NCBI GenBank assembly: GCA_024398435.1
Contig: JAKSJD010000004.1
Location: forward strand, 62,001 to 126,000
Reading direction: 5' to 3'
DNA: 64,000 bases
Origin: Bacteroidaceae bacterium
Lineage (GTDB): Bacteria > Bacteroidota > Bacteroidia > Bacteroidales > Bacteroidaceae
Part shown: positions 1-64,000 of the stretch, in pieces
How the letters are laid out: each line of letters opens with the position of its first letter
How positions within the stretch are numbered: the first letter of the stretch is position 1
Notes under the pieces: generated by a model
The model's database searches: none
Seen by the model: the letters and a program-made list of their open reading frames with translations, nothing else
What the model was told of the DNA's origin: nothing
Translations under genes and position numbers: made by a program

Positions 1-668
1 GAGAAGTCGAGAACATTTGCCCGACCTGATTGCTGAAGTACGATATCGAGTTTTCCGTCTTCACGCACGTTTTTCACGTAAGCCGTCAGTTTATCACCTG
101 TGTGGATGTCGCGGAAAAGTTCGTTTTGATAAATCAATCCGCCGAACTTGCCATCCACGATTGCCTTGAATCCGAGTTCTGTCTTTTGCTGAATGAGCAC
201 TTTGACGCTGTCGCCTTCGCGGTATGGAGGGCGTTCCTGAGAGAAGAACTTTTCAACCTTTGCTGAAGCCACGATGCGCGATGTGAGAGTGTCGATGTAG
301 CAATACACAATGTAGCTCTTGCCCTGCACCATTCGCATTTTCTGTTCCTTGAAAGGGCAGAAGAGGTCTTTCATAAGTCCCCAATCGAGGAAAGCACCGA
401 ATTGGTTTGTCCATTTCACTTCGAGGAAAGCAAACTGTCCCACTTCCACCAAAGGGTGTTCGGTGGTAGCGATGAGGCGTTCTTCATTGTCAAGATAGAG
501 GAACACGTCGACAATATCTCCAATCTTGCAATCGCGTGGTACATAGCGCTTTGGCAATAGTATGTCGCCTATTTCGCCAGCGTCGAGATAAACGCCGAAA
601 TCCACTTCACGCACTACTTCGAGTTGGTTTCTCTTTCCAAGTCGGATGTCTGTATTAATCTTCTCCAT
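1..668 (-). CDS. S1-domain RNA-binding protein, CvfB-like (3' end outside window)
   Basis: The start codon is at 668 and the frame stays open to base 1, so about 222 residues of a longer protein are visible. I translated it by hand. It begins MEKINTDIRLGKRNQLEVVR and shows repeated five-stranded S1-like segments such as DFGVYLDAGEIGDILLPKRY and GAFLDWGLMKDLFCPF, the pattern of the CvfB family (known for RNA-binding S1 repeats; CvfB of Staphylococcus affects virulence gene expression). It is probably a cytoplasmic RNA-binding protein. It is the last visible gene of the minus-strand run antiporter - LolD-like ATPase - this gene, separated from the ATPase gene by 64 bases rich in short TAACT/TATCT repeats. 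The family call rests on the S1 pattern and the arrangement of blocks; the target RNA is unknown. Confidence 0.8.
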   Translation of the reverse strand, partial: MEKINTDIRLGKRNQLEVVREVDFGVYLDAGEIGDILLPKRYVPRDCKIGDIVDVFLYLDNEERLIATTEHPLVEVGQFAFLEVKWTNQFGAFLDWGLMKDLFCPFKEQKMRMVQGKSYIVYCYIDTLTSRIVASAKVEKFFSQERPPYREGDSVKVLIQQKTELGFKAIVDGKFGGLIYQNELFRDIHTGDKLTAYVKNVREDGKLDIVLQQSGRANVLDF

Positions 669-732
669 TTATTCTAACTAATAACTGATAACTGATATCT
701 AATATCTTTATCTGATATCTTCTATCTTCTAA

Positions 733-1410
733 CTAATAACTTGTATCTTCTATCTTCTCGTCCACCACTTCTCCATCTACAAGTCGGATGGTGCGGTCGG
801 TGGTGGTGGCCAATTGTTCGTCGTGGGTGACGATTACGATGGTGTGGCCAAACTTATCGCGAAGGTCGAAGAAAAGTTGATGGAGTTCGCTTTTGTTTTT
901 GCTGTCGAGACTTCCCGAAGGTTCGTCAGCAAGGATTACTGAAGGGTTGTTGACCAATGCTCGGGCCACTGCCACCCTTTGTTTTTCGCCTCCTGAGAGT
1001 TCGTTTGGCTTGTGGTTGGCTCTGTCTTCAAGTCCGAGGAATTGCAGCAGTTCCATTGCTTTCTTCTTTGCCTCTTTCTGCGAAACGCCTGCAATCATAG
1101 CAGGAATCATGATGTTTTCGGCTGCTGTGAATTCGGGCAGCAACTGGTGGAACTGGAACACGAATCCAATATGCCCATTGCGAAACTTGGCCATTTCCTT
1201 TTGTCCCAAGTTGTTGACGCTTATTCCGTCGATTGTAATTTCGCCGCTGTCGGCATCGTCGAGAGTACCGATGATTTGCAGGAGTGTGGTTTTTCCGGCT
1301 CCGCTCGGACCTACGATGCTCACTACCTCGCCTTTATTGATGTGAAGACTTATGCCCTTCAACACCTGAAGCGAACCAAAGCTTTTCTTAATGTCTTTTA
1401 TGTCAATCAT
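733..1410 (-). CDS. LolD-like ABC transporter ATP-binding protein
   Basis: This is a 225-residue ABC ATPase of the LolD/MacB-type (3.A.1.125) group, which powers lipoprotein release or similar FtsX-fold permeases at the inner membrane. Walker A GPSGAGKT is at about residues 34-41, the Q-loop at about 86, the signature LSGGEKQR at about 138-145 and Walker B VILADE at about 158-163. The reading frame is open further upstream to 1485, but [13 protein letters not shown] at 1410 matches the usual N-terminus of the family and the longer version would run into the antiporter gene, so I chose 1410. A matching permease is not adjacent; the FtsX-type permease at 29.4 kb is a candidate partner. The exact substrate cannot be read from the sequence. 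Confidence 0.9.
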
Positions 1411-1451
1411 ATATATTGTGTATTTATTGTCAATGAATATCCCCCATCTCT

Positions 1452-3599
1452 TTATCCAATTTTGCTTATCCACTTCGAGAGCCAAGCAGAGGTGCGCGAC
1501 ATTTCGAACTGTCCGCCATGAGGTTCGGAGAAGGTGTAAGGTTCGTTGTTGCCCTCGTATTGGTCAGGATAAACTACCATGAGGTTGCAGTGGCTGAAAT
1601 TGTCCTTCAGCATGCGAGGCAATTTGTTGAATGCCTTCTGATAGCTGATGCCGCCTTGGCGAGCAGCCACGACGACGAGCAAATGGTCGGAATGGATGTC
1701 ATCCTTCATCTGCTGGAGTTCGTTCCACGATTCCATCAACTTATATTCAGCGCGGATGCTCTTGTGGTTGGTGTGGACATATTGGTAGATGAGTCGGCCG
1801 GTGGCTTCGGTGGAATGGAATTCGATTCGGCAACCGATTTCGGTCGTAAATCGTGCGATGCGTTCAATCCATCTGTAGAATCCAGCTTCGTATTCGGCTC
1901 TGTCGGGTACAGCTACCACGATTTTGCGGATGGTGTTGACAGGTTGTTGTATTCCGGCTATGATGAGTTGGCGACTCATGGCTTGGATAAGTCCTCCGAC
2001 GAAATTGCCAAACAGCGATTCATCTTTCTTGTCTTTATGGTGAAGTCCCACAATCAGTTCGGAAGCATCGTTCTCGCGAAGGCTGTGCACCACTCCGTTG
2101 ATGAGGTTGACGGCCAATCGGCTTTGTGTCTGCACCGGTACATCGGCTGCCACGCATATTTCTTCGGCCATGCCAAGGAGTTCGTGGCTTTGGCGCTGGG
2201 AGAATTCGGTTTCGTCGGCATCGTTCACCACGTTGAGGCAAATCAATCCGCGATTGAGTTTCTGATTGCGCATCATGATGGCTGTCTGGGTAATATTGCG
2301 GAGTTTATCAGGGCGGTTGACGAGCACGAGAATCTTCTCGTCATCTCCCTTTTGCCTGTCGTTGAGAGTTTCCTCGCTGTCGGCTTCGAGTTTCAGTTTT
2401 CGTGCAGCTTGATCCGTAGCTATCGAACTGATGATGCACGAAATCAGAATCATCACAACCACACCGTCGAGCACTGCATTGTTCATGAGTGGCACTCCAG
2501 GCATTATCTCAAGTTTCGTACCCACCATCACCATCGCAATGGCACCGGCAGCATGAGCTTCGGTGAGGCCAAACATCATGAGGCCCTGAGCATGGTTGAA
2601 ACGGAACATCTTTCGTGTGAGGAACGAAGCCAGCAGCTTTGAGATGGTGCTGACCACCACCATGATAACCACTACCTCGATGGCATTCATTTCCGTGAAG
2701 ATAGGTTTCAGATTGACGAGCATGCCCACTCCGATCAGGAAGTAAGGGATGAACAAGCTGTTGCCCACGAATTCGATGCGGTTCATCAAAGATGAAGCCT
2801 GAGGGATGAAGCGGTTGAAGATAAGTCCGGAAAGGAATGCTCCGAGCAATCCCTCGATGCCACACAGTTCGGCCAGTGCAGCCGAGAGGAACACCATTGC
2901 CAGAACGAAGATGAACTGAAGTACACGGTCGGTATATTTCTTGAAGAATGCGCGGATGATGATAGGGAAGATGAAGAACAAACCAGCGAAATAGGCAATG
3001 CACTTCACTGCAAACAAAATCCAATACCATGTGCCGCTGCCGCCTCTGTATCTGCCCGAAATCACAGCCAGCATCAGCAATGCCGAGAGCAATGCAATCA
3101 TTGTGGCAGCAATCGAGACAGTGACTGCAGGGTGCTTCGTGAGGCCGTATCTCGCCACGATTGGGTAGGCCACGATGGTGTGGGAAGCAAAGATGCACGA
3201 CAGCAGCAGCGAAGCTGAAATCGTGTAGCCAAGCAAGAAGTAGCCAGCCACAAAGCCTGCGCCAAACGGAATGGCAGCCGTAAGCACTCCGAACGAAATA
3301 CCCCTTGAGAGATTGTGCTTGAACCCTACGAGGTCCATTTCCAATCCAGCCAAAAACATGATATAGAGGATGCCCACCTGACCGAACAGGCGGAAGCTGT
3401 CGTCGCGTTCGAGCAATCCAAGTCCGTGTTCACCTATAAGCACACCGGCCAGAATCATACCGATGATATGAGGAATGCGGAGTTTTCCAAAAATAAGTGG
3501 GGCAAACAGAATGATAAGTAGTACCAGGAAGAACACCCAAGTGGGGTCCTGAATAGGAAAATGCAAAAATTGAGTCACTGAGTCCATATCTGAGTCCAT
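1452..3599 (-). CDS. CPA2-family cation/proton antiporter with C-terminal UspA-like domains
   Basis: This 715-residue protein has about 12 hydrophobic segments in its first 400 residues, typical of the Na+/H+ exchanger fold of the KefB/NhaS CPA2 family; the GAFLSGLIF stretch and the paired acidic and small residues fit. The C-terminal 300 residues are soluble and resemble one or two universal-stress-protein folds (for example the stretch beginning [14 protein letters not shown] and the later [13 protein letters not shown]), as in other Bacteroidota antiporters. It should exchange Na+ or K+ for H+ in the inner membrane. The frame is open to 3632, but a TAACTTTG -7 box at 3621-3628 on this strand places transcription start downstream of that codon, so 3599 (or 3587) is the real start. 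It heads the minus-strand run with the LolD-like gene, 41 bases apart. Confidence 0.88.
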
Positions 3600-3620
3600 T
3601 TTATTTGAAAAATGCGAGTG

Positions 3621-3628
3621 CAAAGTTA
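3621..3628 (-). promoter_or_regulatory. Bacteroidota -7 box for the antiporter gene
   Basis: On the minus strand the sequence reads TAACTTTG, a perfect TAnnTTTG box, 22 bases upstream of the start at 3599. No clear TTG -33 element lies at the usual distance, so the assignment rests on the -7 box alone. It helps decide the start codon of the antiporter. Confidence 0.55.
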
Positions 3629-3970
3629 GCAAATAATGCTGAAAGGAGAACGAAAAAAGTCATAAAATGTGTGGATTTTGGTGTTCGCCACCATGTTTTC
3701 ATGCGTTTTGCAAAGTCCGAATTGTCAATATTATATATAAATATGTGTCGTTTTTCTTCGTTTTTTTGAAGTGCGTCCGTCTACAAAACCCCGATGAAAT
3801 CGCGGTTTTTGGCACTTTTTCATACGAACTTGAGGCGGTAAATCGCAGATGACAAAATGAAACCACTGTGTTGATTTAACACTATGTTTTTGGGTGGTGT
3901 CCATTTTGGACATGAGCTTCATATTATATGGCAATAAAAACACTATTTCGTGACTTACAAAAAGTGCAAG

Positions 3971-3987
3971 TGGTGTCCAAAGTGTCC
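3971..3987 (+). repeat. Left arm of a 17-base inverted repeat
   Basis: TGGTGTCCAAAGTGTCC here is the exact reverse complement of 4169-4185; the arms are 181 bases apart and enclose the A/T tract. A partial copy (TGGTGTCC followed by ATTTTGGAC) sits at 3894-3910. Both arms are followed on their outer or inner side by an ACTTTTTT-like run, so similarity extends a little further with gaps. Confidence 0.85.
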
Positions 3988-4168
3988 TCACTTTTTTAAG
4001 TCAGGGCAACCATGGCCAAATATATATATAATATATTATATATATTATATATATATTTGAACTTATTTTTTATATTTTAATCTCTTTTGATTTTGATTTT
4101 TTGTGACAATCATCGGAAATACGATGTCAAAAACTCGGTGTAGTATTTCAAAAAAGTAAAGCCACTTT

Positions 4169-4185
4169 GGACACTTTGGACACCA
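4169..4185 (-). repeat. Right arm of the 17-base inverted repeat
   Basis: GGACACTTTGGACACCA pairs perfectly with 3971-3987. See the left arm for the related copy at 3894. Confidence 0.85.
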
Positions 4186-4297
4186 GTAACTTAAATTTTC
4201 TGCTCTCCATCCGTTTCCAATATTGCTCTCTGAACATGGAGTTTTCAGGTATGATTGCAACAAAATTTATAAATATATTAAATATTTATAAAAAAAT

Positions 4298-4328
4298 TTG
4301 GTCATATCGAAAAATCTTCGTAACTTTG
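4298..4328 (+). promoter_or_regulatory. Promoter without an adjacent gene
   Basis: TTG at 4298-4300, a 20-base spacer and TAACTTTG at 4321-4328 match the Bacteroidota consensus well. The next gene begins about 370 bases downstream and has its own promoter at 4653-4682. Transcription from here would make a long leader or a separate small RNA covering the 22-base repeats at 4369. Confidence 0.6.
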
Positions 4329-4368
4329 CACCGTGAACGAAAAACACAGCAAGCCGCAACCTCTCGAA

Positions 4369-4411
4369 CCGCGAAACTCTGGCTCGTGAACCGCGAAACT
4401 CGAACCCAAAC
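4369..4411 (+). repeat. Two-unit direct repeat, 22-base period
   Basis: GAACCGCGAAACTC occurs at 4366-4379 and again at 4388-4401, a spacing of exactly 22 bases. The core GCGAAACTC is shared with the longer 22-base array at 46501, so this may be a short or decayed member of the same family. Confidence 0.6.
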
Positions 4412-4652
4412 ATTGCGAGTGATGCCCCTATGTTCCACTTTCTTTTCCACTATAATATATACAGCTGCCTTTGTGCGCTGCCCGCCTGTCATGGCAAAGC
4501 GTTACTTGACTTATTGATACAACCGAGGCAATCATCTTTTAGCCCTTAACAATTAACCCTCGTCCCCTAACCGTGAACCCCCTCACGAATGGCAATAAGC
4601 CGGCAAAGTGTAGAATAAACCTATAAAGTTGTAAAAAATGAATTAATTCATT

Positions 4653-4682
4653 TTGCTATGTGAGAAAAATTCCTTAACTTTG
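4653..4682 (+). promoter_or_regulatory. Promoter of the vWA/tubulin/actin locus
   Basis: TTG at 4653-4655, a 19-base spacer and TAACTTTG at 4675-4682 form a near-perfect Bacteroidota promoter. Transcription should begin at about 4688-4690. That leaves only a handful of bases before the ATG at 4693, or about 12-14 before the ATG at 4702, so the 5' leader is very short. Confidence 0.75.
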
Positions 4683-4701
4683 CAAAAATATAATGACTGA
4701 T

Positions 4702-6234
4702 ATGAAAAAGATTCTGAATAATACAATACAACTGCTGGCCGTTGCAATGGTTATGCCCCTTGCCTGCCTATCTCTCTCTTCATGCCGCGATGCAAGGGAG
4801 AAGGAGTTTGACAATCTGCTTGTGAACTTGGCAGAGAGCGACGGCGAAATCGACTTCAACGATTGGGCAGAAATCACAGAATTCATCGATGCCAACAAGG
4901 CCCGCTTGGGTAAGTTCGTCAGTGATGGAGAGATTGATGCCGAAGCTGTGAAAGAGTATATCTCGCAATTCTTCCAGCATCGCCATCCATCCCAGGAGAT
5001 TGCCTTCAACGGAGCAGGCAATGCAAGCGAATTCCTCGCCGTGAAGTTCTATCTCGAGCGCAGCGGAAGCATGGTTCCCTACGATTCGCCACAAGGCAGA
5101 GGCGAGTTTAAGTCTGCCATCGTGAGCATGCTCAACAATCTTCCAGGCAATCCCGACGACAACACGATATTCGTAGTGAACGATGGCGTGTTCCCTTATC
5201 CCAACTCGTTCAAGCAGTTCATCACCGACCAGAATATCTTCGAAACCACTCGCGGAATCGGCAATCCAGGGTACACGGATTTCGGTTGCATCCTCGATTC
5301 AGTGCTCAATCGCAATGGCGATAACGACCTCAGCATCCTCGTGACCGATATGATTTATTCGACGAAGGATGTGGGAGTGGTCAACACGGAGAAGATATTC
5401 ACTGAGGCACAGGGAATGACCCATGCCGTGTTCAAGGATAAGGCTGCGGACAAGGCAATGGTGATTGCACAGATGGAAGGCAGCTACATAGGTCAGTACT
5501 ATCCATACAACCAACCACAGGGAGTGGCTTACTCGGGTGTGCGACCATATTATATAGTTGTTGTGGGCAACAATGAGAATATTGCCCGACTCACCCGAAG
5601 CGACCGCTATAAGGACTTTGCCGACCTCCGTTCGCTCAGCGGTTTCCAGCATGTGAGCCTCTTCTCGGCATCGGGCATCTACAAGCCATTCTATAGTTTC
5701 CTCCTGGCCGACAGCGACATTAAAGGCCGCTTCAAGGCCGACCGCAAACGCTCGGGAGAAGCCGACGTGAAGGCAGTGACCGACTTGAAACCCGACCGCG
5801 ATTCGGGCGATACCCAACTGGTGGTGGCTCTCGATCTCGGCGGAATGTTCGTCGAGGACAGTTATCTGATGGACAAGAACAACTATCGGATTGAAGCCGA
5901 CGAACCAATGGAAATCGTGAGCATCGCGCCAATCGAGCAATCAGACATCACTCCTACCAACAAAGACATCATGGCGAAGGCCACCCACCGAATGGTGCTC
6001 AAGCTCGGCCGAATCACCCATGCTCAGGACATCTGCATCACACTGCTCAACAAGTTCCCACAATGGATTGAGGCATCTTCGAGCGACGACGATTCAGCTC
6101 CTTCGGCTGCCGACCTCGACTTCCCTCACACCACCTTCGGACTTAAATATCTCCTGCGCGGAATCTACGAGAGCTATGCCAAGCAAACCGACGAACCATT
6201 CTACTTCAAGATGGAACTTGGCGTGGGGAATTAG
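4702..6234 (+). CDS. vWA-like lipoprotein, first gene of the tubulin/actin locus
   Basis: This 510-residue protein begins with a lipoprotein signal (MKK, hydrophobic stretch, lipobox ending LSSC near residue 25), so it should be anchored to a membrane outside the cytoplasm. At about residues 117-122 it has LERSGSM, which resembles the metal-binding DxSxS of von Willebrand A domains but with Glu in place of Asp. A Thr in GNPGYTDF (about 190) and an Asp in LVTDMIYS (about 213) fall where the other metal-binding residues of the fold belong. The region after 350 has two acidic, beta-rich stretches of unknown type. An ATG at 4693 is also in frame; I prefer 4702 because MKK starts a normal signal peptide and the transcript start is at about 4689. 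It is followed by a 112-base gap with a perfect 8-base hairpin (6252-6272). The vWA call is from motifs; the ligand is unknown. Confidence 0.75.
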   Translation: MKKILNNTIQLLAVAMVMPLACLSLSSCRDAREKEFDNLLVNLAESDGEIDFNDWAEITEFIDANKARLGKFVSDGEIDAEAVKEYISQFFQHRHPSQEIAFNGAGNASEFLAVKFYLERSGSMVPYDSPQGRGEFKSAIVSMLNNLPGNPDDNTIFVVNDGVFPYPNSFKQFITDQNIFETTRGIGNPGYTDFGCILDSVLNRNGDNDLSILVTDMIYSTKDVGVVNTEKIFTEAQGMTHAVFKDKAADKAMVIAQMEGSYIGQYYPYNQPQGVAYSGVRPYYIVVVGNNENIARLTRSDRYKDFADLRSLSGFQHVSLFSASGIYKPFYSFLLADSDIKGRFKADRKRSGEADVKAVTDLKPDRDSGDTQLVVALDLGGMFVEDSYLMDKNNYRIEADEPMEIVSIAPIEQSDITPTNKDIMAKATHRMVLKLGRITHAQDICITLLNKFPQWIEASSSDDDSAPSAADLDFPHTTFGLKYLLRGIYESYAKQTDEPFYFKMELGVGN

Positions 6235-6251
6235 GTTTTGTGGTTAAGGAA

Positions 6252-6272
6252 TTCAAGAGCGGAACTCTTGAA
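6252..6272 (+). other. Hairpin between the first two genes of the locus
   Basis: TTCAAGAG and CTCTTGAA form a perfect 8-base stem with a 5-base loop. No T run follows, so it is not an ordinary terminator; it could protect or separate the lipoprotein message from the downstream message. Confidence 0.5.
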
Positions 6273-6346
6273 CACTAAACATTTGTTGAGTGGTTAGTGG
6301 TTAGGGTTTAGAGAATTTAGAGAAATAATAAAACAAAAAACAAGAT

Positions 6347-6787
6347 ATGAAGGCTTACATAGCATTTCCAATCATCGGCATCATCATTTCAGTGGCATTC
6401 ATCATGATGGCCACTCCGATGTACGACTCGCTCAATTTCGATGCAGCATTCCTCAACGACATGTACAATTCGTACACCAACACCGCTGTGACCATCGTCT
6501 GCACGGCTTGGATAGTGGCAGCAATCTACTACTATGTCATCAATTCCGTACGCTTCAGTCGCTGGTACCACTGGCTTCTCATGCTCATCGCAGCAGTGAT
6601 CATTGCCCCAGGAATCTCGTTCTACAGCCCTTATGCCGAATTCAGTGAGGAAGGAAAAGACTACATGCAGCAGCTGACCACACTCAACTTCGTCAATGTA
6701 GGCGTGACAATCGTGATGTTCATCGTGGCATCGTTCTCCATCCGCTGGTGGAGCACCAACTGCCGCCACACACCGATTCCAGAGTAG
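6347..6787 (+). CDS. Small four-helix inner-membrane protein of the locus
   Basis: This is a 146-residue protein with four hydrophobic segments at about residues 5-22, 47-67, 74-92 and 115-134, with short polar loops and a polar C-terminus. I do not recognise a family. It lies between the vWA-like lipoprotein and the tubulin-like gene, 46 bases ahead of the latter, and is most likely the membrane partner or anchor of the system. No catalytic motif is visible. Coding is supported by even codon use like the neighbours and by its place within the gene set. Confidence 0.75.
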   Translation: MKAYIAFPIIGIIISVAFIMMATPMYDSLNFDAAFLNDMYNSYTNTAVTIVCTAWIVAAIYYYVINSVRFSRWYHWLLMLIAAVIIAPGISFYSPYAEFSEEGKDYMQQLTTLNFVNVGVTIVMFIVASFSIRWWSTNCRHTPIPE

Positions 6788-6832
6788 AAAGCGAAACGAA
6801 AACAAGAAGTCAAACAAAACAAACGCATAATA

Positions 6833-8359
6833 ATGAATTTATTCTTATTCTTAGTTGGAGGAACCGGTTCGCGAGTGCTCAAACCACTCATCATGCAGTT
6901 TGCCGCAGGCGTAAGGCCAACCGACCAGCAAACCGGACTTCCAATCAAAGACCTGCAAGTGGTGCCAATCATCATGGACCCTCACAGGGCAAACGAAGAC
7001 CTCAAGCGCACCGACGACTTGCTCCGCTGGTATAAGGAAATCCGCCAATCGCTCTACGGCGAACAGATAGAAGTGGAACGCGGATTCTTCAATGTGAAGA
7101 TTGCGACACTCTCCGACCTCGTGCCTCAGCACGGACTTTCCGACACATTCATCTTCAACCTCGGAAGCATTGCAGAAAAAGAGTTTAAGGACTATATCTC
7201 GTTCGACACACTCAACGACAGCAACCAAGCCCTTTGCAGCATGCTCTTCTCGCAGGAACACCTCAACACGAAGATGGACATCGGATTCGTGGGAAGTCCA
7301 AACATAGGCAGTGTGGCACTCAACCAATTCAAGAACTCAGTCGAGTTCCGCGAGTTTGCCAATGTCTACAAGAAGGAAGACAGAGTGTTCATCGTCAGTT
7401 CAATCTTCGGTGGCACAGGAGCTGCAGGTTTCCCAATCATCGTGAAAAACATCCGCGATGCAGCATATAATCCCAACCTCACCAACCGAGGCGACCTTCG
7501 CGATGCAAAGATAGGAGCACTCACCGTATTGCCTTATTTCAACGTGGCAAGCGACGAAAAAAGCCCTATCACACGTTCCGATTTCGTAATCAAGACAAAG
7601 TCGGCACTCTACTACTATCAGGAGAACCTCACAGGGCCAAAGAGCCTTTCGCTCAATGCATGCTACTACCTCGGCGATGAGGAACAGTCAGTGCCTTATC
7701 CAAACGACCCGGGAGGCGACGGACAGCGCAACGATGCCCACTTCATCGAAATGATAGGAGCTTCGGCAATCCTCGATTTCCTCTCAATTCCTGATGATAA
7801 GCTCCGCTCCGTAGACGGCAAGGCAATGAACCCAATATTCCGCGAATACGGATTGAAGCACGATGAGAATATGCTCACACTCATGTCGTTCGGTCAGAAA
7901 ACACGCGACCTCATGAACCAATGCATGGTGAAGTTCCACCTTCTCTTCATGTATGTCACCCACTCATTCCTTCAGGACATCGGACGCGGATACACACTCG
8001 ACAAACCCGAAATCAAGAGCTCGTTTGCTTCCACATCATTCTACCGCACACTGACCAACCAATTCTTCCACTCCTACTACGAGTGGCTGATGGAAATGCA
8101 GAACAACAACCGCAGTTTCGCTCCGTTCAACATCATGAGCCTCAAACTCGACAACTGCATCGTCGGAGTGATGCCAAAGAAGAGTTTCTTCTCGGGAACA
8201 ATCGACTATAAGACAATTCTTGCAGCAATGAATGCCCAATCAAAGAAAGCCCTAAGCCAATCGCTCTATGGCGAAAATCAGGCACCGCTCAAGTTGATGG
8301 ACCTCTTCGACCAAGTGGCCGACAAGATAATTGCCGAAAAGTATAACTCGATAAAATAG
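6833..8359 (+). CDS. Tubulin/FtsZ-like GTPase homologue
   Basis: This is a 508-residue cytoplasmic protein. The N-terminus MNLFLFLVGGTGSRV has the glycine-rich first loop of the tubulin/FtsZ fold at residues 9-14. At about residues 190-199 FGGTGAAG matches the tubulin signature (GGGTGSG/T). The block after it (FPIIVKNIRDA) fits the helix that follows this loop. I could not find the T7 catalytic loop (NxDxxD) with confidence, so GTP hydrolysis on assembly is unproven. The length is greater than FtsZ (about 380) and fits the broader Pfam 'Tubulin_2'/FtsZl-type proteins. It is followed 25 bases later by the actin-like gene, giving a tubulin-like and an actin-like protein in one operon. From family knowledge it should bind GTP and may form filaments; the rest is inference. 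Confidence 0.78.
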   Translation: MNLFLFLVGGTGSRVLKPLIMQFAAGVRPTDQQTGLPIKDLQVVPIIMDPHRANEDLKRTDDLLRWYKEIRQSLYGEQIEVERGFFNVKIATLSDLVPQHGLSDTFIFNLGSIAEKEFKDYISFDTLNDSNQALCSMLFSQEHLNTKMDIGFVGSPNIGSVALNQFKNSVEFREFANVYKKEDRVFIVSSIFGGTGAAGFPIIVKNIRDAAYNPNLTNRGDLRDAKIGALTVLPYFNVASDEKSPITRSDFVIKTKSALYYYQENLTGPKSLSLNACYYLGDEEQSVPYPNDPGGDGQRNDAHFIEMIGASAILDFLSIPDDKLRSVDGKAMNPIFREYGLKHDENMLTLMSFGQKTRDLMNQCMVKFHLLFMYVTHSFLQDIGRGYTLDKPEIKSSFASTSFYRTLTNQFFHSYYEWLMEMQNNNRSFAPFNIMSLKLDNCIVGVMPKKSFFSGTIDYKTILAAMNAQSKKALSQSLYGENQAPLKLMDLFDQVADKIIAEKYNSIK

Positions 8360-8384
8360 CAACCTCACACCCACCAAGATATAA

Positions 8385-11300
8385 ATGAGTAAGATTCTAT
8401 CATACAACAAGAAGAGCAACGGCGAGGATTGGTTCGATATTAACCGCCAATACAGCAAGGACGAAATCGACACCATCTCCGACCCTTCAGCAGGTCTTAC
8501 ATCAAGCCCTCGAACTGCCATTCCAAGTCCGTTTGCACAGATGGACCTCGTAAAGAACGCCTTCCTCCGCCTCTCATACAGCCCCATACTCAAAGGACAG
8601 AAACAAGATGAGAAACTCGTGAGCCAGGCACTCGATGTGGCACAGTTGTTCTTCAACTATTCAGAAATGCGCGAGCGACTGAGAGTGGTCGAATGGAATA
8701 AGGTTCAGGCAATGGAAGAACTGAAGATGAACCCAGAGCACCGCATCTTGGGCGAAACTCTCGAAATGTATCTCCGTCAAGATGCCGAAGCCTACAACTT
8801 CGACCTTATGGATCGCCTCTTCTTCATTGCCTACAACAGCAAAATCATCGGTTGCACATCGCCTGCATCGCTCTTTATGGCTTCGCCAGATGCCGACACA
8901 CTGCTCACCGATAGCGACGGTTCAGATATAGAAATCCCAGTCGAACAGGGCATCAACCTCTTCACACAATGGCGTCCACTCTATCAGCGCGACTTCAAGT
9001 TCGTGAAGTACATCTTTGCACTCTTCACAGCATTTCCTCTCCTCAAGACACGCCTTGAGGCAGTCAACAAATATCTCATCACCAATTATCTCATCCTCAA
9101 TCTCAGTCAGCAAAAGGAAATCCTCGAAGACATCGGAAATCCTCAAGGAATCAATCAAGCCGATGTGGAGAAGGCACGCCAATTCATCGATGCCAACTAT
9201 GAGATGATGGAGGGAGGAATGGAGATTCTCGGCATTCCGCTTTATCAGAGCCGCACCGAAGATGTAATGCAGGAAATTGCAAAGAGCGACTTCATTATCG
9301 TACCTACCCACAAGTTGGCCGAAGGTGAGTTGCTTCCACTCGTTCTTCAGAACAATCTGAATGCTCCAACCACGGATCCATTCAAATACATAACTTACAA
9401 ATGGGACGATTCAATCAAGATTCGTCCTGAGGATTATGCTGTAGCACCTGATCAGCGTACTCTGCCTGCAACTTCTCACCAATACCCTTGGCTTACTGAC
9501 GACGATTTCTTCCAGCCAACACTCATCAAACTCGACTATCCAATTGACAAGGATTGCTTCTTCGATGGAAACTTGGCAGTTTGCAGCACGGGATTGGACA
9601 ACAACCACTTCCTCATTCCGCTCAAACCACTCTTCTTTAAGTATTTTGACGTGAAGGACCTTTGGGGAACCATTGCAGGCAAACCACGATTCGAGATGCA
9701 ATACAGCAAGGTGGGAGTGAGCAAGGCAGTGAAGGTAATCCTCCGAATTCCAGTACAGAAGACGGGTAAGTTCATCACCCTCTCACGAATGTATAAGGCA
9801 GCAATGCCAGCAAGTCAGTCAACTGCTGAAGCTGCTCCTTATCTCGCTTCGCCACAGGTAGGAGAATCAGGCGACGGAGCAGTGACTAAATACACATTCA
9901 TCACACTTCCGTTTGCAATCGCAATATTCCCATTTGCACGCATCGAAGCATCTAATCATTACAATATCCAGATGATTGACCGTGCTCTCGGAGAATACGA
10001 AAACTACAATATCAACCTCGAATTCTACAAGAATACAGACGGAAAGGCAGCTGCCGGAAAGGAAAATCCTGTCGACTGCAAGAAACGTAGGGAAAGAAGC
10101 TTGAAATCGCAGAAGAAAGTTGGTTCGAGCTACTACTCACTTGATTCCGACTTCGACTATACCAAGGTGATTCTCTCAAACGAATTGGGAGCAAAGGTGG
10201 CCGAAGGAATCATCTGTCCAAAGTGGGAGAACGAGGTGCAGGGAGCCGATGCATTCACGTTTGCAGTGGATTTCGGAACTACCAACACACATATAGAATA
10301 CATGAAAGGCGACGATTCGCCCGAGCCACTTCGCATCGAATCGCAATCGCGCAGTCGCTTGATTGCCACACTCTATAATGGCGACAACCTTCTCTATGAT
10401 GTAATCATAAAGCAAGAATTCGCACCAAAGCAAGTTGGTTTGGATTATGGATTCCCACAGCGCACCGTACTCTCCGAATGCGAACGAGTGGATGCAATGA
10501 GTGTGGATGAGGTGGTTTCGCTCGGCGATGCCAACATACCGTTTATCTATGAAAAGGAATCAATAGGTTTCGGCAATCGAATCATTCCTAACTTGAAATG
10601 GTCGTCGGAATCGGCCAACAGCAAGCGAATCAGTTGTTACCTCACTGAAATCGCAATGCTGATGCGCACGAAAGTATTGCTTGAGCAGGGCAATCTCTCG
10701 CAGACAAGGCTTGTATGGTTCTATCCATTGAGTATGGAAAGCGGAAAGGTAAGCCAATTGCGCCAAACATGGATGAAAGTGTTCCAGAAAGTGTTTGGCA
10801 TTCCTGCAAAGGAAGGCATCAACCTCATCGAAATGCCTGAATCCGTTGCACCATACTATTTCTACAAGAATTCGGCACAGTTCAAGGGTTCGGCATCCAC
10901 TGTTGCCTCAATCGATATCGGTGGAGGTTCGAGCGATGTTGTGATTTACCAGAGAGAATCGGATTCGAAGTTGCCAAGCGTTGTCACTTCATTCCGCTTT
11001 GCTGCCAACACATTGTTTGGCGATGCTTTCTCTGAAGTTCCGCAAGGCGACCACAACCCAATGCTCATCAAGTATGTGGATTATTTCCGCAAGTTGTTCA
11101 ACAGCGACGACGACCTCTACGGCGAACTTTCGGGCATTCTCGACGACATTGTGAGCAAGAAGAAATCGGAGGACATCAATGCATTCCTCTTCTCCGTTGC
11201 TGCTAATAAGGTGACTCGCGGAAACGATGTGTTCTCCTACAATCTCCGACTCAATCAAGATGGCCTTCGCAAGATAATCTTCATCTATTTCTACACCACA

Positions 11301-11972
11301 ATCATTTATTATGTGGCCAAACTGATGATGAACAAGGGCTTGGACATGCCTCGAAGCATCATGTTCAGTGGAACTGGTTCGAAGGTTCTCAACATCGTAG
11401 GCAGCCATCGTGAGTTGGATTCGTTCACACAGATAATCGTCGAACGCATCTACGGAAAGGAATACGATGATAATGGATTCTCGGTAGTTATCGAAGAGAA
11501 GGAACCAAAGCAAATCACATGCCGCGGAGCACTTCTCCAAGTGAATTCAGAGGCAGGATTGAAGGCAATCAACGACATCAACAAGTGTATGGACGATTTC
11601 AAGACACCGCTCAAGTCGAACTATTCGATGCTCGAATCGCATCCTACAATCACTTATGCCGATGCCACCGACGAGAAGATTATGAAAGCCATCGTGGACG
11701 AAGTGAAGAAATACAACGAATTCTTCATCTCACTTTGTGAGGACATTCGTGTGGCCGACCGTTTCTTGGTTGCTGGTGAGGCATGGAACCTCTTCAAGCA
11801 GGAAGTGGGACGCGACCTCGAACACCATCTCATCCAGGGTTGGAACTTTACAATCAAGAACCAGACAATCCTCAATGAGAACGACCCTGTGGCCGACACA
11901 TTGTTCTTCTACCCAATCATCGGTTCAATTCGCAATAATTTAATAGACAATATAAAAGAAAAAAACTTATGA
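8385..11972 (+). CDS. Large protein with C-terminal actin/Hsp70-fold ATPase domain
   Basis: This is a 1195-residue protein with no signal peptide or clear membrane segment. From about residue 620 it has the actin/Hsp70 nucleotide-binding fold: phosphate-1 loop VDFGTTNTH (about 625), phosphate-2 loop IDIGGGSSDVV (about 840) and the adenosine motif IMFSGTGSKV (about 991). The first 620 residues match nothing I recognise; they are mixed alpha/beta with several aromatic-rich stretches. The domain order (large unknown part, then ATPase) is unlike DnaK, MreB, ParM or FtsA. Its TGA stop overlaps the ATG of the next gene (ATGA at 11969-11972), so the two are translationally coupled. It probably uses ATP to change shape or polymerise with the tubulin-like partner; this last step is inference. 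Confidence 0.8.
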   Translation: MSKILSYNKKSNGEDWFDINRQYSKDEIDTISDPSAGLTSSPRTAIPSPFAQMDLVKNAFLRLSYSPILKGQKQDEKLVSQALDVAQLFFNYSEMRERLRVVEWNKVQAMEELKMNPEHRILGETLEMYLRQDAEAYNFDLMDRLFFIAYNSKIIGCTSPASLFMASPDADTLLTDSDGSDIEIPVEQGINLFTQWRPLYQRDFKFVKYIFALFTAFPLLKTRLEAVNKYLITNYLILNLSQQKEILEDIGNPQGINQADVEKARQFIDANYEMMEGGMEILGIPLYQSRTEDVMQEIAKSDFIIVPTHKLAEGELLPLVLQNNLNAPTTDPFKYITYKWDDSIKIRPEDYAVAPDQRTLPATSHQYPWLTDDDFFQPTLIKLDYPIDKDCFFDGNLAVCSTGLDNNHFLIPLKPLFFKYFDVKDLWGTIAGKPRFEMQYSKVGVSKAVKVILRIPVQKTGKFITLSRMYKAAMPASQSTAEAAPYLASPQVGESGDGAVTKYTFITLPFAIAIFPFARIEASNHYNIQMIDRALGEYENYNINLEFYKNTDGKAAAGKENPVDCKKRRERSLKSQKKVGSSYYSLDSDFDYTKVILSNELGAKVAEGIICPKWENEVQGADAFTFAVDFGTTNTHIEYMKGDDSPEPLRIESQSRSRLIATLYNGDNLLYDVIIKQEFAPKQVGLDYGFPQRTVLSECERVDAMSVDEVVSLGDANIPFIYEKESIGFGNRIIPNLKWSSESANSKRISCYLTEIAMLMRTKVLLEQGNLSQTRLVWFYPLSMESGKVSQLRQTWMKVFQKVFGIPAKEGINLIEMPESVAPYYFYKNSAQFKGSASTVASIDIGGGSSDVVIYQRESDSKLPSVVTSFRFAANTLFGDAFSEVPQGDHNPMLIKYVDYFRKLFNSDDDLYGELSGILDDIVSKKKSEDINAFLFSVAANKVTRGNDVFSYNLRLNQDGLRKIIFIYFYTTIIYYVAKLMMNKGLDMPRSIMFSGTGSKVLNIVGSHRELDSFTQIIVERIYGKEYDDNGFSVVIEEKEPKQITCRGALLQVNSEAGLKAINDINKCMDDFKTPLKSNYSMLESHPTITYADATDEKIMKAIVDEVKKYNEFFISLCEDIRVADRFLVAGEAWNLFKQEVGRDLEHHLIQGWNFTIKNQTILNENDPVADTLFFYPIIGSIRNNLIDNIKEKNL

Positions 11973-13195
11973 AGAAATTCTTAATCGTAGCACTCACGAT
12001 GGTTGTTTCCATTGTCAGTGCAAGTGCTCAAACGTTGGAGCAAAGAAAGATTTGTGCTCTGAAGTGGACGCTTCAGCAGTCGTTCTACAACAAGGAAGTG
12101 GGTCAGCAGATTTCACATCTTGATGTTACAGAGTTCAAGTCGTTCGAGGAATTCCAGAAAAACAAGTATGTCAGCGAAGCTATCAGCAAACTCACTGACA
12201 AAACCGACCAATCTCGCGTGAACAACATCATCAGTGCAAAGGAAGGTGACGATGTTTCTGCTTATATTCCTACAAATGGCAAGGGCAAGTACCAGGAAGA
12301 CGTAGAGAAGATTAAGAGTCAATCTCCTGCCGAAGAGGAAGAAACAGAAGAAGCAGTTGAGCAGGAAGACACAACAAAGAAAGAAGCCATCCAACCAGTG
12401 GAGGAACCTACTGACGAAGCAGAGGCAGCAGATGAGGCAGTTGCCGGCGAAGAAAGTGCAGAAGGTGGTGCTGCAACCGGTGGTGTTTCGTTCTGGCTTG
12501 CAGTGTTGATTGCATTCCTTGTTTACGCAATCCTCACAGCTTGTCTTTATTTCTTCCATAAGGGACATAAGAATGAAGTTCGCACCGAACCAATGGTAAC
12601 TCTCGAGCAATATCGTTCAGAGAGAGTTCGCCTCTTGGAGCGTATCAAGGCAGTTGAGATACAGATGGAGAACATGAAGGGCGGTGCTGCAGCAAATCAA
12701 AAGGCAGAGGCTCCAAAACCACAGCCACAAGCTGCACAGCCATCACAACCTGCACAACCAACTGTTGAGAACAAGCCAGCAGTAAATGCCGACCTCTTTG
12801 GCAAACCAGCCGTTGAAAACAAGCCAGCAGCTCCTGCAGCTCCTGCTGTTCCTGTTGAAGGAGTTCCACAGCCACCACGCCGCCGCACTGCAATCTTATT
12901 CTTCCCAGTTCCAGTTGAAGGCGTGTTTGCTAACGGAACAGAAGAAATCGAAATGGGCAAGTCGCTCTATATGCTCAAGACCACGGATGGCGAAAACGGT
13001 ACGTTCACAATCCTCAACACTCCAGAGGCAATCGGTACTGCTCTCATTTCGCTCTCTGAAATGGTGAAGCCCGTATGTAAGATTCTCAACACAGTGGATG
13101 CTCCGCTTGAAATCGTTACAGAGGCTCCTGGTCAGGCAGTTCGCGAAGGCAACTCATGGAGAGTTGTTTCAAAGTCGGTCGTAAGATTGATATAA
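11969..13195 (+). CDS. Membrane-anchored linker protein of the locus
   Basis: This 408-residue protein has a cleavable-looking signal peptide (residues 1-20, ending SASAQ), a 100-residue extracytoplasmic part, a very acidic Glu-rich linker (about 110-165) and one membrane helix (about 173-195, FWLAVLIAFLVYAILTACLY). A short coiled coil (about 210-235), a Pro/Ala/Lys-rich linker (about 240-305) and a compact C-terminal domain of about 100 residues follow. The C-terminal domain would then be cytoplasmic, joined to the membrane by a flexible tether, where it could bind the filament proteins. The linker contains the repeated phrase VENKPA. It starts inside the stop codon of the actin-like gene. 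I do not recognise the family. Confidence 0.78.
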   Translation: MKKFLIVALTMVVSIVSASAQTLEQRKICALKWTLQQSFYNKEVGQQISHLDVTEFKSFEEFQKNKYVSEAISKLTDKTDQSRVNNIISAKEGDDVSAYIPTNGKGKYQEDVEKIKSQSPAEEEETEEAVEQEDTTKKEAIQPVEEPTDEAEAADEAVAGEESAEGGAATGGVSFWLAVLIAFLVYAILTACLYFFHKGHKNEVRTEPMVTLEQYRSERVRLLERIKAVEIQMENMKGGAAANQKAEAPKPQPQAAQPSQPAQPTVENKPAVNADLFGKPAVENKPAAPAAPAVPVEGVPQPPRRRTAILFFPVPVEGVFANGTEEIEMGKSLYMLKTTDGENGTFTILNTPEAIGTALISLSEMVKPVCKILNTVDAPLEIVTEAPGQAVREGNSWRVVSKSVVRLI

Positions 13196-13212
13196 TAAGC
13201 TATAATAACGGA

Positions 13213-13247
13213 CAAACCCTCCTTGCGAAATGTGTGGGGAGAGTTTG
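13213..13247 (+). terminator. Possible terminator after the five-gene locus
   Basis: CAAACCCTCC (13213-13222) and GGAGAGTTTG (13238-13247) form a 10-base stem with one mismatch, 18 bases after the stop codon. A weak T-rich stretch (CTCTTTATG) follows, so termination is only probable. Confidence 0.4.
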
Positions 13248-13276
13248 GCTGCTCTTTATGTGTGTGCATCGGGAAG

Positions 13277-13348
13277 TACCTCCACTGAGAATCGAACTCA
13301 GATCTAATCTTTAGGAGAGATTTGTTCTATCCATTGAACTATGAAGGC
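13277..13348 (-). tRNA. tRNA-Arg (anticodon CCU)
   Basis: The minus strand folds into a 72-base cloverleaf: a 7-base acceptor stem (starting GCCTTCA, with G:U pairs), a D-arm GTTC/GAAC, an anticodon stem AATCT/AGATT enclosing CTCCTAA with anticodon CCT at positions 34-36, and a T-arm CTGAG-TTCGATT-CTCAG. It reads AGG codons. CCA is not encoded, as is common in Bacteroidota. A TATCTTTG box lies just upstream (plus-strand positions 13359-13366). No integrase or repeated tRNA end is nearby, so there is no sign that it has served as an integration site. Confidence 0.93.
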
Positions 13349-13358
13349 TTTTCGACTG

Positions 13359-13366
13359 CAAAGATA
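13359..13366 (-). promoter_or_regulatory. -7 box of tRNA-Arg
   Basis: On the minus strand TATCTTTG lies 10 bases before the tRNA. The -33 TTG is at a poor distance (about 23 bases), so only the -7 box is claimed. Confidence 0.5.
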
Positions 13367-13467
13367 CAAAATAATGCAGACATAAAGTGCAAGCCAACGA
13401 AAAAAAGTAGGCGATTGCCTATTTTTGGAGAAACAAAAGAATAACATAACTATAAAAAAACAAGAAT

Positions 13468-14076
13468 ATGATGTCTTTTACTGAGATTTGCAATCCTATT
13501 TTTGTGAAAGTTATTGATGACTATCATTTGCTCAATGATGTTGATCAGGATATTCACAATCCCTATGAGAGAGGTACGATTGAGTATGATTTATATGTAA
13601 AGAACTGGATTGATACCGTGCAGTGGCATTTGGAGGATATTATCCGCGACCCACACATCAATCCTACTGATGCCCTTGTATTGAAGCGCAGAATCGACAA
13701 GAGCAATCAGGACAGAACCGACCTTGTGGAGCGTATCGACTCTTATTTCCTCGAGACATATTGCAATGTACGCCCACTGCCTGATGCTACTATCAACACT
13801 GAAAGTCCTGCATGGGCAATCGACCGCCTGAGCATTCTTGCTCTCAAGATTTACCACATGAAGGAACAGGTGGAGCGCACTGATGCTTCGGCCGAACATA
13901 TTGAGCGCTGCAAGGCAAAGCTCGCTATCTTGCTTGAGCAGCAGAAGGACCTTTCATCGGCAATCGACCAGTTGCTCGCTGATATCGAAGCTGGAAGAAA
14001 ATACATGAAGGTGTATCGCCAGATGAAGATGTATAACGACCCAAGTACGAACCCAATCCTCTACGGACAGAAATAA
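13468..14076 (+). CDS. DUF4254 family protein
   Basis: This is a 202-residue, mostly helical, soluble protein. The N-terminal MSFTEICNPIFVKVIDDYHL and the internal RGTIEYDLYVKNWIDTVQWHLED (given here only as the family hallmark region, residues about 30-53) match the DUF4254 family of Bacteroidota, whose genes usually sit next to heptosyltransferase genes, as here. The function is unknown; the context suggests lipopolysaccharide core synthesis. Start at 13468 or the next ATG at 13471. The gap to the GT9 gene is 16 bases, so they are cotranscribed. Confidence 0.82.
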   Translation: MMSFTEICNPIFVKVIDDYHLLNDVDQDIHNPYERGTIEYDLYVKNWIDTVQWHLEDIIRDPHINPTDALVLKRRIDKSNQDRTDLVERIDSYFLETYCNVRPLPDATINTESPAWAIDRLSILALKIYHMKEQVERTDASAEHIERCKAKLAILLEQQKDLSSAIDQLLADIEAGRKYMKVYRQMKMYNDPSTNPILYGQK

Positions 14077-14092
14077 CCCCCCCGACTCATCA

Positions 14093-15100
14093 ATGATGAA
14101 CCGCCTTCTCATCATGCGCTTTTCGGCTATGGGCGATGTTGCAATGACAGTGCCTGTGGTCTTTTCGCTTGCTCAGCAATATCCGCAGTTGCAGATTACG
14201 ATGCTCACCAACAAGCGCTTGCTTCCGTTTTTCGAGTGGATGCCGGCTAATGTTGAGGCTATCGGTGTCGACATCAAGTCGTACAAAGGCTTGAAGGGTT
14301 TGGAAAGGCTCTTCCATGATGCCAATGTCCACGATTTTGATGCTGTGGCCGATATCCACGACGTAATCCGTACGAAATATGTGAGAATGCGTTTCCGCAT
14401 GAAGGGAAAGAGGGTGGCGGTCATCGATAAGGGAAGGAAGGAGAAGAAGGCATTGCTCGGACATTCGGCCGACCATGCACCTCTCAAACCAATGACCGAG
14501 CGTTATCGTGAGGTGTTCCAGAAGCTTGGATTGGATTTCCAGTTCACGTTTGATTGCCTCCATCCTTCGGCCGAATCGATGGATTTCCCAGTCAAGGGTG
14601 AAAAGGGCAAAATCATCGGAGTGGCTCCGTTTGCCGCCCATCAAGGGAAGGTATATCCGCTCGACAGAATGAAGCGAGTGGTGGATTTGTTGGCCGACGA
14701 TGGCTATCAAGTGTATCTCTTCGGTGCGGGTAAGGACGAGAAGGCAGTGCTCGAGAGTTGGGAGCGAGATGGAGTGGAATCCGTTTCGGGCAAGTTGGGC
14801 GGATTGAAGAGCGAACTCATTCTCATGAGTCGGTTGGACATTATGCTGTCGATGGATTCGAGCAATATGCACATGGCTGCAATGATGGGCACAAAGACGC
14901 TTTCCATCTGGGGAGCAACCCATCCAAAGGCAGGATTCAAGGCTTGGCAACAGACGGACGATTCGATTATTCAGCGTGAGTGTAATTGCCGTCCTTGTTC
15001 GATTTATGGCAACAAACCATGCCGCATGGGCAATTTTATGTGTATGGATATAAATCCCGAAACAATAGTCAGAGCAATCAGAAATGGCAGAGTTGACTAA
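14093..15100 (+). CDS. Glycosyltransferase family 9 (heptosyltransferase-like)
   Basis: This 335-residue protein starts NRLLIMRFSAMGDVAMTVPV, the standard N-terminus of ADP-heptose:LPS heptosyltransferases (RFSAxGDVxxTxPV). The second half has GVAPFAAHQGKVYPLDRM (donor-binding domain) and the SMDSSNMHMAA block with the conserved acidic and histidine positions of GT9. It should add heptose or a related sugar to the lipopolysaccharide core on the cytoplasmic side of the inner membrane. It overlaps the next gene by 17 bases, which fits joint lipid A/core synthesis. Either of the two ATGs at 14093/14096 may be used. Confidence 0.88.
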   Translation: MMNRLLIMRFSAMGDVAMTVPVVFSLAQQYPQLQITMLTNKRLLPFFEWMPANVEAIGVDIKSYKGLKGLERLFHDANVHDFDAVADIHDVIRTKYVRMRFRMKGKRVAVIDKGRKEKKALLGHSADHAPLKPMTERYREVFQKLGLDFQFTFDCLHPSAESMDFPVKGEKGKIIGVAPFAAHQGKVYPLDRMKRVVDLLADDGYQVYLFGAGKDEKAVLESWERDGVESVSGKLGGLKSELILMSRLDIMLSMDSSNMHMAAMMGTKTLSIWGATHPKAGFKAWQQTDDSIIQRECNCRPCSIYGNKPCRMGNFMCMDINPETIVRAIRNGRVD

Positions 15101-16010
15101 ATCACAAAGCATTGGCTACGGCCTTCTCAACGTGGGACTTCGCTGCATATCGGCGTTGCCCCTCGATGTGCTTTATGCGTTTTCCGACATTGCCTATCCG
15201 TTTGTCCGTACATTCTATAGGAAGAAAGTCGTACGCAAGAATCTCGAGGAGGCTTTCCCTCGCCGAAGCAAGGAAGAACTCAGGAAGATTGAGAGCGACT
15301 TCTACCATCATTTCTGCGATTTGTTGGCAGAGATTGTGAAGCAACCTTCGATGTCGAGGGAGATGATGATGGAGCACATGAAGTTCATCGGAATCGACCG
15401 AATGAGGAAGGTGTATGCCGATGGTGCTGACCTTCTGATTTGCTATCTCGGTCATTTTGGCAATTGGGAATGGGTGGCTTCGTTGCAGTATTGGGTTCCC
15501 GAAATCCATTGCACTCAGGTTTACCATCCACTCTATGATAAGGTGTTCGACAAGACATTCCTCAACATCCGCACTCGTTATGGAGGCGAATGCATCCCGA
15601 TGAAATCGGCCGTAAGGCGATTGATTCAGCTTCGCAACGAGAAGACGAAGACCGTTTGCGGAATGATAAGCGACCAACTGCCAAAATGGAATGCCATCCA
15701 TCATTTCACGCATTTCCTCAATCACGAAACGGCTGTGTTCACGGGTTCGGAACAATTGGGCAAGAAACTCGGAGCCAGCTTCATGTATGGACGTGTGACA
15801 AAGCCAAAGCGCGGGCATTATGTGCTCGAATGGCTGCCTGTGGACATTCGCGACGATGAGAGCGGAGAGGGATTTGAAGTGACGGATGCCTATATGCGAA
15901 TGCTCGAAAAGGATATTGAAGCCCATCCCGAATTGTGGCTCTGGACGCATAAGCGCTGGCGCCGAACGAAGGAGGAATGGGAAGAAAGGAATAAAGAAAA
16001 GAAAGAATAG
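15084..16010 (+). CDS. Lipid A late acyltransferase (LpxL/HtrB family)
   Basis: This is a 308-residue inner-membrane acyltransferase. The catalytic H(x4)E motif is visible as HFGNWE at about residue 123, with GMISDQLP further on replacing the usual RxDQ block. It has one N-terminal hydrophobic stretch. It transfers a secondary acyl chain to a lipid A precursor. It starts inside the end of the GT9 gene and ends one base before the chromate transporter start, so DUF4254 - GT9 - acyltransferase form one unit. Confidence 0.88.
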   Translation: MAELTKSQSIGYGLLNVGLRCISALPLDVLYAFSDIAYPFVRTFYRKKVVRKNLEEAFPRRSKEELRKIESDFYHHFCDLLAEIVKQPSMSREMMMEHMKFIGIDRMRKVYADGADLLICYLGHFGNWEWVASLQYWVPEIHCTQVYHPLYDKVFDKTFLNIRTRYGGECIPMKSAVRRLIQLRNEKTKTVCGMISDQLPKWNAIHHFTHFLNHETAVFTGSEQLGKKLGASFMYGRVTKPKRGHYVLEWLPVDIRDDESGEGFEVTDAYMRMLEKDIEAHPELWLWTHKRWRRTKEEWEERNKEKKE

Positions 16011-16011
16011 A

Positions 16012-16542
16012 ATGTTGTTGAAAATGTTTTTCACCTTTGCCAAGATCGGAGCCTTCACACTGGGTGGAGGTTATGCGATGATTCCTATCATGGAGAAGGA
16101 GATTGTAGATAAAAACCAATGGCTCTCGCGCGAAGAGTTTCTTGACATCCTGGCTGTGGCTCAATCCACTCCGGGCCTTTTTGCCATCAACATGGCGAGT
16201 CACATTGGCATCAAGACAGCCGGTATCGTGGGAGGCATCGTCGGTTCGATGGGAGTGGCTCTGCCTTCGATAATCGTGATTCTGCTCATTGCTATGTTCT
16301 TCCGAACATTCAAGGACAATCCATACGTTGAGAAGGTGTTCATGGGCATTCGTCCAGCCGTTGTGGCACTGATTCTCGCCCCTTGTTTCTCTATGGCTCG
16401 TTCGGCCAAACTCTCGCTCAGCAATCTGTGGATTCCGATTGTGGCTTGCCTGCTCATCACGGTGTGGGGAGTGTCGCCGATATGGATAATCCTTGCCACT
16501 GGTATTGCAGGATTCGTGTGGGGAAAAGTCAGAAAGAGCTGA
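16012..16542 (+). CDS. Chromate transporter, half-size (first)
   Basis: This 176-residue membrane protein begins MLLKMFFTFAKIGAFTLGGGYAMIP, the hallmark N-terminal region of the CHR family (FxxxGxxxFGGGYAM). About five hydrophobic segments follow. In many bacteria two such half-size proteins work together as one transporter; the partner is at 16678. The substrate need not be chromate; sulfate or other anions are possible. I chose 16012 because it starts exactly at the family N-terminus and one base after the previous stop. Confidence 0.88.
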   Translation: MLLKMFFTFAKIGAFTLGGGYAMIPIMEKEIVDKNQWLSREEFLDILAVAQSTPGLFAINMASHIGIKTAGIVGGIVGSMGVALPSIIVILLIAMFFRTFKDNPYVEKVFMGIRPAVVALILAPCFSMARSAKLSLSNLWIPIVACLLITVWGVSPIWIILATGIAGFVWGKVRKS

Positions 16543-16565
16543 ACTTGCACATGTTAAAATATAGG

Positions 16566-16590
16566 TGAAACGCTGAAACGCTTCGATATG
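16566..16590 (+). repeat. 25-base dispersed repeat, copy 1
   Basis: TGAAACGCTGAAACGCTT followed by YGAYATG occurs here and at 17283-17307 with only two changes (both C/T). The copies lie on either side of the second chromate transporter gene. The inner GAAACGCT is itself repeated in tandem. Confidence 0.8.
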
Positions 16591-16653
16591 TACAAAGGAC
16601 AAAGTACAATGTACAAATTGACTTGTTGACCCGTTGACTCAAAATAGTAAATA

Positions 16654-16677
16654 GTAAATCGTCAAATAGTAAATAAA
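16654..16677 (+). repeat. 24-base repeat directly upstream of a start codon, copy 1
   Basis: A 24-base stretch beginning GTAAATCGTCAAATAGTAAA is identical here and at 51373-51396. Here it ends right at the GTG start codon at 16678; at the other site it ends 7 bases before an ATG. Confidence 0.85.
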
Positions 16678-17250
16678 GTGATATTTCTCAAACTATTCAT
16701 AGTGTTCTCGAAGATAGGAATCTTCAATTTCGGCGGTGGCTATGCAATGCTGTCGCTCATCCACAACGAGGTGGTGGAGAAGAACGGTTGGCTCACGGCT
16801 TCTGAATTCACGGATATCGTAGCAATCAGTCAAACCACCCCAGGACCTATCGGCATCAACTGTGCCACCTACACTGGCTACACAGCCGTCCTCAACGATG
16901 GCTACCCAGAGTGGATGGCCGTTTTAGGCGCTATTTTAGCCAGTATGAGCGTACTTTGGCTGCCATTCCTCCTGATGCTTACAATCAGCAAGATAATGCT
17001 CAAATACAGCAAATCTCGCACTATGGAGAGCATCTTCTCATTTCTGCGTCCTGCCATCATCGGATTGATTGCTGCAGCGGCCATTCTCCTCATGTCGGCC
17101 GAGAACTTTGGAAGTCCTTCCGACAGCACGTTCCAATTCATCGTGAGCATCATCCTCTTCCTCTTCGCCTTCTTCGGCACTCGCATCTATAAGGTGCATC
17201 CTATCCTTATGATTCTGCTTTGCGGATTGGCCGGATTGCTCATCTATTAG
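16678..17250 (+). CDS. Chromate transporter, half-size (second)
   Basis: This 190-residue membrane protein shares FSKIGIFNFGGGYAML and QTTPGPIGINCATYTGY with the CHR family and with the gene before it. It has about five or six hydrophobic segments. It begins with GTG; no ATG upstream fits the family N-terminus. Unlike the first half, it is separated by 135 bases that hold two kinds of repeat, so coupling of the two halves is less tight than usual. Confidence 0.87.
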   Translation: MIFLKLFIVFSKIGIFNFGGGYAMLSLIHNEVVEKNGWLTASEFTDIVAISQTTPGPIGINCATYTGYTAVLNDGYPEWMAVLGAILASMSVLWLPFLLMLTISKIMLKYSKSRTMESIFSFLRPAIIGLIAAAAILLMSAENFGSPSDSTFQFIVSIILFLFAFFGTRIYKVHPILMILLCGLAGLLIY

Positions 17251-17282
17251 CGCCACTCTCCGAACCGCTGTTTACGACCCTC

Positions 17283-17307
17283 TGAAACGCTGAAACGCTT
17301 TGACATG
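17283..17307 (+). repeat. 25-base dispersed repeat, copy 2
   Basis: This is the second copy of the element at 16566-16590. It lies between the convergent genes ending at 17250 and 17370 and is preceded by CGAACCGCTG, a string also found just before the 22-base array at 46501. Confidence 0.8.
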
Positions 17308-17335
17308 AAAAAGGCAACCTTCGTGTGGCTGCCTT
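17306..17335 (-). terminator. Intrinsic terminator of the 17370-19535 gene
   Basis: AAGGCAACC (17311-17319) and GGCTGCCTT (17327-17335) form a 9-base stem with one mismatch. On the minus strand it is followed directly by a run of T residues (TTTTTCATG), as expected for termination of the minus-strand gene. Confidence 0.65.
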
Positions 17336-17369
17336 CTATAAGTGGTTGCGGTGTGTAAGATGGTGAGCA

Positions 17370-19535
17370 TCAGAGAGTTTCTATCTTTTCCACCTTTGGC
17401 TTGTTGTCCTTGAAAGTGATTGTCACCTTGAAGCTTACATAGTCGCTGTAGATGTAGAGAGGGACAGTGTCGCCGTTCTTTGGTTCGTAGTCGAACTTGA
17501 GACGGATGCCAGTGCCGGTGAGGAAATTCTCCTTTGGCATGATGGCCTTGTCCTTGTCCTTCAGTTCGTTGAGCGAGAACACAGGGTCGATGAGTGAGAG
17601 GATTCGAGGAAGTTCGATTTTGAGATTCTTATCATCGCTTCCCGACCAAATGTCGCTCACTGAATCCCAGAATGTCTTTTCGCCCTTCTTCACTTCTCCA
17701 GCTACCTTGATGCCCGTCTTCACGGCTTCGAGCAGTGATTGGCCATCGACGTTGAAGTCCTTGAGGAATTGCTCCCTTCGGCTGAGGCTTTGCTTCTTTG
17801 CCTTTGCACTTTGCTTTGCAGCTTCGTAGGCATGGATGTATTTATAGTCGACATCGTCAATCCAGCAAATCTTGTCGTCGGTCATTGCGATTGCACGGAT
17901 TCGTGTGATGTCATCATATTTCTTGTCCTCATAGTTGAGTTTCACCACTCCGATTTCCGTCTGGTCGTGATGCTTGATGATGTTGATTGTAGGACACTTC
18001 ACGATGTCGTATTCGTCCTTGTACATGTCGGTATAGTGGAGGCAAAGGAAGATGCGCACATTCTCGAGGTCGATATCGCTTCGGTTGTTGATTGTCACCT
18101 TCACCTCATCGTCCTTGTCAGAGAGTTTCCAGTCGGTTGTTGGTTCCACGGCCACATCGATGTAGGATTGCTCCATAAGCAGTTGCTTGAAGATGCTGTA
18201 CATGTTCTCCTCGCAATACTGCATATCTGAAAGCAAACAATCATATACTCCCTGATTGCCTCGGCGATAGAAGTGGTTGAATATCTCTTCCTTGCTCTGG
18301 TCGAGCATTCCTTGGTCGGCATAGTACTTGGCTTTGAGAAGGTTAGGGCTGAACATTCCGTAGCCTTCCATCGTTGATTTGTAGAGCTTGAGGAGGTATT
18401 TGCCTTCGCTTGTCTTGTTGAGGTACGAACGGTGCTTGTAGGAGTCGAGCAAGTCGGTCAGAGCCGCTGCTTGGCGAGGATATTCCACGCTTGCCTGGTC
18501 GAAACTTGAAAGGGCAGCCGATTCGTTACCTTCCTTCAGGCTTATCATTCCCTTCAACACGAGGGCAGGAGCCGAGCGGTCGGGATAGAGTTCCATGTAG
18601 TTGTTGAGCACTGCATTGGCTTGATTGAGAAACTCGTCCTGAGGTTCGGGAGCGATGGAGTCGGATTCGACGGTGCTTGTGGTAGGAGCCACAGCTATCT
18701 CGCCTTTGCTAGCCACGTTGTTACCGGAAAGCTGGATAAGCGAGAGAGCCTTGAGGAGCATTGCCTCGCGGTTGGCTGGATATTTATCGAGCACTGTCTC
18801 CACAGCATTGTAGGCATCTTTTGTTCGGCCACTGTAGATATCGAGATAGGCCTTATCGCGGGCAAGGCAGAGCTTGTCCCATTCGTTCATATACTTGAAA
18901 TATACTGGTGCATAGTCGTTGAGATACTCCACATAAGCTTCTCTCACGTTTGCAATCTCCTCCTTCAGCGATGCCTTGAGGCGCTTGTCCTGTTCGTATT
19001 GCTCGAAGGCAGCCGTCTTGGCATCCTTGAAACTCTTGCCCACACTGACTGATTCGAGAGGGTCGCCAGTGAAAATCGAACCGAGCACAGCTATTGGATT
19101 GGCATTTTCAGCAAAGTTGCTCACACCCGTTGTGGCACTTCGGGCAAGGAGCCACATGCCGTCGAGCTTCTCGTATTGCTTCTGCAGTTCGAACATCTTC
19201 TGGAGGATTGGCAGGAGTTCCTTCTTTGCGTCAATCACGTCCTGAGGCACTCGGCTATAGTCTTGCTTAGCCATGTATTCAATGAATGCATCGAAGTCCT
19301 TGGCTTGGGATTGAGCCACTTCCAATCCATTCAGTATCTTTACGGTTTCCTCGATATCATAAGCTTCTGCCGACTTTGCCTCATTGAGAGCCTCGAAGGC
19401 TGGAGCAAACTCCTCGTTTGGAGTGTAGTTGTCAAGATTTATCTCGCTTGCACCGCGGCTGCAACCCTTCCATGCGAAGAATCCGCCAACGGCTACGACG
19501 ATAGCACTAACTATTGTGATTATTGTTCGTTTCAT
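17370..19535 (-). CDS. Large N-terminally anchored protein, TPR-like, unknown role
   Basis: This is a 721-residue protein with one N-terminal membrane helix (MKRTIITIVSAIVVAVGGFF) and then a long extracytoplasmic helical part. Between about 200 and 400 there are helix-turn-helix repeats that look like tetratricopeptide repeats (AYLDIYSGRTKDAYNAVETV; ALSSFDQASVEYPRQAAALT). The C-terminal third is beta-rich (DDEVKVTINNRSDIDLENV and later), like a protein-binding beta sandwich. I do not recognise a family. The start at 19535 lies 29 bases inside the end of lgt, so the two are translationally linked. The role may be in the cell envelope, from context only. Confidence 0.75.
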   Translation of the reverse strand: MKRTIITIVSAIVVAVGGFFAWKGCSRGASEINLDNYTPNEEFAPAFEALNEAKSAEAYDIEETVKILNGLEVAQSQAKDFDAFIEYMAKQDYSRVPQDVIDAKKELLPILQKMFELQKQYEKLDGMWLLARSATTGVSNFAENANPIAVLGSIFTGDPLESVSVGKSFKDAKTAAFEQYEQDKRLKASLKEEIANVREAYVEYLNDYAPVYFKYMNEWDKLCLARDKAYLDIYSGRTKDAYNAVETVLDKYPANREAMLLKALSLIQLSGNNVASKGEIAVAPTTSTVESDSIAPEPQDEFLNQANAVLNNYMELYPDRSAPALVLKGMISLKEGNESAALSSFDQASVEYPRQAAALTDLLDSYKHRSYLNKTSEGKYLLKLYKSTMEGYGMFSPNLLKAKYYADQGMLDQSKEEIFNHFYRRGNQGVYDCLLSDMQYCEENMYSIFKQLLMEQSYIDVAVEPTTDWKLSDKDDEVKVTINNRSDIDLENVRIFLCLHYTDMYKDEYDIVKCPTINIIKHHDQTEIGVVKLNYEDKKYDDITRIRAIAMTDDKICWIDDVDYKYIHAYEAAKQSAKAKKQSLSRREQFLKDFNVDGQSLLEAVKTGIKVAGEVKKGEKTFWDSVSDIWSGSDDKNLKIELPRILSLIDPVFSLNELKDKDKAIMPKENFLTGTGIRLKFDYEPKNGDTVPLYIYSDYVSFKVTITFKDNKPKVEKIETL

Positions 19536-20394
19536 GTGGTTTCCTAAGCATAAAGTAAATACCTGCAATAATAAACGGAATACTGAGCAATTGGCCCATG
19601 TCGAGAGTCATTCCCTTTTCGAAATCCACTTGTTCCTTCTTGATGAATTCAACGAAGAATCGGAAAAGGAAGATGGTCAGCATGCAGAATCCGAAGTAGA
19701 AACCGGTGCCAACACCGCCATTTTCTGTCTTTCTCCTACGCATTCTGTAGATTAAGATTCCTATTACGAATATAATAAGATATGCAATAGCTTCGTAGAG
19801 TTGGGCAGGATGGCGAGGCACAAGCATTCCATCCACCATTGCCTCGTTGCTGTGGAAGATGAATGCCCAAGGCACGTCTGTCTGACTGCCGATAATCTCG
19901 GAGTTCATCAAGTTGCCAAGGCGGATGCAGCAAGCCGTCATCGGAGTGGCAATGGCCACATTGTCCCAAACAGTGAAGAACTTAACGCCCGTCTTCTTGG
20001 TGTAGAGCACCATTGCGATGAACAATCCCAATGCTCCTCCATGGCTGGCAAGTCCTGCATAACCCGTGAAACGCCAATCCCACGAATCGGGAGCAAAATG
20101 AACTGGGAGAAACATCTCGACGAACCCCTTCAAGCTGCCAAGATAATATGTTGGCTCATAGAAAAGGCAATGGCCGAGGCGTGCTCCGATTATCACCCCC
20201 AGGAAACAATAGATGAACAATGGGTCGAACTTCTCTTCTGAAATTCCCTGCTGCTTATAGAGCTTCTTTACGATGAAATAGGCAGCAGCAAGGCCGAGTA
20301 CCCACATCAGCGAGTACCATCTGACGGAGAAGTTTCCGATGGAAAACACTTCCAGCGATGGTTGCCAATCGATAAAGAGAAAATTGTTCATCAT
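19507..20394 (-). CDS. lgt: Prolipoprotein diacylglyceryl transferase
   Basis: This 295-residue integral membrane enzyme adds diacylglycerol to the lipobox cysteine of prolipoproteins, the first step of lipoprotein maturation. The family motifs GARLGHCLFYEP, HGGALG and RLGNLMNSEIIG with the essential His, Arg and Asn residues are present, with about seven hydrophobic segments. It matters for the many lipoproteins in this window. The downstream gene overlaps its 3' end by 29 bases. A CTAGG repeat tract lies just before its start. Confidence 0.95.
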   Translation of the reverse strand: MMNNFLFIDWQPSLEVFSIGNFSVRWYSLMWVLGLAAAYFIVKKLYKQQGISEEKFDPLFIYCFLGVIIGARLGHCLFYEPTYYLGSLKGFVEMFLPVHFAPDSWDWRFTGYAGLASHGGALGLFIAMVLYTKKTGVKFFTVWDNVAIATPMTACCIRLGNLMNSEIIGSQTDVPWAFIFHSNEAMVDGMLVPRHPAQLYEAIAYLIIFVIGILIYRMRRRKTENGGVGTGFYFGFCMLTIFLFRFFVEFIKKEQVDFEKGMTLDMGQLLSIPFIIAGIYFMLRKPHETNNNHNS

Positions 20395-20413
20395 ATATTC
20401 AATAGAGTTTTTT

Positions 20414-20482
20414 CTAGGTTCTCTAGGTTTTCTAGGTTTTCTAGGCTTTCTAGGTTCCCTAGTTTTTCCTAGGGCTTCTAGA
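20414..20482. repeat. 9-base CTAGG tandem repeat upstream of lgt
   Basis: CTAGG-type cores start at 20414, 20423, 20432, 20441, 20450 and 20459, then at 20469 and 20478: eight copies with a 9-base period and one slip. The units read roughly CTAGGTTTT. The tract fills most of the gap between ychF and lgt and would be transcribed into the lgt leader. Confidence 0.85.
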
Positions 20483-20490
20483 TAATTTTA

Positions 20491-21588
20491 TTAAACATTG
20501 AAGCGGAAGTGCATGATATCGCCGTCTTGCACTACATATTCCTTGCCTTCAACACCGAGTTTGCCTGCATCGCGAACGGCCGACTCGCTTCCATACTGGA
20601 TGTAATCAGCATATTTGATGACTTCGGCACGAATGAAACCCTTCTCAAAGTCGGTGTGAATTACTCCGGCACATTGAGGAGCCTTCCAACCTCTGCGATA
20701 AGTCCATGCCTTCACTTCCATAGGGCCGGCTGTGATGAATGTCTCGAGGTTGAGCAACGAATAAATGGCTTTTATCAAGCGGTTGCAACCACTTTCGGTA
20801 AGTCCCATATCTTCGAGAAACATCTGCTTCTCTTCATAAGTCTCGAGTTCGGCAATGTCTGCCTCCGTCTGTGCAGAGATGATGAGAAGTTCGGCATTCT
20901 CGTCCTTTATGGCTTCACGAACGGCTTCAACATATTCGTTTCCGTCCTTTGCACTCTTATCATCTACGTTGCAAACGTAAAGCACTGGTTTTGTAGTCAA
21001 TAGGAACATCTGCTTTGCTGCAGCAATTTCTTCTGCAGTTTCGGGTTCCACCACTCTCGCACTTTCGCCTCGGCTCAAAGCCTCACGATAGCGAAGAAGG
21101 AGTTCGAGTTCCACCTTTGCCTGCTTGTCACCGCCCACCATTGCTTGCTTTTCCACACGCTTGATGCGGCTTTCAACGGTTTCAAGGTCCTTGAGCTGCA
21201 ATTCCGTATCAATGATTTCCTTATCGCGAACAGGGTCGACACTTCCGTTCACATGAACAATATTTCCATCGTCGAAACAACGGAGAACATGGATGATTGC
21301 GTCGCATTCGCGTATGTTGCCGAGGAATTGGTTGCCCAATCCTTCGCCTTGACTTGCACCTTTCACAAGACCTGCAATATCTACGATATCACAAGTGGCA
21401 GGGACAATTCGTCCGGGATGAACCAATTCGGCCAACTTTGTGAGTCGTTCGTCAGGTACTGAAATCTGTCCCATCTGTGCGTCGATGGTGCAGAAAGGGA
21501 AATTTGCTGCCTGAGCCTTTGCACTCGACAGACAATTGAAAAGAGTCGACTTGCCTACATTTGGCAGTCCTACGATACCAGCTTTCAC
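20491..21588 (-). CDS. ychF: YchF family ribosome-binding ATPase (Obg-like)
   Basis: This 365-residue protein has the GTPase-fold G1 motif GLPNVGKST (residues 6-14), the switch region FPFCTIDAQMG, G3 DIAGLV and a C-terminal TGS domain. YchF prefers ATP over GTP and binds the ribosome and proteasome-like partners; the usual NxxE in place of NKxD is seen as NVDD-like (YVCNVDDKSA). Length and order are normal for the family. It is the first gene of the run with lgt. Confidence 0.95.
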   Translation of the reverse strand: MKAGIVGLPNVGKSTLFNCLSSAKAQAANFPFCTIDAQMGQISVPDERLTKLAELVHPGRIVPATCDIVDIAGLVKGASQGEGLGNQFLGNIRECDAIIHVLRCFDDGNIVHVNGSVDPVRDKEIIDTELQLKDLETVESRIKRVEKQAMVGGDKQAKVELELLLRYREALSRGESARVVEPETAEEIAAAKQMFLLTTKPVLYVCNVDDKSAKDGNEYVEAVREAIKDENAELLIISAQTEADIAELETYEEKQMFLEDMGLTESGCNRLIKAIYSLLNLETFITAGPMEVKAWTYRRGWKAPQCAGVIHTDFEKGFIRAEVIKYADYIQYGSESAVRDAGKLGVEGKEYVVQDGDIMHFRFNV

Positions 21589-21739
21589 TTTCTAATCTAC
21601 TTTTTTGTGTTCGGCTCTGCCCCATAATATGCTTCTTGGATTGAATCCAAATGCTTGGAACTTCGAGCCATTAATATATTTTTACTGCAAAATTATAAAA
21701 AAAAACATAAAGCATCGCCCTCATTTCACATTTATTTCA

Positions 21740-21747
21740 TATTTTTG
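21740..21747 (+). promoter_or_regulatory. -7 box of the DUF4835 gene
   Basis: TATTTTTG lies 16 bases ahead of the ATG at 21764. No good TTG at -33 is seen. It supports the downstream start over the open frame beginning at 21605. Confidence 0.45.
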
Positions 21748-21763
21748 CAGAAACTATTGGCTT

Positions 21764-22675
21764 ATGACACATAAATTAATAACATACGCATGCACTATTG
21801 GCTTACTTCTCCTTAGCTCGACAACTTCTGCTCAGGAACTCAATTGCAAGGTGAAAATTAATCATGCCCAGGTGCAGACAACCAATACAAGCGTGTTTGA
21901 AACTCTCGAACGCGTTATTTCCGAATTCATGAACAACCGAGCATGGACAGATCTTCAGTTTGGCAAGGACGAACGAATCGATTGCTCGCTCAATATCACA
22001 ATCCGTCAGTACAAACCTGAGGACAATGCCTTCACCGGCGAACTTCTCTATCAGCTCACACGTCCTGTCTATGGTTCGAGCTACAGTTCCACCACTTTCT
22101 CAATGCGCGATCAGGCTTTCAACTTCCAATACATTGAGAACGAACCTCTCGAATTCAACGAAACCAGTATGGACAACAATCTCACGGCTCTTCTCGCTTA
22201 TTATGCCTACCTCTTCATAGGTCTCGACCTCGACACATTCTCGCCCCTTGGTGGAACTGAGGTACTTCACCGAGTTGAAACCATCGTGGCCAATGCTCAG
22301 AATATTGCCGAATCGGGTTGGAAGGCATTTGATGATGAGAAAAACCGTCATGCAATCATAACCGACTATATGGAGAGTTCGATGGAACCAATGCGAAAGA
22401 TGATGTACCAATACCATCGTCTTGGCCTCGACCAAATGTCGTCAAATGCAGATAGAGGCAGAACTGCAGTTACCGAAGCTCTTGAACTCTTGAAGGAAGC
22501 TCATGATAGTAAACCAATGAGTCAGTTGCCACAGATATTTACCGACTATAAACGTGATGAACTTGTAAATATCTATAAGGGTCACGGCACTCAGAATGAG
22601 CGTCAGCAAGTGCATGATTTTCTTCTCGACCTTAATCCAGCTCAAAATCCAGAGTGGAAGAAACTCGAAAAGTAG
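21764..22675 (+). CDS. DUF4835 family exported protein
   Basis: This 303-residue protein has a signal peptide (residues 1-24, ending TTSAQ) and then ELNCKVKINHAQVQTTNTSV and TLERVISEFMNNRAWTD, the hallmark opening of DUF4835, a Bacteroidota family also called PorD-like in some annotations. It is secreted into the periplasm or bound to the outer membrane. PorD is linked to type IX secretion in related bacteria, but no other type IX gene is visible here, so that role is not claimed. The start is set by the signal peptide. Confidence 0.85.
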   Translation: MTHKLITYACTIGLLLLSSTTSAQELNCKVKINHAQVQTTNTSVFETLERVISEFMNNRAWTDLQFGKDERIDCSLNITIRQYKPEDNAFTGELLYQLTRPVYGSSYSSTTFSMRDQAFNFQYIENEPLEFNETSMDNNLTALLAYYAYLFIGLDLDTFSPLGGTEVLHRVETIVANAQNIAESGWKAFDDEKNRHAIITDYMESSMEPMRKMMYQYHRLGLDQMSSNADRGRTAVTEALELLKEAHDSKPMSQLPQIFTDYKRDELVNIYKGHGTQNERQQVHDFLLDLNPAQNPEWKKLEK

Positions 22676-22716
22676 TGGAGAAGAATATATATTATTGAAA
22701 GATAGATGCCTACACT

Positions 22717-24561
22717 CTACAATTGCTGCATATCGTTCAGTTTCTTGTAGTAGCCACCAAGTTGGATAAGTTCTTCGTGAGTTCCGCGTTCTACAATCTT
22801 TCCTTCGTGCAAAACATTGATTTCATCGGCATTCTTGATAGTGGAAAGTCGGTGGGCAATGGCAATGGTTGTGCGTGATTTCATCAGTTTTTCGAGAGCA
22901 TCCTGAACAAGTTTTTCCGATTCAGTATCGAGAGCCGAAGTGGCTTCATCTAGAATAAGGATAGGAGGGTTCTTCAAGATAGCTCTTGCAATGCTGATTC
23001 GCTGGCGCTGACCACCGGAAAGGCGGCAACCACGGTCGCCGACGATTGTTTGGTAACCCTCTTCCATTTCGAGAATGAAATCGTGGGCATTTGCAATGCG
23101 TGCAGCTTCTTCCACAGCTTCAGGAGTGGCATTTTCCACACCGAAGGCAATGTTGTTGTAGACAGTGTCGTTGAAGAGAATGGCTTCCTGATTCACGTTT
23201 CCGATGATTCCACGAAGCGATTCCACCTTCATGTTCTTTATGTTCACTCCATCAATCGCAATCTCTCCTTCCTGAACATCATGGAAACGAGGGATAAGGT
23301 CGACGAGTGTTGACTTGCCCGAACCTGATTGTCCTACCAATGCAACTGTCTTTCCCTTTTCAATCTTTAGATTGATGTCATGCAGGATTTCTCGTCCGTC
23401 GGTATTGTAACTGAACGAAACATCCTTTAGTTCGATAGCATCGTTAAGTCCATTGATACTTACAGGATTCTCCACCTCCTTGATATTGTTCTCAGCATTG
23501 AGAATCTTGTTGATTCGCTCCATCGAAGCCATACCTTTCTGAATGGTGTAGCCAGCCTTTGAGAGGTCTTTCACTGGTTGGAGGATGGTGTAGAGAATGG
23601 TGAGGTAATAGATGAATATGCTTGCATCGATTGGTGAATTGCCTGAGAAGATGAGATAGCCACCAAACCAAAGGACAATCACAATCATGAGTGTGCCGAG
23701 GAATTCGCTTACTGGATGTGCCGATGATTGGCGAACAGCCACACGAAGGGCAGCACGACGGTATTCGTTGTTTACGGCTACGAACTTGTCTTCCATCTTC
23801 TTCTCAGCCACGAATGCCTTGATGATGCGAAGTCCTCCGAGTGTTTCTTCGATTATGCTGAGGCCTTCTCCCCATTTGCTCTGCACATAAAGCGATTTTT
23901 TCTTCAGTTTCTTTCCTATTCTGCCGATTGCGAAAGCCATAAACGGAACAACACAAATCACGAACAATGTGAGTTCCCAACTAAGGCTGAACAACGAAAT
24001 CACATAGAAAAGTATGAATACAGGATTCTTGATGGCCATATCCAATGAACTGCCGATTGAGGCATCCACTTCATTTACATCCGTACTTACTCGGGAGAGA
24101 ATATCGCCTTTCTTTTCTTCTGTGAAGAACGAAATTGGAAGGTTGAGAATCTTGTTATAGATTTTTGCTCTGAGGTCGCGTACAATACCTGTCTTGATTG
24201 GCATCAGGCAAGCCGAACCACCGAAATAGGCACCTGTCTTCAAGAGGGTAAGACCTGCAAGAATGAGGCCAAAGCAGAGAAGGGTTGTGGCAGGGCCATA
24301 GAGGTTTACAACCTGTTGGGAGAAGTAGTAGAGATTGTTGATTGCAATGTCTACAATATCGTTATCCCCTGATTTCCAAGCCCAAGGGATGAACTCATAA
24401 ACCTCGTGTTTTGTCTGGAAGAGAATGGTGAGTATTGGGAGCAATGTGGAGAAAGAGACAACATTGAGGAGGGCCGCCAACACATTCAGCAGCAATGTTC
24501 CCCAAACGTATCCCTTATAAGGTCGGAAATACATTCCCATTATCTTGAAGAATTCCTTCAT
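22717..24561 (-). CDS. MsbA-like ABC exporter (fused permease and ATPase)
   Basis: This 614-residue protein has six membrane helices in the first 330 residues and an ATPase domain after about 365: Walker A GQSGSGKST, signature LSGGQRQR, Walker B ILILDEATSALD and H-loop AHRLSTI. The family exports lipids or lipid-linked molecules; MsbA flips lipid A. No substrate-specific feature can be read. It follows argS and the RNase H gene by short gaps (24 bases to RNase H), so the three are likely one transcript. Confidence 0.9.
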   Translation of the reverse strand: MKEFFKIMGMYFRPYKGYVWGTLLLNVLAALLNVVSFSTLLPILTILFQTKHEVYEFIPWAWKSGDNDIVDIAINNLYYFSQQVVNLYGPATTLLCFGLILAGLTLLKTGAYFGGSACLMPIKTGIVRDLRAKIYNKILNLPISFFTEEKKGDILSRVSTDVNEVDASIGSSLDMAIKNPVFILFYVISLFSLSWELTLFVICVVPFMAFAIGRIGKKLKKKSLYVQSKWGEGLSIIEETLGGLRIIKAFVAEKKMEDKFVAVNNEYRRAALRVAVRQSSAHPVSEFLGTLMIVIVLWFGGYLIFSGNSPIDASIFIYYLTILYTILQPVKDLSKAGYTIQKGMASMERINKILNAENNIKEVENPVSINGLNDAIELKDVSFSYNTDGREILHDINLKIEKGKTVALVGQSGSGKSTLVDLIPRFHDVQEGEIAIDGVNIKNMKVESLRGIIGNVNQEAILFNDTVYNNIAFGVENATPEAVEEAARIANAHDFILEMEEGYQTIVGDRGCRLSGGQRQRISIARAILKNPPILILDEATSALDTESEKLVQDALEKLMKSRTTIAIAHRLSTIKNADEINVLHEGKIVERGTHEELIQLGGYYKKLNDMQQL

Positions 24562-24585
24562 CTGGTTTCGTTTTGATTGATAAAT

Positions 24586-25002
24586 CTATTTCTTTCTTCC
24601 GAAGTCGGCTGGAATTTCGCCCCATTGTTCGGTTTGCCAAGTTTCCACCTTGTTGGGGTAGTTGTTGGTGCGAAGCCAAAACTCTGCACGGGCAATGAGG
24701 TTGTAGAGAGGTTCTGTCTGCTCGTTGTGTTCGAGGGTTGTCTTACAATGCTTCTTCTGTACCCATGTGCGGGCAGTGAAACTGTCGGAATAGACAGGCA
24801 TTGTGGTGTTTCCCTTTTGTTTCAGCAGAGCAAGTCCGTGGACGATTGCAAGAAACTCGCCAATATTGTTTGTACCATACACAGGGCCATAGTGGAAAAT
24901 CTCCTTACCCGAAGGCAGGTGGACTCCACGATATTCCATTTGTCCGGGATTTCCGCTGCAAGCGGCATCCACACAAAGGGCCTCTGCTGGTGCGCTGTCC
25001 AT
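24586..25002 (-). CDS. Ribonuclease H family protein (RNase H domain only)
   Basis: This 138-residue protein carries a minimal RNase HI fold. Candidate catalytic acids are Asp in VDAACSGNPG (residue 12), Glu in NNIGEFLAI (about 49) and Asp in VYSDSFTA (about 72). The ending WGEIPADFGRKK is typical of the Bacteroidota family, which often carries an N-terminal viroplasmin-like RNA-binding domain; that domain is absent here. It should cleave the RNA strand of RNA/DNA hybrids. Gap to argS is 26 bases. Confidence 0.85.
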   Translation of the reverse strand: MDSAPAEALCVDAACSGNPGQMEYRGVHLPSGKEIFHYGPVYGTNNIGEFLAIVHGLALLKQKGNTTMPVYSDSFTARTWVQKKHCKTTLEHNEQTEPLYNLIARAEFWLRTNNYPNKVETWQTEQWGEIPADFGRKK

Positions 25003-25028
25003 ATTGGTTTGTTGTTTCGGTTTTCTGA

Positions 25029-26840
25029 TTACATTCTTTCTGGCATTTCGATGCCGAGCAATCCCATACCCTTGCTAAGTACTTGAGCTACAGCGGTTGA
25101 GAGAGTGAGGCGGAACTGGCGTGCAGCTTCGTCATCGGCATTGAGAATGCTGAAATCGTGGTAGAATTGGTTGTATTCCTTTGTGAGTTCGTAGCAGTAG
25201 TTGGCAATTCCGGAAGGGCTGTAGTCGATTCCTGCCTGACGAACTGCTGCTGCAAATCCGTTGAGTTTCTGAACGAGTGATATTTCCTTGTCTGAAAGTT
25301 CGTATGCCTTGTCACTTCCAGTGGTTTCAAGTCCTTCTGCCTTTCTCAAGATTGATTGGATGCGTGCATAAGTGTACTGGATGAAAGGACCTGTATTGCC
25401 GTTGAAATCGATACTTTCAGCTGGGTTGAACAGCATGTTCTTTCTTGCATCGACTTTCAGGATGAAGTATTTGAGTGCTCCAAGACCTACTTTGCGTGCG
25501 ATTTCACGTGCTTCTGCTTCTGGAATATCGATATTCTTTGCCAAATCCTTTGAAACGGTGTAGGCATCTTCAATCATCTTTTCGATGAGGTCGTCGGCAT
25601 CAACCACAGTTCCTTCCCTGCTCTTCATCTTTCCGCTTGGGAGTTCCACCATTCCGTATGAGAAGTGAACGAGGTCCTTGCCCCACTTGAATCCGAGTTT
25701 GTCGAGCAAAATGCTGAGCACCTGGAAGTGGTAGTTCTGTTCGTTGCCTACTACATAAATCATCTTATCGATTGGGAAATCCTGGAAACGGAGTTTGGCT
25801 GTACCGATGTCCTGAGTCATATAAACGGATGTTCCGTCGCTTCGGAGGAGGAGTTTCTCATCAAGTCCTTCGCCTGTGAGGTCGGCCCATACAGAACCGT
25901 CTTCCCTGCGATAGAAGAATCCCTTTTCAAGGCCTTCCATCACCTTTTCCTTGCCTTCGAGATAAGTGTCGGATTCGTAATAAATCTTATCGAAGCTAAC
26001 GCCCATCATCTTGTATGTCTCGTCGAAACCAGCATAAACCCATTCGTTCATCTTTCGCCAAAGGGCACGGATTTCAGGGTCGCCTTGTTCCCATTTTACG
26101 AGCATTTCGTGGGCTTCCTTGATGAGTGGAGCCTCTTGTTTTGCCTTTTCAGTAGCGGCTTCCTCTTCCATTCCTTCGGCAATGTATTGTGCTTTCAGTT
26201 CGTTTTGTTCTTCCTTATAGTGCTTGTCGAAAGCTACATAATAGTCGCCGATGAGGTGGTCGCCCTTCTTGCCTGATGATTCAGGAGTTTCGCCGTTTCC
26301 ATAGCGAAGCCATGCGAGCATCGACTTGCAGATGTGGATTCCGCGGTCGTTCACGATATTTGTCTTCACCACCTTATTGCCGTTTGCTTCGACTATTCGT
26401 GCAAGGCTGCTTCCGAGGAGGTTGTTGCGTACATGTCCGAGGTGGAGAGGCTTGTTGGTGTTAGGTGATGAATATTCAATCATCACGAGAGGACTTTCGT
26501 CTGTAGGTTTCTGAGTGCCGAAATCAGGGTCGGCCACAATGCTTTGGAGCAATCCTGCCCAGCAAGCAGAAGAAATCTGAAGGTTGAGGAAACCCTTGAT
26601 TACGTTGTATCCTCCCACTACATCGGGAATATTCTGAATGAGGAACTTGCCTAAATCTTCAGCCGTTTGTTCTGGGCCTTTGCGCGACATGCGGAGGAAA
26701 GGGAACACAACCACTGTGAGTTGTCCCTCAAATTCGCTTCTTGTCTGTTGCAGTGCTACATTCTTTGCGTCAAAATCGGCACCATATAATTCTTTGATGC
26801 CAGCCACAACGGCATTCGTAATTTTGTCTTCGATATTCAT
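25029..26840 (-). CDS. argS: Arginyl-tRNA synthetase
   Basis: This is a 603-residue class Ia synthetase that charges tRNA-Arg. PLHLGHVRNN is the HIGH motif; GKMKSREGT stands where KMSKS lies. The N-terminal Add-1 domain and C-terminal anticodon-binding domain (ending IEMPERM) are complete. The frame is open to 26876 but MNIEDKI at 26840 is the usual start. A TATCTTTG box on this strand (26874-26881) supports it. It heads the operon with RNase H and the exporter. Confidence 0.96.
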   Translation of the reverse strand: MNIEDKITNAVVAGIKELYGADFDAKNVALQQTRSEFEGQLTVVVFPFLRMSRKGPEQTAEDLGKFLIQNIPDVVGGYNVIKGFLNLQISSACWAGLLQSIVADPDFGTQKPTDESPLVMIEYSSPNTNKPLHLGHVRNNLLGSSLARIVEANGNKVVKTNIVNDRGIHICKSMLAWLRYGNGETPESSGKKGDHLIGDYYVAFDKHYKEEQNELKAQYIAEGMEEEAATEKAKQEAPLIKEAHEMLVKWEQGDPEIRALWRKMNEWVYAGFDETYKMMGVSFDKIYYESDTYLEGKEKVMEGLEKGFFYRREDGSVWADLTGEGLDEKLLLRSDGTSVYMTQDIGTAKLRFQDFPIDKMIYVVGNEQNYHFQVLSILLDKLGFKWGKDLVHFSYGMVELPSGKMKSREGTVVDADDLIEKMIEDAYTVSKDLAKNIDIPEAEAREIARKVGLGALKYFILKVDARKNMLFNPAESIDFNGNTGPFIQYTYARIQSILRKAEGLETTGSDKAYELSDKEISLVQKLNGFAAAVRQAGIDYSPSGIANYCYELTKEYNQFYHDFSILNADDEAARQFRLTLSTAVAQVLSKGMGLLGIEMPERM

Positions 26841-26873
26841 CTCTATAATAATATATAATGTGTAATTTGTCTG

Positions 26874-26881
26874 CAAAGATA
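26874..26881 (-). promoter_or_regulatory. -7 box of argS
   Basis: TATCTTTG on the minus strand lies 33 bases upstream of the argS ATG at 26840. A -33 TTG is not evident. Confidence 0.45.
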
Positions 26882-26964
26882 AGAAAAAATAGTGAAAAGA
26901 GGAAAGTGAAAAGTTAAAAGTTAGAAAAATCCTGCGTCCTGCATCTTGTATCTTGTATTTTTTG

Positions 26965-26972
26965 TATCTTTG
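26965..26972 (+). promoter_or_regulatory. -7 box of the galactanase gene
   Basis: TATCTTTG lies 36 bases before the ATG at 27009 and faces away from the argS box. The nearest TTG is only 16 bases upstream, so the -33 element is uncertain. Confidence 0.5.
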
Positions 26973-27008
26973 CAGAGCAAAAGAAATTTTCTAACCAATG
27001 ATAATAAC

Positions 27009-28037
27009 ATGAAAATAAAGGTTTTAATTTTGTTTTTATCGATGCTGTCAGCGTCGGTTTTTGCCCAGAAGGATTTCGCCCTTGGAGCTGATATCAGTTG
27101 GGTAAGTCAGATGGAACAACAAGGCAAGAAATTCTACGACCTCACAGGTCGGGAGCGCGATTGCTACTCCTTGTTGAAGGATTACGGAATCAATTGCATT
27201 CGCCTCCGAGTGTGGGTCGACCCAAAGGGTTGGGGCAATTGGTGTGACAAGAACGATGTGTTGAAGAAGGCCCTTCGTGCGAAGGCAGAGGGAATGGACG
27301 TTATGATAGATTTCCATTACAGCGATTCGTGGGCAGATCCAGCAAAGCAATTCATTCCAGAGGCTTGGAAGAATCATGATTACGAGCAGATGAAGCAGGA
27401 TGTGGCCAATCATACAATCGAAGTTCTCTCGCTCTTGAAGGAGAATGGAGTGAAGCCTCGTTGGATTCAGGTGGGCAACGAAACTTCCGACGGATTCCTT
27501 TGGCCAATGGGCAAGGCAAGCGAGAATCCAGAGCAATATGCAGGACTTTTCAAAGCCGGTTATGATGCTTGCAAGAAAGTCTTCAGGAAGTCAATCGTGA
27601 TAGTTCATCTAGATAATGGTTTCGACCAACACCTCTATGAGTGGAATCTCGGAATCCTGCGCCAATACGGAGCAAAGTTCGATATGATCGGAATGTCGCT
27701 CTATCCTTATTGGAGCATGGAAGCTGGCAAGGAACCTTCGGCTGAAAAGACGATTACCGATTGCATCAACAACATAAACCATGTGGCTCGAATGTTTAAG
27801 AAGCCAGTGATGATTGTTGAAACGGGTTATGAAGTGAATGAGCAAAAACCAGAAATCATGGAGGAAGGACGCGACCAATTGGCTCGACTTATCCGTGAGA
27901 GCAAGTTGCTGACGGGCGGAAAATGCAAGGGTGTTGTCTATTGGGAACCAGAATGCTCGCCTCGCCAATACAAGCTTGGAGCATTCACATCAGATGGTCG
28001 GCCAACTGCCATTATGGATGGTTTCAAAGCGAAATAG
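27009..28037 (+). CDS. GH53 endo-beta-1,4-galactanase
   Basis: This 342-residue secreted enzyme has a signal peptide (MKIKVLILFLSMLSASVFAQ) and the full GH53 barrel. FALGADISWVSQME is the family start, WIQVGNETSDGFLWP contains the acid/base Glu, and MIVETGYE contains the nucleophile Glu. It cuts beta-1,4-galactan side chains of pectin (arabinogalactan type I). No SusC/SusD pair or other glycosidase is adjacent, so it stands alone rather than in a polysaccharide locus. The signal has no lipobox. Confidence 0.92.
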   Translation: MKIKVLILFLSMLSASVFAQKDFALGADISWVSQMEQQGKKFYDLTGRERDCYSLLKDYGINCIRLRVWVDPKGWGNWCDKNDVLKKALRAKAEGMDVMIDFHYSDSWADPAKQFIPEAWKNHDYEQMKQDVANHTIEVLSLLKENGVKPRWIQVGNETSDGFLWPMGKASENPEQYAGLFKAGYDACKKVFRKSIVIVHLDNGFDQHLYEWNLGILRQYGAKFDMIGMSLYPYWSMEAGKEPSAEKTITDCINNINHVARMFKKPVMIVETGYEVNEQKPEIMEEGRDQLARLIRESKLLTGGKCKGVVYWEPECSPRQYKLGAFTSDGRPTAIMDGFKAK

Positions 28038-28054
28038 AACAACGGAAAAAATAC

Positions 28055-28142
28055 TTGCTAAACTCAGGGCAATTCCTTGCTAAACATTGGGTCGTTTCTT
28101 GCTAAACTCAGGTTCATTTCTTGCTAGACTTTTGGCAACTGA
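28055..28142 (+). repeat. 22-base tandem array A (four units)
   Basis: Units start at 28055, 28077, 28099 and 28121, exactly 22 bases apart. Units 1-3 begin TTGCTAAAC and end ATTCC or TTTC; unit 4 (TTGCTAGACTTTTGG) is diverged. The array at 46501 has the same period, the same phase and a related sequence, including a last unit ending in ACTTTT. Confidence 0.88.
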
Positions 28143-28189
28143 TTGCTTTCCTGCAGCCAATCCTCCGTCTGAGGGTTTCCGCACGAGCA

Positions 28190-28207
28190 AAAAATTTGAT
28201 TTATTTG
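28190..28207 (+). repeat. Left arm of an 18-base inverted repeat
   Basis: AAAAATTTGATTTATTTG pairs exactly with 28321-28338, enclosing 113 bases of AT-rich DNA between two convergent genes. Confidence 0.8.
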
Positions 28208-28320
28208 ATTTATTTGGTAAGCGTTTGCATACTACGCCTTATAATATATACAATAATATATATTATAAAATTATATAGGTATAATAAATCAACTTACTTT
28301 GCCACCTTGGAGAGGCTCAT

Positions 28321-28338
28321 CAAATAAATCAAATTTTT
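28321..28338 (-). repeat. Right arm of the 18-base inverted repeat
   Basis: CAAATAAATCAAATTTTT is the exact reverse complement of 28190-28207. Confidence 0.8.
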
Positions 28339-28371
28339 CAAATAAATTTAGCTCCCCGGAGCTTCGTGCCT

Positions 28372-29421
28372 TTATTTTAGCTTATCCAGCAAATCGTGCA
28401 TTGAAGTGCCTCTTGCCTTGATTTTTCCATCTTTTGAAACGAGGAGGAATGTAGGAATGGAAGTGACATTCAGTGTTTGAACGGCAGGACTTGCCCAGCT
28501 GTTTGCATCGCAAAGATGAAGCACATTCGAGAGAGTGTCCTCGCGAGTCATTTCCTGCCAACGATAGACTTCGGTATCAAGCGAAAGGGCAGTAATGGCC
28601 AAATCGAGAGAGTCGGGCTGCCAGTCACGAAGCATTCCAAGGCTATCGATAAATTCATATTCACGAGGCATCCAAGTGGCCCAAAATACGATTGCAGTTT
28701 GCTTTGCCCTTGGATTTGCTCCAATGGTGTGAGTGCCTTTCACCTTCTTGTTGCCAAGCGATAGGATTGTTATCTTCGGGAATTTATTGCCCACTTCCGA
28801 AGGCTTGATGGCTTTCAATCTCGACTGAAGAGCCAGAAGGAATGCGTTGTGAGGATGGGATTTGAGAAGCACTTCAACGAGCGAACTGATGTCCTTGTTC
28901 GTTGCCCTTGGATTGGTCAACACATATTGGCGAAGCAGATAGATGGCAGCAACTGATTTTGCATTCGTCTGGGCAAATTCAGCGGCCATATCACTCACGG
29001 CTCCTGGGGTGAACTTCTCCGTCTTTTCCCTGAATTCAGCAATCAAACTGTTGGCTTCGCATCCGTCGGCACTGTATTTCGTTAGGTTGTTGGCAGAGGC
29101 TTTGTAGCTTACCGTCTTTCCGGCTTTGGCAAACACCACTTGCTCGATAGCATTTGGAAATACAAGCATGAATGCCTGTTCGTCATCATCCGAATTGAGC
29201 GAAGCATCAATTTCCTTCTTGTAGGCGAACTTGCCTTTCTGCACATAGATAGTGTCGAATGTTGACGATGGGTCATCGGGATTGTAGATAAACAGCATTC
29301 CCATTTCCATGTTCTCAATCGAACCACGAATGACGAATTCATTCCCATTGCCCGAACAAGCCACGGCCACGAAGAGTGTGGCTATGAAGCCTATGATTGC
29401 TGTTGATTTTATCTTATTCAT
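28372..29421 (-). CDS. Thioredoxin-fold lipoprotein lacking the CxxC motif (DUF4369-like N-terminus)
   Basis: This 349-residue lipoprotein has a lipobox at VAVAC (residue 22). The N-terminal part (FVIRGSIENMEMGMLFIYNP) resembles DUF4369, and the C-terminal part is a TlpA/AhpC-like thioredoxin fold: IVFWATWMPREYEFIDSLG stands where WASWCPPC is found in active oxidoreductases. Both cysteines are missing (WMPREY), while the cis-proline strand (TSIPTFLLVSKDGKI) is kept. It may bind a partner but cannot do dithiol exchange. It is the last gene of the aroQ-OMT-rbfA-permease run, 8 bases after the permease stop. Confidence 0.85.
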   Translation of the reverse strand: MNKIKSTAIIGFIATLFVAVACSGNGNEFVIRGSIENMEMGMLFIYNPDDPSSTFDTIYVQKGKFAYKKEIDASLNSDDDEQAFMLVFPNAIEQVVFAKAGKTVSYKASANNLTKYSADGCEANSLIAEFREKTEKFTPGAVSDMAAEFAQTNAKSVAAIYLLRQYVLTNPRATNKDISSLVEVLLKSHPHNAFLLALQSRLKAIKPSEVGNKFPKITILSLGNKKVKGTHTIGANPRAKQTAIVFWATWMPREYEFIDSLGMLRDWQPDSLDLAITALSLDTEVYRWQEMTREDTLSNVLHLCDANSWASPAVQTLNVTSIPTFLLVSKDGKIKARGTSMHDLLDKLK

Positions 29422-29429
29422 ATTGTTTC

Positions 29430-30647
29430 CTACTTACTGGCTTTCTTCATTGCCACTGGCCAAACACTGATGAATCCAACGATGATGACTGTGAAGAAGA
29501 TTACGATAATATCCACCAAATGAATGCTCACAGGATAGGCATTGATAATGTAGCTTCCGGCTGATTCGCCGAACTTTATGATTCCAAATTCGGCTTGAAG
29601 CCAACAAAGCAACAATCCCAATGCAATTCCAATCACTGCTCCCACAATCGAAATCAACCAACCTTCGAGCAGGAAGATTCCTGAAATCTGGCGGTCGCTT
29701 GCTCCCAGGTGGCGAAGTGTCTGAATATCAGATTGCTTATCAATTATCAGCATCGAAAGCGAACCGATGATATTGAAACTTGCAATGATGAGAATGAAGG
29801 TAAGGAAGATGTAGGAGATGAGTTTCTCAATCTTCATAATCTTGAAAGTGTCCTCCTGTTGCTCGTAACGGTCGCTCACTGTAAATTCGCTTCCGAGCAT
29901 CTTCTGAATTCTTCGCTTCACAGCCGATTCGTCTGCTCCATTCTTCAGTTTCAGTTCGATGGCCGAAACCATACCCTCTCTCTCGAAAATGTTCTGTGCA
30001 AAACGAAGGGAAGTGAGGGCATATTTGGCATCATACTTCTGCTGTTTCACACTGAAACCAACTCGAGGAGAATATAATTCGTCGGTATTGAAACTTTCGG
30101 AAGGGTCGTTCATATCTATGTGTTCATCACCTCTCGGAGCATACACATTGATTGGATTGGAGAAGTCGGCTCCCACCCCAAGAAGGCCCAAGAGGTTGAT
30201 GCCGAGAATTCCATAGTCGATAACATCAAAATGGAGCTGGTAGGTTCCATCGCCAAACTTGATTCGGTCGAAGTCGATAAGTTTCTCGAATTCATCATCC
30301 ACACCTTTCACCGTGGCCATTACCTGCTGGTTGTTGGCCATCAGCAAGGCATTGTCTTCCAATGTTTCGGAATAGACAGCCACATCTGGATCATTCTTTA
30401 TCTGATGGAGCAACTTATTGCTTGCATCCATAAACTTTCCCTCTGCAGGCATTACTTTCAGTTGAGGGTCGAAAGCCGTGAAGAGGTCGGCAATCATATC
30501 CTGAAAACCATTGAACACAGAGAGAATGCACACGAGGGCAGCCGTTGCAACGGCCACACCACAAACCGAAACCCCACTGATAATGCCTATCACATGATGG
30601 GATTTCTTGGCAAGCAGATACCTTCGTGCTATGTAGAGCGAAATCAT
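29430..30647 (-). CDS. LolC/E-like FtsX-type ABC permease
   Basis: This 405-residue permease has an N-terminal helix (SHHVIGIISGVSVCGVAVATA), a large periplasmic domain and three C-terminal helices (from about 275), the MacB/LolC/E layout. It starts MISLYIARRYLLAKKSHH, the usual start of the LolC/E family. It should work with a LolD-type ATPase such as the one at 733-1410 in releasing lipoproteins. Its ATG overlaps the rbfA stop (ATGA at 30644-30647). Confidence 0.88.
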   Translation of the reverse strand: MISLYIARRYLLAKKSHHVIGIISGVSVCGVAVATAALVCILSVFNGFQDMIADLFTAFDPQLKVMPAEGKFMDASNKLLHQIKNDPDVAVYSETLEDNALLMANNQQVMATVKGVDDEFEKLIDFDRIKFGDGTYQLHFDVIDYGILGINLLGLLGVGADFSNPINVYAPRGDEHIDMNDPSESFNTDELYSPRVGFSVKQQKYDAKYALTSLRFAQNIFEREGMVSAIELKLKNGADESAVKRRIQKMLGSEFTVSDRYEQQEDTFKIMKIEKLISYIFLTFILIIASFNIIGSLSMLIIDKQSDIQTLRHLGASDRQISGIFLLEGWLISIVGAVIGIALGLLLCWLQAEFGIIKFGESAGSYIINAYPVSIHLVDIIVIFFTVIIVGFISVWPVAMKKASK

Positions 30648-30988
30648 TCTGGTTTCTTCTTCAAGAGATTGTCGATATTCTCGATATAATCGAGCGAATC
30701 GTCGATAAAGAACTTCAGTTCTGGGATGATACGAAGTTGGTGGCGCTCAAGGTTGCCGAGTTCGAATCGAATCTGAGCTGCCTGAGCATTGATGTTGGTA
30801 ATTATCTCCTCTGCCTTTGCAGAAGGGAATATACTGAGGTAGGCCTTGGCCACACTGAGGTCAGGACTTACGCGAACAACACTTACCGAAACGAGAATGC
30901 CTCGTGTTTGGCGGGTTTGTGCCTGGAATATGTTGCTCAAGTCCTTCTGAATCAGTCTTGCAATCTTGTTTTGTCTTGTACTTTCCAA
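30644..30988 (-). CDS. rbfA: Ribosome-binding factor A
   Basis: This is a 114-residue KH-fold protein that helps the maturation of 16S rRNA in the 30S subunit. IARLIQKDLSNIFQ at the N-terminus and VSVVRVSPDLSVAKAYLSIF are typical, with the RIIPELKFFIDDSLDY end. Length is normal. It is coupled to the permease gene by an ATGA overlap. Confidence 0.93.
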   Translation of the reverse strand: MESTRQNKIARLIQKDLSNIFQAQTRQTRGILVSVSVVRVSPDLSVAKAYLSIFPSAKAEEIITNINAQAAQIRFELGNLERHQLRIIPELKFFIDDSLDYIENIDNLLKKKPE

Positions 30989-31064
30989 AATATTATTATG
31001 TTATTTAGTTTTATCTATTTGTCTATTAATTATCTTTCACATTTGAAGAATAATAATGTGGCTT

Positions 31065-31691
31065 TCATTTTTTCCGAATGATTGTGAGGCCATCGCGAAT
31101 TGGCAGAATCACCTTTTCCACTCGTTCATCCTTTGCCACAAAGTCATTGAATTCCATGATGCCACGCGTTTGAGGGTCGCTCACAGGTGGAGTTTCAAGT
31201 ACGTGATTGTCCCAAAGAGTGTTATCAGCCAAAATATAGCCGCCTTCATTCATGTGAGCCAACACGAGTTCGTAGCATTCGAGGTAAGTTCGCTTGTTGC
31301 CATCAATGAATGCCATATCAAACTTTATGCCAAGTTTGGGAATAATCTCCATTGCATCACCTATGTGGAACTCAATTTTGTCTGCCCAAGGAGAATTCTC
31401 AAGCCAAGGGCGAGTGAAATCTTCCAACTCATCAAATATCTCGATGGTGTGGATTTTGCCTCCTTCCTGCAGGCCCTCAGCCATACAAAGAGCCGAGTAG
31501 CCACTGTATGTGCCCACTTCTAGAATGTTCTTTGGCTTTATCATCTCCACAAACATCTTCAGCAGTCGGCCCTGTGTGTGCCCACTTGCCATTCGGCCAT
31601 ATAGCAGATGAATCTGTGTGGCGCGATAGAGCTGGTGAAGATATTCGCCCTCACTGTCTATGTGAGATTCTATGTATTCGTCGATGGTCAT
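31065..31691 (-). CDS. SAM-dependent O-methyltransferase (CCoAOMT-like)
   Basis: This 208-residue enzyme has the SAM motif ILEVGTYSGYSALCMAEGL (about 57-75), the acidic loop IHTIEIFDE and the metal-binding Asp in MAFIDGNKR and Asp/Asn in LADNTLWD, as in the metal-dependent COMT/CCoAOMT family. The substrate is unknown. It starts within the aroQ stop (ATGA) and precedes rbfA by 76 bases. Confidence 0.9.
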   Translation of the reverse strand: MTIDEYIESHIDSEGEYLHQLYRATQIHLLYGRMASGHTQGRLLKMFVEMIKPKNILEVGTYSGYSALCMAEGLQEGGKIHTIEIFDELEDFTRPWLENSPWADKIEFHIGDAMEIIPKLGIKFDMAFIDGNKRTYLECYELVLAHMNEGGYILADNTLWDNHVLETPPVSDPQTRGIMEFNDFVAKDERVEKVILPIRDGLTIIRKK

Positions 31692-32104
31692 GCAAGTAAT
31701 GCTTCAACTCCAAGGCGATATGAATCAAGACCAAATCCCGAAATCGTACCCTTGCAAGCACACGAAATCATGGAAATGTGGCGGAATTCCTCGCGCTTCA
31801 TTACGTTTGAGATGTGAACTTCCACAACAGGAGTTTCCACTGCCTTTATTGCATCCTGAAGGGCAATGCTTGTGTGGGTGTATGCTCCAGCATTGAATAC
31901 GATTCCATCGAATGAGAATCCCACTTCGTGAATCTTGTTGATGAGTTCGCCTTCTACATTCGACTGATAGTAATCGAACTCCACCTGAGGAAACTTCTTG
32001 CAAAGTTCCTCATAATAGGCCATGAATCCGCGGTCGCCATAAATTGAAGGTTCGCGCTTGCCTACGAGATTGATGTTTGGACCGTTTAATATGAGAATTT
32101 TCAT
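31688..32104 (-). CDS. aroQ: 3-dehydroquinate dehydratase, type II
   Basis: This 138-residue enzyme converts 3-dehydroquinate to 3-dehydroshikimate in the shikimate pathway. NGPNINLVGKREPSIYG holds the active-site Arg and Tyr loop; NAGAYTHTSIALQDA and EVHISN contain the substrate-binding and catalytic His positions. MKILILNGPN at 32104 is the family start, although the frame is open to 32113. It is the first gene of the minus-strand operon that ends with the thioredoxin-like lipoprotein. Confidence 0.94.
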   Translation of the reverse strand: MKILILNGPNINLVGKREPSIYGDRGFMAYYEELCKKFPQVEFDYYQSNVEGELINKIHEVGFSFDGIVFNAGAYTHTSIALQDAIKAVETPVVEVHISNVMKREEFRHISMISCACKGTISGFGLDSYRLGVEALLA

Positions 32105-32229
32105 ACACTTCAATTGTTTTCGTTCGGCAAAATTACAAAAATAATATATAATATGTATGCTAAACCCCTAAAAACTGACCTTTTTTCGGTTTACTCCTTG
32201 ATTTTGTTTTCGTTTTCATCTAATTCCAC

Positions 32230-32260
32230 TTGGTAAAATGGTAAATATGTGCTAACTTTG
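32230..32260 (+). promoter_or_regulatory. Promoter of xerD
   Basis: TTG at 32230-32232, a 20-base spacer and TAACTTTG at 32253-32260 match the Bacteroidota consensus. The xerD ATG is 22 bases downstream. Confidence 0.72.
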
Positions 32261-32281
32261 CACAAGCAACAAACCAATCGA

Positions 32282-33202
32282 ATGGAAGAAAAGCAAATAC
32301 AAGGCATACTTCGCCGCTACTATCAGTATCTTCGACTTGAAAAGTCATTTTCCGACAATACAGTTGATGCATACAGTCGCGACTTGGCGAAGTTTATCGA
32401 TTTTCTGAGGGTTGAACAAGTCGACCCAATGGAAGTGAAACTGGAAAACTTCCAGCATTTTGCCGCAATGCTTGTTGATATTGGCATTCACCCCACTTCT
32501 CTCTATCGCATTTTGATGGGGGTGAGAAGCTTTTATCGGTTCCTTTTGATGACTCGCGAACTCGATAACGACCCTACCGAACTCCTTGAACTTCCTCAAA
32601 AACCACAGCATCTTCCAGATGTCCTTTCTGTGGAGGAAGTGGATATGATTGAGGATGCCATCGACCTTTCACAAGCTGAAGGTCAAAGGAATAAGGCAAT
32701 TATAGAGACCCTTTTCAGCTGCGGCCTTCGTGTGAGCGAACTTTGTAGCCTTCAAATGTCCGACCTTTATCTTAATGAAGGCTTTATCAAGGTGACAGGA
32801 AAAGGCTCGAAACAACGATTGGTGCCGATTTCTGCAAAGGCAATTCATGAACTTGAGCTGTATTTCTACGACCGAAACCTCATTGACATTAAGCCAGGAT
32901 TTGAGGATTATGTCTTTGTGAGCAAGATAAGGAAGAAAAACCTATCCCGCATTATGGTTTTCCATCTTGTGAAGGAACTTGTAGAAAAGGCAGGCATCAA
33001 GAAGGATGTAAGTCCCCACACCTTCCGTCATAGTTTTGCAACAAGTTTGCTTGAAGGAGGTGCAAGCCTTCGTGCCATACAGGCAATGCTTGGTCACGAA
33101 TCTCTTTCAACAACCGAAATCTATATGCATATCGACACTTCTCATCTTCGTGAGGAAGTGCTCACACATCATCCTCGCTACAGCAAGCATGGACAACAAT
33201 AA
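32282..33202 (+). CDS. xerD: Tyrosine recombinase XerD
   Basis: This 306-residue recombinase has the N-terminal SAM-like domain (YYQYLRLEKSFSDNTVDAY) and catalytic residues Arg in CGLRVSELC, Lys in TGKGSKQR, HxxR in HTFRHSFAT, His in LGHESLSTT and Tyr in EIYMHID. It resolves chromosome dimers at dif with XerC. Length and motifs match chromosomal XerD rather than an integrase of a mobile element. The start fits the promoter at 32230-32260. Confidence 0.93.
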   Translation: MEEKQIQGILRRYYQYLRLEKSFSDNTVDAYSRDLAKFIDFLRVEQVDPMEVKLENFQHFAAMLVDIGIHPTSLYRILMGVRSFYRFLLMTRELDNDPTELLELPQKPQHLPDVLSVEEVDMIEDAIDLSQAEGQRNKAIIETLFSCGLRVSELCSLQMSDLYLNEGFIKVTGKGSKQRLVPISAKAIHELELYFYDRNLIDIKPGFEDYVFVSKIRKKNLSRIMVFHLVKELVEKAGIKKDVSPHTFRHSFATSLLEGGASLRAIQAMLGHESLSTTEIYMHIDTSHLREEVLTHHPRYSKHGQQ

Positions 33203-33245
33203 TAAGTGCAAATTACGAAGTTCAATCTACTATTCATAAACGATT

Positions 33246-33422
33246 ATGCCAATTCCAACCGATCCAATGATGCTTTTCAGTTTTGTCAACATGAAATTGC
33301 GCGATGAATATGATTCGCTCGAGCAACTTTGTGATGATTTAGGTGTTGATCAAGAGCAACTGGTGAAGACACTTGCTGATGCTGGTTTTGAATACAATGC
33401 CGAAGCAAAGAAGTTTTGGTGA
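33246..33422 (+). CDS. DUF4250 family small protein
   Basis: I translated this 58-residue gene by hand. It begins MPIPTDPMMLFSFVNMKLRD and ends YNAEAKKFW, the hallmark start and end of DUF4250, a small helical protein family of Bacteroidota, Firmicutes and Proteobacteria with unknown function. It lies 43 bases after xerD on the same strand and runs to the rpsO terminator. The family match is strong despite its small size. Confidence 0.88.
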   Translation: MPIPTDPMMLFSFVNMKLRDEYDSLEQLCDDLGVDQEQLVKTLADAGFEYNAEAKKFW

Positions 33423-33434
33423 CAACCCCCCAAA

Positions 33435-33470
33435 AAGCAAGTAGGAGAAAACACTTGGTCTTCTCCTACT
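33435..33470 (-). terminator. Intrinsic terminator of rpsO
   Basis: AGTAGGAGAA (33440-33449) and TTCTCCTACT (33461-33470) form a perfect 10-base stem with an 11-base loop. On the minus strand a TTGCTTTTTG tail follows. It lies between the convergent rpsO and DUF4250 genes. Confidence 0.8.
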
Positions 33471-33494
33471 CGATGTGGTCTTTCTCTTCCGAAA

Positions 33495-33764
33495 TTACTT
33501 ACGGAGACCGAGAGCCTTAACGATTGCGCGATAACGCTCAATGTCCTTGCGCTTAAGATAGTTCAGCAAACTGCGACGCTGACCTACCAACTTAACAAGA
33601 GCTCTGTTTGTGCTATAATCTTTGTGATTGGCCTTAACATGTTCGGTCAAACGGTCGATACGGTATGAAAACAATGCAATCTGGCTCTCGCATGAACCAG
33701 TATCAGTGTTAGACTTTCCGTACTGACTAAAGATTTCTTGCTTCTTAGCTGAATCTAAGTACAT
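33495..33764 (-). CDS. rpsO: 30S ribosomal protein S15
   Basis: This 89-residue ribosomal protein has the full S15 sequence, with TGSCESQIALFSYRI, LTEHVKANHKDYSTNRAL and the RRSLLNYLKRKDIERY block that binds 16S rRNA helix 22. It is transcribed alone, with a clear promoter (33821-33850) and terminator (33435-33470). Confidence 0.97.
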   Translation of the reverse strand: MYLDSAKKQEIFSQYGKSNTDTGSCESQIALFSYRIDRLTEHVKANHKDYSTNRALVKLVGQRRSLLNYLKRKDIERYRAIVKALGLRK

Positions 33765-33820
33765 AGAGTTGGTTGATTAATTGATTAATATTATTTCATT
33801 CATGCTCCGAAAAGCGGGTG

Positions 33821-33850
33821 CAAAGGTAGGAAATAAATCTCAACTGACAA
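33821..33850 (-). promoter_or_regulatory. Promoter of rpsO
   Basis: On the minus strand TTG (33848-33850), a 19-base spacer and TACCTTTG (33821-33828) match the consensus. The leader to the ATG at 33764 is about 50 bases, long enough for S15 autoregulation, though no conserved structure was identified. Confidence 0.7.
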
Positions 33851-33912
33851 GCATATTTCTAAAAAAAATGCAAAAAACACCTCGAAAAACTATCTTTTCA
33901 CCCCATTTTATT

Positions 33913-33942
33913 TTGTCAGTAACCTACTTTTCACTACTTTTG
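33913..33942 (+). promoter_or_regulatory. Promoter of the glycerophosphotransferase-like gene
   Basis: TTG at 33913-33915, a 19-base spacer and TACTTTTG at 33935-33942. The -7 box ends only 5 bases before the ATG at 33948, which implies a leaderless or nearly leaderless message, or a start further downstream. Confidence 0.65.
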
Positions 33943-33947
33943 CACTG

Positions 33948-35009
33948 ATGAAACCAAACGAACAGAATACTTCGGCACAGGCGAAACGCTACCTCATGTT
34001 TTGTGAGTTGGCTTATGCTTTTCCTATCCTTCGCCCTCTTCAGGATGCCATCAGGAAGCGGGGGGATGAGTGTGCCTGGTTTCTTGTGGATGGGTGTCCG
34101 AACATGCTCAATGAGGATGAGGTTCTCCTTCATTCTGCTGAAGATGTTAAAGCCTACAATCCAGTAGCAGTCTTTGCTCCAGGCAATTGGATTTACCCAT
34201 CGTTTCCTGGCGTGAAAGTTCAAGTGTTTCATGGCTATCCAATAAATAAAAGAGCAGATAAGGTTGACGATCATTTCCGCATGAGGGGCTGGTTTGATAT
34301 GTATTGCACAAGTGGTCCTTCAAGCACTCCCGAATTCAATCGTCTTGCTGAAAAACTCAAATACTTCAAGGTTTACGAAACTGGTTGGTGCAAAGCAGAT
34401 TCCCTTGCCAATGCAAAGGCTAAGGCCAATGCCAATACAAAAGCCAAACCTACCATCTTTGTTGCAAGTACTTTCAGCAAGAATATCAGTTCGCTCCATG
34501 TTTTCTTCCCAATTATCAAGCAGTTAGCAGAAGAAATGGATTGGAATTGGATTGTGACTAAGCATCCAAAACTGCATGACGAACATCTTGAAACTCTTTA
34601 TGCAGATTTGGCAGCAACACACGAAAATGTTCGTTTCTCTCCTCAAACAGATGTTGACGAAATGGCCCATTCGGATGTAATGCTTTGCGACAGTTCTTCA
34701 ATAATAGTAGAGTACCTCTTGCTCGATAAGCCAGTTGTAACCTATCGCAACACTCGTCCCGACTCACACCTTATTAATATATATAATATAGAGGATATTC
34801 GTGGGGCAATTGAGAAAGCCTTGACCCGTCCCGACGAGTTGATGCAAGCCATTCGTGCATTTGCTTCTTATCACGAAGCCCACATGGACGGCCAGAATTG
34901 TGAACGGATTCTGGATTCTGTTGATGATTTTGTTGCCAACTATAAAGGCCGATTGAAGCGTAAGCCTCTAAACCTTATCCGACGCATAAAACTCGGCATA
35001 AGGCATTGA
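33948..35009 (+). CDS. CDP-glycerol glycerophosphotransferase-like protein
   Basis: This 353-residue protein has a GT-B-like fold. VQVFHGYPINKRADKVDDHFRMR shows the HG and the following basic residues of the TagB/TagF family (quoted here in two parts: VQVFHGYP and the downstream DDHFRMRG). TKHPKLHDEH, DVMLCDSSSIIVEYLLLDKP and the TYRNTR strand match the CDP-glycerol binding part. It likely moves glycerol phosphate or a similar polyol phosphate from CDP to a glycan. A low-complexity stretch of Ala, Asn and Lys (about residues 148-163, AKAKANANTKAK) lies between the two domains. Its 3' end overlaps the convergent LicD gene by 42 bases. Confidence 0.8.
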   Translation: MKPNEQNTSAQAKRYLMFCELAYAFPILRPLQDAIRKRGDECAWFLVDGCPNMLNEDEVLLHSAEDVKAYNPVAVFAPGNWIYPSFPGVKVQVFHGYPINKRADKVDDHFRMRGWFDMYCTSGPSSTPEFNRLAEKLKYFKVYETGWCKADSLANAKAKANANTKAKPTIFVASTFSKNISSLHVFFPIIKQLAEEMDWNWIVTKHPKLHDEHLETLYADLAATHENVRFSPQTDVDEMAHSDVMLCDSSSIIVEYLLLDKPVVTYRNTRPDSHLINIYNIEDIRGAIEKALTRPDELMQAIRAFASYHEAHMDGQNCERILDSVDDFVANYKGRLKRKPLNLIRRIKLGIRH

Positions 35010-35789
35010 TAGGTTGAGATAGTGGAAGTTGTGTTGATGGCGTTTGTTCTCTGGAGGTAAAGTCATGTAGTCGCCATATTCAATTGTCAGATATTCGTCT
35101 GGTTGTTCCACTCCCTTCAGTATCATTCCCTCAAACTCGATATCTGTAGGATTGCCAAACACACTTCTTGGCATAAAGCGTGTTTGAGCATTGTAATGTT
35201 CCGACATGAAGTGGCTTTCGTCATATTCGCATTCCGTCATTATCCGCTTCAACTTCTTCTGAACATACTCTCTCGTAAATAGTTTCTGCCACATGAGCGG
35301 AATCCAACTCGACGGACCTTTTCCATGCTTGTAAGGGTCGCGATACATGAAATAGATTGCCTTTCGCCAGAATAGGAACTTGCGGAAGTGCCACCATCTG
35401 GCTATTTTTCCTTCGGGAACTCCATCAAGTGGGAAAACATCAATGAACACACCACCATCAAGTTTGCGGTAAAGTTTCTCAACACAAGTGGTTCGCTTAT
35501 CCTGAACCTTTCCATAAGGCAGAGGATAGTCACTATCATATTCGGGACATACGAATTCGAGATAATCTGGCAACCATTCCTTGCTGTGCTTTATCAGGAG
35601 TTCATAATCCTTGCGAGGCATTCCGATATCAATATCATCATCCCAAGGAATGAAGCCCTTGTGGCGAACAGCTCCAAGCATTGTACCTGAAACAAGGAAG
35701 TATCTCAAGCCATACTTTGCGAACACTTTGTCCACCTCTTCCAAGTTGTTTGCCAGATAATTCTGTAATTCTCTTATATCGTATTCCAT
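34968..35789 (-). CDS. LicD family phosphotransferase
   Basis: This 273-residue protein has the nucleotidyltransferase-fold LicD motif: YFLVSGTMLGAVRHKGFIPW followed by the DDDIDIG acidic triad. LicD enzymes attach phosphocholine or polyol phosphate from a CDP-carrier to glycans. The frame is open to 35861, but this would overlap the upstream gene; MEYDIRE at 35789 is the usual LicD start and leaves a 28-base gap. It is the last gene of the cluster beginning at 39071. The 3' end is antisense to the end of the glycerophosphotransferase gene. Confidence 0.88.
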   Translation of the reverse strand: MEYDIRELQNYLANNLEEVDKVFAKYGLRYFLVSGTMLGAVRHKGFIPWDDDIDIGMPRKDYELLIKHSKEWLPDYLEFVCPEYDSDYPLPYGKVQDKRTTCVEKLYRKLDGGVFIDVFPLDGVPEGKIARWWHFRKFLFWRKAIYFMYRDPYKHGKGPSSWIPLMWQKLFTREYVQKKLKRIMTECEYDESHFMSEHYNAQTRFMPRSVFGNPTDIEFEGMILKGVEQPDEYLTIEYGDYMTLPPENKRHQHNFHYLNLSMPYAEFYASDKV

Positions 35790-35817
35790 GTTTTCCTTAT
35801 TTCTTTTGTCCGACTCC

Positions 35818-36810
35818 TTACTCTTTTTCCCAGCAAACAGCTTTTTTCGTATAGTATCCACTTGCCAAACGAGCTGATATTTCTGTGGCTTTTTGTCTCA
35901 TTTCATTATATTGCTCATGAGAGAGAGAAGCGAGTTTTTCGTCGATTTCATCGAGATTATTGATGGTCAATCCACATTTTTCCCTTTCGATGAATGGAGC
36001 CAATGCCGCTTTCTTCCAGATGATAACCGGAATGCCACAACGAAGGTAGAAGGAAGTTTTGTGAGGATTGTTGAATTTTAGGTATTCACCCCAATTTCCA
36101 CTGCATCCGTTCATTGAGTTTCCGTCCCAAACAAGTCCGAAATCACCTTCCGTAACCGATAGGAGTTCGTCGGGTGTGAACATTCCGTTGAAATGGATGT
36201 GTTGCCAATTGGTCGCACGTTCATTGTCGAAACCCTTGCCATAAAGTTCGAGTTTCCACTGGTGAATATGCTCATCGAGAGAATAGAGGAAAGGGTTTCG
36301 GCCAGGGCCCAACCCTCCTGCATAAACTACTGTGTATGGATTGTGAGGGGTTTCGTAAGTGGCTGGAGTGGCAGCGGACAGATAGTCAAAGATTTCCAAG
36401 CAGGTAAGGGATGATTTGCACCCATTCTGCTCGAGGAAATGCTTCATACTTTCGTTGTGAACGATTATGCGGTCGGATTGGTTCAATTGCTTGATTTCCG
36501 TCTTGACCGTCATTTTTTTCTTGCGGAAACATCTGAGGTCGTGGATGAGAGTCACAACTTTTGCTCCCTTCATGTGAGCAACAATACAAGTGGGAACAAA
36601 GAATTTCTTGTATGGGTATTGCAGGAAGAGAGTGTCGCCTCGTTTTAGTTTCCAGAGTGCAATGAAGAGAACAGCCAGTTTCAGCATGAAATGGGCAAAG
36701 CCTGTGGATTTGTGGCATTCGGGTGCAATATTTGCAAAGCCCATTCCTTCCACAATTTCATTTATGTCCTCTTTGGGTTTGTACGAATATAGTTTTACGT
36801 GATAATTCAT
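35818..36810 (-). CDS. Galactofuranosyltransferase-like glycosyltransferase
   Basis: This 330-residue GT-B protein has GDTLFLQYPYKKFF and VVTLIHDLRCFR, blocks typical of bacterial galactofuranosyltransferase-like enzymes, and YAGGLGPGRNPFLYSL in the donor domain. EYLKFNNPHKTSFYLRCGIP is the C-terminal acceptor/donor block (ending GIPVI). The frame is open to 36867, but the ATG at 36810 overlaps the upstream stop as ATGA, a clear coupling signal. It is part of the surface-glycan operon. Confidence 0.82.
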   Translation of the reverse strand: MNYHVKLYSYKPKEDINEIVEGMGFANIAPECHKSTGFAHFMLKLAVLFIALWKLKRGDTLFLQYPYKKFFVPTCIVAHMKGAKVVTLIHDLRCFRKKKMTVKTEIKQLNQSDRIIVHNESMKHFLEQNGCKSSLTCLEIFDYLSAATPATYETPHNPYTVVYAGGLGPGRNPFLYSLDEHIHQWKLELYGKGFDNERATNWQHIHFNGMFTPDELLSVTEGDFGLVWDGNSMNGCSGNWGEYLKFNNPHKTSFYLRCGIPVIIWKKAALAPFIEREKCGLTINNLDEIDEKLASLSHEQYNEMRQKATEISARLASGYYTKKAVCWEKE

Positions 36811-38594
36811 TTTGCTTTTGTGTGATTCTGTTTGAATTTCTTGGTGAATGCCTTTCTTTTTCGCCAAGCTTCATCGTGCTTTGTCTTGGTTTGGATGGCC
36901 TTTGCAACGAATTCTTCCACATTGATGTTCCGTGCCGAAGCATATTCGCGTGCTACAAACTCAAACAATTCCATATTGCCAGTGAAGCGGGTAAGGTTTT
37001 CCAATAGTTGGTTTATGCCGATTTCATCGATGGAATCGTAGAAATCCATACGATTTATGTCGATGACGGAGAATCGGTATTTGCCTGTTTCGTCGCGATG
37101 ATAAAGCACATTCGTTGAGTTGAGGTCGTGGTGGAGAATGCCTTTTTCGTGCAGTTCAGCCACAAACTGTGCAAATGCTTTGGCCAGTTCTTTGTCCCAT
37201 CCGTCTTCTTTTTTCAGGAGTTGCTGGATAGGAGGATTGTTGTCAACAGCCGAAATGTAGTAGCCTTGCAGGAAAAGGCCGCATTTCTTTATGTTTTCGA
37301 ACGCAATTGGCTGAGGAGTGTCGATTCCCCTTTCTATGAGTTGCTTTGCATTCTCGAATGCTCTTTCTGCCTTGCTCTTGCGGAAGAATGTGTAGGCAAT
37401 CCGTTGCCAAGGGTTGGCTCGCTTGAATTGCTTCACCACAATACTGCCATTTGGCGCATTGATGATTTTGATTTTGTTACGCTTTGTATATACGAAATCC
37501 CCGATTTCATCGAACATTTCCTCGATTGCCTTTCCCTTTATGCTCTTTGTTTTTCGTTCGTAAAGATGGCGACCGATGAGATAGTTCCATGCGTTTTGAG
37601 CATTTTTCATCGAGTGGCAAGGGCCGATAGTCACGTTTTGCTTCGTGGCTTCGGGGTTGAGTCGGTCGCAAAGGCGGGCAATGTATTCAAACATATTGTA
37701 CTCGTCGAGCACCATGTTTTTTGCCAATTTCAACGATTTCATCGAGGTTTCGTAGCGATTTTCGCTTATTGCCTTATCGATGATGGCCACGGCTGAGGCA
37801 AAGTCGTTAATGTTGATTCGGGCGTATGATTCGCTTGGGAAATAATCTTCGAGATTGGTGCAGCCAAAGTAGAAAGGATAGGTTTCGGCCAAGAAGCAAT
37901 CGCTTATCTTTTCTGTCCAATAGTAAGGTTCGCTGCTGTTCTCGATTACGATGTGGTATTTGTAGTTGGCAAGTACATCCCACTTGTCTTCAAATCCGTT
38001 CACTCCTCGGCCAAAAACATCGATGGAATCGCCATAATAGAGCTTTAGTTTCTCTACAAAGCGGATTCTGTCCAAGTGGCCTTGGGTGAAAGCCTTATCA
38101 CTTGTGATTACGGAAATGAGCTTTTCTTTCCGTGGGGTTGGTGCTTCACGAAGAGTGTCGTAATCGAGTGTGAACTCGTGTTTTCCGTCTGGATTTCGCT
38201 TGAACCCTACAAACCAAGGCAGGACACAAGGGCCGAAATGCTTTCCTTCGACGATTTCCTCCTCTTTTGGCAATTGGGAGAGAGGCAGATTCTTCAGTTT
38301 TTTGGGCAGTTGGGTGGTGTGAATCAATCCAAATTGCCTTGTATAGCTTTCGGGATAGACAAGAACCGATTCGGGTTCGGTTGTGAGAAGTATGGTGTTT
38401 TCCGGTGCCACTCGGCAGGTGGTTGGCTTTCTTGTGCCCTTTCCCTGCACTACCCAGAAGTCGGCTTCTTCCGTTTCTTCATCAATATAGAATCGGTATC
38501 TGCCGTCGAGACTTGTCAGTTGATGACCTTTTGTCTGGCGGTAGAAAATCTTTCCGGCATTCTTTCTGTATGGAGTGAACTTAACCTTCAACAT
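36807..38594 (-). CDS. Fusion of GT10 fucosyltransferase-like domain and LPS (Kdo/WaaP-type) kinase
   Basis: This 595-residue protein joins two enzymes. Residues about 1-345 match GT10 (alpha-1,3-fucosyltransferase fold): VFGRGVNGFEDKWDVLANYK, HIVIENSSEPYYWTEKISDC and FYFGCTNLEDYFP. Residues about 375-595 form a protein-kinase-like domain of the InaA/WaaP/Kdo kinase group: VVKQFKRAN (Lys), ELHEKGILHHDLNSTNVL (catalytic loop, about 485-500) and VIDINRMDF (metal loop). It should add fucose or a similar sugar and phosphorylate lipopolysaccharide inner core. The order in one chain suggests channelled modification. It is coupled to the next gene by ATGA. Confidence 0.82.
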   Translation of the reverse strand: MLKVKFTPYRKNAGKIFYRQTKGHQLTSLDGRYRFYIDEETEEADFWVVQGKGTRKPTTCRVAPENTILLTTEPESVLVYPESYTRQFGLIHTTQLPKKLKNLPLSQLPKEEEIVEGKHFGPCVLPWFVGFKRNPDGKHEFTLDYDTLREAPTPRKEKLISVITSDKAFTQGHLDRIRFVEKLKLYYGDSIDVFGRGVNGFEDKWDVLANYKYHIVIENSSEPYYWTEKISDCFLAETYPFYFGCTNLEDYFPSESYARININDFASAVAIIDKAISENRYETSMKSLKLAKNMVLDEYNMFEYIARLCDRLNPEATKQNVTIGPCHSMKNAQNAWNYLIGRHLYERKTKSIKGKAIEEMFDEIGDFVYTKRNKIKIINAPNGSIVVKQFKRANPWQRIAYTFFRKSKAERAFENAKQLIERGIDTPQPIAFENIKKCGLFLQGYYISAVDNNPPIQQLLKKEDGWDKELAKAFAQFVAELHEKGILHHDLNSTNVLYHRDETGKYRFSVIDINRMDFYDSIDEIGINQLLENLTRFTGNMELFEFVAREYASARNINVEEFVAKAIQTKTKHDEAWRKRKAFTKKFKQNHTKAK

Positions 38595-38669
38595 GTCTTT
38601 ATTTTGTTATCGACTATAATTCATCAAATCTCCATTTTGTGAGATTCAGAGGGGGTTATTATCCATTCG

Positions 38670-39071
38670 TTATTTAGCCACTCGACTCTTCAGGTCGGTC
38701 GACGAAATGCCTTCGGTTCGAGGAAGTGTGACCACCTCGATTCCACGTTCTTCGGCTATTTTCAATGCGCGTTGGAAGGCTTCGTTGTTTTGGTCAGGGC
38801 CCTTTGCCAGAATGTCGAAATCGAGCAAACCGACAATTTCGTCCGAACTGTTGTAGGTCACAACTTCATCGACCCAACGAATGGCTCCAACCATGTAGCA
38901 TCGCTCTTCGGTGGAGCAAACCAGATGGGCTCCTGGCTTATACTTTTCCACCATTTCCGAGTTTTGCACGGCCACAATCAGATAGTCGCCCAAAGCCTTT
39001 GCCTTGCGAAAGAGTTCTACGTGTCCCATATGGAGCAAGTCGAACACACCTATTGTCAATACCTTCTTCAT
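38670..39071 (-). CDS. TagD-like nucleotidyltransferase (glycerol-3-phosphate cytidylyltransferase type)
   Basis: This 133-residue enzyme of the HxGH superfamily has VLTIGVFDLLHMGHVELFR (HMGH intact), the RCYMVGAIRWVDEV block and GISSTDLKSR (the ISTT-K-like second motif). It transfers CMP or AMP to a phospho-sugar or polyol phosphate. In this cluster, with LicD and a glycerophosphotransferase nearby, CDP-glycerol or a related carrier is the likeliest product (inference). The frame is open to 39125, but the promoter at 39095-39125 places the start at 39071. Confidence 0.85.
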   Translation of the reverse strand: MKKVLTIGVFDLLHMGHVELFRKAKALGDYLIVAVQNSEMVEKYKPGAHLVCSTEERCYMVGAIRWVDEVVTYNSSDEIVGLLDFDILAKGPDQNNEAFQRALKIAEERGIEVVTLPRTEGISSTDLKSRVAK

Positions 39072-39094
39072 TGTTTTTGATTCTATCAAAGGTG

Positions 39095-39125
39095 CAAATA
39101 TAGTCAAAAAACATTTAATAACCAA
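39095..39125 (-). promoter_or_regulatory. Promoter of the minus-strand surface-glycan operon
   Basis: On the minus strand TTG (39123-39125), a 20-base spacer and TATATTTG (39095-39102) match the consensus and lie 23 bases ahead of the ATG at 39071. Confidence 0.65.
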
Positions 39126-39261
39126 AAAAACAAGGAAAATCTAAGTGGGAAGGTTCGTTTTTGACCAAAATCGAATGGATAAATCCCTTTCATAGCCATA
39201 AACATTTGTCTGTTTCTTTGGCTCTATTTTATGTTTTCGATAGGAACAAAAGTAAAATACA

Positions 39262-39327
39262 GTACATAATTAATATTAATAATGTGCATAATTAATAATA
39301 ATATTGTGCATAATTATTAATAATATT
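39262..39327 (+). repeat. 22-base tandem array B (three units)
   Basis: GTRCATAATTA starts at 39262, 39284 and 39306, exactly 22 bases apart; the rest of each unit is AT-rich (TTAATATTAATAAT-like). The array lies upstream of the promoter of the surface-glycan operon and downstream of the PH-domain gene, within a 325-base gap with no gene. The sequence differs from arrays A and C, but the period is the same. Confidence 0.85.
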
Positions 39328-39396
39328 GACATGATTTTAGTTTTGAAACTGGAAGAAATAGGTTTTGGAACAAGAGAAAAATGGTTTTGGAGCCTT

Positions 39397-39792
39397 TTAT
39401 TCTTTGTTTCTGATCTTCGAGATTGCAGCAATGAAATCGTCAATATTTTTAGGTGTAATCGTTTCAATTCGGCCGTTGGCACATGTGATGAATATGTAGG
39501 ATTTGAGAGTGTGGCCGCCAATTCGAAGGCGGTTAATCCGCTCGATTCGTAAAATGGAAGAAATTTCAATTCGTTTCTCTGGCATAAGTCGTCCGCGATG
39601 AATGGTGAGGATTCCATCGGCAATTCGATATTCGGTATGGATGATTTGCTCAATCACCACACACATCAAGAAAAGTGTAATGGCAATCATCAAACCATTT
39701 GTGTGCCACATGAAATAAATGGCAAGAGCAAGGAGAAGTACAAGCAATATGATGCTGCTTATTTGTATGCGGGATTGGAATGTCTGAGGCAT
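39397..39792 (-). CDS. PH-like domain membrane protein
   Basis: This 131-residue protein has two hydrophobic segments (about 11-28 and 31-48) and a C-terminal beta-rich domain (EYRIADGILTIHRGRLMPEK, IRIERINRL, SYIFITCANGRIETI) that resembles bacterial PH-like domains. The function is unknown. It follows the carboxypeptidase gene by 10 bases, so it is the last gene of the operon starting at the tdk or macroglobulin gene. Confidence 0.72.
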   Translation of the reverse strand: MPQTFQSRIQISSIILLVLLLALAIYFMWHTNGLMIAITLFLMCVVIEQIIHTEYRIADGILTIHRGRLMPEKRIEISSILRIERINRLRIGGHTLKSYIFITCANGRIETITPKNIDDFIAAISKIRNKE

Positions 39793-39802
39793 TGTGATAA
39801 GC

Positions 39803-41077
39803 TTATTTTTCTGTGAGAGTGATACAAATACGGTCTTGAAGCGAACGCCCTTCGGCTGATTTTTTCAAGCTGTTGCAGATAATGGAGAATGCAACGAGAT
39901 GGCCGTTTGGAGCTGTAAGATAACCTGCCAAAGAACTGACGCCAGTGACTGAACCCGTCTTGGCATGAACATTGTTGGCAGCCGAAGTGGAACGCATGCG
40001 ATTGGTGAGAGTTCCGTCGACTCCTGCAATTGGGAGAGAATGGTAGAGAGGACCGAAAATCTTCTCGTTGTTGTAGGCATACCGAAGCATTGCAACCTCA
40101 ACACTTGGGGTAACATAATCATAGAGCGAAAGTCCACTTCCATCCACTATTTCAGCATAATCGGCTGAAGCTCCCGTCTTGGCTATTGTGGCCGACACTC
40201 GAGAGGCACAATCTTTCCAACTGACATTTTTGCCAGCGATGGCTCCAATCTGATAAAACATGGATTCGGCATAGAGATTATCGCTGTTCTTCATCATGCG
40301 AGGAAGTACTTCATCAATTCGGTGGACGAGTGTTCCGATGAGTTGAGTGTTATCGGAAAAATGCATTGGAAGAATGCCTGTTCCTGCCACTGAAATACTG
40401 TCGGCATTGAGGCAAACGGCCAATTGCTGAAGGAAATATCGGGTAGGATTGTAGCGATTGATGCGTTCGGGAGTACTTTCATAGTTGTGGCCACTGAGGC
40501 TCAGGGGTGTGAGATAAGGTTGCTCATCGTCCCAACACCAACCATTTCCCAGTGCAAGCGTGTCCTTCATGCTCACATCAGCTATCAAGTTGCCATTGAT
40601 TCGCCTTATACCTTTATTATATATAAGTTGGGAAATTTGCTTGAGATGAGCCGTCTCAATCATAGGGTCGAAGTCGCCAACCACATAAAGATTGCCGTTG
40701 AGAGACGTCACTCCAAGCGAATCGGTATCAATTGTTCCGTCGATATAGATGGAAGTAGTATATTCGTGAGCAGCACCAAGAAGGTCGAGGGCAGTGATGG
40801 CCGTAAGAACCTTTTCGGTAGATGCAGGTCGCATCATCTTATGCTGATTGTAGGCAAAGAGCAAGGAATCGGAAGTCAGGTCGTAAATGCTGATTCCGGC
40901 ATAATACGAACTTCGGTCAACATCTTCCGTAATGGCTGCCAATCGTTGGCCAATCGTATCTTCCCAACGTACGGGAATAGAGTCGGTTTCCCCGATGGAA
41001 TCGGCAATTTCCTGACTAAAACCATACGAACTGACCAGTAAGGCAACGGCTGAAATTATAGTGCGATGTAGAATCAT
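39803..41077 (-). CDS. dacB: D-alanyl-D-alanine carboxypeptidase/endopeptidase (PBP4 family)
   Basis: This 424-residue periplasmic enzyme has a signal peptide (about 1-21, ending YGFSQ) and the three penicillin-binding motifs: SxxK as STEK (Ser 86), SDN in NSDNLYAES and KTG in HAKTGSVTG. The large insertion between the first two motifs is typical of PBP4/DacB (S13 peptidases). It trims or cuts peptidoglycan crosslinks. Its start codon overlaps the tdk stop as ATGA. Confidence 0.92.
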
Positions 41078-41694
41078 TTTTGCTCTTCTGTTTCGGTTGA
41101 GTTTTCGGCTTCAGCTTCGGCAAGTGCCTTTTGATAACAATCTCGGCAAAGAGGTTCGTATTCGTTCATTTCGCCAAGAAGAACTCGCTTCTCATTCTGC
41201 ACTTTTCGGTGGGAAACGTATGCTTGCGAACCACAACGAACACATATTGCATGTACTTTAGTAACATCATCGGCAATCGCACAAAGTGCTGGCATTGGGC
41301 CGAAAGGCACTCCTCGGAAGTCCATATCCAATCCGGCAGCAATCACTCTCACCCCTCTTCGAGCCAATTCGTTGCACACTTCCACGAGGTTTTCGTCGAA
41401 GAATTGGGCTTCGTCAATGCCGATCACATCACACTCGCTACCAAGCAAAAGGATACTTGATGAGTTGTCGACTGGAGTGGAAGGAATACTGATTCCCTCA
41501 TGTGTCACCACATCATCATCTGAATATCGGGTATCGATGGCTGGCTTGAATATTTCAACAGTTTGGTGAGCAAATTGGGCGCGCTTCATTCTTCGAATGA
41601 GTTCTTCCGTCTTTCCGGAAAACATCGAACCGCAAACCACTTCAATGCGTCCCATCCTTACTTTTTCTCCGTTTCTAAAATCTATTTCTGACAT
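41074..41694 (-). CDS. tdk: Thymidine kinase
   Basis: This 206-residue type II thymidine kinase phosphorylates thymidine. [10 protein letters not shown] is the P-loop (about 22-31), [11 protein letters not shown] holds the metal-binding Asp and catalytic Glu, and CVRCG plus CRDC bind the structural zinc. An internal start (MGRIEV, 13 residues later) is possible, but the N-terminal extension is common in this family. It is coupled to dacB by an ATGA overlap. Confidence 0.95.
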
Positions 41695-41746
41695 ATATTG
41701 CTTTGTTTTTTTGTTCGTCTAAATATCAATCAAAATATAAACATCA

Positions 41747-44524
41747 TCATTGTTCGCCTATCAGGAATTCCCCATGCTTGCTGATTCCTTCGGATGAAAT
41801 ATCGAGAAGCTTGCAAACGGAATTGTTGTAGAACTCAATGATTGCCCGACCATAGTTGTTGGTTGTGAGGTTTGGATTCCAATAGAGAGTGCGTCTGTAG
41901 TCCTTCACTTGTGGGAGAGAGGCCTTGCTGTAGTCGGGATTGTAGCTCTCGATTGGCTTGTTGAATCCTGGGAACTTGTATTCTCGTCCGAGGGTTCGTT
42001 GGGTTGAGTCGTTACTGTTGGTAACTATATTTAAATATGTGTCGACTCCAAAAGTTGTATTTCCAGCACTTCTTCGGTCGAGATGATAATGCTCGAAAGA
42101 TGTTGGGCGAAGAGGTGCATCGCTTACGACATCCACTCGCTTTAGTATTGGCAGGAAACTGTTCTGGCTCATCTTAAGGCCGAGGTTGTTGACCTTGAAG
42201 TTGATGCTTGGTATGATTGCTTCCGAGTTGTTAGGAGAAGTCGTATATTGATGGCGGAAGTAGCGGAAAATGAATGGATAATAGAAGTTGAAATCATAAT
42301 TTTGATTATCGAAAAGGTCGAAGCGCTGATAGAACCCTTGATCCCAAATATCATTCATCATATCGAGGAAATCGATTGAATAGACAGGTTTATCTGGTTG
42401 GCGCTTTGCATGAGGGCGCTTCTTGCTCTTGATATTCACTTGTGGAATCCATTCAGATGCATAAATGTCCTGCTGGAACTCTTCCCAAGTGAGTTTCTTG
42501 TCCTTTGATATTTCAGGAGTGTGGTTTTCGTACCAACTGTATTCCTTGAGAGACTGTGGATAGAAATAATTCTTTATGATGAAGATTCGCTTATCGTTTG
42601 AGATAAGGTCATAGTTTTTCTTTTCCTTCTTTTTCACGAACTTCGCACGAAGGGTAAGTGTTGCATAGTCGCCATAGAATGGGTCGTAGGCAAAGGAGAA
42701 ATGTCCGAGAGAGTCGGCAATCGTAACACCTCGGAACTTGAAAACATCGTCACCCTTGAGATTTGGATCCATATTGCGAAGCGAACAAGAAATCTGTAAT
42801 TGTCCTTCGTCCTTGCTGAAAAGGGCTTTTCTCAGGCGGAATGCCTGACCTAAAATTACAAGTTGTTGTTCTGGTAAATAGTCGATTGTAAAGGTTTCGG
42901 GATGGTCGACATAATGCCAATCATACCTTCTCCAACCTTGAATCATCAAGAGGAGATCGAGGGCAGTGCGATGCTTTTCATCGTTACTCTCAAAGTAGTA
43001 GTCGGGGTTTTCTACAAAACCTTTAATCTCGGATTCGAGCAAAAGGTTGGTCATAATGTTGCCAGTGGCGAAAGTTGGGTCGAGTTGGTCGGCATCACGA
43101 ACAGCCACCGAAATGGTTTGGTCTTTCAATGGTCGGCCCTTTGCGTCAGTAGCCATTATGCTAAGGCTGATTTTCTCCAAAGGTTGGTATGCTCGGTTGG
43201 CAATTCCGTCAACCAGAATCTTACCAACTGATTCATAGTTTTTATTGACGAAAAAGAGTCGATCTGCATAGATATTGCCGATTTCATCGGTGATTACGGC
43301 TTGGTTCACACCTTCTGGAAGGTCGTCGAGATAGTAGCCTTTTTCCCACTTTCCCTCTCCGTCGATTGGGAAGGTCTTAATCTTCTTGCCTCTGCAATAT
43401 ATAGATAATGTGAGTTGGCGAGGAGTTGTGAGTTGGCTCTCAACATCGAAATAGATGGCTTCTTCATCTTGCTCACAAACTAGACGCGCACCTTCTTTGA
43501 GTGCATCAGGAAGGTCGAATGTGAACTTATGTTCACCAAAGGTGAAGCGAACCTTATATTTGTTCCCATGCTTTGGAGTGAAAGAGAAGAATCCTCGGCC
43601 ACCATGATAAGGACGGATTGTATCGATTGCATCTCCGTCTTCAAGGAGGATTCCGCTTACATTGAGTCGTTCGAGTTCTTGATTGAAGGCTTCCCAAGCC
43701 ACTCGGCATTCGTGGCCTTCGAGCAGGTAACCGCCTTCAGGATAGAACTTTACGTCAAATTCGGGTGTTTTCCATTTTACTTCATAATCGCCCATCGTAA
43801 TCTTCGTTGGCATTATCTTGCGAAGATAGTTTTCGACACTGTCGGGGCGATTGTAAACAGGTACAACTCGCGAGAAGAGGTTCAGATAGTCGCGATAGTT
43901 GCGTTGCATTCCGTTTTCCAATACGGAAATTGTCTCGAATTCGTTGTCAATATGACTAACGAATTTATATTTTTGTTCATCGCCAACTTTTTGTGATTCG
44001 TATGTGGATTGTTCACCAGAAGTTATGATTTTCTCGATTTCTCCTGTAGGAACATCTCGGAGAAATGGTTCGTAACTTTCTGTTTCGGTGTTGTCCTTGC
44101 GAACTGCCCAAGAGTTGGAATGCCACGAAGGCAGTGGTTTATAGCCGAAATTGAGCATCCACTTGGTGTAGGCGCGGATTTCGTAGTAGCCACTGAAGAG
44201 TGTGTCGCAAATGGCAAACTGGCCGTTTGCCTGTCCGTTGAGGTCGAGATAGAGTTGCTGGCGTTCGCGAAGATAACCTTGTTCGTCGAGCAGTTCAACA
44301 TAGAGCACTCGGCTTAGAGGTTGTGGTGAATTATCGTCGGCCAAAACCACATAAGCCTTATACCAGATAGTGTCGCCGAGGAAGTAGCAGTTGTTGTCGA
44401 GGTGGAGATACACCTTTTCCTGCACTGGCAACACATTTTCCGGTTTATCATCTGGTGGAGTGGAAGCGATTGCTCCCACTGCCCAGACGAATGCTATGAT
44501 TAATGTTGAAATCTTTTGAATCAC
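41747..44524 (-). CDS. Large MG2 (macroglobulin-like) domain exported protein
   Basis: This is a 925-residue protein with a signal peptide (residues 1-20, AVGAIAS). EKVYLHLDNNCYFLGDTIWY at about 37-56 and the following beta-sandwich are the MG2-type domain seen in many Bacteroidota outer-membrane-linked proteins. More beta-sandwich domains follow to about residue 550. There is no TonB plug or barrel that I can see, and no thioester motif (CGEQ), so it is not a trapping macroglobulin. The C-terminal part ends in beta strands (YGRAIIEFYNNS). The role is unknown, probably in the periplasm or outer membrane. It lies 23 bases after the DUF2264 gene. Confidence 0.75.
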   Translation of the reverse strand: MIQKISTLIIAFVWAVGAIASTPPDDKPENVLPVQEKVYLHLDNNCYFLGDTIWYKAYVVLADDNSPQPLSRVLYVELLDEQGYLRERQQLYLDLNGQANGQFAICDTLFSGYYEIRAYTKWMLNFGYKPLPSWHSNSWAVRKDNTETESYEPFLRDVPTGEIEKIITSGEQSTYESQKVGDEQKYKFVSHIDNEFETISVLENGMQRNYRDYLNLFSRVVPVYNRPDSVENYLRKIMPTKITMGDYEVKWKTPEFDVKFYPEGGYLLEGHECRVAWEAFNQELERLNVSGILLEDGDAIDTIRPYHGGRGFFSFTPKHGNKYKVRFTFGEHKFTFDLPDALKEGARLVCEQDEEAIYFDVESQLTTPRQLTLSIYCRGKKIKTFPIDGEGKWEKGYYLDDLPEGVNQAVITDEIGNIYADRLFFVNKNYESVGKILVDGIANRAYQPLEKISLSIMATDAKGRPLKDQTISVAVRDADQLDPTFATGNIMTNLLLESEIKGFVENPDYYFESNDEKHRTALDLLLMIQGWRRYDWHYVDHPETFTIDYLPEQQLVILGQAFRLRKALFSKDEGQLQISCSLRNMDPNLKGDDVFKFRGVTIADSLGHFSFAYDPFYGDYATLTLRAKFVKKKEKKNYDLISNDKRIFIIKNYFYPQSLKEYSWYENHTPEISKDKKLTWEEFQQDIYASEWIPQVNIKSKKRPHAKRQPDKPVYSIDFLDMMNDIWDQGFYQRFDLFDNQNYDFNFYYPFIFRYFRHQYTTSPNNSEAIIPSINFKVNNLGLKMSQNSFLPILKRVDVVSDAPLRPTSFEHYHLDRRSAGNTTFGVDTYLNIVTNSNDSTQRTLGREYKFPGFNKPIESYNPDYSKASLPQVKDYRRTLYWNPNLTTNNYGRAIIEFYNNSVCKLLDISSEGISKHGEFLIGEQ

Positions 44525-44547
44525 TCTAATCTCTTGTTTTTATTGTT

Positions 44548-45843
44548 TTATTCCCAATAGAGTGGTTGCTTGTTGATGTCCCACTTGTGGTCCTTAGGGA
44601 AGTCGTCGCCTTCCCAAGCCTTCTTGCTCGTCCACTTTTCTGCTGGATCTGTCCAGAATGGATCGCTTGCTGGAAGTCCGAGAGGGAGGAATGCAAGGCT
44701 TGTCATATAGAGCGAACCGTTGTTGGTGTACCAGTCGGCTACGTTTGGATGGTTGCCGAGGAAACCGATTGTGAGGAAGCCCTTCTTGTTGAAGTTGTTG
44801 GCTTTGCCGAACATGTATTTGGCAACTGCTGTGATTCCGGCACGAACTTGTCCGTTGTGGAGTTCGTTAGGAAGTTGCTTTCTCCAAGCGAGTTGTGCCA
44901 ATGGCTGGAACACTGCCATTCGGTAAGGAATGCTTCGGCCAAACACTGGATAAGTACCTTCTGGAGAGATGAATCGTTCGAGGATTACGCTGAACTTCTG
45001 CATACGCTTTGTTGCTTCCTGGAGGCGACGGCGAGAACCGTTGAGATTGCCAGTGTTGCGCACGAGCCAAGTGTCGTTGCCTCTCTTTGCACTAATCATT
45101 TCGAGGCATTCAATGTACATTGGCTGAATTACGTATGAGTTGTAGTAGTCGAAGGCAAATGAAGGTCCATCGCTGTACCATCCGTCGCCAACGTACCATT
45201 CCTCTACTTTGTTCATTCCGAGGTGGATGCGGTATTGGTCGTATTCAGCTCCTACATACATGAGGAAACATTCTTCCATTGATACGAAGAGAAGCCAGTT
45301 GGTGTAAGGAGGGTCGTAGTGGCGAAGTCCTTGGAGTTCCTTTATGTAGCGTTGTTTTGTTACATCGCTCAATGGTTTCCAAAGTGCATCGAATCCGCGA
45401 TAGAGGCTTTCGACTACATAGGCAGCATCTACCAATGTCTGTCCACCGCTTCTCCATCCGAGATAGTCGGGACTTTCAGGGTCGACTGCATTTGCATAGG
45501 CTTTGAGGGCCCATTCACGAAGTTGTTTGCGCTTCTGTCCTTCGGCTGTGTCGTCGTCAGGAAGAGAGAGCCAAGGGGCAAGTCCTGCCATCAATCGGCC
45601 GAATGCTTCCATATAGGAAACTTTCTTGTTGCGGCCGTCCCATGAAGGACTGAGTTCGAGTCCTCCGTTCACGGTGTCCATCTCCTGTTGGAGAGTTCCG
45701 TTAGCCATGTTGCGGAGCACTGGTTCTGCCATTTGATACATAATGTCGACCCACACTTCGCGGTCGGTTTTTTCAGTGCCTTTTTTGGCACTCATCTGCA
45801 TTGCAACCACTAGGATGAATGCAAAGGTTAGCAAGCGTTTCAT
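44548..45843 (-). CDS. DUF2264 family protein
   Basis: This 431-residue protein has a signal peptide (residues 1-19, MQMSA) and the DUF2264 opening REVWVDIMYQMAEPVLRN, followed by SYMEAFGRLMAGLAPWL. DUF2264 proteins have an (alpha/alpha)-toroid fold and are thought to act on uronic acid-containing glycans, but the activity is not established. It sits 6 bases after a small lipoprotein gene. Confidence 0.85.
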   Translation of the reverse strand: MKRLLTFAFILVVAMQMSAKKGTEKTDREVWVDIMYQMAEPVLRNMANGTLQQEMDTVNGGLELSPSWDGRNKKVSYMEAFGRLMAGLAPWLSLPDDDTAEGQKRKQLREWALKAYANAVDPESPDYLGWRSGGQTLVDAAYVVESLYRGFDALWKPLSDVTKQRYIKELQGLRHYDPPYTNWLLFVSMEECFLMYVGAEYDQYRIHLGMNKVEEWYVGDGWYSDGPSFAFDYYNSYVIQPMYIECLEMISAKRGNDTWLVRNTGNLNGSRRRLQEATKRMQKFSVILERFISPEGTYPVFGRSIPYRMAVFQPLAQLAWRKQLPNELHNGQVRAGITAVAKYMFGKANNFNKKGFLTIGFLGNHPNVADWYTNNGSLYMTSLAFLPLGLPASDPFWTDPAEKWTSKKAWEGDDFPKDHKWDINKQPLYWE

Positions 45844-45849
45844 ACGATT

Positions 45850-46431
45850 TTAATTTTCTTTTGACATTATAAATGATTTGTTCTCGTTTGCGATGATGAG
45901 GCTGTCGGCCGTGAGGAGTTGGATGCCAAGAGTGTCGGTGAGTTGGTTGCCGGAGAGGATGATTTGGTTTTCGGCAATTGTCCACTTGTTGTAGGCATCT
46001 TTCATTCCGTAGGTTGTCAGTCGGCCTTTGGAGTTGATTTCGAGGTGTTGGTTTTGTCCTTCCACCTTCCAGAGATGCGTGAGGGCAGTGAGGTTTACGA
46101 TGTTGATGGCTGTGAGTTCGCCTTCTATCTTATCGTAAGTCACGCTGACTTCATCTCCGGCACTGATTCCGCCGATGGCGTTGTTTTCGTAGAAGAAATA
46201 CATTGAATTGCCGTCGCCGAGTAATAGTTCGAGAGAATGCATTGAAGTGCCTTCGCCTACAGTTCCGGCCACCTGATTCAGTTGTGGCACTGCCTCGGCC
46301 ATGGAATCTGCCAAAGCGATGGAATCGGCTGAAGCATCGGTTTCTTCAGCTTTTTCTCCATTTCCGACGCATGAGCCAAGGGCTATCAGGGTCAGACAAG
46401 CCACAAGAAGATTTTTTGTCTTTTCAATCAT
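45850..46431 (-). CDS. Lipoprotein with lipocalin-like C-terminus
   Basis: This 193-residue lipoprotein has a lipobox at ALGSC (residue 21), an acidic Ser/Ala/Glu-rich linker and a C-terminal beta-rich domain (LWKVEGQNQHLEINSKGRL, WTIAENQIILSGNQL) that resembles the lipocalin-like fold of Bacteroidota lipoproteins. The function is unknown. It is the first gene of the minus-strand run through DUF2264 and the macroglobulin gene. Confidence 0.7.
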   Translation of the reverse strand: MIEKTKNLLVACLTLIALGSCVGNGEKAEETDASADSIALADSMAEAVPQLNQVAGTVGEGTSMHSLELLLGDGNSMYFFYENNAIGGISAGDEVSVTYDKIEGELTAINIVNLTALTHLWKVEGQNQHLEINSKGRLTTYGMKDAYNKWTIAENQIILSGNQLTDTLGIQLLTADSLIIANENKSFIMSKEN

Positions 46432-46713
46432 ATTTAATTTCTTTGTTTTGCTATGTTTGGAGTGTCCGAAAAACGAACCGCTGTCCGAGGGGTCATTTTC
46501 TTGCGAAACTCAAGGTCATTTCTCGCGATGTTTGACCCAATTTCTCGCGATGTTTGACCCAATTTCTCGCGAAACTTTTTTTGTGCCTCTTGCTTCGCAA
46601 AAATGGAAGGCTTAAAAAGGCATTTTTTCGGTTTCGGTTTACACTCAACTTGCGAATTTGTTACAAAGATACATAATTATTTAATTAAACGTCATTTTCT
46701 CGGCCAAAATATT
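46432..46713. other. Divergent intergenic region with 22-base array
   Basis: This region lies between the divergent lipoprotein and nucleotidyltransferase genes. It contains a four-unit 22-base array from 46501 and, near its right end, an AT-rich stretch leading into the promoter of the plus-strand operon. No small gene is seen. Confidence 0.65.
46501..46588 (+). repeat. 22-base tandem array C (four units)
   Basis: Units start at 46501, 46523, 46545 and 46567, exactly 22 bases apart. Unit 1 begins TTGCGAAACTCAAGG; units 2 and 3 are identical and begin TCGCGATGTTTGACCC; unit 4 begins TCGCGAAACTTTT. Just before unit 1 the end of a further unit (GGTCATTTTC) is visible. Array A at 28055 is the same family: same period, start (TTGCxAAACTCAGG), end (TCATTTC) and a last unit with ACTTTT. 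Confidence 0.88.
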
Positions 46714-46743
46714 TTGCATTGTTATAAATTTACACTAATTTTG
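46714..46743 (+). promoter_or_regulatory. Promoter of the plus-strand surface-glycan operon
   Basis: TTG at 46714-46716, a 19-base spacer and TAATTTTG at 46736-46743 match the consensus, 26 bases before the ATG at 46770. Confidence 0.7.
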
Positions 46744-46769
46744 CACCGAATTAAGAATTGAAAGAGAAA

Positions 46770-47228
46770 ATGTATAACGGAAAAATCGTAGTTTACACTT
46801 CCGGGACATTCGACATGTTCCATTCAAATCATCTCAAGATGATTAAGTATGCCCGTGGTTTGGGCGACACACTCATCGTAGGAGTTAGTACCGACGAATT
46901 GGTGTGCAGTTACAAGCGTCCGCCTGTGATTCCGTTCGAGGAGCGTCTTGCCATCCTTGAGGCTTTGAAGTATCCAGATGTGGTGATTCCACAGCATTCG
47001 CTCGACCATACCGAACTCGTGAAGAAACTCAATATCGATGTGTTCGTTGTGGGTGACGACTGGACGGGAAAGTACGATTATCTCAAGGAACTCGGAGTCA
47101 CCGTGTTTTATTTCCCATACGGTGATGGAGTCAGTTCTACAAAGATTAAGGAAGACATCCTCAACAACTATCTCGACTTGAAGCAAAAGGTAGAAAAGAA
47201 GGTGAATCCCGACGTGAAGGTGAAATGA
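46770..47228 (+). CDS. TagD-like nucleotidyltransferase with HSNH motif
   Basis: This 152-residue enzyme of the HxGH superfamily has VVYTSGTFDMFHSNHLKMIK, where the second motif position is Asn instead of Gly (HSNH). The KRPPVIPFEERLAILEAL, GDDWTGKYDYLKE and GVSSTKIK blocks are intact. It likely makes a CDP- (or ADP-) activated polyol or sugar for the LicD gene two genes downstream. The frame is open from a TTG at 46758, but the ATG at 46770 fits the promoter and the family start. It overlaps the SDR gene by 4 bases. Confidence 0.85.
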   Translation: MYNGKIVVYTSGTFDMFHSNHLKMIKYARGLGDTLIVGVSTDELVCSYKRPPVIPFEERLAILEALKYPDVVIPQHSLDHTELVKKLNIDVFVVGDDWTGKYDYLKELGVTVFYFPYGDGVSSTKIKEDILNNYLDLKQKVEKKVNPDVKVK

Positions 47229-47962
47229 AACGAATACTCGTAGTAGGAGGAGCCAACGGAATAGGCCTCGCCATTGCACAGGAAATGGCAGGTCGGGACG
47301 ACTGTGAGCGTGTCTACATAGTCGATAAGTCGCCATTGGCAGTTCAGGGGGCGAATCCAAAGATTTCGTACAGCCAGTTCGACCTTTGTTCCGACGACTA
47401 TTCATTCTTCGACCAATTCGAAGATATTGATACACTGATGATTACGGCCGGATTTGGCCGACTCGCACTGTTCCGCGAAGTAAGCGAGAAGCATATTGTC
47501 GACTCGTTCGATGTGAATACCATCGGGGCAATCCGAATCATACGCCACTTCTACGATAAGCTCGAAGCCAAGCAGGATTTCCGTGCCGGAGTGATGGTAA
47601 GCATAGCCGGATTCATGTCCTCACCATTCTTTTCAGTGTATGCAGCCACAAAAGCCGCACTCAAAGTGTTTATCGAAAGCATAAACGTTGAATTGGAAAA
47701 GGCAGGAACAACCAACAGAGTGCTGAATGTTTCGCCAGGTTCAATCAAGGGAACCAATTTCAGTGGAGGCACAACCGACCTTTCCCAGCTTCAACCTCTT
47801 GCAAACGAAATAATCGCTCATCTCGAAACGAAAGACGACCTCTTCATTCCGCAGTATGAGGAAATATATAAAAATGTGTTGGAACGCTATCATGCCGATT
47901 TCCGAAAGGAAGGCCTGCATAGCTACGAATACAAGCAACAGAGATTAGACGAACAGAAATGA
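47225..47962 (+). CDS. Short-chain dehydrogenase/reductase
   Basis: This 245-residue enzyme has the Rossmann motif GGANGIGLAIAQEM (residues 7-20), an Asp at the cofactor-selecting position (VYIVDKS), a Ser in VSIAGFM and the YxxxK catalytic pair YAATKAALK. NAD(H) is therefore more likely than NADP(H). Between a cytidylyltransferase and LicD it may make the polyol (for example ribitol or glycerol-type) phosphate that is activated with CTP, similar in idea to TarJ/TarI pairs, but it is not of the TarJ (MDR) family. Coupled to both neighbours by ATGA overlaps. Confidence 0.88.
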   Translation: MKRILVVGGANGIGLAIAQEMAGRDDCERVYIVDKSPLAVQGANPKISYSQFDLCSDDYSFFDQFEDIDTLMITAGFGRLALFREVSEKHIVDSFDVNTIGAIRIIRHFYDKLEAKQDFRAGVMVSIAGFMSSPFFSVYAATKAALKVFIESINVELEKAGTTNRVLNVSPGSIKGTNFSGGTTDLSQLQPLANEIIAHLETKDDLFIPQYEEIYKNVLERYHADFRKEGLHSYEYKQQRLDEQK

Positions 47963-48762
47963 TAGATGACGAAGCCCTAAAGGCACGATTCAATCCCGAA
48001 GGCTCGCTCCTTCGACGCCAGCAAAACCGAATGACCGAAATGCTGTTGTGCTTCGACAAGATTTGTACAAAGCACGGCATTCGCTATTGGCTTTGTTCCG
48101 GTACATTGCTCGGATGCATCCGCCACAAAGGCTACATTCCTTGGGACGACGACCTTGATGTGGAAGTGATGCGCGAGGATTATGATAAGCTCATGCAGAT
48201 CCTGCCACAGGAACTTCCAGAGCAATACGCACTGCAAAACCACGAAACCGACCCTGGTTATTTCTTCTGCTTCGCCAAACTCCGCGACAAGAAGAGTTTT
48301 CTCCAGGAAACCAACCGCTACGACCGAGTGTTTGCCTATCGGGGAATCTTCATCGACATCTTCCCATACGAGAAAGTAACACCGCTTATGCACTGGATTT
48401 CGTGCCGAACATTCGGACGGGTATACAAGGTGATGAACAATCCCAAATACACCGACGAAGAGGCAGTAAAGCGCGTCAGCAAAATATACGACTTCAACCA
48501 CAACTATGTTTTCCCAGTACTGAAAGCCCTTTCACGACTTTCCACTTCGAAACTCCTTCGCTACAGTTGTGGAATACCATACAGCAATGCATGCTATGAA
48601 AGTGAGATTTTCCCACTCAAGCGAGCACCATTCGATGGATATGAAATGCCGATACCAAACGATTCGGATGCCTATCTCAAGCGCAAGTTCGGCGATTATA
48701 TGCAACTACCAAACCTCGACACACTTCATCCACACAGTGATGAACTGACAATAGAAGAATAA
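47959..48762 (+). CDS. LicD family phosphotransferase (second)
   Basis: This 267-residue protein has the LicD motif IRYWLCSGTLLGCIRHKGYI followed by the DDDLDVE acidic triad, and the end FGDYMQLPN typical of the family. It probably transfers a phosphorylated alcohol from a CDP carrier to a surface glycan. It is directly coupled to the SDR and nucleotidyltransferase genes, so the three likely make and transfer one activated group. The similarity to the LicD at 34968 is general rather than that of a recent duplicate. Confidence 0.9.
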   Translation: MIDDEALKARFNPEGSLLRRQQNRMTEMLLCFDKICTKHGIRYWLCSGTLLGCIRHKGYIPWDDDLDVEVMREDYDKLMQILPQELPEQYALQNHETDPGYFFCFAKLRDKKSFLQETNRYDRVFAYRGIFIDIFPYEKVTPLMHWISCRTFGRVYKVMNNPKYTDEEAVKRVSKIYDFNHNYVFPVLKALSRLSTSKLLRYSCGIPYSNACYESEIFPLKRAPFDGYEMPIPNDSDAYLKRKFGDYMQLPNLDTLHPHSDELTIEE

Positions 48763-48766
48763 AGCA

Positions 48767-49867
48767 ATGGACGCACCAATACCAGCAACAAAGGAACGAA
48801 TGCAATGGCTCGACGCAATGCGAGGATTCACGATGATTCTCGTCGTTGCATATCATGTCTGTACTCAGACCTTCGGGGAAAGTATAAAGATTTCTTCCGC
48901 ATTGCCGTTCCTCGTACTTTTCCGAATGCCACTCTTCTTCTTCATCAGTGGATTCCTCGCCTATAAGGCCGATTTCAGTTGGACAGGCCACCGACTGGGC
49001 ATGATGGTTTGGAAGAAATTCAAGATTCAAGTCATTCCTACCGTCGTATTCCTCTATATCGCCCTCATCATGAGGTTCCCAAAGTTCTGGGATGCATTGA
49101 GTTATGCGATGGCATCGCCTACAAAGGCAGGATATTGGTTCACATGGTGTCTGCTCCATATGTTTATCATATATTATGTGTTCTCATTCTTCGAGAGCAA
49201 GTTGAAGCATAAGAGCTGGGTACCAATCACATTGCTTTGGCTCGTGGGATTGTTCTGCTATGCAATCATCTACATGCCATCGTGGTTCCACTTCCCAAAG
49301 CCAAACGAAGAATCATTCCTCAACTATTCGAGCCTTATCAAGACGATGGAATATTTCCACTTCTTCATCTTCGGAAATATTGTCCACAGATATTGGAACA
49401 GTTGGCAACGATTGTTCGACTCGAAGTGGTTCTTCCCACTCATCACGGTCATCGTCGTGTTCTGCTGTGCCGACATTTTCAAGTGGCACACACTCAAGTT
49501 CCAGTGGACAAACCTTCCACGAACTACAGCCATGTACATTCTGCTCATCATTGTGTTCATGTTCTTCCGTCACTATCAGGATTCGTTCACAAAGGAGCAC
49601 CGCCGCGGACGTTTCCTTCAATACATTGGAGTGCGTACACTCGATATCTATCTCATCCACTTCCTCTTCCTTCCAAAACTCAAGATGGTAGGAGGATTCC
49701 TAGATGCAAACAAGCAGAATTTCGTACTCGATACGGTTCTCTCAATCTTTGTAGCCATCATCGTGATAGGTTTCTGCCTGTTGGTTTCGAACATTCTCCG
49801 CATAAGTCCTTTCTTTAAGAAGTACCTGTTCGGAAGGTCGACCAAGCCAAAAGAAATAAAAGCATAA
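48767..49867 (+). CDS. Acyltransferase family 3-like membrane protein
   Basis: This 366-residue protein has about ten hydrophobic segments. ERMQWLDAMRGFTMILVVAY is the family start with the conserved Arg-Gly (DAMRGF) and the His in VAYHV; FRMPLFFFISGFL is the next block. These enzymes O-acetylate sugars in the periplasm or at the inner membrane. It follows LicD by 4 bases, so the glycan is probably acetylated too. Confidence 0.88.
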   Translation: MDAPIPATKERMQWLDAMRGFTMILVVAYHVCTQTFGESIKISSALPFLVLFRMPLFFFISGFLAYKADFSWTGHRLGMMVWKKFKIQVIPTVVFLYIALIMRFPKFWDALSYAMASPTKAGYWFTWCLLHMFIIYYVFSFFESKLKHKSWVPITLLWLVGLFCYAIIYMPSWFHFPKPNEESFLNYSSLIKTMEYFHFFIFGNIVHRYWNSWQRLFDSKWFFPLITVIVVFCCADIFKWHTLKFQWTNLPRTTAMYILLIIVFMFFRHYQDSFTKEHRRGRFLQYIGVRTLDIYLIHFLFLPKLKMVGGFLDANKQNFVLDTVLSIFVAIIVIGFCLLVSNILRISPFFKKYLFGRSTKPKEIKA

Positions 49868-49906
49868 CGAAAGAATATAAGCGAACAAACAAAAAACAAA
49901 ATAAAT

Positions 49907-51355
49907 ATGAAAGTATATTTTTATCACACCCAAAATCTGAATCAGATTTACAAGAAATGGAAAGAAGGACGCTTTCCTGGTCACTTCCTTTATGGAGCAA
50001 CACATCTGCCAAAATATGGAGTCGATGTAGTGATGCACAAGCATAAGGACACGGATAGCCGTCTTCAGCAAATACTCTACGTCACTTGGAAAGTACTTAC
50101 ATGCAAGGAACATTTCGATGCCATCTATGCCACTCATTTCAATGGCTTGGAGTTCATCATCTTCCTTCGTGCCCTCCATCTCTATCCAAAGCCAATCATC
50201 ATTTGGCATCATCAGCCAATCGTCGAAGCCGACAATGGTTTCCGCGAGATGATGGCCAGAGTGATCTATAAGGGTATCGACCACATGTTCTTCTTCAGCG
50301 ACCAACTCATCCAGGAATCGCTCAAGAGCAAGAAAGCCGATGAAGAGAAGATGGAAGTGTGCCACTGGGGTGCCGACATCGACAACTACGACCGAATCAT
50401 GGCCGAAAACAAGGATGTGGAGCACATTGGATTCATTTCTACAGGAAAGGAAAAGCGCGATATGCCTACACTTATCCGTGCATTCAGTGCTACAGGACAG
50501 GAACTCAGCATCTTCGTGGCTTATAAGGCATGTGGCGACAACTATCTCGAAATCCTCAACGACCTTCGCCCTTCATCCAATGTCCATCTCAATTTCATCA
50601 AGGGACTTATTCCTAACGAGTTGGCAGTGAAGGTATGGAAGTCAAAGTGTGTAGTGATTTGTTGTCAGGAAACCAACTATACTGTAGGTCTTACCACTCT
50701 TGTTGAGGCTCTTGCATTTGGTTTGCCAGTGATTTGCACTCGCAATGCCACATATCCAATAGATATCGAGAAAGAAGGAATCGGTATAGCCCTCCCATAC
50801 TACGATTCAGTAGGTTGGGAACGTGCCATCCGTTACATTGTCAACAATCCTGAAGAGGCAGAAGAGATGGGTCGAAAGGCAAGAAAGTTGGCTGAGAAAC
50901 TCTATAATCTCGAGAATTGTACACGCGAAGTGGCAGAGGCTATCAAGAAGTATGACGTTATTCCAGCTAAGCCAAAGCAACAGGAAAGTCCTGTTCAGTC
51001 ATCTGCATCAAATGCGGCAGCCACTGAAGCTCCACAGCCAACCGACGACCTCTTCGTGAAGCCAATCAATCAGACGGGCAGTCAGAACGATCGCGACAAT
51101 GTGGATATCAATTCACAGGCAGATCAAGAGCAACAAATGGTAAGCAATTGGCAGAGCACTGTACGTCCTAAGATTCAAACTCGCAAGTCAGAGCATGAAG
51201 GTCCTTCCGTTGCCGACGAACTCAAGTCGCTCCTTATCTCTATCAAGGACAAGATGCCTGCATTGTGGGAACGTGTAAAGCAGCATCTTCCTTCTCAGGA
51301 AGACATCATTGCCCTCATCCAGAAGGTGAAGGACTATATTAATAAGAAACTGTAG
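49907..51355 (+). CDS. GT1/GT4-like glycosyltransferase with C-terminal tail
   Basis: This 482-residue GT-B protein begins MKVYFYHTQNLNQIYKKWKE. The donor domain has HIGFISTGKEKRDMPTLIRA, ETNYTVGLTTLVEALAFGLP and the EA-type contact residues of retaining GT4 enzymes. The last 130 residues are a Gln/Ser-rich linker and a helical, basic-acidic tail (AKPKQQESPVQSS; DELKSLLISIKDKMPALWER) not usual in the family, perhaps a membrane or partner contact. The gap from the acyltransferase gene is 39 bases. Confidence 0.85.
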   Translation: MKVYFYHTQNLNQIYKKWKEGRFPGHFLYGATHLPKYGVDVVMHKHKDTDSRLQQILYVTWKVLTCKEHFDAIYATHFNGLEFIIFLRALHLYPKPIIIWHHQPIVEADNGFREMMARVIYKGIDHMFFFSDQLIQESLKSKKADEEKMEVCHWGADIDNYDRIMAENKDVEHIGFISTGKEKRDMPTLIRAFSATGQELSIFVAYKACGDNYLEILNDLRPSSNVHLNFIKGLIPNELAVKVWKSKCVVICCQETNYTVGLTTLVEALAFGLPVICTRNATYPIDIEKEGIGIALPYYDSVGWERAIRYIVNNPEEAEEMGRKARKLAEKLYNLENCTREVAEAIKKYDVIPAKPKQQESPVQSSASNAAATEAPQPTDDLFVKPINQTGSQNDRDNVDINSQADQEQQMVSNWQSTVRPKIQTRKSEHEGPSVADELKSLLISIKDKMPALWERVKQHLPSQEDIIALIQKVKDYINKKL

Positions 51356-51372
51356 GGTTCGAACAGCTCTTC

Positions 51373-51396
51373 GTAAATCGTCAAATAGTAAATAAA
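51373..51396 (+). repeat. 24-base repeat directly upstream of a start codon, copy 2
   Basis: This is the exact second copy of 16654-16677. It ends 7 bases before the ATG at 51404. Confidence 0.85.
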
Positions 51397-51403
51397 TTAC
51401 TCC

Positions 51404-52414
51404 ATGCCTTCACCAGTAGCAATATTCGTATATAATCGTCTGGGCAACACCAAAGCCACCATAACTCATCTTATGGAGAGTTTTCTTGCTGCCGAAACCG
51501 ATGTGTATGTTTTTTCTGATGGAGGGAAGGACAATAAATCGTGGAAGGAAGTCAATGCCGTGCGTGATTATCTCCATCAGGTAGAGCAACAAGTAGCCGA
51601 TTCCCACAATTTGTCCGACAACGAAGAGCAGCCGATATTCAAGAGTTTTACAATAATCGAACGCCCCGAGAACTTCTATCTTGAGCGCAACATCACTGAA
51701 GGAATCGAATATGTTCTCCAGCGCCACGATACGATTATTGTGCTTGAAGATGATATCTGTGTGTCGGAGTTCTATCTCGAATATATGAACACCGCTTTCC
51801 AACTCTATCGGGATGATAGGAAAGTGATGCATGTGGCTGGTTTTTCCAATCTCGACCTCATCACCGACCATCCTTCCTTGCTTGTATCGGATAAGGAAAC
51901 GGATGCAGCCGACGAAACTTATTTTACGCCTCACATGTCGGGATGGGGATGGGGCACATGGCGCGACCGTTGGCAAACTTATTTTGTACACTATCAAACG
52001 GAAGACGAGGCATTGCAGGGGCTTTCCGATGCCGATAGGCAGAACATTCAGTATGGAGGCGTGTTCCCTTGTCTTCGTTCGTTGAAGAAGCGACCAATTC
52101 CTTGGGATATTTGTTGGGAGATTGCTATCTATAAGGCAGGCGGACTTTGTCTGACTCCGGCTCATACTTTGGTGCGAAATATCGGACTTACCCGAGGCAC
52201 TCATTTCAGCAGCATCAACAATTCCCTCATCAGTTGGTTTGAATTTGACCGCGAACCTCTCGACCGCCGAATCCGTATGTTCCACCGTGATGCAGAGGTC
52301 AATCCCGAGATAGAGCAATTGTTTAAGGAGGCCATTCGTGATTGGGGCATACGCTACACTCCATTCGGCAAAGTGCTTCGCCGTTTGAAGCATCTTCTTT
52401 TTTCGGATAAATAG
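51404..52414 (+). CDS. GT-A glycosyltransferase (GNT-I/HlpA-like)
   Basis: This 336-residue protein has the opening PVAIFVYNRLGNTKATITHL, the DVYVFSDGGKDN block and DTIIVLEDDICVSEFYLEYM, where EDD is the metal- and nucleotide-binding DxD. MSGWGWGTWRDRW follows in the acceptor part. This matches the bacterial GNT-I-like/'HlpA' sugar-transferase group. It is the last gene of the second surface-glycan cluster. Confidence 0.85.
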   Translation: MPSPVAIFVYNRLGNTKATITHLMESFLAAETDVYVFSDGGKDNKSWKEVNAVRDYLHQVEQQVADSHNLSDNEEQPIFKSFTIIERPENFYLERNITEGIEYVLQRHDTIIVLEDDICVSEFYLEYMNTAFQLYRDDRKVMHVAGFSNLDLITDHPSLLVSDKETDAADETYFTPHMSGWGWGTWRDRWQTYFVHYQTEDEALQGLSDADRQNIQYGGVFPCLRSLKKRPIPWDICWEIAIYKAGGLCLTPAHTLVRNIGLTRGTHFSSINNSLISWFEFDREPLDRRIRMFHRDAEVNPEIEQLFKEAIRDWGIRYTPFGKVLRRLKHLLFSDK

Positions 52415-52694
52415 TTATATTAGTTATATTATATATAATAGGTATATAGTATATATAAATAAATGAGGGCAACTACACTCGCGTGCTGCTGCCCCCTAAA
52501 AATGATAAACACCTATTTACTACTTTAAAGCTATGACACACTTTAGTCGGAATAGTTTAATCACAAAGTAAAGTTTTTTTAGTTGTTTTGCGAAAAAACT
52601 ATCTTTTAGTGCATCAATCGCAGTTTTTTGTATCTTTTTATCAGATTGTTTCCTTTTTTACTATATGTGCAATGAATTTTTTTGTTTCGTTGCA
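52415..52694. other. AT-rich convergent intergenic region
   Basis: This gap lies between convergent genes. It starts with a run of TTATATTA-like repeats and ends with a hairpin (GTGCAATGAA at 52667-52676, TTCGTTGCAC at 52686-52695) that touches the stop codon of glsB. No poly-T follows, so I do not call it a terminator. No gene is seen. Confidence 0.5.
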
Positions 52695-53699
52695 CTAAGA
52701 TTTCTTTACTCTGTTCACACCTACAGTGATGCGCGACATTTCCGAAATGGATTTTTGCACGAGTTCAGGATGCTCTTCAGCAAACTTGTCGATATGGCGG
52801 ATACGCTTGCTTTCGATAATTTCATCAATCGCGATGAGGATACCGGTTTCTTCCACATCGCCGAAGCCATAATTGATGGCAGTGCCAAACATCTTCATTG
52901 TAGGTGAGAGACTCATGTAGGCATTGACGAGAGGCGGAATGTTGAGTCCGCAGTTGCGCACTTCTCGGTTGAGCACGATATAGTCGTCCTTGAAGTTGTC
53001 GGCCTGGAAGAGTTGTTTGAATTCGGCAGTGTCGGTTTCCATTTCGAGCGGTTTGTCAGGAGTGATGAGTTGTTCCTTGTCGCCGAAGTGTTTTTTCAGG
53101 AAGTAGAGAATCATGTCGCGGCAGCGTCGGTTGTAGGATGGATACATAGTCATCTTGCCGAAGAAGTATTTGCAGTTAGGCATGATGACAGAGAGAGCTC
53201 CGAGTCCGTCCCAGAGGTTGTCGAGAGCGAATAGGCCCTTCGAGTCGTTGCGTGTAGCTTGGTATTCGAGAGTTACGAACGAGCGTCCGAGTTCTACGGT
53301 GTAAGGAAGATAGTTGTTGATGAAGTCGTCGGAGAAGTGGAACATGTGTGAAGTGGCGAGGATTGGTTGTCCTGCCTCGTTGTATTTCACTTCGGTTCCG
53401 AGCAGATATCTGTATCCGCCAATGATTTCCTCAGCATCGGGATTCCACACGATGAGTTGTTTGTACGGATTGTCGCAAGTGTCGAATTCGTCGAGGTCGA
53501 GAGCGAGGCCAGTTCCTCCTCCGGCTGCACGGAAAGCGATTTCTCTCAGTCGTCCGATTTCGCGTACGATATTTGGAGAGTCTTGCCAAGTGACTACGTA
53601 GATTTCATTGTGGCTACGATTGGTGAATCGCAGACGCTTGTCGTCGGTGAGTTCCGATTTGAGTACCTCACGAGGTATTGGAGCGATGATTTCTTCCAT
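52695..53699 (-). CDS. glsB: GNAT-fold N-acyltransferase, GlsB-like
   Basis: This 334-residue protein has the GNAT-like acyltransferase core used for making N-acyl amino acids (OlsB/GlsB group): IVREIGRLREIAFRAAGGGT, DEFDTCDNPYKQLIVWNP, IGGYRYLLG and VTLEYQATRNDSKGLFALDN. In Bacteroides thetaiotaomicron GlsB adds a 3-hydroxy fatty acid to glycine, the first step of glycine lipid synthesis. Here it follows directly the GlsA-like gene (adjacent stop and start), the same pairing. The substrate amino acid is inferred from the pairing and genus. Confidence 0.82.
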   Translation of the reverse strand: MEEIIAPIPREVLKSELTDDKRLRFTNRSHNEIYVVTWQDSPNIVREIGRLREIAFRAAGGGTGLALDLDEFDTCDNPYKQLIVWNPDAEEIIGGYRYLLGTEVKYNEAGQPILATSHMFHFSDDFINNYLPYTVELGRSFVTLEYQATRNDSKGLFALDNLWDGLGALSVIMPNCKYFFGKMTMYPSYNRRCRDMILYFLKKHFGDKEQLITPDKPLEMETDTAEFKQLFQADNFKDDYIVLNREVRNCGLNIPPLVNAYMSLSPTMKMFGTAINYGFGDVEETGILIAIDEIIESKRIRHIDKFAEEHPELVQKSISEMSRITVGVNRVKKS

Positions 53700-54533
53700 T
53701 TACAGTTCGTATACTTTATCCTTCACCCATTGAGCCCATTCGGTGGCCGATTTGCTTTTATCGAAAGTTTGCCAAGGGATAGGTTCGCCAAAGGTGACGG
53801 TGAATGATTTTCCTACATTTTTATACATTTCGTCTACGAGGAACAGCATTGCGATGTTTACCTTCAGGTTGAGGGCTTTGCACACGTTGGCTATTCTGTA
53901 GAATTTGTTTGAGTTCTGTCCTGAGAAGTGAACGGGGATGACGTCGCGTTGGTATTCCACGCTTTTGGCGATGAAAGTCTTTTTCCAAGGCAAGTCGCGT
54001 ATTTCGCCCTGTTGGCGGCGTGAACAGAGTCCGGCAGGGAACATGAGCACGTTGTTGTCGCTTTGGAAGGCAGTTTCTACCATTTTAGGGAAGTTTCGGC
54101 TTTGTCCTCCAGTTTTGTTGATAGGCACGCAGAGGGGAGCGAGTCCTTTGAGGTTCATGAGCACGTCGTTGACGAGATATTTTATCTTGCTGTCGTATTT
54201 ATGGCAGAGAATGCTTCCGAGTGCCACACCGTCGGCACCTCCGAGTGGGTGGTTGCTCACGATGGTGAAATACCGTCCGTCGGCATTGTCGGGCAGACGG
54301 TCGAGACCTTCCACCTTGAGGTTCATTTCGAGATATGCCACGCATTCGTCGAGGAAGTCCTGTCCGTATTTTCCGCTGGCACGTCCTGTGAGGTATGCGT
54401 TGACCTCGTCTTGATGAAGGATTTTCTTCAGCCAATTGACGACGAAACGAGGGAGATATTTGTATTTATCGCCCATTTTTCCTTTTACGATTGCTTCTAC
54501 GTCGACCTTGAACTCTGTCTCTTTTTGGCTCAT
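53700..54533 (-). CDS. glsA: 1-acyl-glycerol-3-phosphate acyltransferase-like protein, GlsA-like
   Basis: This 277-residue PlsC-type acyltransferase has the NH(x4)D motif as SNHPLGGADG (about residues 93-102), the VPINKTGGQSRNF block and FPAGLCSRRQQGEIRDLPWK. In Bacteroides GlsA O-acylates the N-acylglycine made by GlsB. It is upstream of glsB on the same strand and ends one base before it. Membrane association is expected. It could also act in ordinary phospholipid synthesis; the pairing favours the glycine lipid role. Confidence 0.82.
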   Translation of the reverse strand: MSQKETEFKVDVEAIVKGKMGDKYKYLPRFVVNWLKKILHQDEVNAYLTGRASGKYGQDFLDECVAYLEMNLKVEGLDRLPDNADGRYFTIVSNHPLGGADGVALGSILCHKYDSKIKYLVNDVLMNLKGLAPLCVPINKTGGQSRNFPKMVETAFQSDNNVLMFPAGLCSRRQQGEIRDLPWKKTFIAKSVEYQRDVIPVHFSGQNSNKFYRIANVCKALNLKVNIAMLFLVDEMYKNVGKSFTVTFGEPIPWQTFDKSKSATEWAQWVKDKVYEL

Positions 54534-54693
54534 GAATTAATGTACAGTTTACGATGTACGAAGTACAGGTAATTAATATAATGAGATAGATATCTCACGG
54601 CAAAGATACAAAAAATGTAGAATGTAGAATGAAGAATGCATAAATATTTTAATAAAAATGTTAATATTTTTCACAAAACCATCGATTGACCAT

Positions 54694-54722
54694 TTGCCAA
54701 AGGCAGAAAATTCGTATTTTTG
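54694..54722 (+). promoter_or_regulatory. Promoter of the hybrid sensor gene
   Basis: TTG at 54694-54696, an 18-base spacer and TATTTTTG at 54715-54722. It places the start at 54775, not at the earlier ATG at 54658. Confidence 0.6.
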
Positions 54723-54774
54723 CAGTCGAAACGAGAGATATACCTCAAACCTTTTTTTTGATAGATACGATAAT

Positions 54775-57700
54775 ATGACGAAAGTTGCTGGGCGATGCCC
54801 ATTCCTAAGATTCCTGATATTGGTAGCTTTTTCATTCCATGTATTTTCAGCTACTGCTCAGATGGCTCGCATGTACACCATCCAGCAAGGACTTACTACG
54901 AGCGACATTTCCGACATATATATCGATTCGAAAGGCATGGTGTTGCTTCCTGGCCTTGCATCTCTCGATTTGTTTGATGGAGTCAGTTTCCACCACGATT
55001 TCCATCAGGCATTTATGAAGCAAAAACTCGTAAATTCATTTTCCGGAGTGGTCGAACTGAGCGGCGACCGCTATTTGGTGAAGTCGAGTAATGGTTTGAT
55101 GCTTTTTGATGTGAGGAAGAATGATTTCCGCCATTTGCTTCTCGATGAGGCTGAGGATTCGGTGAAAGGCTATCCCATCACGTCGCTTGTGGAATATAGG
55201 CAGAAGGATTGTTTCATCGTTTCGGCCATGGGCGGCGGATTGTTTGCCATCGACCGCCATACAGCCAAGGTCAATGAAGCCCTTACCCATCGGTTGAAGT
55301 CGAAGGTGTCGAGCAAGTTGTGTGGCAATCTGTATGTAGATTCCGATGAGAATCTATGGATAAACACGTCCGACCGCAAGATGATTGCGTTCCACATGCC
55401 GACGATGAACCGACTGAAGCTGAACATTACGCCCGATGCCGAGCAAGTTATTACAGATGGGGTTGTGTCATCGATGATTCAGCAGCGCACCACGGGCAAT
55501 ATGTTGTTCACCACGGGTGAAGGCGTTGTGATATTCGACCGTTCCACGAAGACGTTGCGCATGAGCAATGGCAGTAAGGCCATTGCCAACATGCTGATAA
55601 ATCAAATATACGAAACCCACGAGGGCAAGTTGCTCGTAGGCACGGATGGTATGGGAGTTTGGCAGATGGGGGTCGATGAGATGTTCAGTCAGTATTCGTT
55701 TTCTGAGTTTCATCTCAATCTCAATCATGCCAAGGTCAGGGTGATGGCCGAGGATTCCGACGGCAATATGATAATGGTGATTTTCCAGAAGGGAATCATC
55801 GTCATTCCAGATAGGGCAGTCAGTTTCAATTCCATATTCCCCGAAAACGATATCTTCCAGTCGTCGTGTGTCACGTCGATGACGTCCACGTCGGATGGCC
55901 GCTATTGGATTGGTACCGATGGCCGAGGCGTTTATGTGTGTGAAGAGGGCAATCTCGATGCCGCCCATCCGGTAGAGATTGGTGAGAATGCCAAGTTGGT
56001 TCAGAGCATAGTGGTCGACAAATCCGAAGGCGTGTGGGTTGGTTCCTATGGAGGCGGAGTCAAACACTATGAGCAAGGTCGTTTCGTCACCCCTTTGTGG
56101 CTCTCCACTCTCAGCAGCGAACTGATTATGTCGATGGCCTATGATGCCAGGAACAATATATTATATATAGGAACGAATGGCAACGGAGTGTATGTGGCCG
56201 ATCTCGATTCTAAACAATTGTCGCCGCTCACCCTTTCGTTCGATATCAATCAATGGATCTCTAATCTCTATTTCGATTCCGAAGGCATTCTGTGGATAGC
56301 CACGATGTCGGGAATATTCTATTACGACCGCAATTCCTCCACTTTGGGCGACTCCCAGGGCGAGGTGAAGTTCGGCAATTCCGATATCATCATCACCCGC
56401 TGCATTGCCAAGATTGACGACATGTTGTATTTCGGCACCAACAAGGGATTAGTCGAATACAATCCCCGTTCGAAGCAGGGGCGATATGTGATTGAGGGCA
56501 AGGACGTGATGTCAGTCGTGGCCACAGCTTCCGACATTTGGTGTTCTACGTCGCAGAATATTATCAGCATCAACAAGTCGACGGGCAATGTCCATCAATA
56601 TTCGTCGATTGGCAGTTTCTTCGTGGGCGAGTTCCATCGTTCCTCATTCATGGCCCACGGTGGCCGCATCTATTTCGGTGGCGACAATGGCATCATCAGT
56701 TTCGTTCCGTCGCATATTGTGCAAGGCAAGCCACTCCGACATCCGATATTGCTTTCTTCGCTCAAGGTCAACGGTTCACCGATTGAATTCCACGAAGGTG
56801 CGTCCGACAACTTCACCGAATCCTACATTTCATCGGCCAAGTGTCTCAAGTTGCCTCATTCGCAGAATTCTTTCGGTCTTGAATTCTATGTTCCGGTTCT
56901 TTCCTCGTTTGAGCAAATCCACTATCAGTATATGCTCGAAGGCTATGAAGACACATGGCACGATGCCACTTCGGAGCAGCGCGAACTCCACTATTCGAGT
57001 TTGCCTTCAGGCCACTACAACCTCATCATCCGCGCCTTCTACGAATCAGATAAGGACCACTATAAGGAGCGCATTCTCGAGGTCGAGGTAGGCTATCCGT
57101 GGTATGCCACTCCATGGGCCCGACTGCTCTATCTCCTCCTTGCCATTGTAGGTGTGGTTGCAGCCTATCGTTTCCATTGCGAGCAGCAGAAGCAGAAGCG
57201 CCTGCTCAATCAGGCAAAGCAAGCCGAGCAACTGAAGGAAGCCAAGTTGCACCTCTTTACCAGCATCACCCACGAACTCCGTTCGCCTCTCACGATGATC
57301 ATCTCGCCGCTCAATCAGCTCATGTCCACCACCGACAACCCCGAAACCGCCAGTCTCTATAAGGTCATGCGGCGCAATTGCGACAAGCTCTTGGGCATCG
57401 TGAAGCAGATGACCGACATCCGTAAAATCGACAACGGCCAGTTCCATCTCCATTTCTCCGAAGTCAATTTCATCGACTATGCCGACGAGATATTCTCCTC
57501 CTTTGCAGCCATTCAGGCCGTGAAGCAGATATCGTTCACCGTGGAGCATGCCAGCCAAAACATCATGCTCTGGATTGACACCGTCCATTTCGAGAAGATT
57601 CTTACCAATATCCTCTCCAATGCCTTCAAGTTCACGCCCGAAGGCGGAAAAATCTTCGTACGCACTTGCTACATCATCCGCAACAGCAACGACTGGCTCG

Positions 57701-58851
57701 AAATCCGTATCTACAACAGCGGTTCCCACATCGACGGCAACGACCTTCCACACATCTTCGAGCGATTCTATCAGGGCAGTCAGGCGGGAGCCACCGTCGG
57801 TTCGGGCATCGGCCTCAATCTCGCCTCCGAACTTGTCAACCTCCACCACGGCACCATCTCCTGCCACAATATCGACCCCGATGGCGTAGAGTTTGTTCTC
57901 CAGTTCCCAATCGGCAGCAAGCATCTCTCCGAGGAGGAAGTGCTTCCACGCCCAGTGGACGAAACGGCACCGACTGAGTCGTCACAGTTGGCCGAGTTGA
58001 CCGAGATAGCCACAATCGAGCAACAGAATGCCAATACTTCCGAAAACCGGCAGAAGAAGACCATCCTCATCGTCGACGACGACAAGTCGCTCTGCCTTTT
58101 CATCCGCGAACAGATGGCTGACGACTACAACATACTCCTTGCCCATAGTGGCAATGCCGCATGGCAGACAGTGCTCACCTCCCGTCCCGATGCCGTTGTC
58201 ACGGATATCCGAATGCCCGATGGCGACGGACTCCAACTCTGCCAGCGCATCAAGCACAATCCAGAAACCGACAATATTCCTATCATCATGCTCACGAGCG
58301 AAAATGGCGACCGAGCACAAATCAACAGTCTCAATCTTCAGGTCGACCATTTCCTCAGCAAGCCATTCAACATGCTCGTACTGAAAGGAGTTGTAGCACA
58401 GGCAATCCGAGTGCGCGAGCAGATGCTTGGCCGCATACGCCGAGCCGAAATCGACTACGACTACAGCCGCGTCACAGTCGACAGTGCCGATGAGCAACTC
58501 TATGCCCGCATCAATTCTGCCCTCCGCGACCATATCGACGATTCGTCGTTCGGTGTGAACGAACTGGCCACCGAAGTAGGCATCAGCCGAGTGCATCTCA
58601 ATCGCAAACTCAAGGAGCAGTATGGCATCACGCCAAATCTCTTCATCCGTTCGTTCCGAATGAAGCAAGCCGCCTATCTCCTTGCGGGAGGCAAAGCCAG
58701 CATATCCGAAGTAGCCGACCGAGTGGGCTATTCGTCGCATTCACATTTCAGCAACACGTTCCACGACTATTTCGGAATGACACCAAAGGAATTCGTTGCC
58801 ACCTATTCCGACAATCTCGACGACGAATCCCTTCAGAAGCTTCTGCAATAG
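54775..58851 (+). CDS. Hybrid two-component system sensor/regulator (HTCS)
   Basis: This 1358-residue protein is a full Bacteroidota one-protein sensor-regulator. In order: a signal anchor (about 9-31); a periplasmic two-component propeller domain to about 700 (repeats such as DGRYWIGTDGRGVYV, EGILWIATMSGIFYY); a Y_Y_Y domain to about 775; a membrane helix (about 780-800); a histidine kinase with FTSITHELRSPLTM (His about 833) and ATPase IGLNLASELVNLHHG; a receiver domain (VDDDKSLCLF; phospho-Asp about 1144 in TDIRMPDGDG); and an AraC-type DNA-binding domain at about 1255-1345. Such proteins sense a sugar fragment and turn on nearby genes. Here the facing genes are a beta-barrel protein and two GLPGLI proteins, not a SusCD pair, so its regulon is unclear. 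Confidence 0.93.
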   Translation: MTKVAGRCPFLRFLILVAFSFHVFSATAQMARMYTIQQGLTTSDISDIYIDSKGMVLLPGLASLDLFDGVSFHHDFHQAFMKQKLVNSFSGVVELSGDRYLVKSSNGLMLFDVRKNDFRHLLLDEAEDSVKGYPITSLVEYRQKDCFIVSAMGGGLFAIDRHTAKVNEALTHRLKSKVSSKLCGNLYVDSDENLWINTSDRKMIAFHMPTMNRLKLNITPDAEQVITDGVVSSMIQQRTTGNMLFTTGEGVVIFDRSTKTLRMSNGSKAIANMLINQIYETHEGKLLVGTDGMGVWQMGVDEMFSQYSFSEFHLNLNHAKVRVMAEDSDGNMIMVIFQKGIIVIPDRAVSFNSIFPENDIFQSSCVTSMTSTSDGRYWIGTDGRGVYVCEEGNLDAAHPVEIGENAKLVQSIVVDKSEGVWVGSYGGGVKHYEQGRFVTPLWLSTLSSELIMSMAYDARNNILYIGTNGNGVYVADLDSKQLSPLTLSFDINQWISNLYFDSEGILWIATMSGIFYYDRNSSTLGDSQGEVKFGNSDIIITRCIAKIDDMLYFGTNKGLVEYNPRSKQGRYVIEGKDVMSVVATASDIWCSTSQNIISINKSTGNVHQYSSIGSFFVGEFHRSSFMAHGGRIYFGGDNGIISFVPSHIVQGKPLRHPILLSSLKVNGSPIEFHEGASDNFTESYISSAKCLKLPHSQNSFGLEFYVPVLSSFEQIHYQYMLEGYEDTWHDATSEQRELHYSSLPSGHYNLIIRAFYESDKDHYKERILEVEVGYPWYATPWARLLYLLLAIVGVVAAYRFHCEQQKQKRLLNQAKQAEQLKEAKLHLFTSITHELRSPLTMIISPLNQLMSTTDNPETASLYKVMRRNCDKLLGIVKQMTDIRKIDNGQFHLHFSEVNFIDYADEIFSSFAAIQAVKQISFTVEHASQNIMLWIDTVHFEKILTNILSNAFKFTPEGGKIFVRTCYIIRNSNDWLEIRIYNSGSHIDGNDLPHIFERFYQGSQAGATVGSGIGLNLASELVNLHHGTISCHNIDPDGVEFVLQFPIGSKHLSEEEVLPRPVDETAPTESSQLAELTEIATIEQQNANTSENRQKKTILIVDDDKSLCLFIREQMADDYNILLAHSGNAAWQTVLTSRPDAVVTDIRMPDGDGLQLCQRIKHNPETDNIPIIMLTSENGDRAQINSLNLQVDHFLSKPFNMLVLKGVVAQAIRVREQMLGRIRRAEIDYDYSRVTVDSADEQLYARINSALRDHIDDSSFGVNELATEVGISRVHLNRKLKEQYGITPNLFIRSFRMKQAAYLLAGGKASISEVADRVGYSSHSHFSNTFHDYFGMTPKEFVATYSDNLDDESLQKLLQ

Positions 58852-58904
58852 CAGTGCAACTCGTTACAGTAAAATCTTATTTTCTCAAAAACTATTTTTT
58901 TCTA

Positions 58905-58942
58905 AAAAAGCATCGCACCGAACTTCACAGTTCAGTGCGATG
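58905..58942 (-). terminator. Strong terminator hairpin between HTCS and the outer-membrane gene
   Basis: CATCGCACCGAACT (58911-58924) and AGTTCAGTGCGATG (58929-58942) form a 14-base stem with one mismatch and a 4-base loop. On the minus strand GCTTTTTTAG follows, giving an intrinsic terminator for the gene at 59048-61855. It may work in both directions. Confidence 0.7.
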
Positions 58943-58991
58943 TTGCAATTGCTTTGTTTAACTTATTACATTATACATTATACATTATGTT

Positions 58992-59015
58992 GTTTAACTT
59001 ATTAATCTATTCCAA
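58992..59015 (-). repeat. 24-base repeat copy 1 (downstream of barrel gene)
   Basis: GTTTAACTTATTAATCTATT plus CCAA is identical to 62189-62212, which covers the stop codon of the GLPGLI gene there. Confidence 0.75.
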
Positions 59016-59020
59016 TCATT

Positions 59021-59045
59021 CCCCCTTGGGGGAACGGGAAGGGGG
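59021..59045. other. G/C-rich palindromic stretch
   Basis: CCCCCTTGGGGG is a perfect palindrome, followed by AACGGGAAGGGGG. A similar CCCCCCTTGGGGGG ends the window (from 63987) and GGGGGCTTGGGGG lies at about 61898. These G runs stand out from the AT-rich surroundings. Confidence 0.6.
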
Positions 59046-59047
59046 CT

Positions 59048-61855
59048 CTACTTCTTCTTTGGATTCTTGTTCCAATGATATACGAGGTGGGCCATCACAT
59101 AGTGAGGGAGTGAACGGTACCATGTCTCGGTGCGTCCTTGGGCATTGACTTCGTACTGGGTGGAAGAGAGGTTGTGGAAGATGTCGAATGCTTCGATGCT
59201 TGCGATGAGTTTTCCCTTGAAGAGAGGCTTCGAGAGTGATGCATTGACCACGAAGTCGTCGGTATTGAGGGCAGATGAACCATATCCTCGGCGACTGTAC
59301 ATGTTGGCATCGGCAGAGAGTGTGAGGTTGATGCCAGGGAAGGTATAGCGTCCGGAGAGTCCGTATTGGTAGTTGAACACGTTGAGAGTCTCGAAGTCCT
59401 GCATCTTTCCCTCTGAGTGTCGCCAACTGATGTCGCCTGATGCACGTAGGTTCAATTTGTCCTTGTTGTACTGTATGTATGCTCCGTCGTGGAGAGTCAG
59501 TGTGTTCACCTTATTCAGATGACTTTCTGTTTCGCCCGCCAGCATTGCATGGTCGACGGAATGGTGGAAGTTGGCATCGCCATTTGTCTGAACTGTCCAG
59601 TAGCGCTTTTCGTCGAGAGCGCGGGAGAAGTCGGCTTTTGCTGTGGCTGTGTAGTTGCCTTTCACATTCTCTGGGCGATATGTATAGACACCTGTTTCGG
59701 GATTGTACATCACCGACTGGGCTGTGGCACGATGGAGATAGCGTAATGAGGTTCCGATGTGGAACTGCTTTTGGTTTGTGCCACGATACCAATAATCGGC
59801 ATTGACATTCGTAGTTTCGTTGCCTTTCAAGTTTGGATTACCAAGTTTCACTACCAGTGGCTGACTGTCGTCGCTGTAGGATATGCGATCATAGAGTGAT
59901 GGTGCAGACACAGTATGACTGGCTCCAAAATTGATTTCTTGCTTTCTATTGTTTGTTGGGAAAAGGGTTATATTTAATGTTGGTTCAAACATCAAGGTTG
60001 TTTTTGTTGCGAGTGTATCAAGCATACCGCGTTGATAGTCGAGCGATTGATGGTCGGTAATAACTGCAAGTTCGAAATCCCATGGAAGATAATCCATTGG
60101 GATAGGTAAATTGGCTTGCTCGGGAGTAAGTACTTTTTGTTGCCCTATGAAGAAGATGGTGATTGCCTTCTGCTGCTTATGTCGACTGTCATACGAGTTG
60201 CTAAGGTCTGTGATGGCAAGGAGTGCGTCACGCTGTGAAGGCAACAGGAGTGTGTCGGGATGGTAGAGCCAATCGTGTGTGCGTTCGTCATTAACGTCAA
60301 GTTGTTCCTCAATGCGATACCACATATTATGCTTGTCAAACCAGCCAAGCGTCAGCCAAGTCCATGCATTGGTGTATTTTTTCCTGTAGTCGTTCACATT
60401 GTGCTGTGGGGTCGCAAAAGGTTTGTCGAAATCATAGCGCTTCATCTGTTCGTTATCATTCTTTCCGTGTTTGAGGTCGAACATATAGTTGAAATATGAC
60501 CTTGTATCAAAGACAGCCGATTTCGCTCCCATATTAAGACCAAGTGTTCCCGACCAATGTGTGTGGAACTCCCAATCGCTGCCGTGACTCATGCCTATAT
60601 TGCGAATGCGGTTGGTGAGTGTGTCGTTGAATTGCTCAGACAAAAGGCTTGAGTTACCGGAATGTTTGCTGCGGTTATAGTCGAAGTCGATGCTGAGGAA
60701 GTATGGCTTTAGGAACTTGAAGTTGTTGTGTAAGGACAGTTTGCTTGTCTTGTTCATGGCTGAGGATGCTGACAGTGTGAGTGGTGTGACTCCGTTCAGG
60801 AAGAGTTCGCTGCGCTTGCGCATTTCGCTCTTGTCCTTGCTCCATGTATAATCAGCATTAAGGTTTTCTTCGTATTTCTCGTTTGGCGAACGGAAACTGA
60901 ACTCGCCTGCCACGCTTCGAGTGGTGAGCATTGACTGAGGCATGGTGGCTGGTGTCCACTGGTTCTGCTTTCCGATGTGGCGACTCTCGTTCACATTATT
61001 TGTATTGGCTAACAATGTAAATCGGTAAGGATCGGCAAATCCGAGTATGAATCCGCGGCCGAGGTAGCGTCGCTCAGTGCCGCCGGCAAGCTCTATATTT
61101 GAAATGATGCCTTTGTTGTACTCTTGCTTCAAGTTTACATCCATCACATAGCTGCGAGGATCGACATCGAAGCCGAGAGCCTTGCTGCGGTCGCTCTGCT
61201 TCTCATATACTTTCAAAGTCTTGACGGTGTAGTAAGGCAGGTTTTCGAGCAAGACCTTAGAATTGCCGCGGAAGAATGAGCGCGAACTGAGCAGGAGCTC
61301 ATCTACCTTTCGACCGTTGACGAATATCTCGCCATTCTCGTTCAGATTCACGCCAGGCAACTGACGGACAAGGTCGTCGAGCATGGAACCATCTGGCAAC
61401 TGGAATGCATCGGCATTATACACGATGGTGTCGCCATTGTAGAACATCTTCACCTTCGTAGCTGTGACCGCCACTTCCTGAATGTTGACATTGCGCATCT
61501 TGCGCATTGCAAGGTCGCCTGCATGGAATGGCACGCCCTTTATGTTAGGCGACTTGATGGTCAGCCATGCATCGTCGTAACCGTCTAATGTGGCATGGAG
61601 CAAGTAGGTTTTGCCAATTTCTACGGAAATGGAGAACATGGTCATATCCACCTCTCCCGTACTGGCTTTCTTTAGTGTTGCTACTTCCACATTTCGAATG
61701 AATGTGCTGTCTTCTGTAAGGAGCGACAGTTTTACATCGGGCAGTGGAGTTTTCAAAAATGCATCATAAATGTCACCAGAGACATTGTTCGTGTCTTGTG
61801 CCATTGCTGAGAATGTCATCAGCAAAGCAGCGAATAATAAAGAAATCCTTTTCAT
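59048..61855 (-). CDS. Outer-membrane beta-barrel protein with carboxypeptidase-like and plug domains
   Basis: This 935-residue protein has a signal peptide (MKRISLLFAALLMTFSAMAQ), a carboxypeptidase-like beta-sandwich (SGDIYDAFLKTPLPDVKLSL), a plug-like domain (VNIQEVAVTATKVK, LDDLVRQLPGVNLNENGEIF) and a long beta barrel of the OMP_b-brl_3 type ending MAHLVYHWNKNP. It resembles TonB-dependent receptors but I see no clear TonB box. Such genes often lie next to GLPGLI genes, as here. Signal sequence and upstream bases closely match those of the next two genes. Confidence 0.85.
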   Translation of the reverse strand: MKRISLLFAALLMTFSAMAQDTNNVSGDIYDAFLKTPLPDVKLSLLTEDSTFIRNVEVATLKKASTGEVDMTMFSISVEIGKTYLLHATLDGYDDAWLTIKSPNIKGVPFHAGDLAMRKMRNVNIQEVAVTATKVKMFYNGDTIVYNADAFQLPDGSMLDDLVRQLPGVNLNENGEIFVNGRKVDELLLSSRSFFRGNSKVLLENLPYYTVKTLKVYEKQSDRSKALGFDVDPRSYVMDVNLKQEYNKGIISNIELAGGTERRYLGRGFILGFADPYRFTLLANTNNVNESRHIGKQNQWTPATMPQSMLTTRSVAGEFSFRSPNEKYEENLNADYTWSKDKSEMRKRSELFLNGVTPLTLSASSAMNKTSKLSLHNNFKFLKPYFLSIDFDYNRSKHSGNSSLLSEQFNDTLTNRIRNIGMSHGSDWEFHTHWSGTLGLNMGAKSAVFDTRSYFNYMFDLKHGKNDNEQMKRYDFDKPFATPQHNVNDYRKKYTNAWTWLTLGWFDKHNMWYRIEEQLDVNDERTHDWLYHPDTLLLPSQRDALLAITDLSNSYDSRHKQQKAITIFFIGQQKVLTPEQANLPIPMDYLPWDFELAVITDHQSLDYQRGMLDTLATKTTLMFEPTLNITLFPTNNRKQEINFGASHTVSAPSLYDRISYSDDSQPLVVKLGNPNLKGNETTNVNADYWYRGTNQKQFHIGTSLRYLHRATAQSVMYNPETGVYTYRPENVKGNYTATAKADFSRALDEKRYWTVQTNGDANFHHSVDHAMLAGETESHLNKVNTLTLHDGAYIQYNKDKLNLRASGDISWRHSEGKMQDFETLNVFNYQYGLSGRYTFPGINLTLSADANMYSRRGYGSSALNTDDFVVNASLSKPLFKGKLIASIEAFDIFHNLSSTQYEVNAQGRTETWYRSLPHYVMAHLVYHWNKNPKKK

Positions 61856-62203
61856 ATAATTTGATTATTTGATTATTTGGCCATTTGATTATTTGAAGGG
61901 GGCTTGGGGGCTTTATTTTTTCGCTGGCAAATTTACTGCAATACATTCATTCGGGCATCATGTTTTAGTTTGCAAAACTTCGCAAAACAAGAATTGCAAA
62001 ATATATGACTTTGCAAAAGTTTGCAACTCCCGATAAAATCTACAATTTAGGTAGTGATATACTTAATGGCACTACAGTCTTTCTTCTCTCCGCTTTATCG
62101 ACTTGTCACTTGGTTTATCCAAGAATTATCGATTTGAGCTAATCGCTTTGCGTTTCCATTGTAAGATGTGATTACCTTCTTTTATGTAGTTTAACTTATT
62201 AAT
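61856..62203. other. Intergenic region with TTTGATTATT repeats
   Basis: The 348-base gap between the barrel gene and the first GLPGLI gene holds four TTTGATTA-type units (61860-61895), a G-rich stretch (GGGGGCTTGGGGG) and AT-rich DNA with repeats of GCAAA. No gene is seen. Confidence 0.5.
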
Positions 62204-62212
62204 CTATTCCAA
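62189..62212 (-). repeat. 24-base repeat copy 2 (across a GLPGLI stop codon)
   Basis: This is the exact copy of 58992-59015. Here the right part encodes the last residues (LE and stop) of the GLPGLI gene. Confidence 0.75.
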
Positions 62213-63037
62213 GTCCAAAGGTTGGAAAGCATTAGGAGCCATATTGACAGAATGCCCATTGAAAAGAGGCCTTTTTTCATCTCCATCCTGAAAAATAGTC
62301 ACTTCCTGAAGCATATTCTCATGAATGAGGCTCATTGGAGAATTGAGGTAAGTAGGGTCGGTAAGTGTCTTGTTGCGATACTTGACAAACTTGCTGCGAT
62401 TCATGTTCAAGTCTTTTGGCGAAGAGCTAAACACGATTGGTACTGCTTTCTGCTCCAGAGAATGAAGTTCGAAACAGTGGATTCCATCTGCCTCTGCCTT
62501 CACAATCAATCCCGGACAGCCATACAGACACCAAGGACCTGCCGTGGTTGGCACTTCTTCGGTGTACCATACCGTCCATTCCCTTCCTCTGACCTTTGCT
62601 GTCGCTTTCTGGCACAGATAGCCCGAGATGGTCAGCGTGTCATCGTCAATCTGCCAGTTGATGGTTGTCTTATCCTCTTTGGTCAAATAGTCGGTAATGA
62701 GAACAGTTTCGCGAATCGTCACCTTGTCAGCCGATGGATAACCAACATACACAGATGGTATGTTAAGTTTCTGCTCGTCTAATTCTTCCAAAAGATCCTT
62801 TCTCGTTTGCTTCTCGGGCTTCATGGCATTCAGATAACCAGTGCTCCAAGTTGTCTTATTGCCAACCAACACAGCAAGGCGGTAATGATCATCCACCTTT
62901 GTGCCATTCTTGTCGGCAGTGTGGCAAGTGTAATCATAAGTCACAACAATGTTTGACGCATCGATTGAATCGTTTGTTTGTGCCATTGCCGAGAATGTCA
63001 TCAGCAAGGCAGTGATTAGTAATGAAATCCTTTTCAT
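62204..63037 (-). CDS. GLPGLI family protein (GCPGLI variant)
   Basis: This 277-residue exported protein has the signal MKRISLLITALLMTFSAMAQ and the family core GPWCLYGCPGLIVKAEADGI, where the eponymous GLPGLI reads GCPGLI. The family is common in Bacteroidota and of unknown function. It lies one base after the next GLPGLI gene's stop (63039), and both share strong similarity in the central and C-terminal parts (PVVF/PITYSS, TYLNSP/QYLTDP, EPLDLE/YQPLELK), so they are a tandem duplicate. Confidence 0.88.
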   Translation of the reverse strand: MKRISLLITALLMTFSAMAQTNDSIDASNIVVTYDYTCHTADKNGTKVDDHYRLAVLVGNKTTWSTGYLNAMKPEKQTRKDLLEELDEQKLNIPSVYVGYPSADKVTIRETVLITDYLTKEDKTTINWQIDDDTLTISGYLCQKATAKVRGREWTVWYTEEVPTTAGPWCLYGCPGLIVKAEADGIHCFELHSLEQKAVPIVFSSSPKDLNMNRSKFVKYRNKTLTDPTYLNSPMSLIHENMLQEVTIFQDGDEKRPLFNGHSVNMAPNAFQPLDLE

Positions 63038-63038
63038 A

Positions 63039-63950
63039 TTATTTCAATTCTAATGGTTGATATTTGTGTCCCTTTGCAGGTACGAACAATCCACCTATGA
63101 AATTGTAGTTTTCGTCTTTTCCGTAGGTAACAACGATTTGCTTCGGTCCTGTCATATAGAATTGAGGGTCGGTCAGGTATTGGCGGTTGCCGAATACATT
63201 GTTTTTGTGTTTCAACATTTGTTCATAGGAAGATTTTCCATAAGGAACAAAGATTTTTTCGAAATGGAGTGACTCTGTATTGAACTTCTCTGTAATTGAA
63301 CCACTTGAATATGTGATAGGCACTGATTCCTGATAGAGAGCTATAAGTCGGAAGGTATGGATGCCTTCTTCATCGGTAGCAAAGGCAATCAAGCCTGGCA
63401 ATCCTTGCAACTTCCAAGGACCTGCTACAGTTGGAATGTCTTCTGTATAAAGCACATTCCACGTCTTGCCACGGAATTCTCCATTGGCTTTCTGGCACTG
63501 ATAACCACAAACGGAGTCGCTTCCTTCCACGATGGTCCATGTAGGTTTCTCTGTATCCTCTGTCACCTCATACCGAAGTGGCGGAATGGATTCGAGAATG
63601 ATGGTCTTGCCCTCCGGATAGCCAACCGTTGTTGTAGCTATGTGCATCAAGGCTTCGTTCTTCATGAAATAGCTCTTGTCCCATCCGAGTTCTTCGTCAC
63701 GTTCTACTTGAATGAGGTAACGCTCATAGGCCCATGTTTTCCAAATTCCGTCGCCTACTTGAAGGGCAAGTCGGGCGGAATCGGTCACGGCTTCTCCTTT
63801 TTCGTCAGTCGTGTTGATGGTGTACTGATACACTGCGGTGAACTTTGTCTGACACAAAGTATCTACTTTTTCTTTTTCCTTGGATGGCATTTGTGCCATT
63901 GCTGAAAGAGTCATCAGCAAAGCTGAGATTAATAATGTTGCTTTCTTCAT
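63039..63950 (-). CDS. GLPGLI family protein
   Basis: This 303-residue exported protein has the signal MKKATLLISALLMTLSAMAQ and the family core VAGPWKLQGLPGLIAFATDE. It is the first of two tandem GLPGLI genes; the distance to the second is one base, so they are cotranscribed. The promoter would lie beyond 63950, where the window ends soon. Function unknown; the setting suggests a partner of the nearby outer-membrane barrel protein. Confidence 0.9.
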   Translation of the reverse strand: MKKATLLISALLMTLSAMAQMPSKEKEKVDTLCQTKFTAVYQYTINTTDEKGEAVTDSARLALQVGDGIWKTWAYERYLIQVERDEELGWDKSYFMKNEALMHIATTTVGYPEGKTIILESIPPLRYEVTEDTEKPTWTIVEGSDSVCGYQCQKANGEFRGKTWNVLYTEDIPTVAGPWKLQGLPGLIAFATDEEGIHTFRLIALYQESVPITYSSGSITEKFNTESLHFEKIFVPYGKSSYEQMLKHKNNVFGNRQYLTDPQFYMTGPKQIVVTYGKDENYNFIGGLFVPAKGHKYQPLELK

Positions 63951-64000
63951 ATTTATATATTATTTATGAGTTTGCTTTTTAGTCCTCCCCCCTTGGGGGG

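What the first reader, a model, noticed from the sequence alone, without database searches (positions are those of the whole stretch)
4653..13195. Five-gene locus combining tubulin-like, actin/Hsp70-like and vWA-like proteins with membrane anchors
The set has a vWA-like lipoprotein, a four-helix membrane protein, a tubulin/FtsZ-like protein with both glycine loops, a 1195-residue protein with an actin/Hsp70-fold ATPase, and a single-pass protein with long acidic and Pro/Ala linkers and a compact cytoplasmic end. The genes share one strand, have short gaps and one ATGA coupling. I recall that Makarova and Koonin (2010) described an FtsZ-like family in a membrane-remodelling system with a vWA protein; here an actin-fold ATPase takes the place of the GTPase partner. 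The likely idea is a two-filament machine at the membrane, linked across it by the two anchored proteins. That is inference; no function is visible.
Basis: partly seen in the sequence, partly recalled or inferred. Interest (0 to 1): 0.92.

Follow-up and report, generated by a model that had tools for sequence, protein, structure and literature searches.

The report
Mobile tubulin–actin envelope machine in Bacteroidota
Some gut and environmental bacteria carry a portable block of genes that couples a relative of tubulin to a relative of actin at the cell envelope, often next to parts resembling an ion-driven motor; it is probably an accessory machine, perhaps for defence, rather than part of normal cell division.

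Summary
The five genes are real, on one strand, tightly spaced and under purifying selection. The tubulin-like protein (C) keeps both glycine loops in 50 of 50 near-full-length sequences; the 1195-aa protein (D) keeps the key residues of all three actin/Hsp70 nucleotide motifs in 48 of 48. C and D are adjacent in 50 of 51 mapped loci (one broken locus lacks D), their trees share 33 of 41 splits, and one further genome fuses both in a single 1615-aa protein. The core is vWA-like lipoprotein (A), small membrane protein (B), C, D; it also sits on cyanobacterial plasmids.

In 24 of 51 loci the operon adds a MotA/ZorA-like and a MotB/ZorB-like gene, not found in the window's genome. E is not a fixed partner: 9 of 9 readable congener loci lacking A–D keep it at the same place.

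Patchy distribution, plasmid and phage-contig carriage, and added trypsin- or caspase-like genes point to an accessory conflict-type system more than core cytoskeleton. C is not canonical FtsZl1. New variant of a known kind; nine paper searches found no description.

The parts
4652..4682 (+). promoter-like TTTG-N19-TAACTTTG ahead of gene A
   Evidence: read by eye; consensus recalled, not tested
4693..6234 (+). gene A: vWA-like lipoprotein, 513 aa (a second ATG at 4702 may be the start)
4774..4785 (+). lipobox LSSC (residues 28-31) of A
   Evidence: the Cys is invariant in 15 aligned relatives
5056..5070 (+). vWA-like motif ERSGS (residues 122-126) of A
   Evidence: both Ser invariant in 15; two of three cyanobacterial relatives have DGSGS or DASGS
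6347..6787 (+). gene B: 146-aa membrane protein, four hydrophobic segments
6833..8359 (+). gene C: tubulin/FtsZ-superfamily protein, 508 aa
6857..6868 (+). first glycine loop GGTG of C (T1-like)
   Evidence: the three Gly in 50 of 50, T/S between
7409..7420 (+). second glycine loop GGTG of C (T4-like signature)
   Evidence: 50 of 50
7712..7750 (+). candidate T7-like loop of C (residues 294-306)
   Evidence: Q298 50/50, E306 49/50, N300 46/50; the T7 assignment is inference from spacing
8385..11972 (+). gene D: 1195-aa protein, about 620-residue N-terminal region of unknown fold plus actin/Hsp70-type ATPase
10269..10289 (+). phosphate-1 motif DFGTTNT of D (residues 629-635)
   Evidence: D629 and G631 48/48
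10914..10937 (+). phosphate-2 motif DIGGGSSD of D (residues 844-851)
   Evidence: D844, G846, G847, D851 48/48
11367..11384 (+). adenosine motif SGTGSK of D (residues 995-1000)
   Evidence: G996, G998 48/48
11969..13195 (+). gene E: 408 aa, signal-like N-terminus, acidic stretch, one TM, Pro/Ala linker, C-terminal domain; kept without A-D in congeners

Best explanation
A-B-C-D is a horizontally mobile, envelope-associated NTPase machine. Shown: C is a tubulin-superfamily protein and D an actin-superfamily ATPase by conserved motifs; they are adjacent, co-inherited and once fused. Inferred: C forms GTP-dependent polymers or oligomers under the inner membrane and D binds C and controls its assembly or anchoring, much as FtsA partners FtsZ; A (lipoprotein, periplasmic or outer membrane) senses the envelope or a ligand; B and, where present, E pass the state across the inner membrane. 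In about half of the loci a MotA/MotB- or ZorA/ZorB-like pair would convert ion flux into force or signal on the cytoplasmic assembly; in a minority trypsin- or caspase-like proteases would be the output. The most likely role is conditional protection of the cell against an invader or envelope attack, a conflict system, not routine division or shape.
For: Motifs: C loops 50/50, D motifs 48/48. D family profile to MreB 1.5e-6 and Hsp70 2e-4, and profiles without them still find FtsA of two dcw clusters at 5e-6 and 8e-6 and their FtsZ at about 0.01 (identities). C-D adjacent in 50 of 51 loci; the loci were found by C in some searches and by D in others. Trees share 33 of 41 splits against at most 3 in 1000 label shuffles. 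Fusion in L036: C stretch iE 1.6e-10, D stretch iE 5.9e-6. Stator pair: three H proteins match PADLOC ZorB models at 1e-10 to 5e-14; G matches ZorA in 2 of 3 tested at 1e-4 and 3e-5; H profile to a MotB-related chain 3e-11. Accessory and mobile: D at E<1e-100 in 12 of 395 Bacteroidota, 31 of 251 of the family at E<=1e-30, 4 of 16 of the genus; cyanobacterial plasmids; phage-type contigs, one with tape measure and sheath genes, one with an integrase. Trypsin-like ORFs in 8 and caspase-like in 2 of 51 loci. The genome has its own FtsZ and FtsA.
Against: No experiment and no structure. C's link to tubulin is weak by single-sequence statistics. The window copy has no adjacent protease or stator and lies beside a conserved tRNA-Arg/DUF4254/GT9/LpxL block shared by L002-L004, so it looks stably resident. 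PADLOC gave no match below 1e-3 for A-E; a scan of ten flanking or accessory proteins gave matches for three, so no clear defence island. The G profile found no MotA in the PDB. Three H (near copies L121-L123) lack the Asp. Prophage carriage in L165 rests on a contig whose A gene lies 815 bases from the contig end, so host flank is not excluded. E of Bacteroidota and of cyanobacteria are not demonstrably homologous.
Confidence: 0.42

Rival explanations
1. A membrane-remodelling cytoskeleton: C and D form filaments that bend or organise the inner membrane (vesicles, local envelope growth), as Makarova and Koonin proposed for FtsZl1 with vWA, OmpA-domain and GTPase partners.
For: Same kinds of parts: tubulin-like protein, vWA-like lipoprotein, membrane proteins, and OmpA-type domains in H (Pfam OmpA E 1e-4). 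Purifying selection.
Against: Patchy within the genus (4 of 16), on plasmids and phage-type contigs, protease add-ons; C differs from FtsZl1 in length and partners.
Confidence: 0.25
2. D works as an Hsp70-like chaperone or switch rather than a polymer partner; with A it sets a threshold that releases C assemblies or effectors, like the chaperone-gated conflict systems of Kaur et al.
For: D's phosphate-1 loop matches Hsp70; Kaur et al. describe tubulin, HSP70 and vWA themes (PMC7159879, sections 27 and 29 read). Proteases in some loci.
Against: No Pfam HSP70 match in single D sequences and the N-terminal region has no known relative; a canonical C-terminal substrate domain was not seen. MreB is the best profile hit.
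Confidence: 0.17
3. A DNA or organelle positioning system, like plasmid TubZ or ParM, using one or both filaments.
For: On plasmids in cyanobacteria.
Against: Chromosomal in most mapped loci; membrane lipoprotein and stator-like partners do not fit; no DNA-binding partner was recognised among the Pfam-scanned operon proteins.
Confidence: 0.06
4. An ion-driven envelope motor (transport, gliding or secretion) of which C-D is the cytoplasmic track and G-H the stator; loci without G-H are reduced.
For: G-H pair in 24 of 51 loci, downstream on the same strand in 23; the no-stator window clade nests among stator-bearing rows (direction of change not inferable).
Against: Over half of loci, and all three cyanobacterial plasmid loci mapped, lack the pair.
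Confidence: 0.1

Closest known systems
FtsZl1 / Pfam Tubulin_2 systems with vWA (Makarova and Koonin 2010, PMC2875224; parts 1-3 of 5 read)
   Same: tubulin-superfamily protein next to a vWA-type gene and membrane or OmpA-domain proteins; found in Bacteroidota and cyanobacteria
   Different: C is about 460-600 aa, not about 1000; no coiled-coil/helical C-terminal extension of that length; D replaces a GTPase; 8 of 8 canonical ~1000-aa loci in the Bacteroidota sample lack A-E, G, H
GAP1-N2 GTPase-centred conflict systems with tubulin or HSP70 themes (Kaur et al. 2020, PMC7159879; sections 27, 29 and passages)
   Same: tubulin, vWA and HSP70-type modules at the membrane; proteases elsewhere in that paper's systems
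   Different: no TRAFAC GTPase or FNIII component recognised (GAP1 not tested); there tubulin and HSP70 are described as non-overlapping themes; that paper calls the GTPase systems nearly absent from cyanobacteria
Zorya ZorA-ZorB (PMC11890865, passages)
   Same: G and H resemble ZorA (MotA-like with long tail) and ZorB (TM with Asp plus OmpA-like domain)
   Different: no ZorC/D/E recognised among the proteins scanned with PADLOC; partners are A-E
FtsA-FtsZ
   Same: actin-fold ATPase paired with tubulin-fold GTPase encoded side by side
   Different: order C then D; the genome also has normal FtsZ and FtsA; D is about 1200 aa, no FtsA Pfam match above cut-off
SrfABC (search listing and model matches only)
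   Same: very weak SrfB match of D (E=0.2) and SrfA match of E (E=0.44)
   Different: match limited to a 25-residue phosphate motif; no SrfC; sequences not fetched

Membership tests
tubulin/FtsZ superfamily (C) | glycine-rich signature loop GGTG (T4) and N-terminal T1 loop | tested here: met
   50 of 50 for the Gly of both loops
tubulin/FtsZ superfamily (C) | significant profile match | tested here: inconclusive
   window protein below Pfam cut-off; cyanobacterial member 40.8 bits against cut-off 27 for Tubulin_2; PDB hits all FtsZ/tubulin-type but E>=0.15
tubulin/FtsZ superfamily (C) | fold and GTP-dependent polymerisation | not testable with these tools
   structure prediction switched off
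FtsZl1 (C) | about 1000-aa architecture with coiled coil and helical C-terminal domain | tested here: not met
   508 aa; canonical members 986-1215 aa open frames in 8 genomes; coiled coil itself not computed
actin/Hsp70 superfamily (D) | phosphate-1, phosphate-2 and adenosine motifs in order | tested here: met
   key residues 48 of 48; profile match to MreB and Hsp70
actin/Hsp70 superfamily (D) | fold, ATPase, polymer or chaperone activity | not testable with these tools
   no structure
vWA domain (A) | DxSxS MIDAS motif | tested here: inconclusive
   ExSxS in the window and, with variants, in Bacteroidota; DxSGS in two of three cyanobacterial copies; no PDB or Pfam match
MotB/ZorB-like (H) | single TM with conserved Asp, OmpA-like PG-binding domain | tested here: met
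   Asp in 21 of 24 aligned; ZorB models; OmpA sub-threshold E 1e-4
MotA/ZorA-like (G) | MotA/ExbB transmembrane pair | tested here: inconclusive
   Pfam MotA_ExbB over cut-off in one of seven scanned (23.2 against 22.9 bits, L027), sub-threshold in two, absent in four; ZorA models in 2 of 3
Zorya defence system | ZorAB with ZorCD or ZorE | tested here: not met
   no ZorC/D/E match among proteins scanned; not all flanking genes were scanned, and the window has no ZorAB-like pair
GAP1-N2 GTPase-centred conflict system | DO-GTPase, GAP1 and FNIII components | tested here: inconclusive
   no GTPase or FNIII family among Pfam-scanned operon proteins; GAP1 models not searched

The most novel reading that the evidence does not exclude
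A mobile immune machine in which a tubulin-like GTPase and an actin-fold ATPase co-assemble under the inner membrane and are coupled, through a MotAB-like stator in half of its members, to ion flux and the cell wall: an antiviral system that is itself a two-filament cytoskeleton.
Probability: 0.17. Interest if true: 0.93.

Novelty: new variant of a known kind. Interest (0 to 1): 0.76.

Why it matters
A conserved operon in which a tubulin-superfamily and an actin-superfamily NTPase are always neighbours, and once fused, is rare outside FtsA-FtsZ. If they work together, it is a second independent case of a tubulin-actin pairing and gives the predicted vWA/tubulin membrane systems a concrete, testable partner. 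The stator-like genes and mobile carriage link it to Zorya-type ion-driven defence, and the trypsin and caspase add-ons to conflict systems.

Tried and rejected
An early D profile included FtsA and a C profile FtsZ (L035, L037); these and L036 were removed and the profiles rebuilt. The idea that L035 and L037 were minimal C-D pairs was rejected: they are dcw FtsA-FtsZ. The early G profile reached L033 and L036, but the clean one did not. DUF4254 (13468-14076) was dropped as a member: it belongs with GT9 and LpxL and is present in 11 of 12 congeners without A-D. E as an obligatory member was rejected for this genus. A congener empty site was looked for; A-D are missing but the upstream genes differ, so no clean insertion boundary is claimed. 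E of Bacteroidota against cyanobacterial E-like proteins: not significant. SrfABC kinship: too weak. The phages collection gave no D match. In one search, rows L003, L027, L122, L123 were left out as near copies; L102-L104 are the same contigs as L002, L004, L003 and were not counted; G397 (two fragments) was not mapped. The 51 loci are not independent: near copies such as L002/L003, L026/L027, L039/L107, L071/L072, L121-L123 count separately.
Full report
What is there. The window holds five + strand genes at 4693-13195: A, a lipoprotein with a vWA-like ExSxS motif; B, a 146-aa membrane protein; C, 508 aa with two GGTG loops; D, 1195 aa with three actin/Hsp70 nucleotide motifs; E, a single-pass protein. 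C-D are 25 bases apart and D-E overlap by ATGA. The window lies in a 77.6% complete genome, G000; close relatives of the locus are Bacteroidaceae.

Identity of C and D. Single-sequence statistics are weak: Pfam Tubulin 0.001 and Tubulin_2 0.006 for C, SrfB 0.2 for D, all below cut-off. Families do better. The D profile reaches MreB at 1.5e-6 and Hsp70 at 2e-4, with matches at both phosphate motifs. Of 32 PDB sequences listed for C, 32 are FtsZ/tubulin-type, but at E 0.15-3.8. In 50 near-full-length C sequences the glycines of both loops are invariant; in 48 D sequences D629, G631, D844, G846, G847, D851, G996 and G998 are invariant. With FtsA, FtsZ and the fusion removed, the D profile still finds the FtsA of two dcw clusters at 5e-6 and 8e-6, the C profile their FtsZ at about 0.01 (identities). 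A cyanobacterial C passes the Tubulin_2 cut-off (40.8 against 27 bits). D's N-terminal 620 residues have no relative of known structure (two hits, E 0.18 and 1.2).

They belong together. I mapped 54 loci. L035 and L037 are FtsA-FtsZ and L036 is a fusion; of the other 51, C and D are adjacent on one strand in 50, and the exception, L024, is a broken locus without D. A is upstream on the same strand in 45, on the opposite strand in one, not detected in five; B upstream in 41; E downstream in 32. C and D trees of 44 loci share 33 of 41 splits; 1000 label shuffles reached at most 3 (quick trees with some long branches). In L036 one 1615-aa frame carries a C-like stretch (iE 1.6e-10) and a D-like stretch (iE 5.9e-6). 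The genome has separate FtsZ and FtsA.

A missing part. In 24 of 51 loci two more genes occur, downstream on the same strand in 23. H has one TM with W-x-S-x-x-D-L-M, the Asp present in 21 of 24 aligned, and an OmpA-like domain. Three of three H proteins match PADLOC ZorB models at E 1e-10 to 5e-14, and two of three G proteins match ZorA at 1e-4 and 3e-5. The H profile matches a MotB-related chain at 3e-11 and a further membrane protein at 1.4e-8 (that these are Zorya entries is recalled). The G profile found no MotA in the PDB, and Pfam MotA_ExbB was over its cut-off in one of seven G proteins scanned. The window's genome has neither gene by profile, within its incompleteness; 5 of 13 genomes searched have them.

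E is not fixed. Of 12 genus members without D, none matched C (genomes 59-94% complete), 11 have DUF4254. In 9 of 10 fetched regions E lies directly by tRNA-Arg and DUF4254 without A-D, 45-50% identical to the window's E; the tenth region is only 1035 bases. E therefore works or persists alone in this genus.

Distribution and mobility. D at E<1e-100 occurs in 12 of 395 Bacteroidota genomes; each of the 12 also has a C match nearby. A further 90 genomes have only short matches around phosphate-2 (E down to 1.4e-8), in MreB- or FtsA-sized frames. In the family 31 of 251 genomes match at 1e-30, and 4 of 16 in the genus. Cyanobacterial plasmids carry an A-like gene, a small membrane protein, C, D and one or more single-pass proteins (of the five cyanobacterial records listed, three were opened). 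Five of 61 pattern stretches in IMG/VR encode C, and D is adjacent in five of five. The L165 contig also encodes a tape measure 54% identical to that of Winogradskyella phage Peternella_1 and a sheath-like protein, and tail-fibre matches; L168 has an integrase near the operon. No match was found in the phages collection.

Add-ons. Trypsin-like ORFs occur in 8 and caspase-like in 2 of 51 loci, TerD-like in one. Ten flanking or accessory proteins were scanned with PADLOC and three matched, two of them to a protease of an RT-associated system. The window copy has none of these beside it.

Contrast with FtsZl1. Full-length Tubulin_2 genes of 986-1215 aa occur in 8 of 395 genomes and not next to A-E, G or H by our profiles in 8 of 8 fetched loci (several regions are short). 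Four C-family members give weak or borderline matches to the same model.

Mechanism. Shown: superfamily motifs, adjacency, co-inheritance, fusion, membrane segments, stator-like genes in about half of loci. Inferred: C assembles with GTP, D controls it, A senses, B and E relay, G-H add ion-driven work, proteases act in a few. I favour a conflict-type role at 0.42 for the whole statement, with membrane remodelling at 0.25.

Papers. PMC2875224: parts 1-3 of 5 read, and passages. PMC7159879: outline, sections 27 and 29, passages. PMC11890865, PMC12505986, PMC8195603: passages only. Others: search listings. Searches showed no paper describing this operon; the library lacks most subscription papers and bioRxiv.

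Noticed in passing
L036:548-5395: A 1615-aa protein with tubulin-like N-terminal and actin/Hsp70-like later region, in one reading frame.
   Followed up: partly
L121-L123 H genes: The MotB-like protein of three near-identical loci has Gly where the others have the conserved Asp, suggesting an inactive or altered stator.
   Followed up: no
L114 and L115 (genome G582): One genome carries two diverged C-D loci.
   Followed up: no
window 13276-13348 (-): tRNA-Arg (CCT) between E and DUF4254, conserved in L002-L004 and in nine congeners without A-D.
   Followed up: yes
window 13468-16010: DUF4254, heptosyltransferase (GT9) and LpxL-like genes, apparently a separate conserved envelope operon.
   Followed up: partly
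L024: A broken copy: C split in two frames, D missing, G and H shortened.
   Followed up: no
window 54658-58851: A 1397-aa ORF not examined.
   Followed up: no
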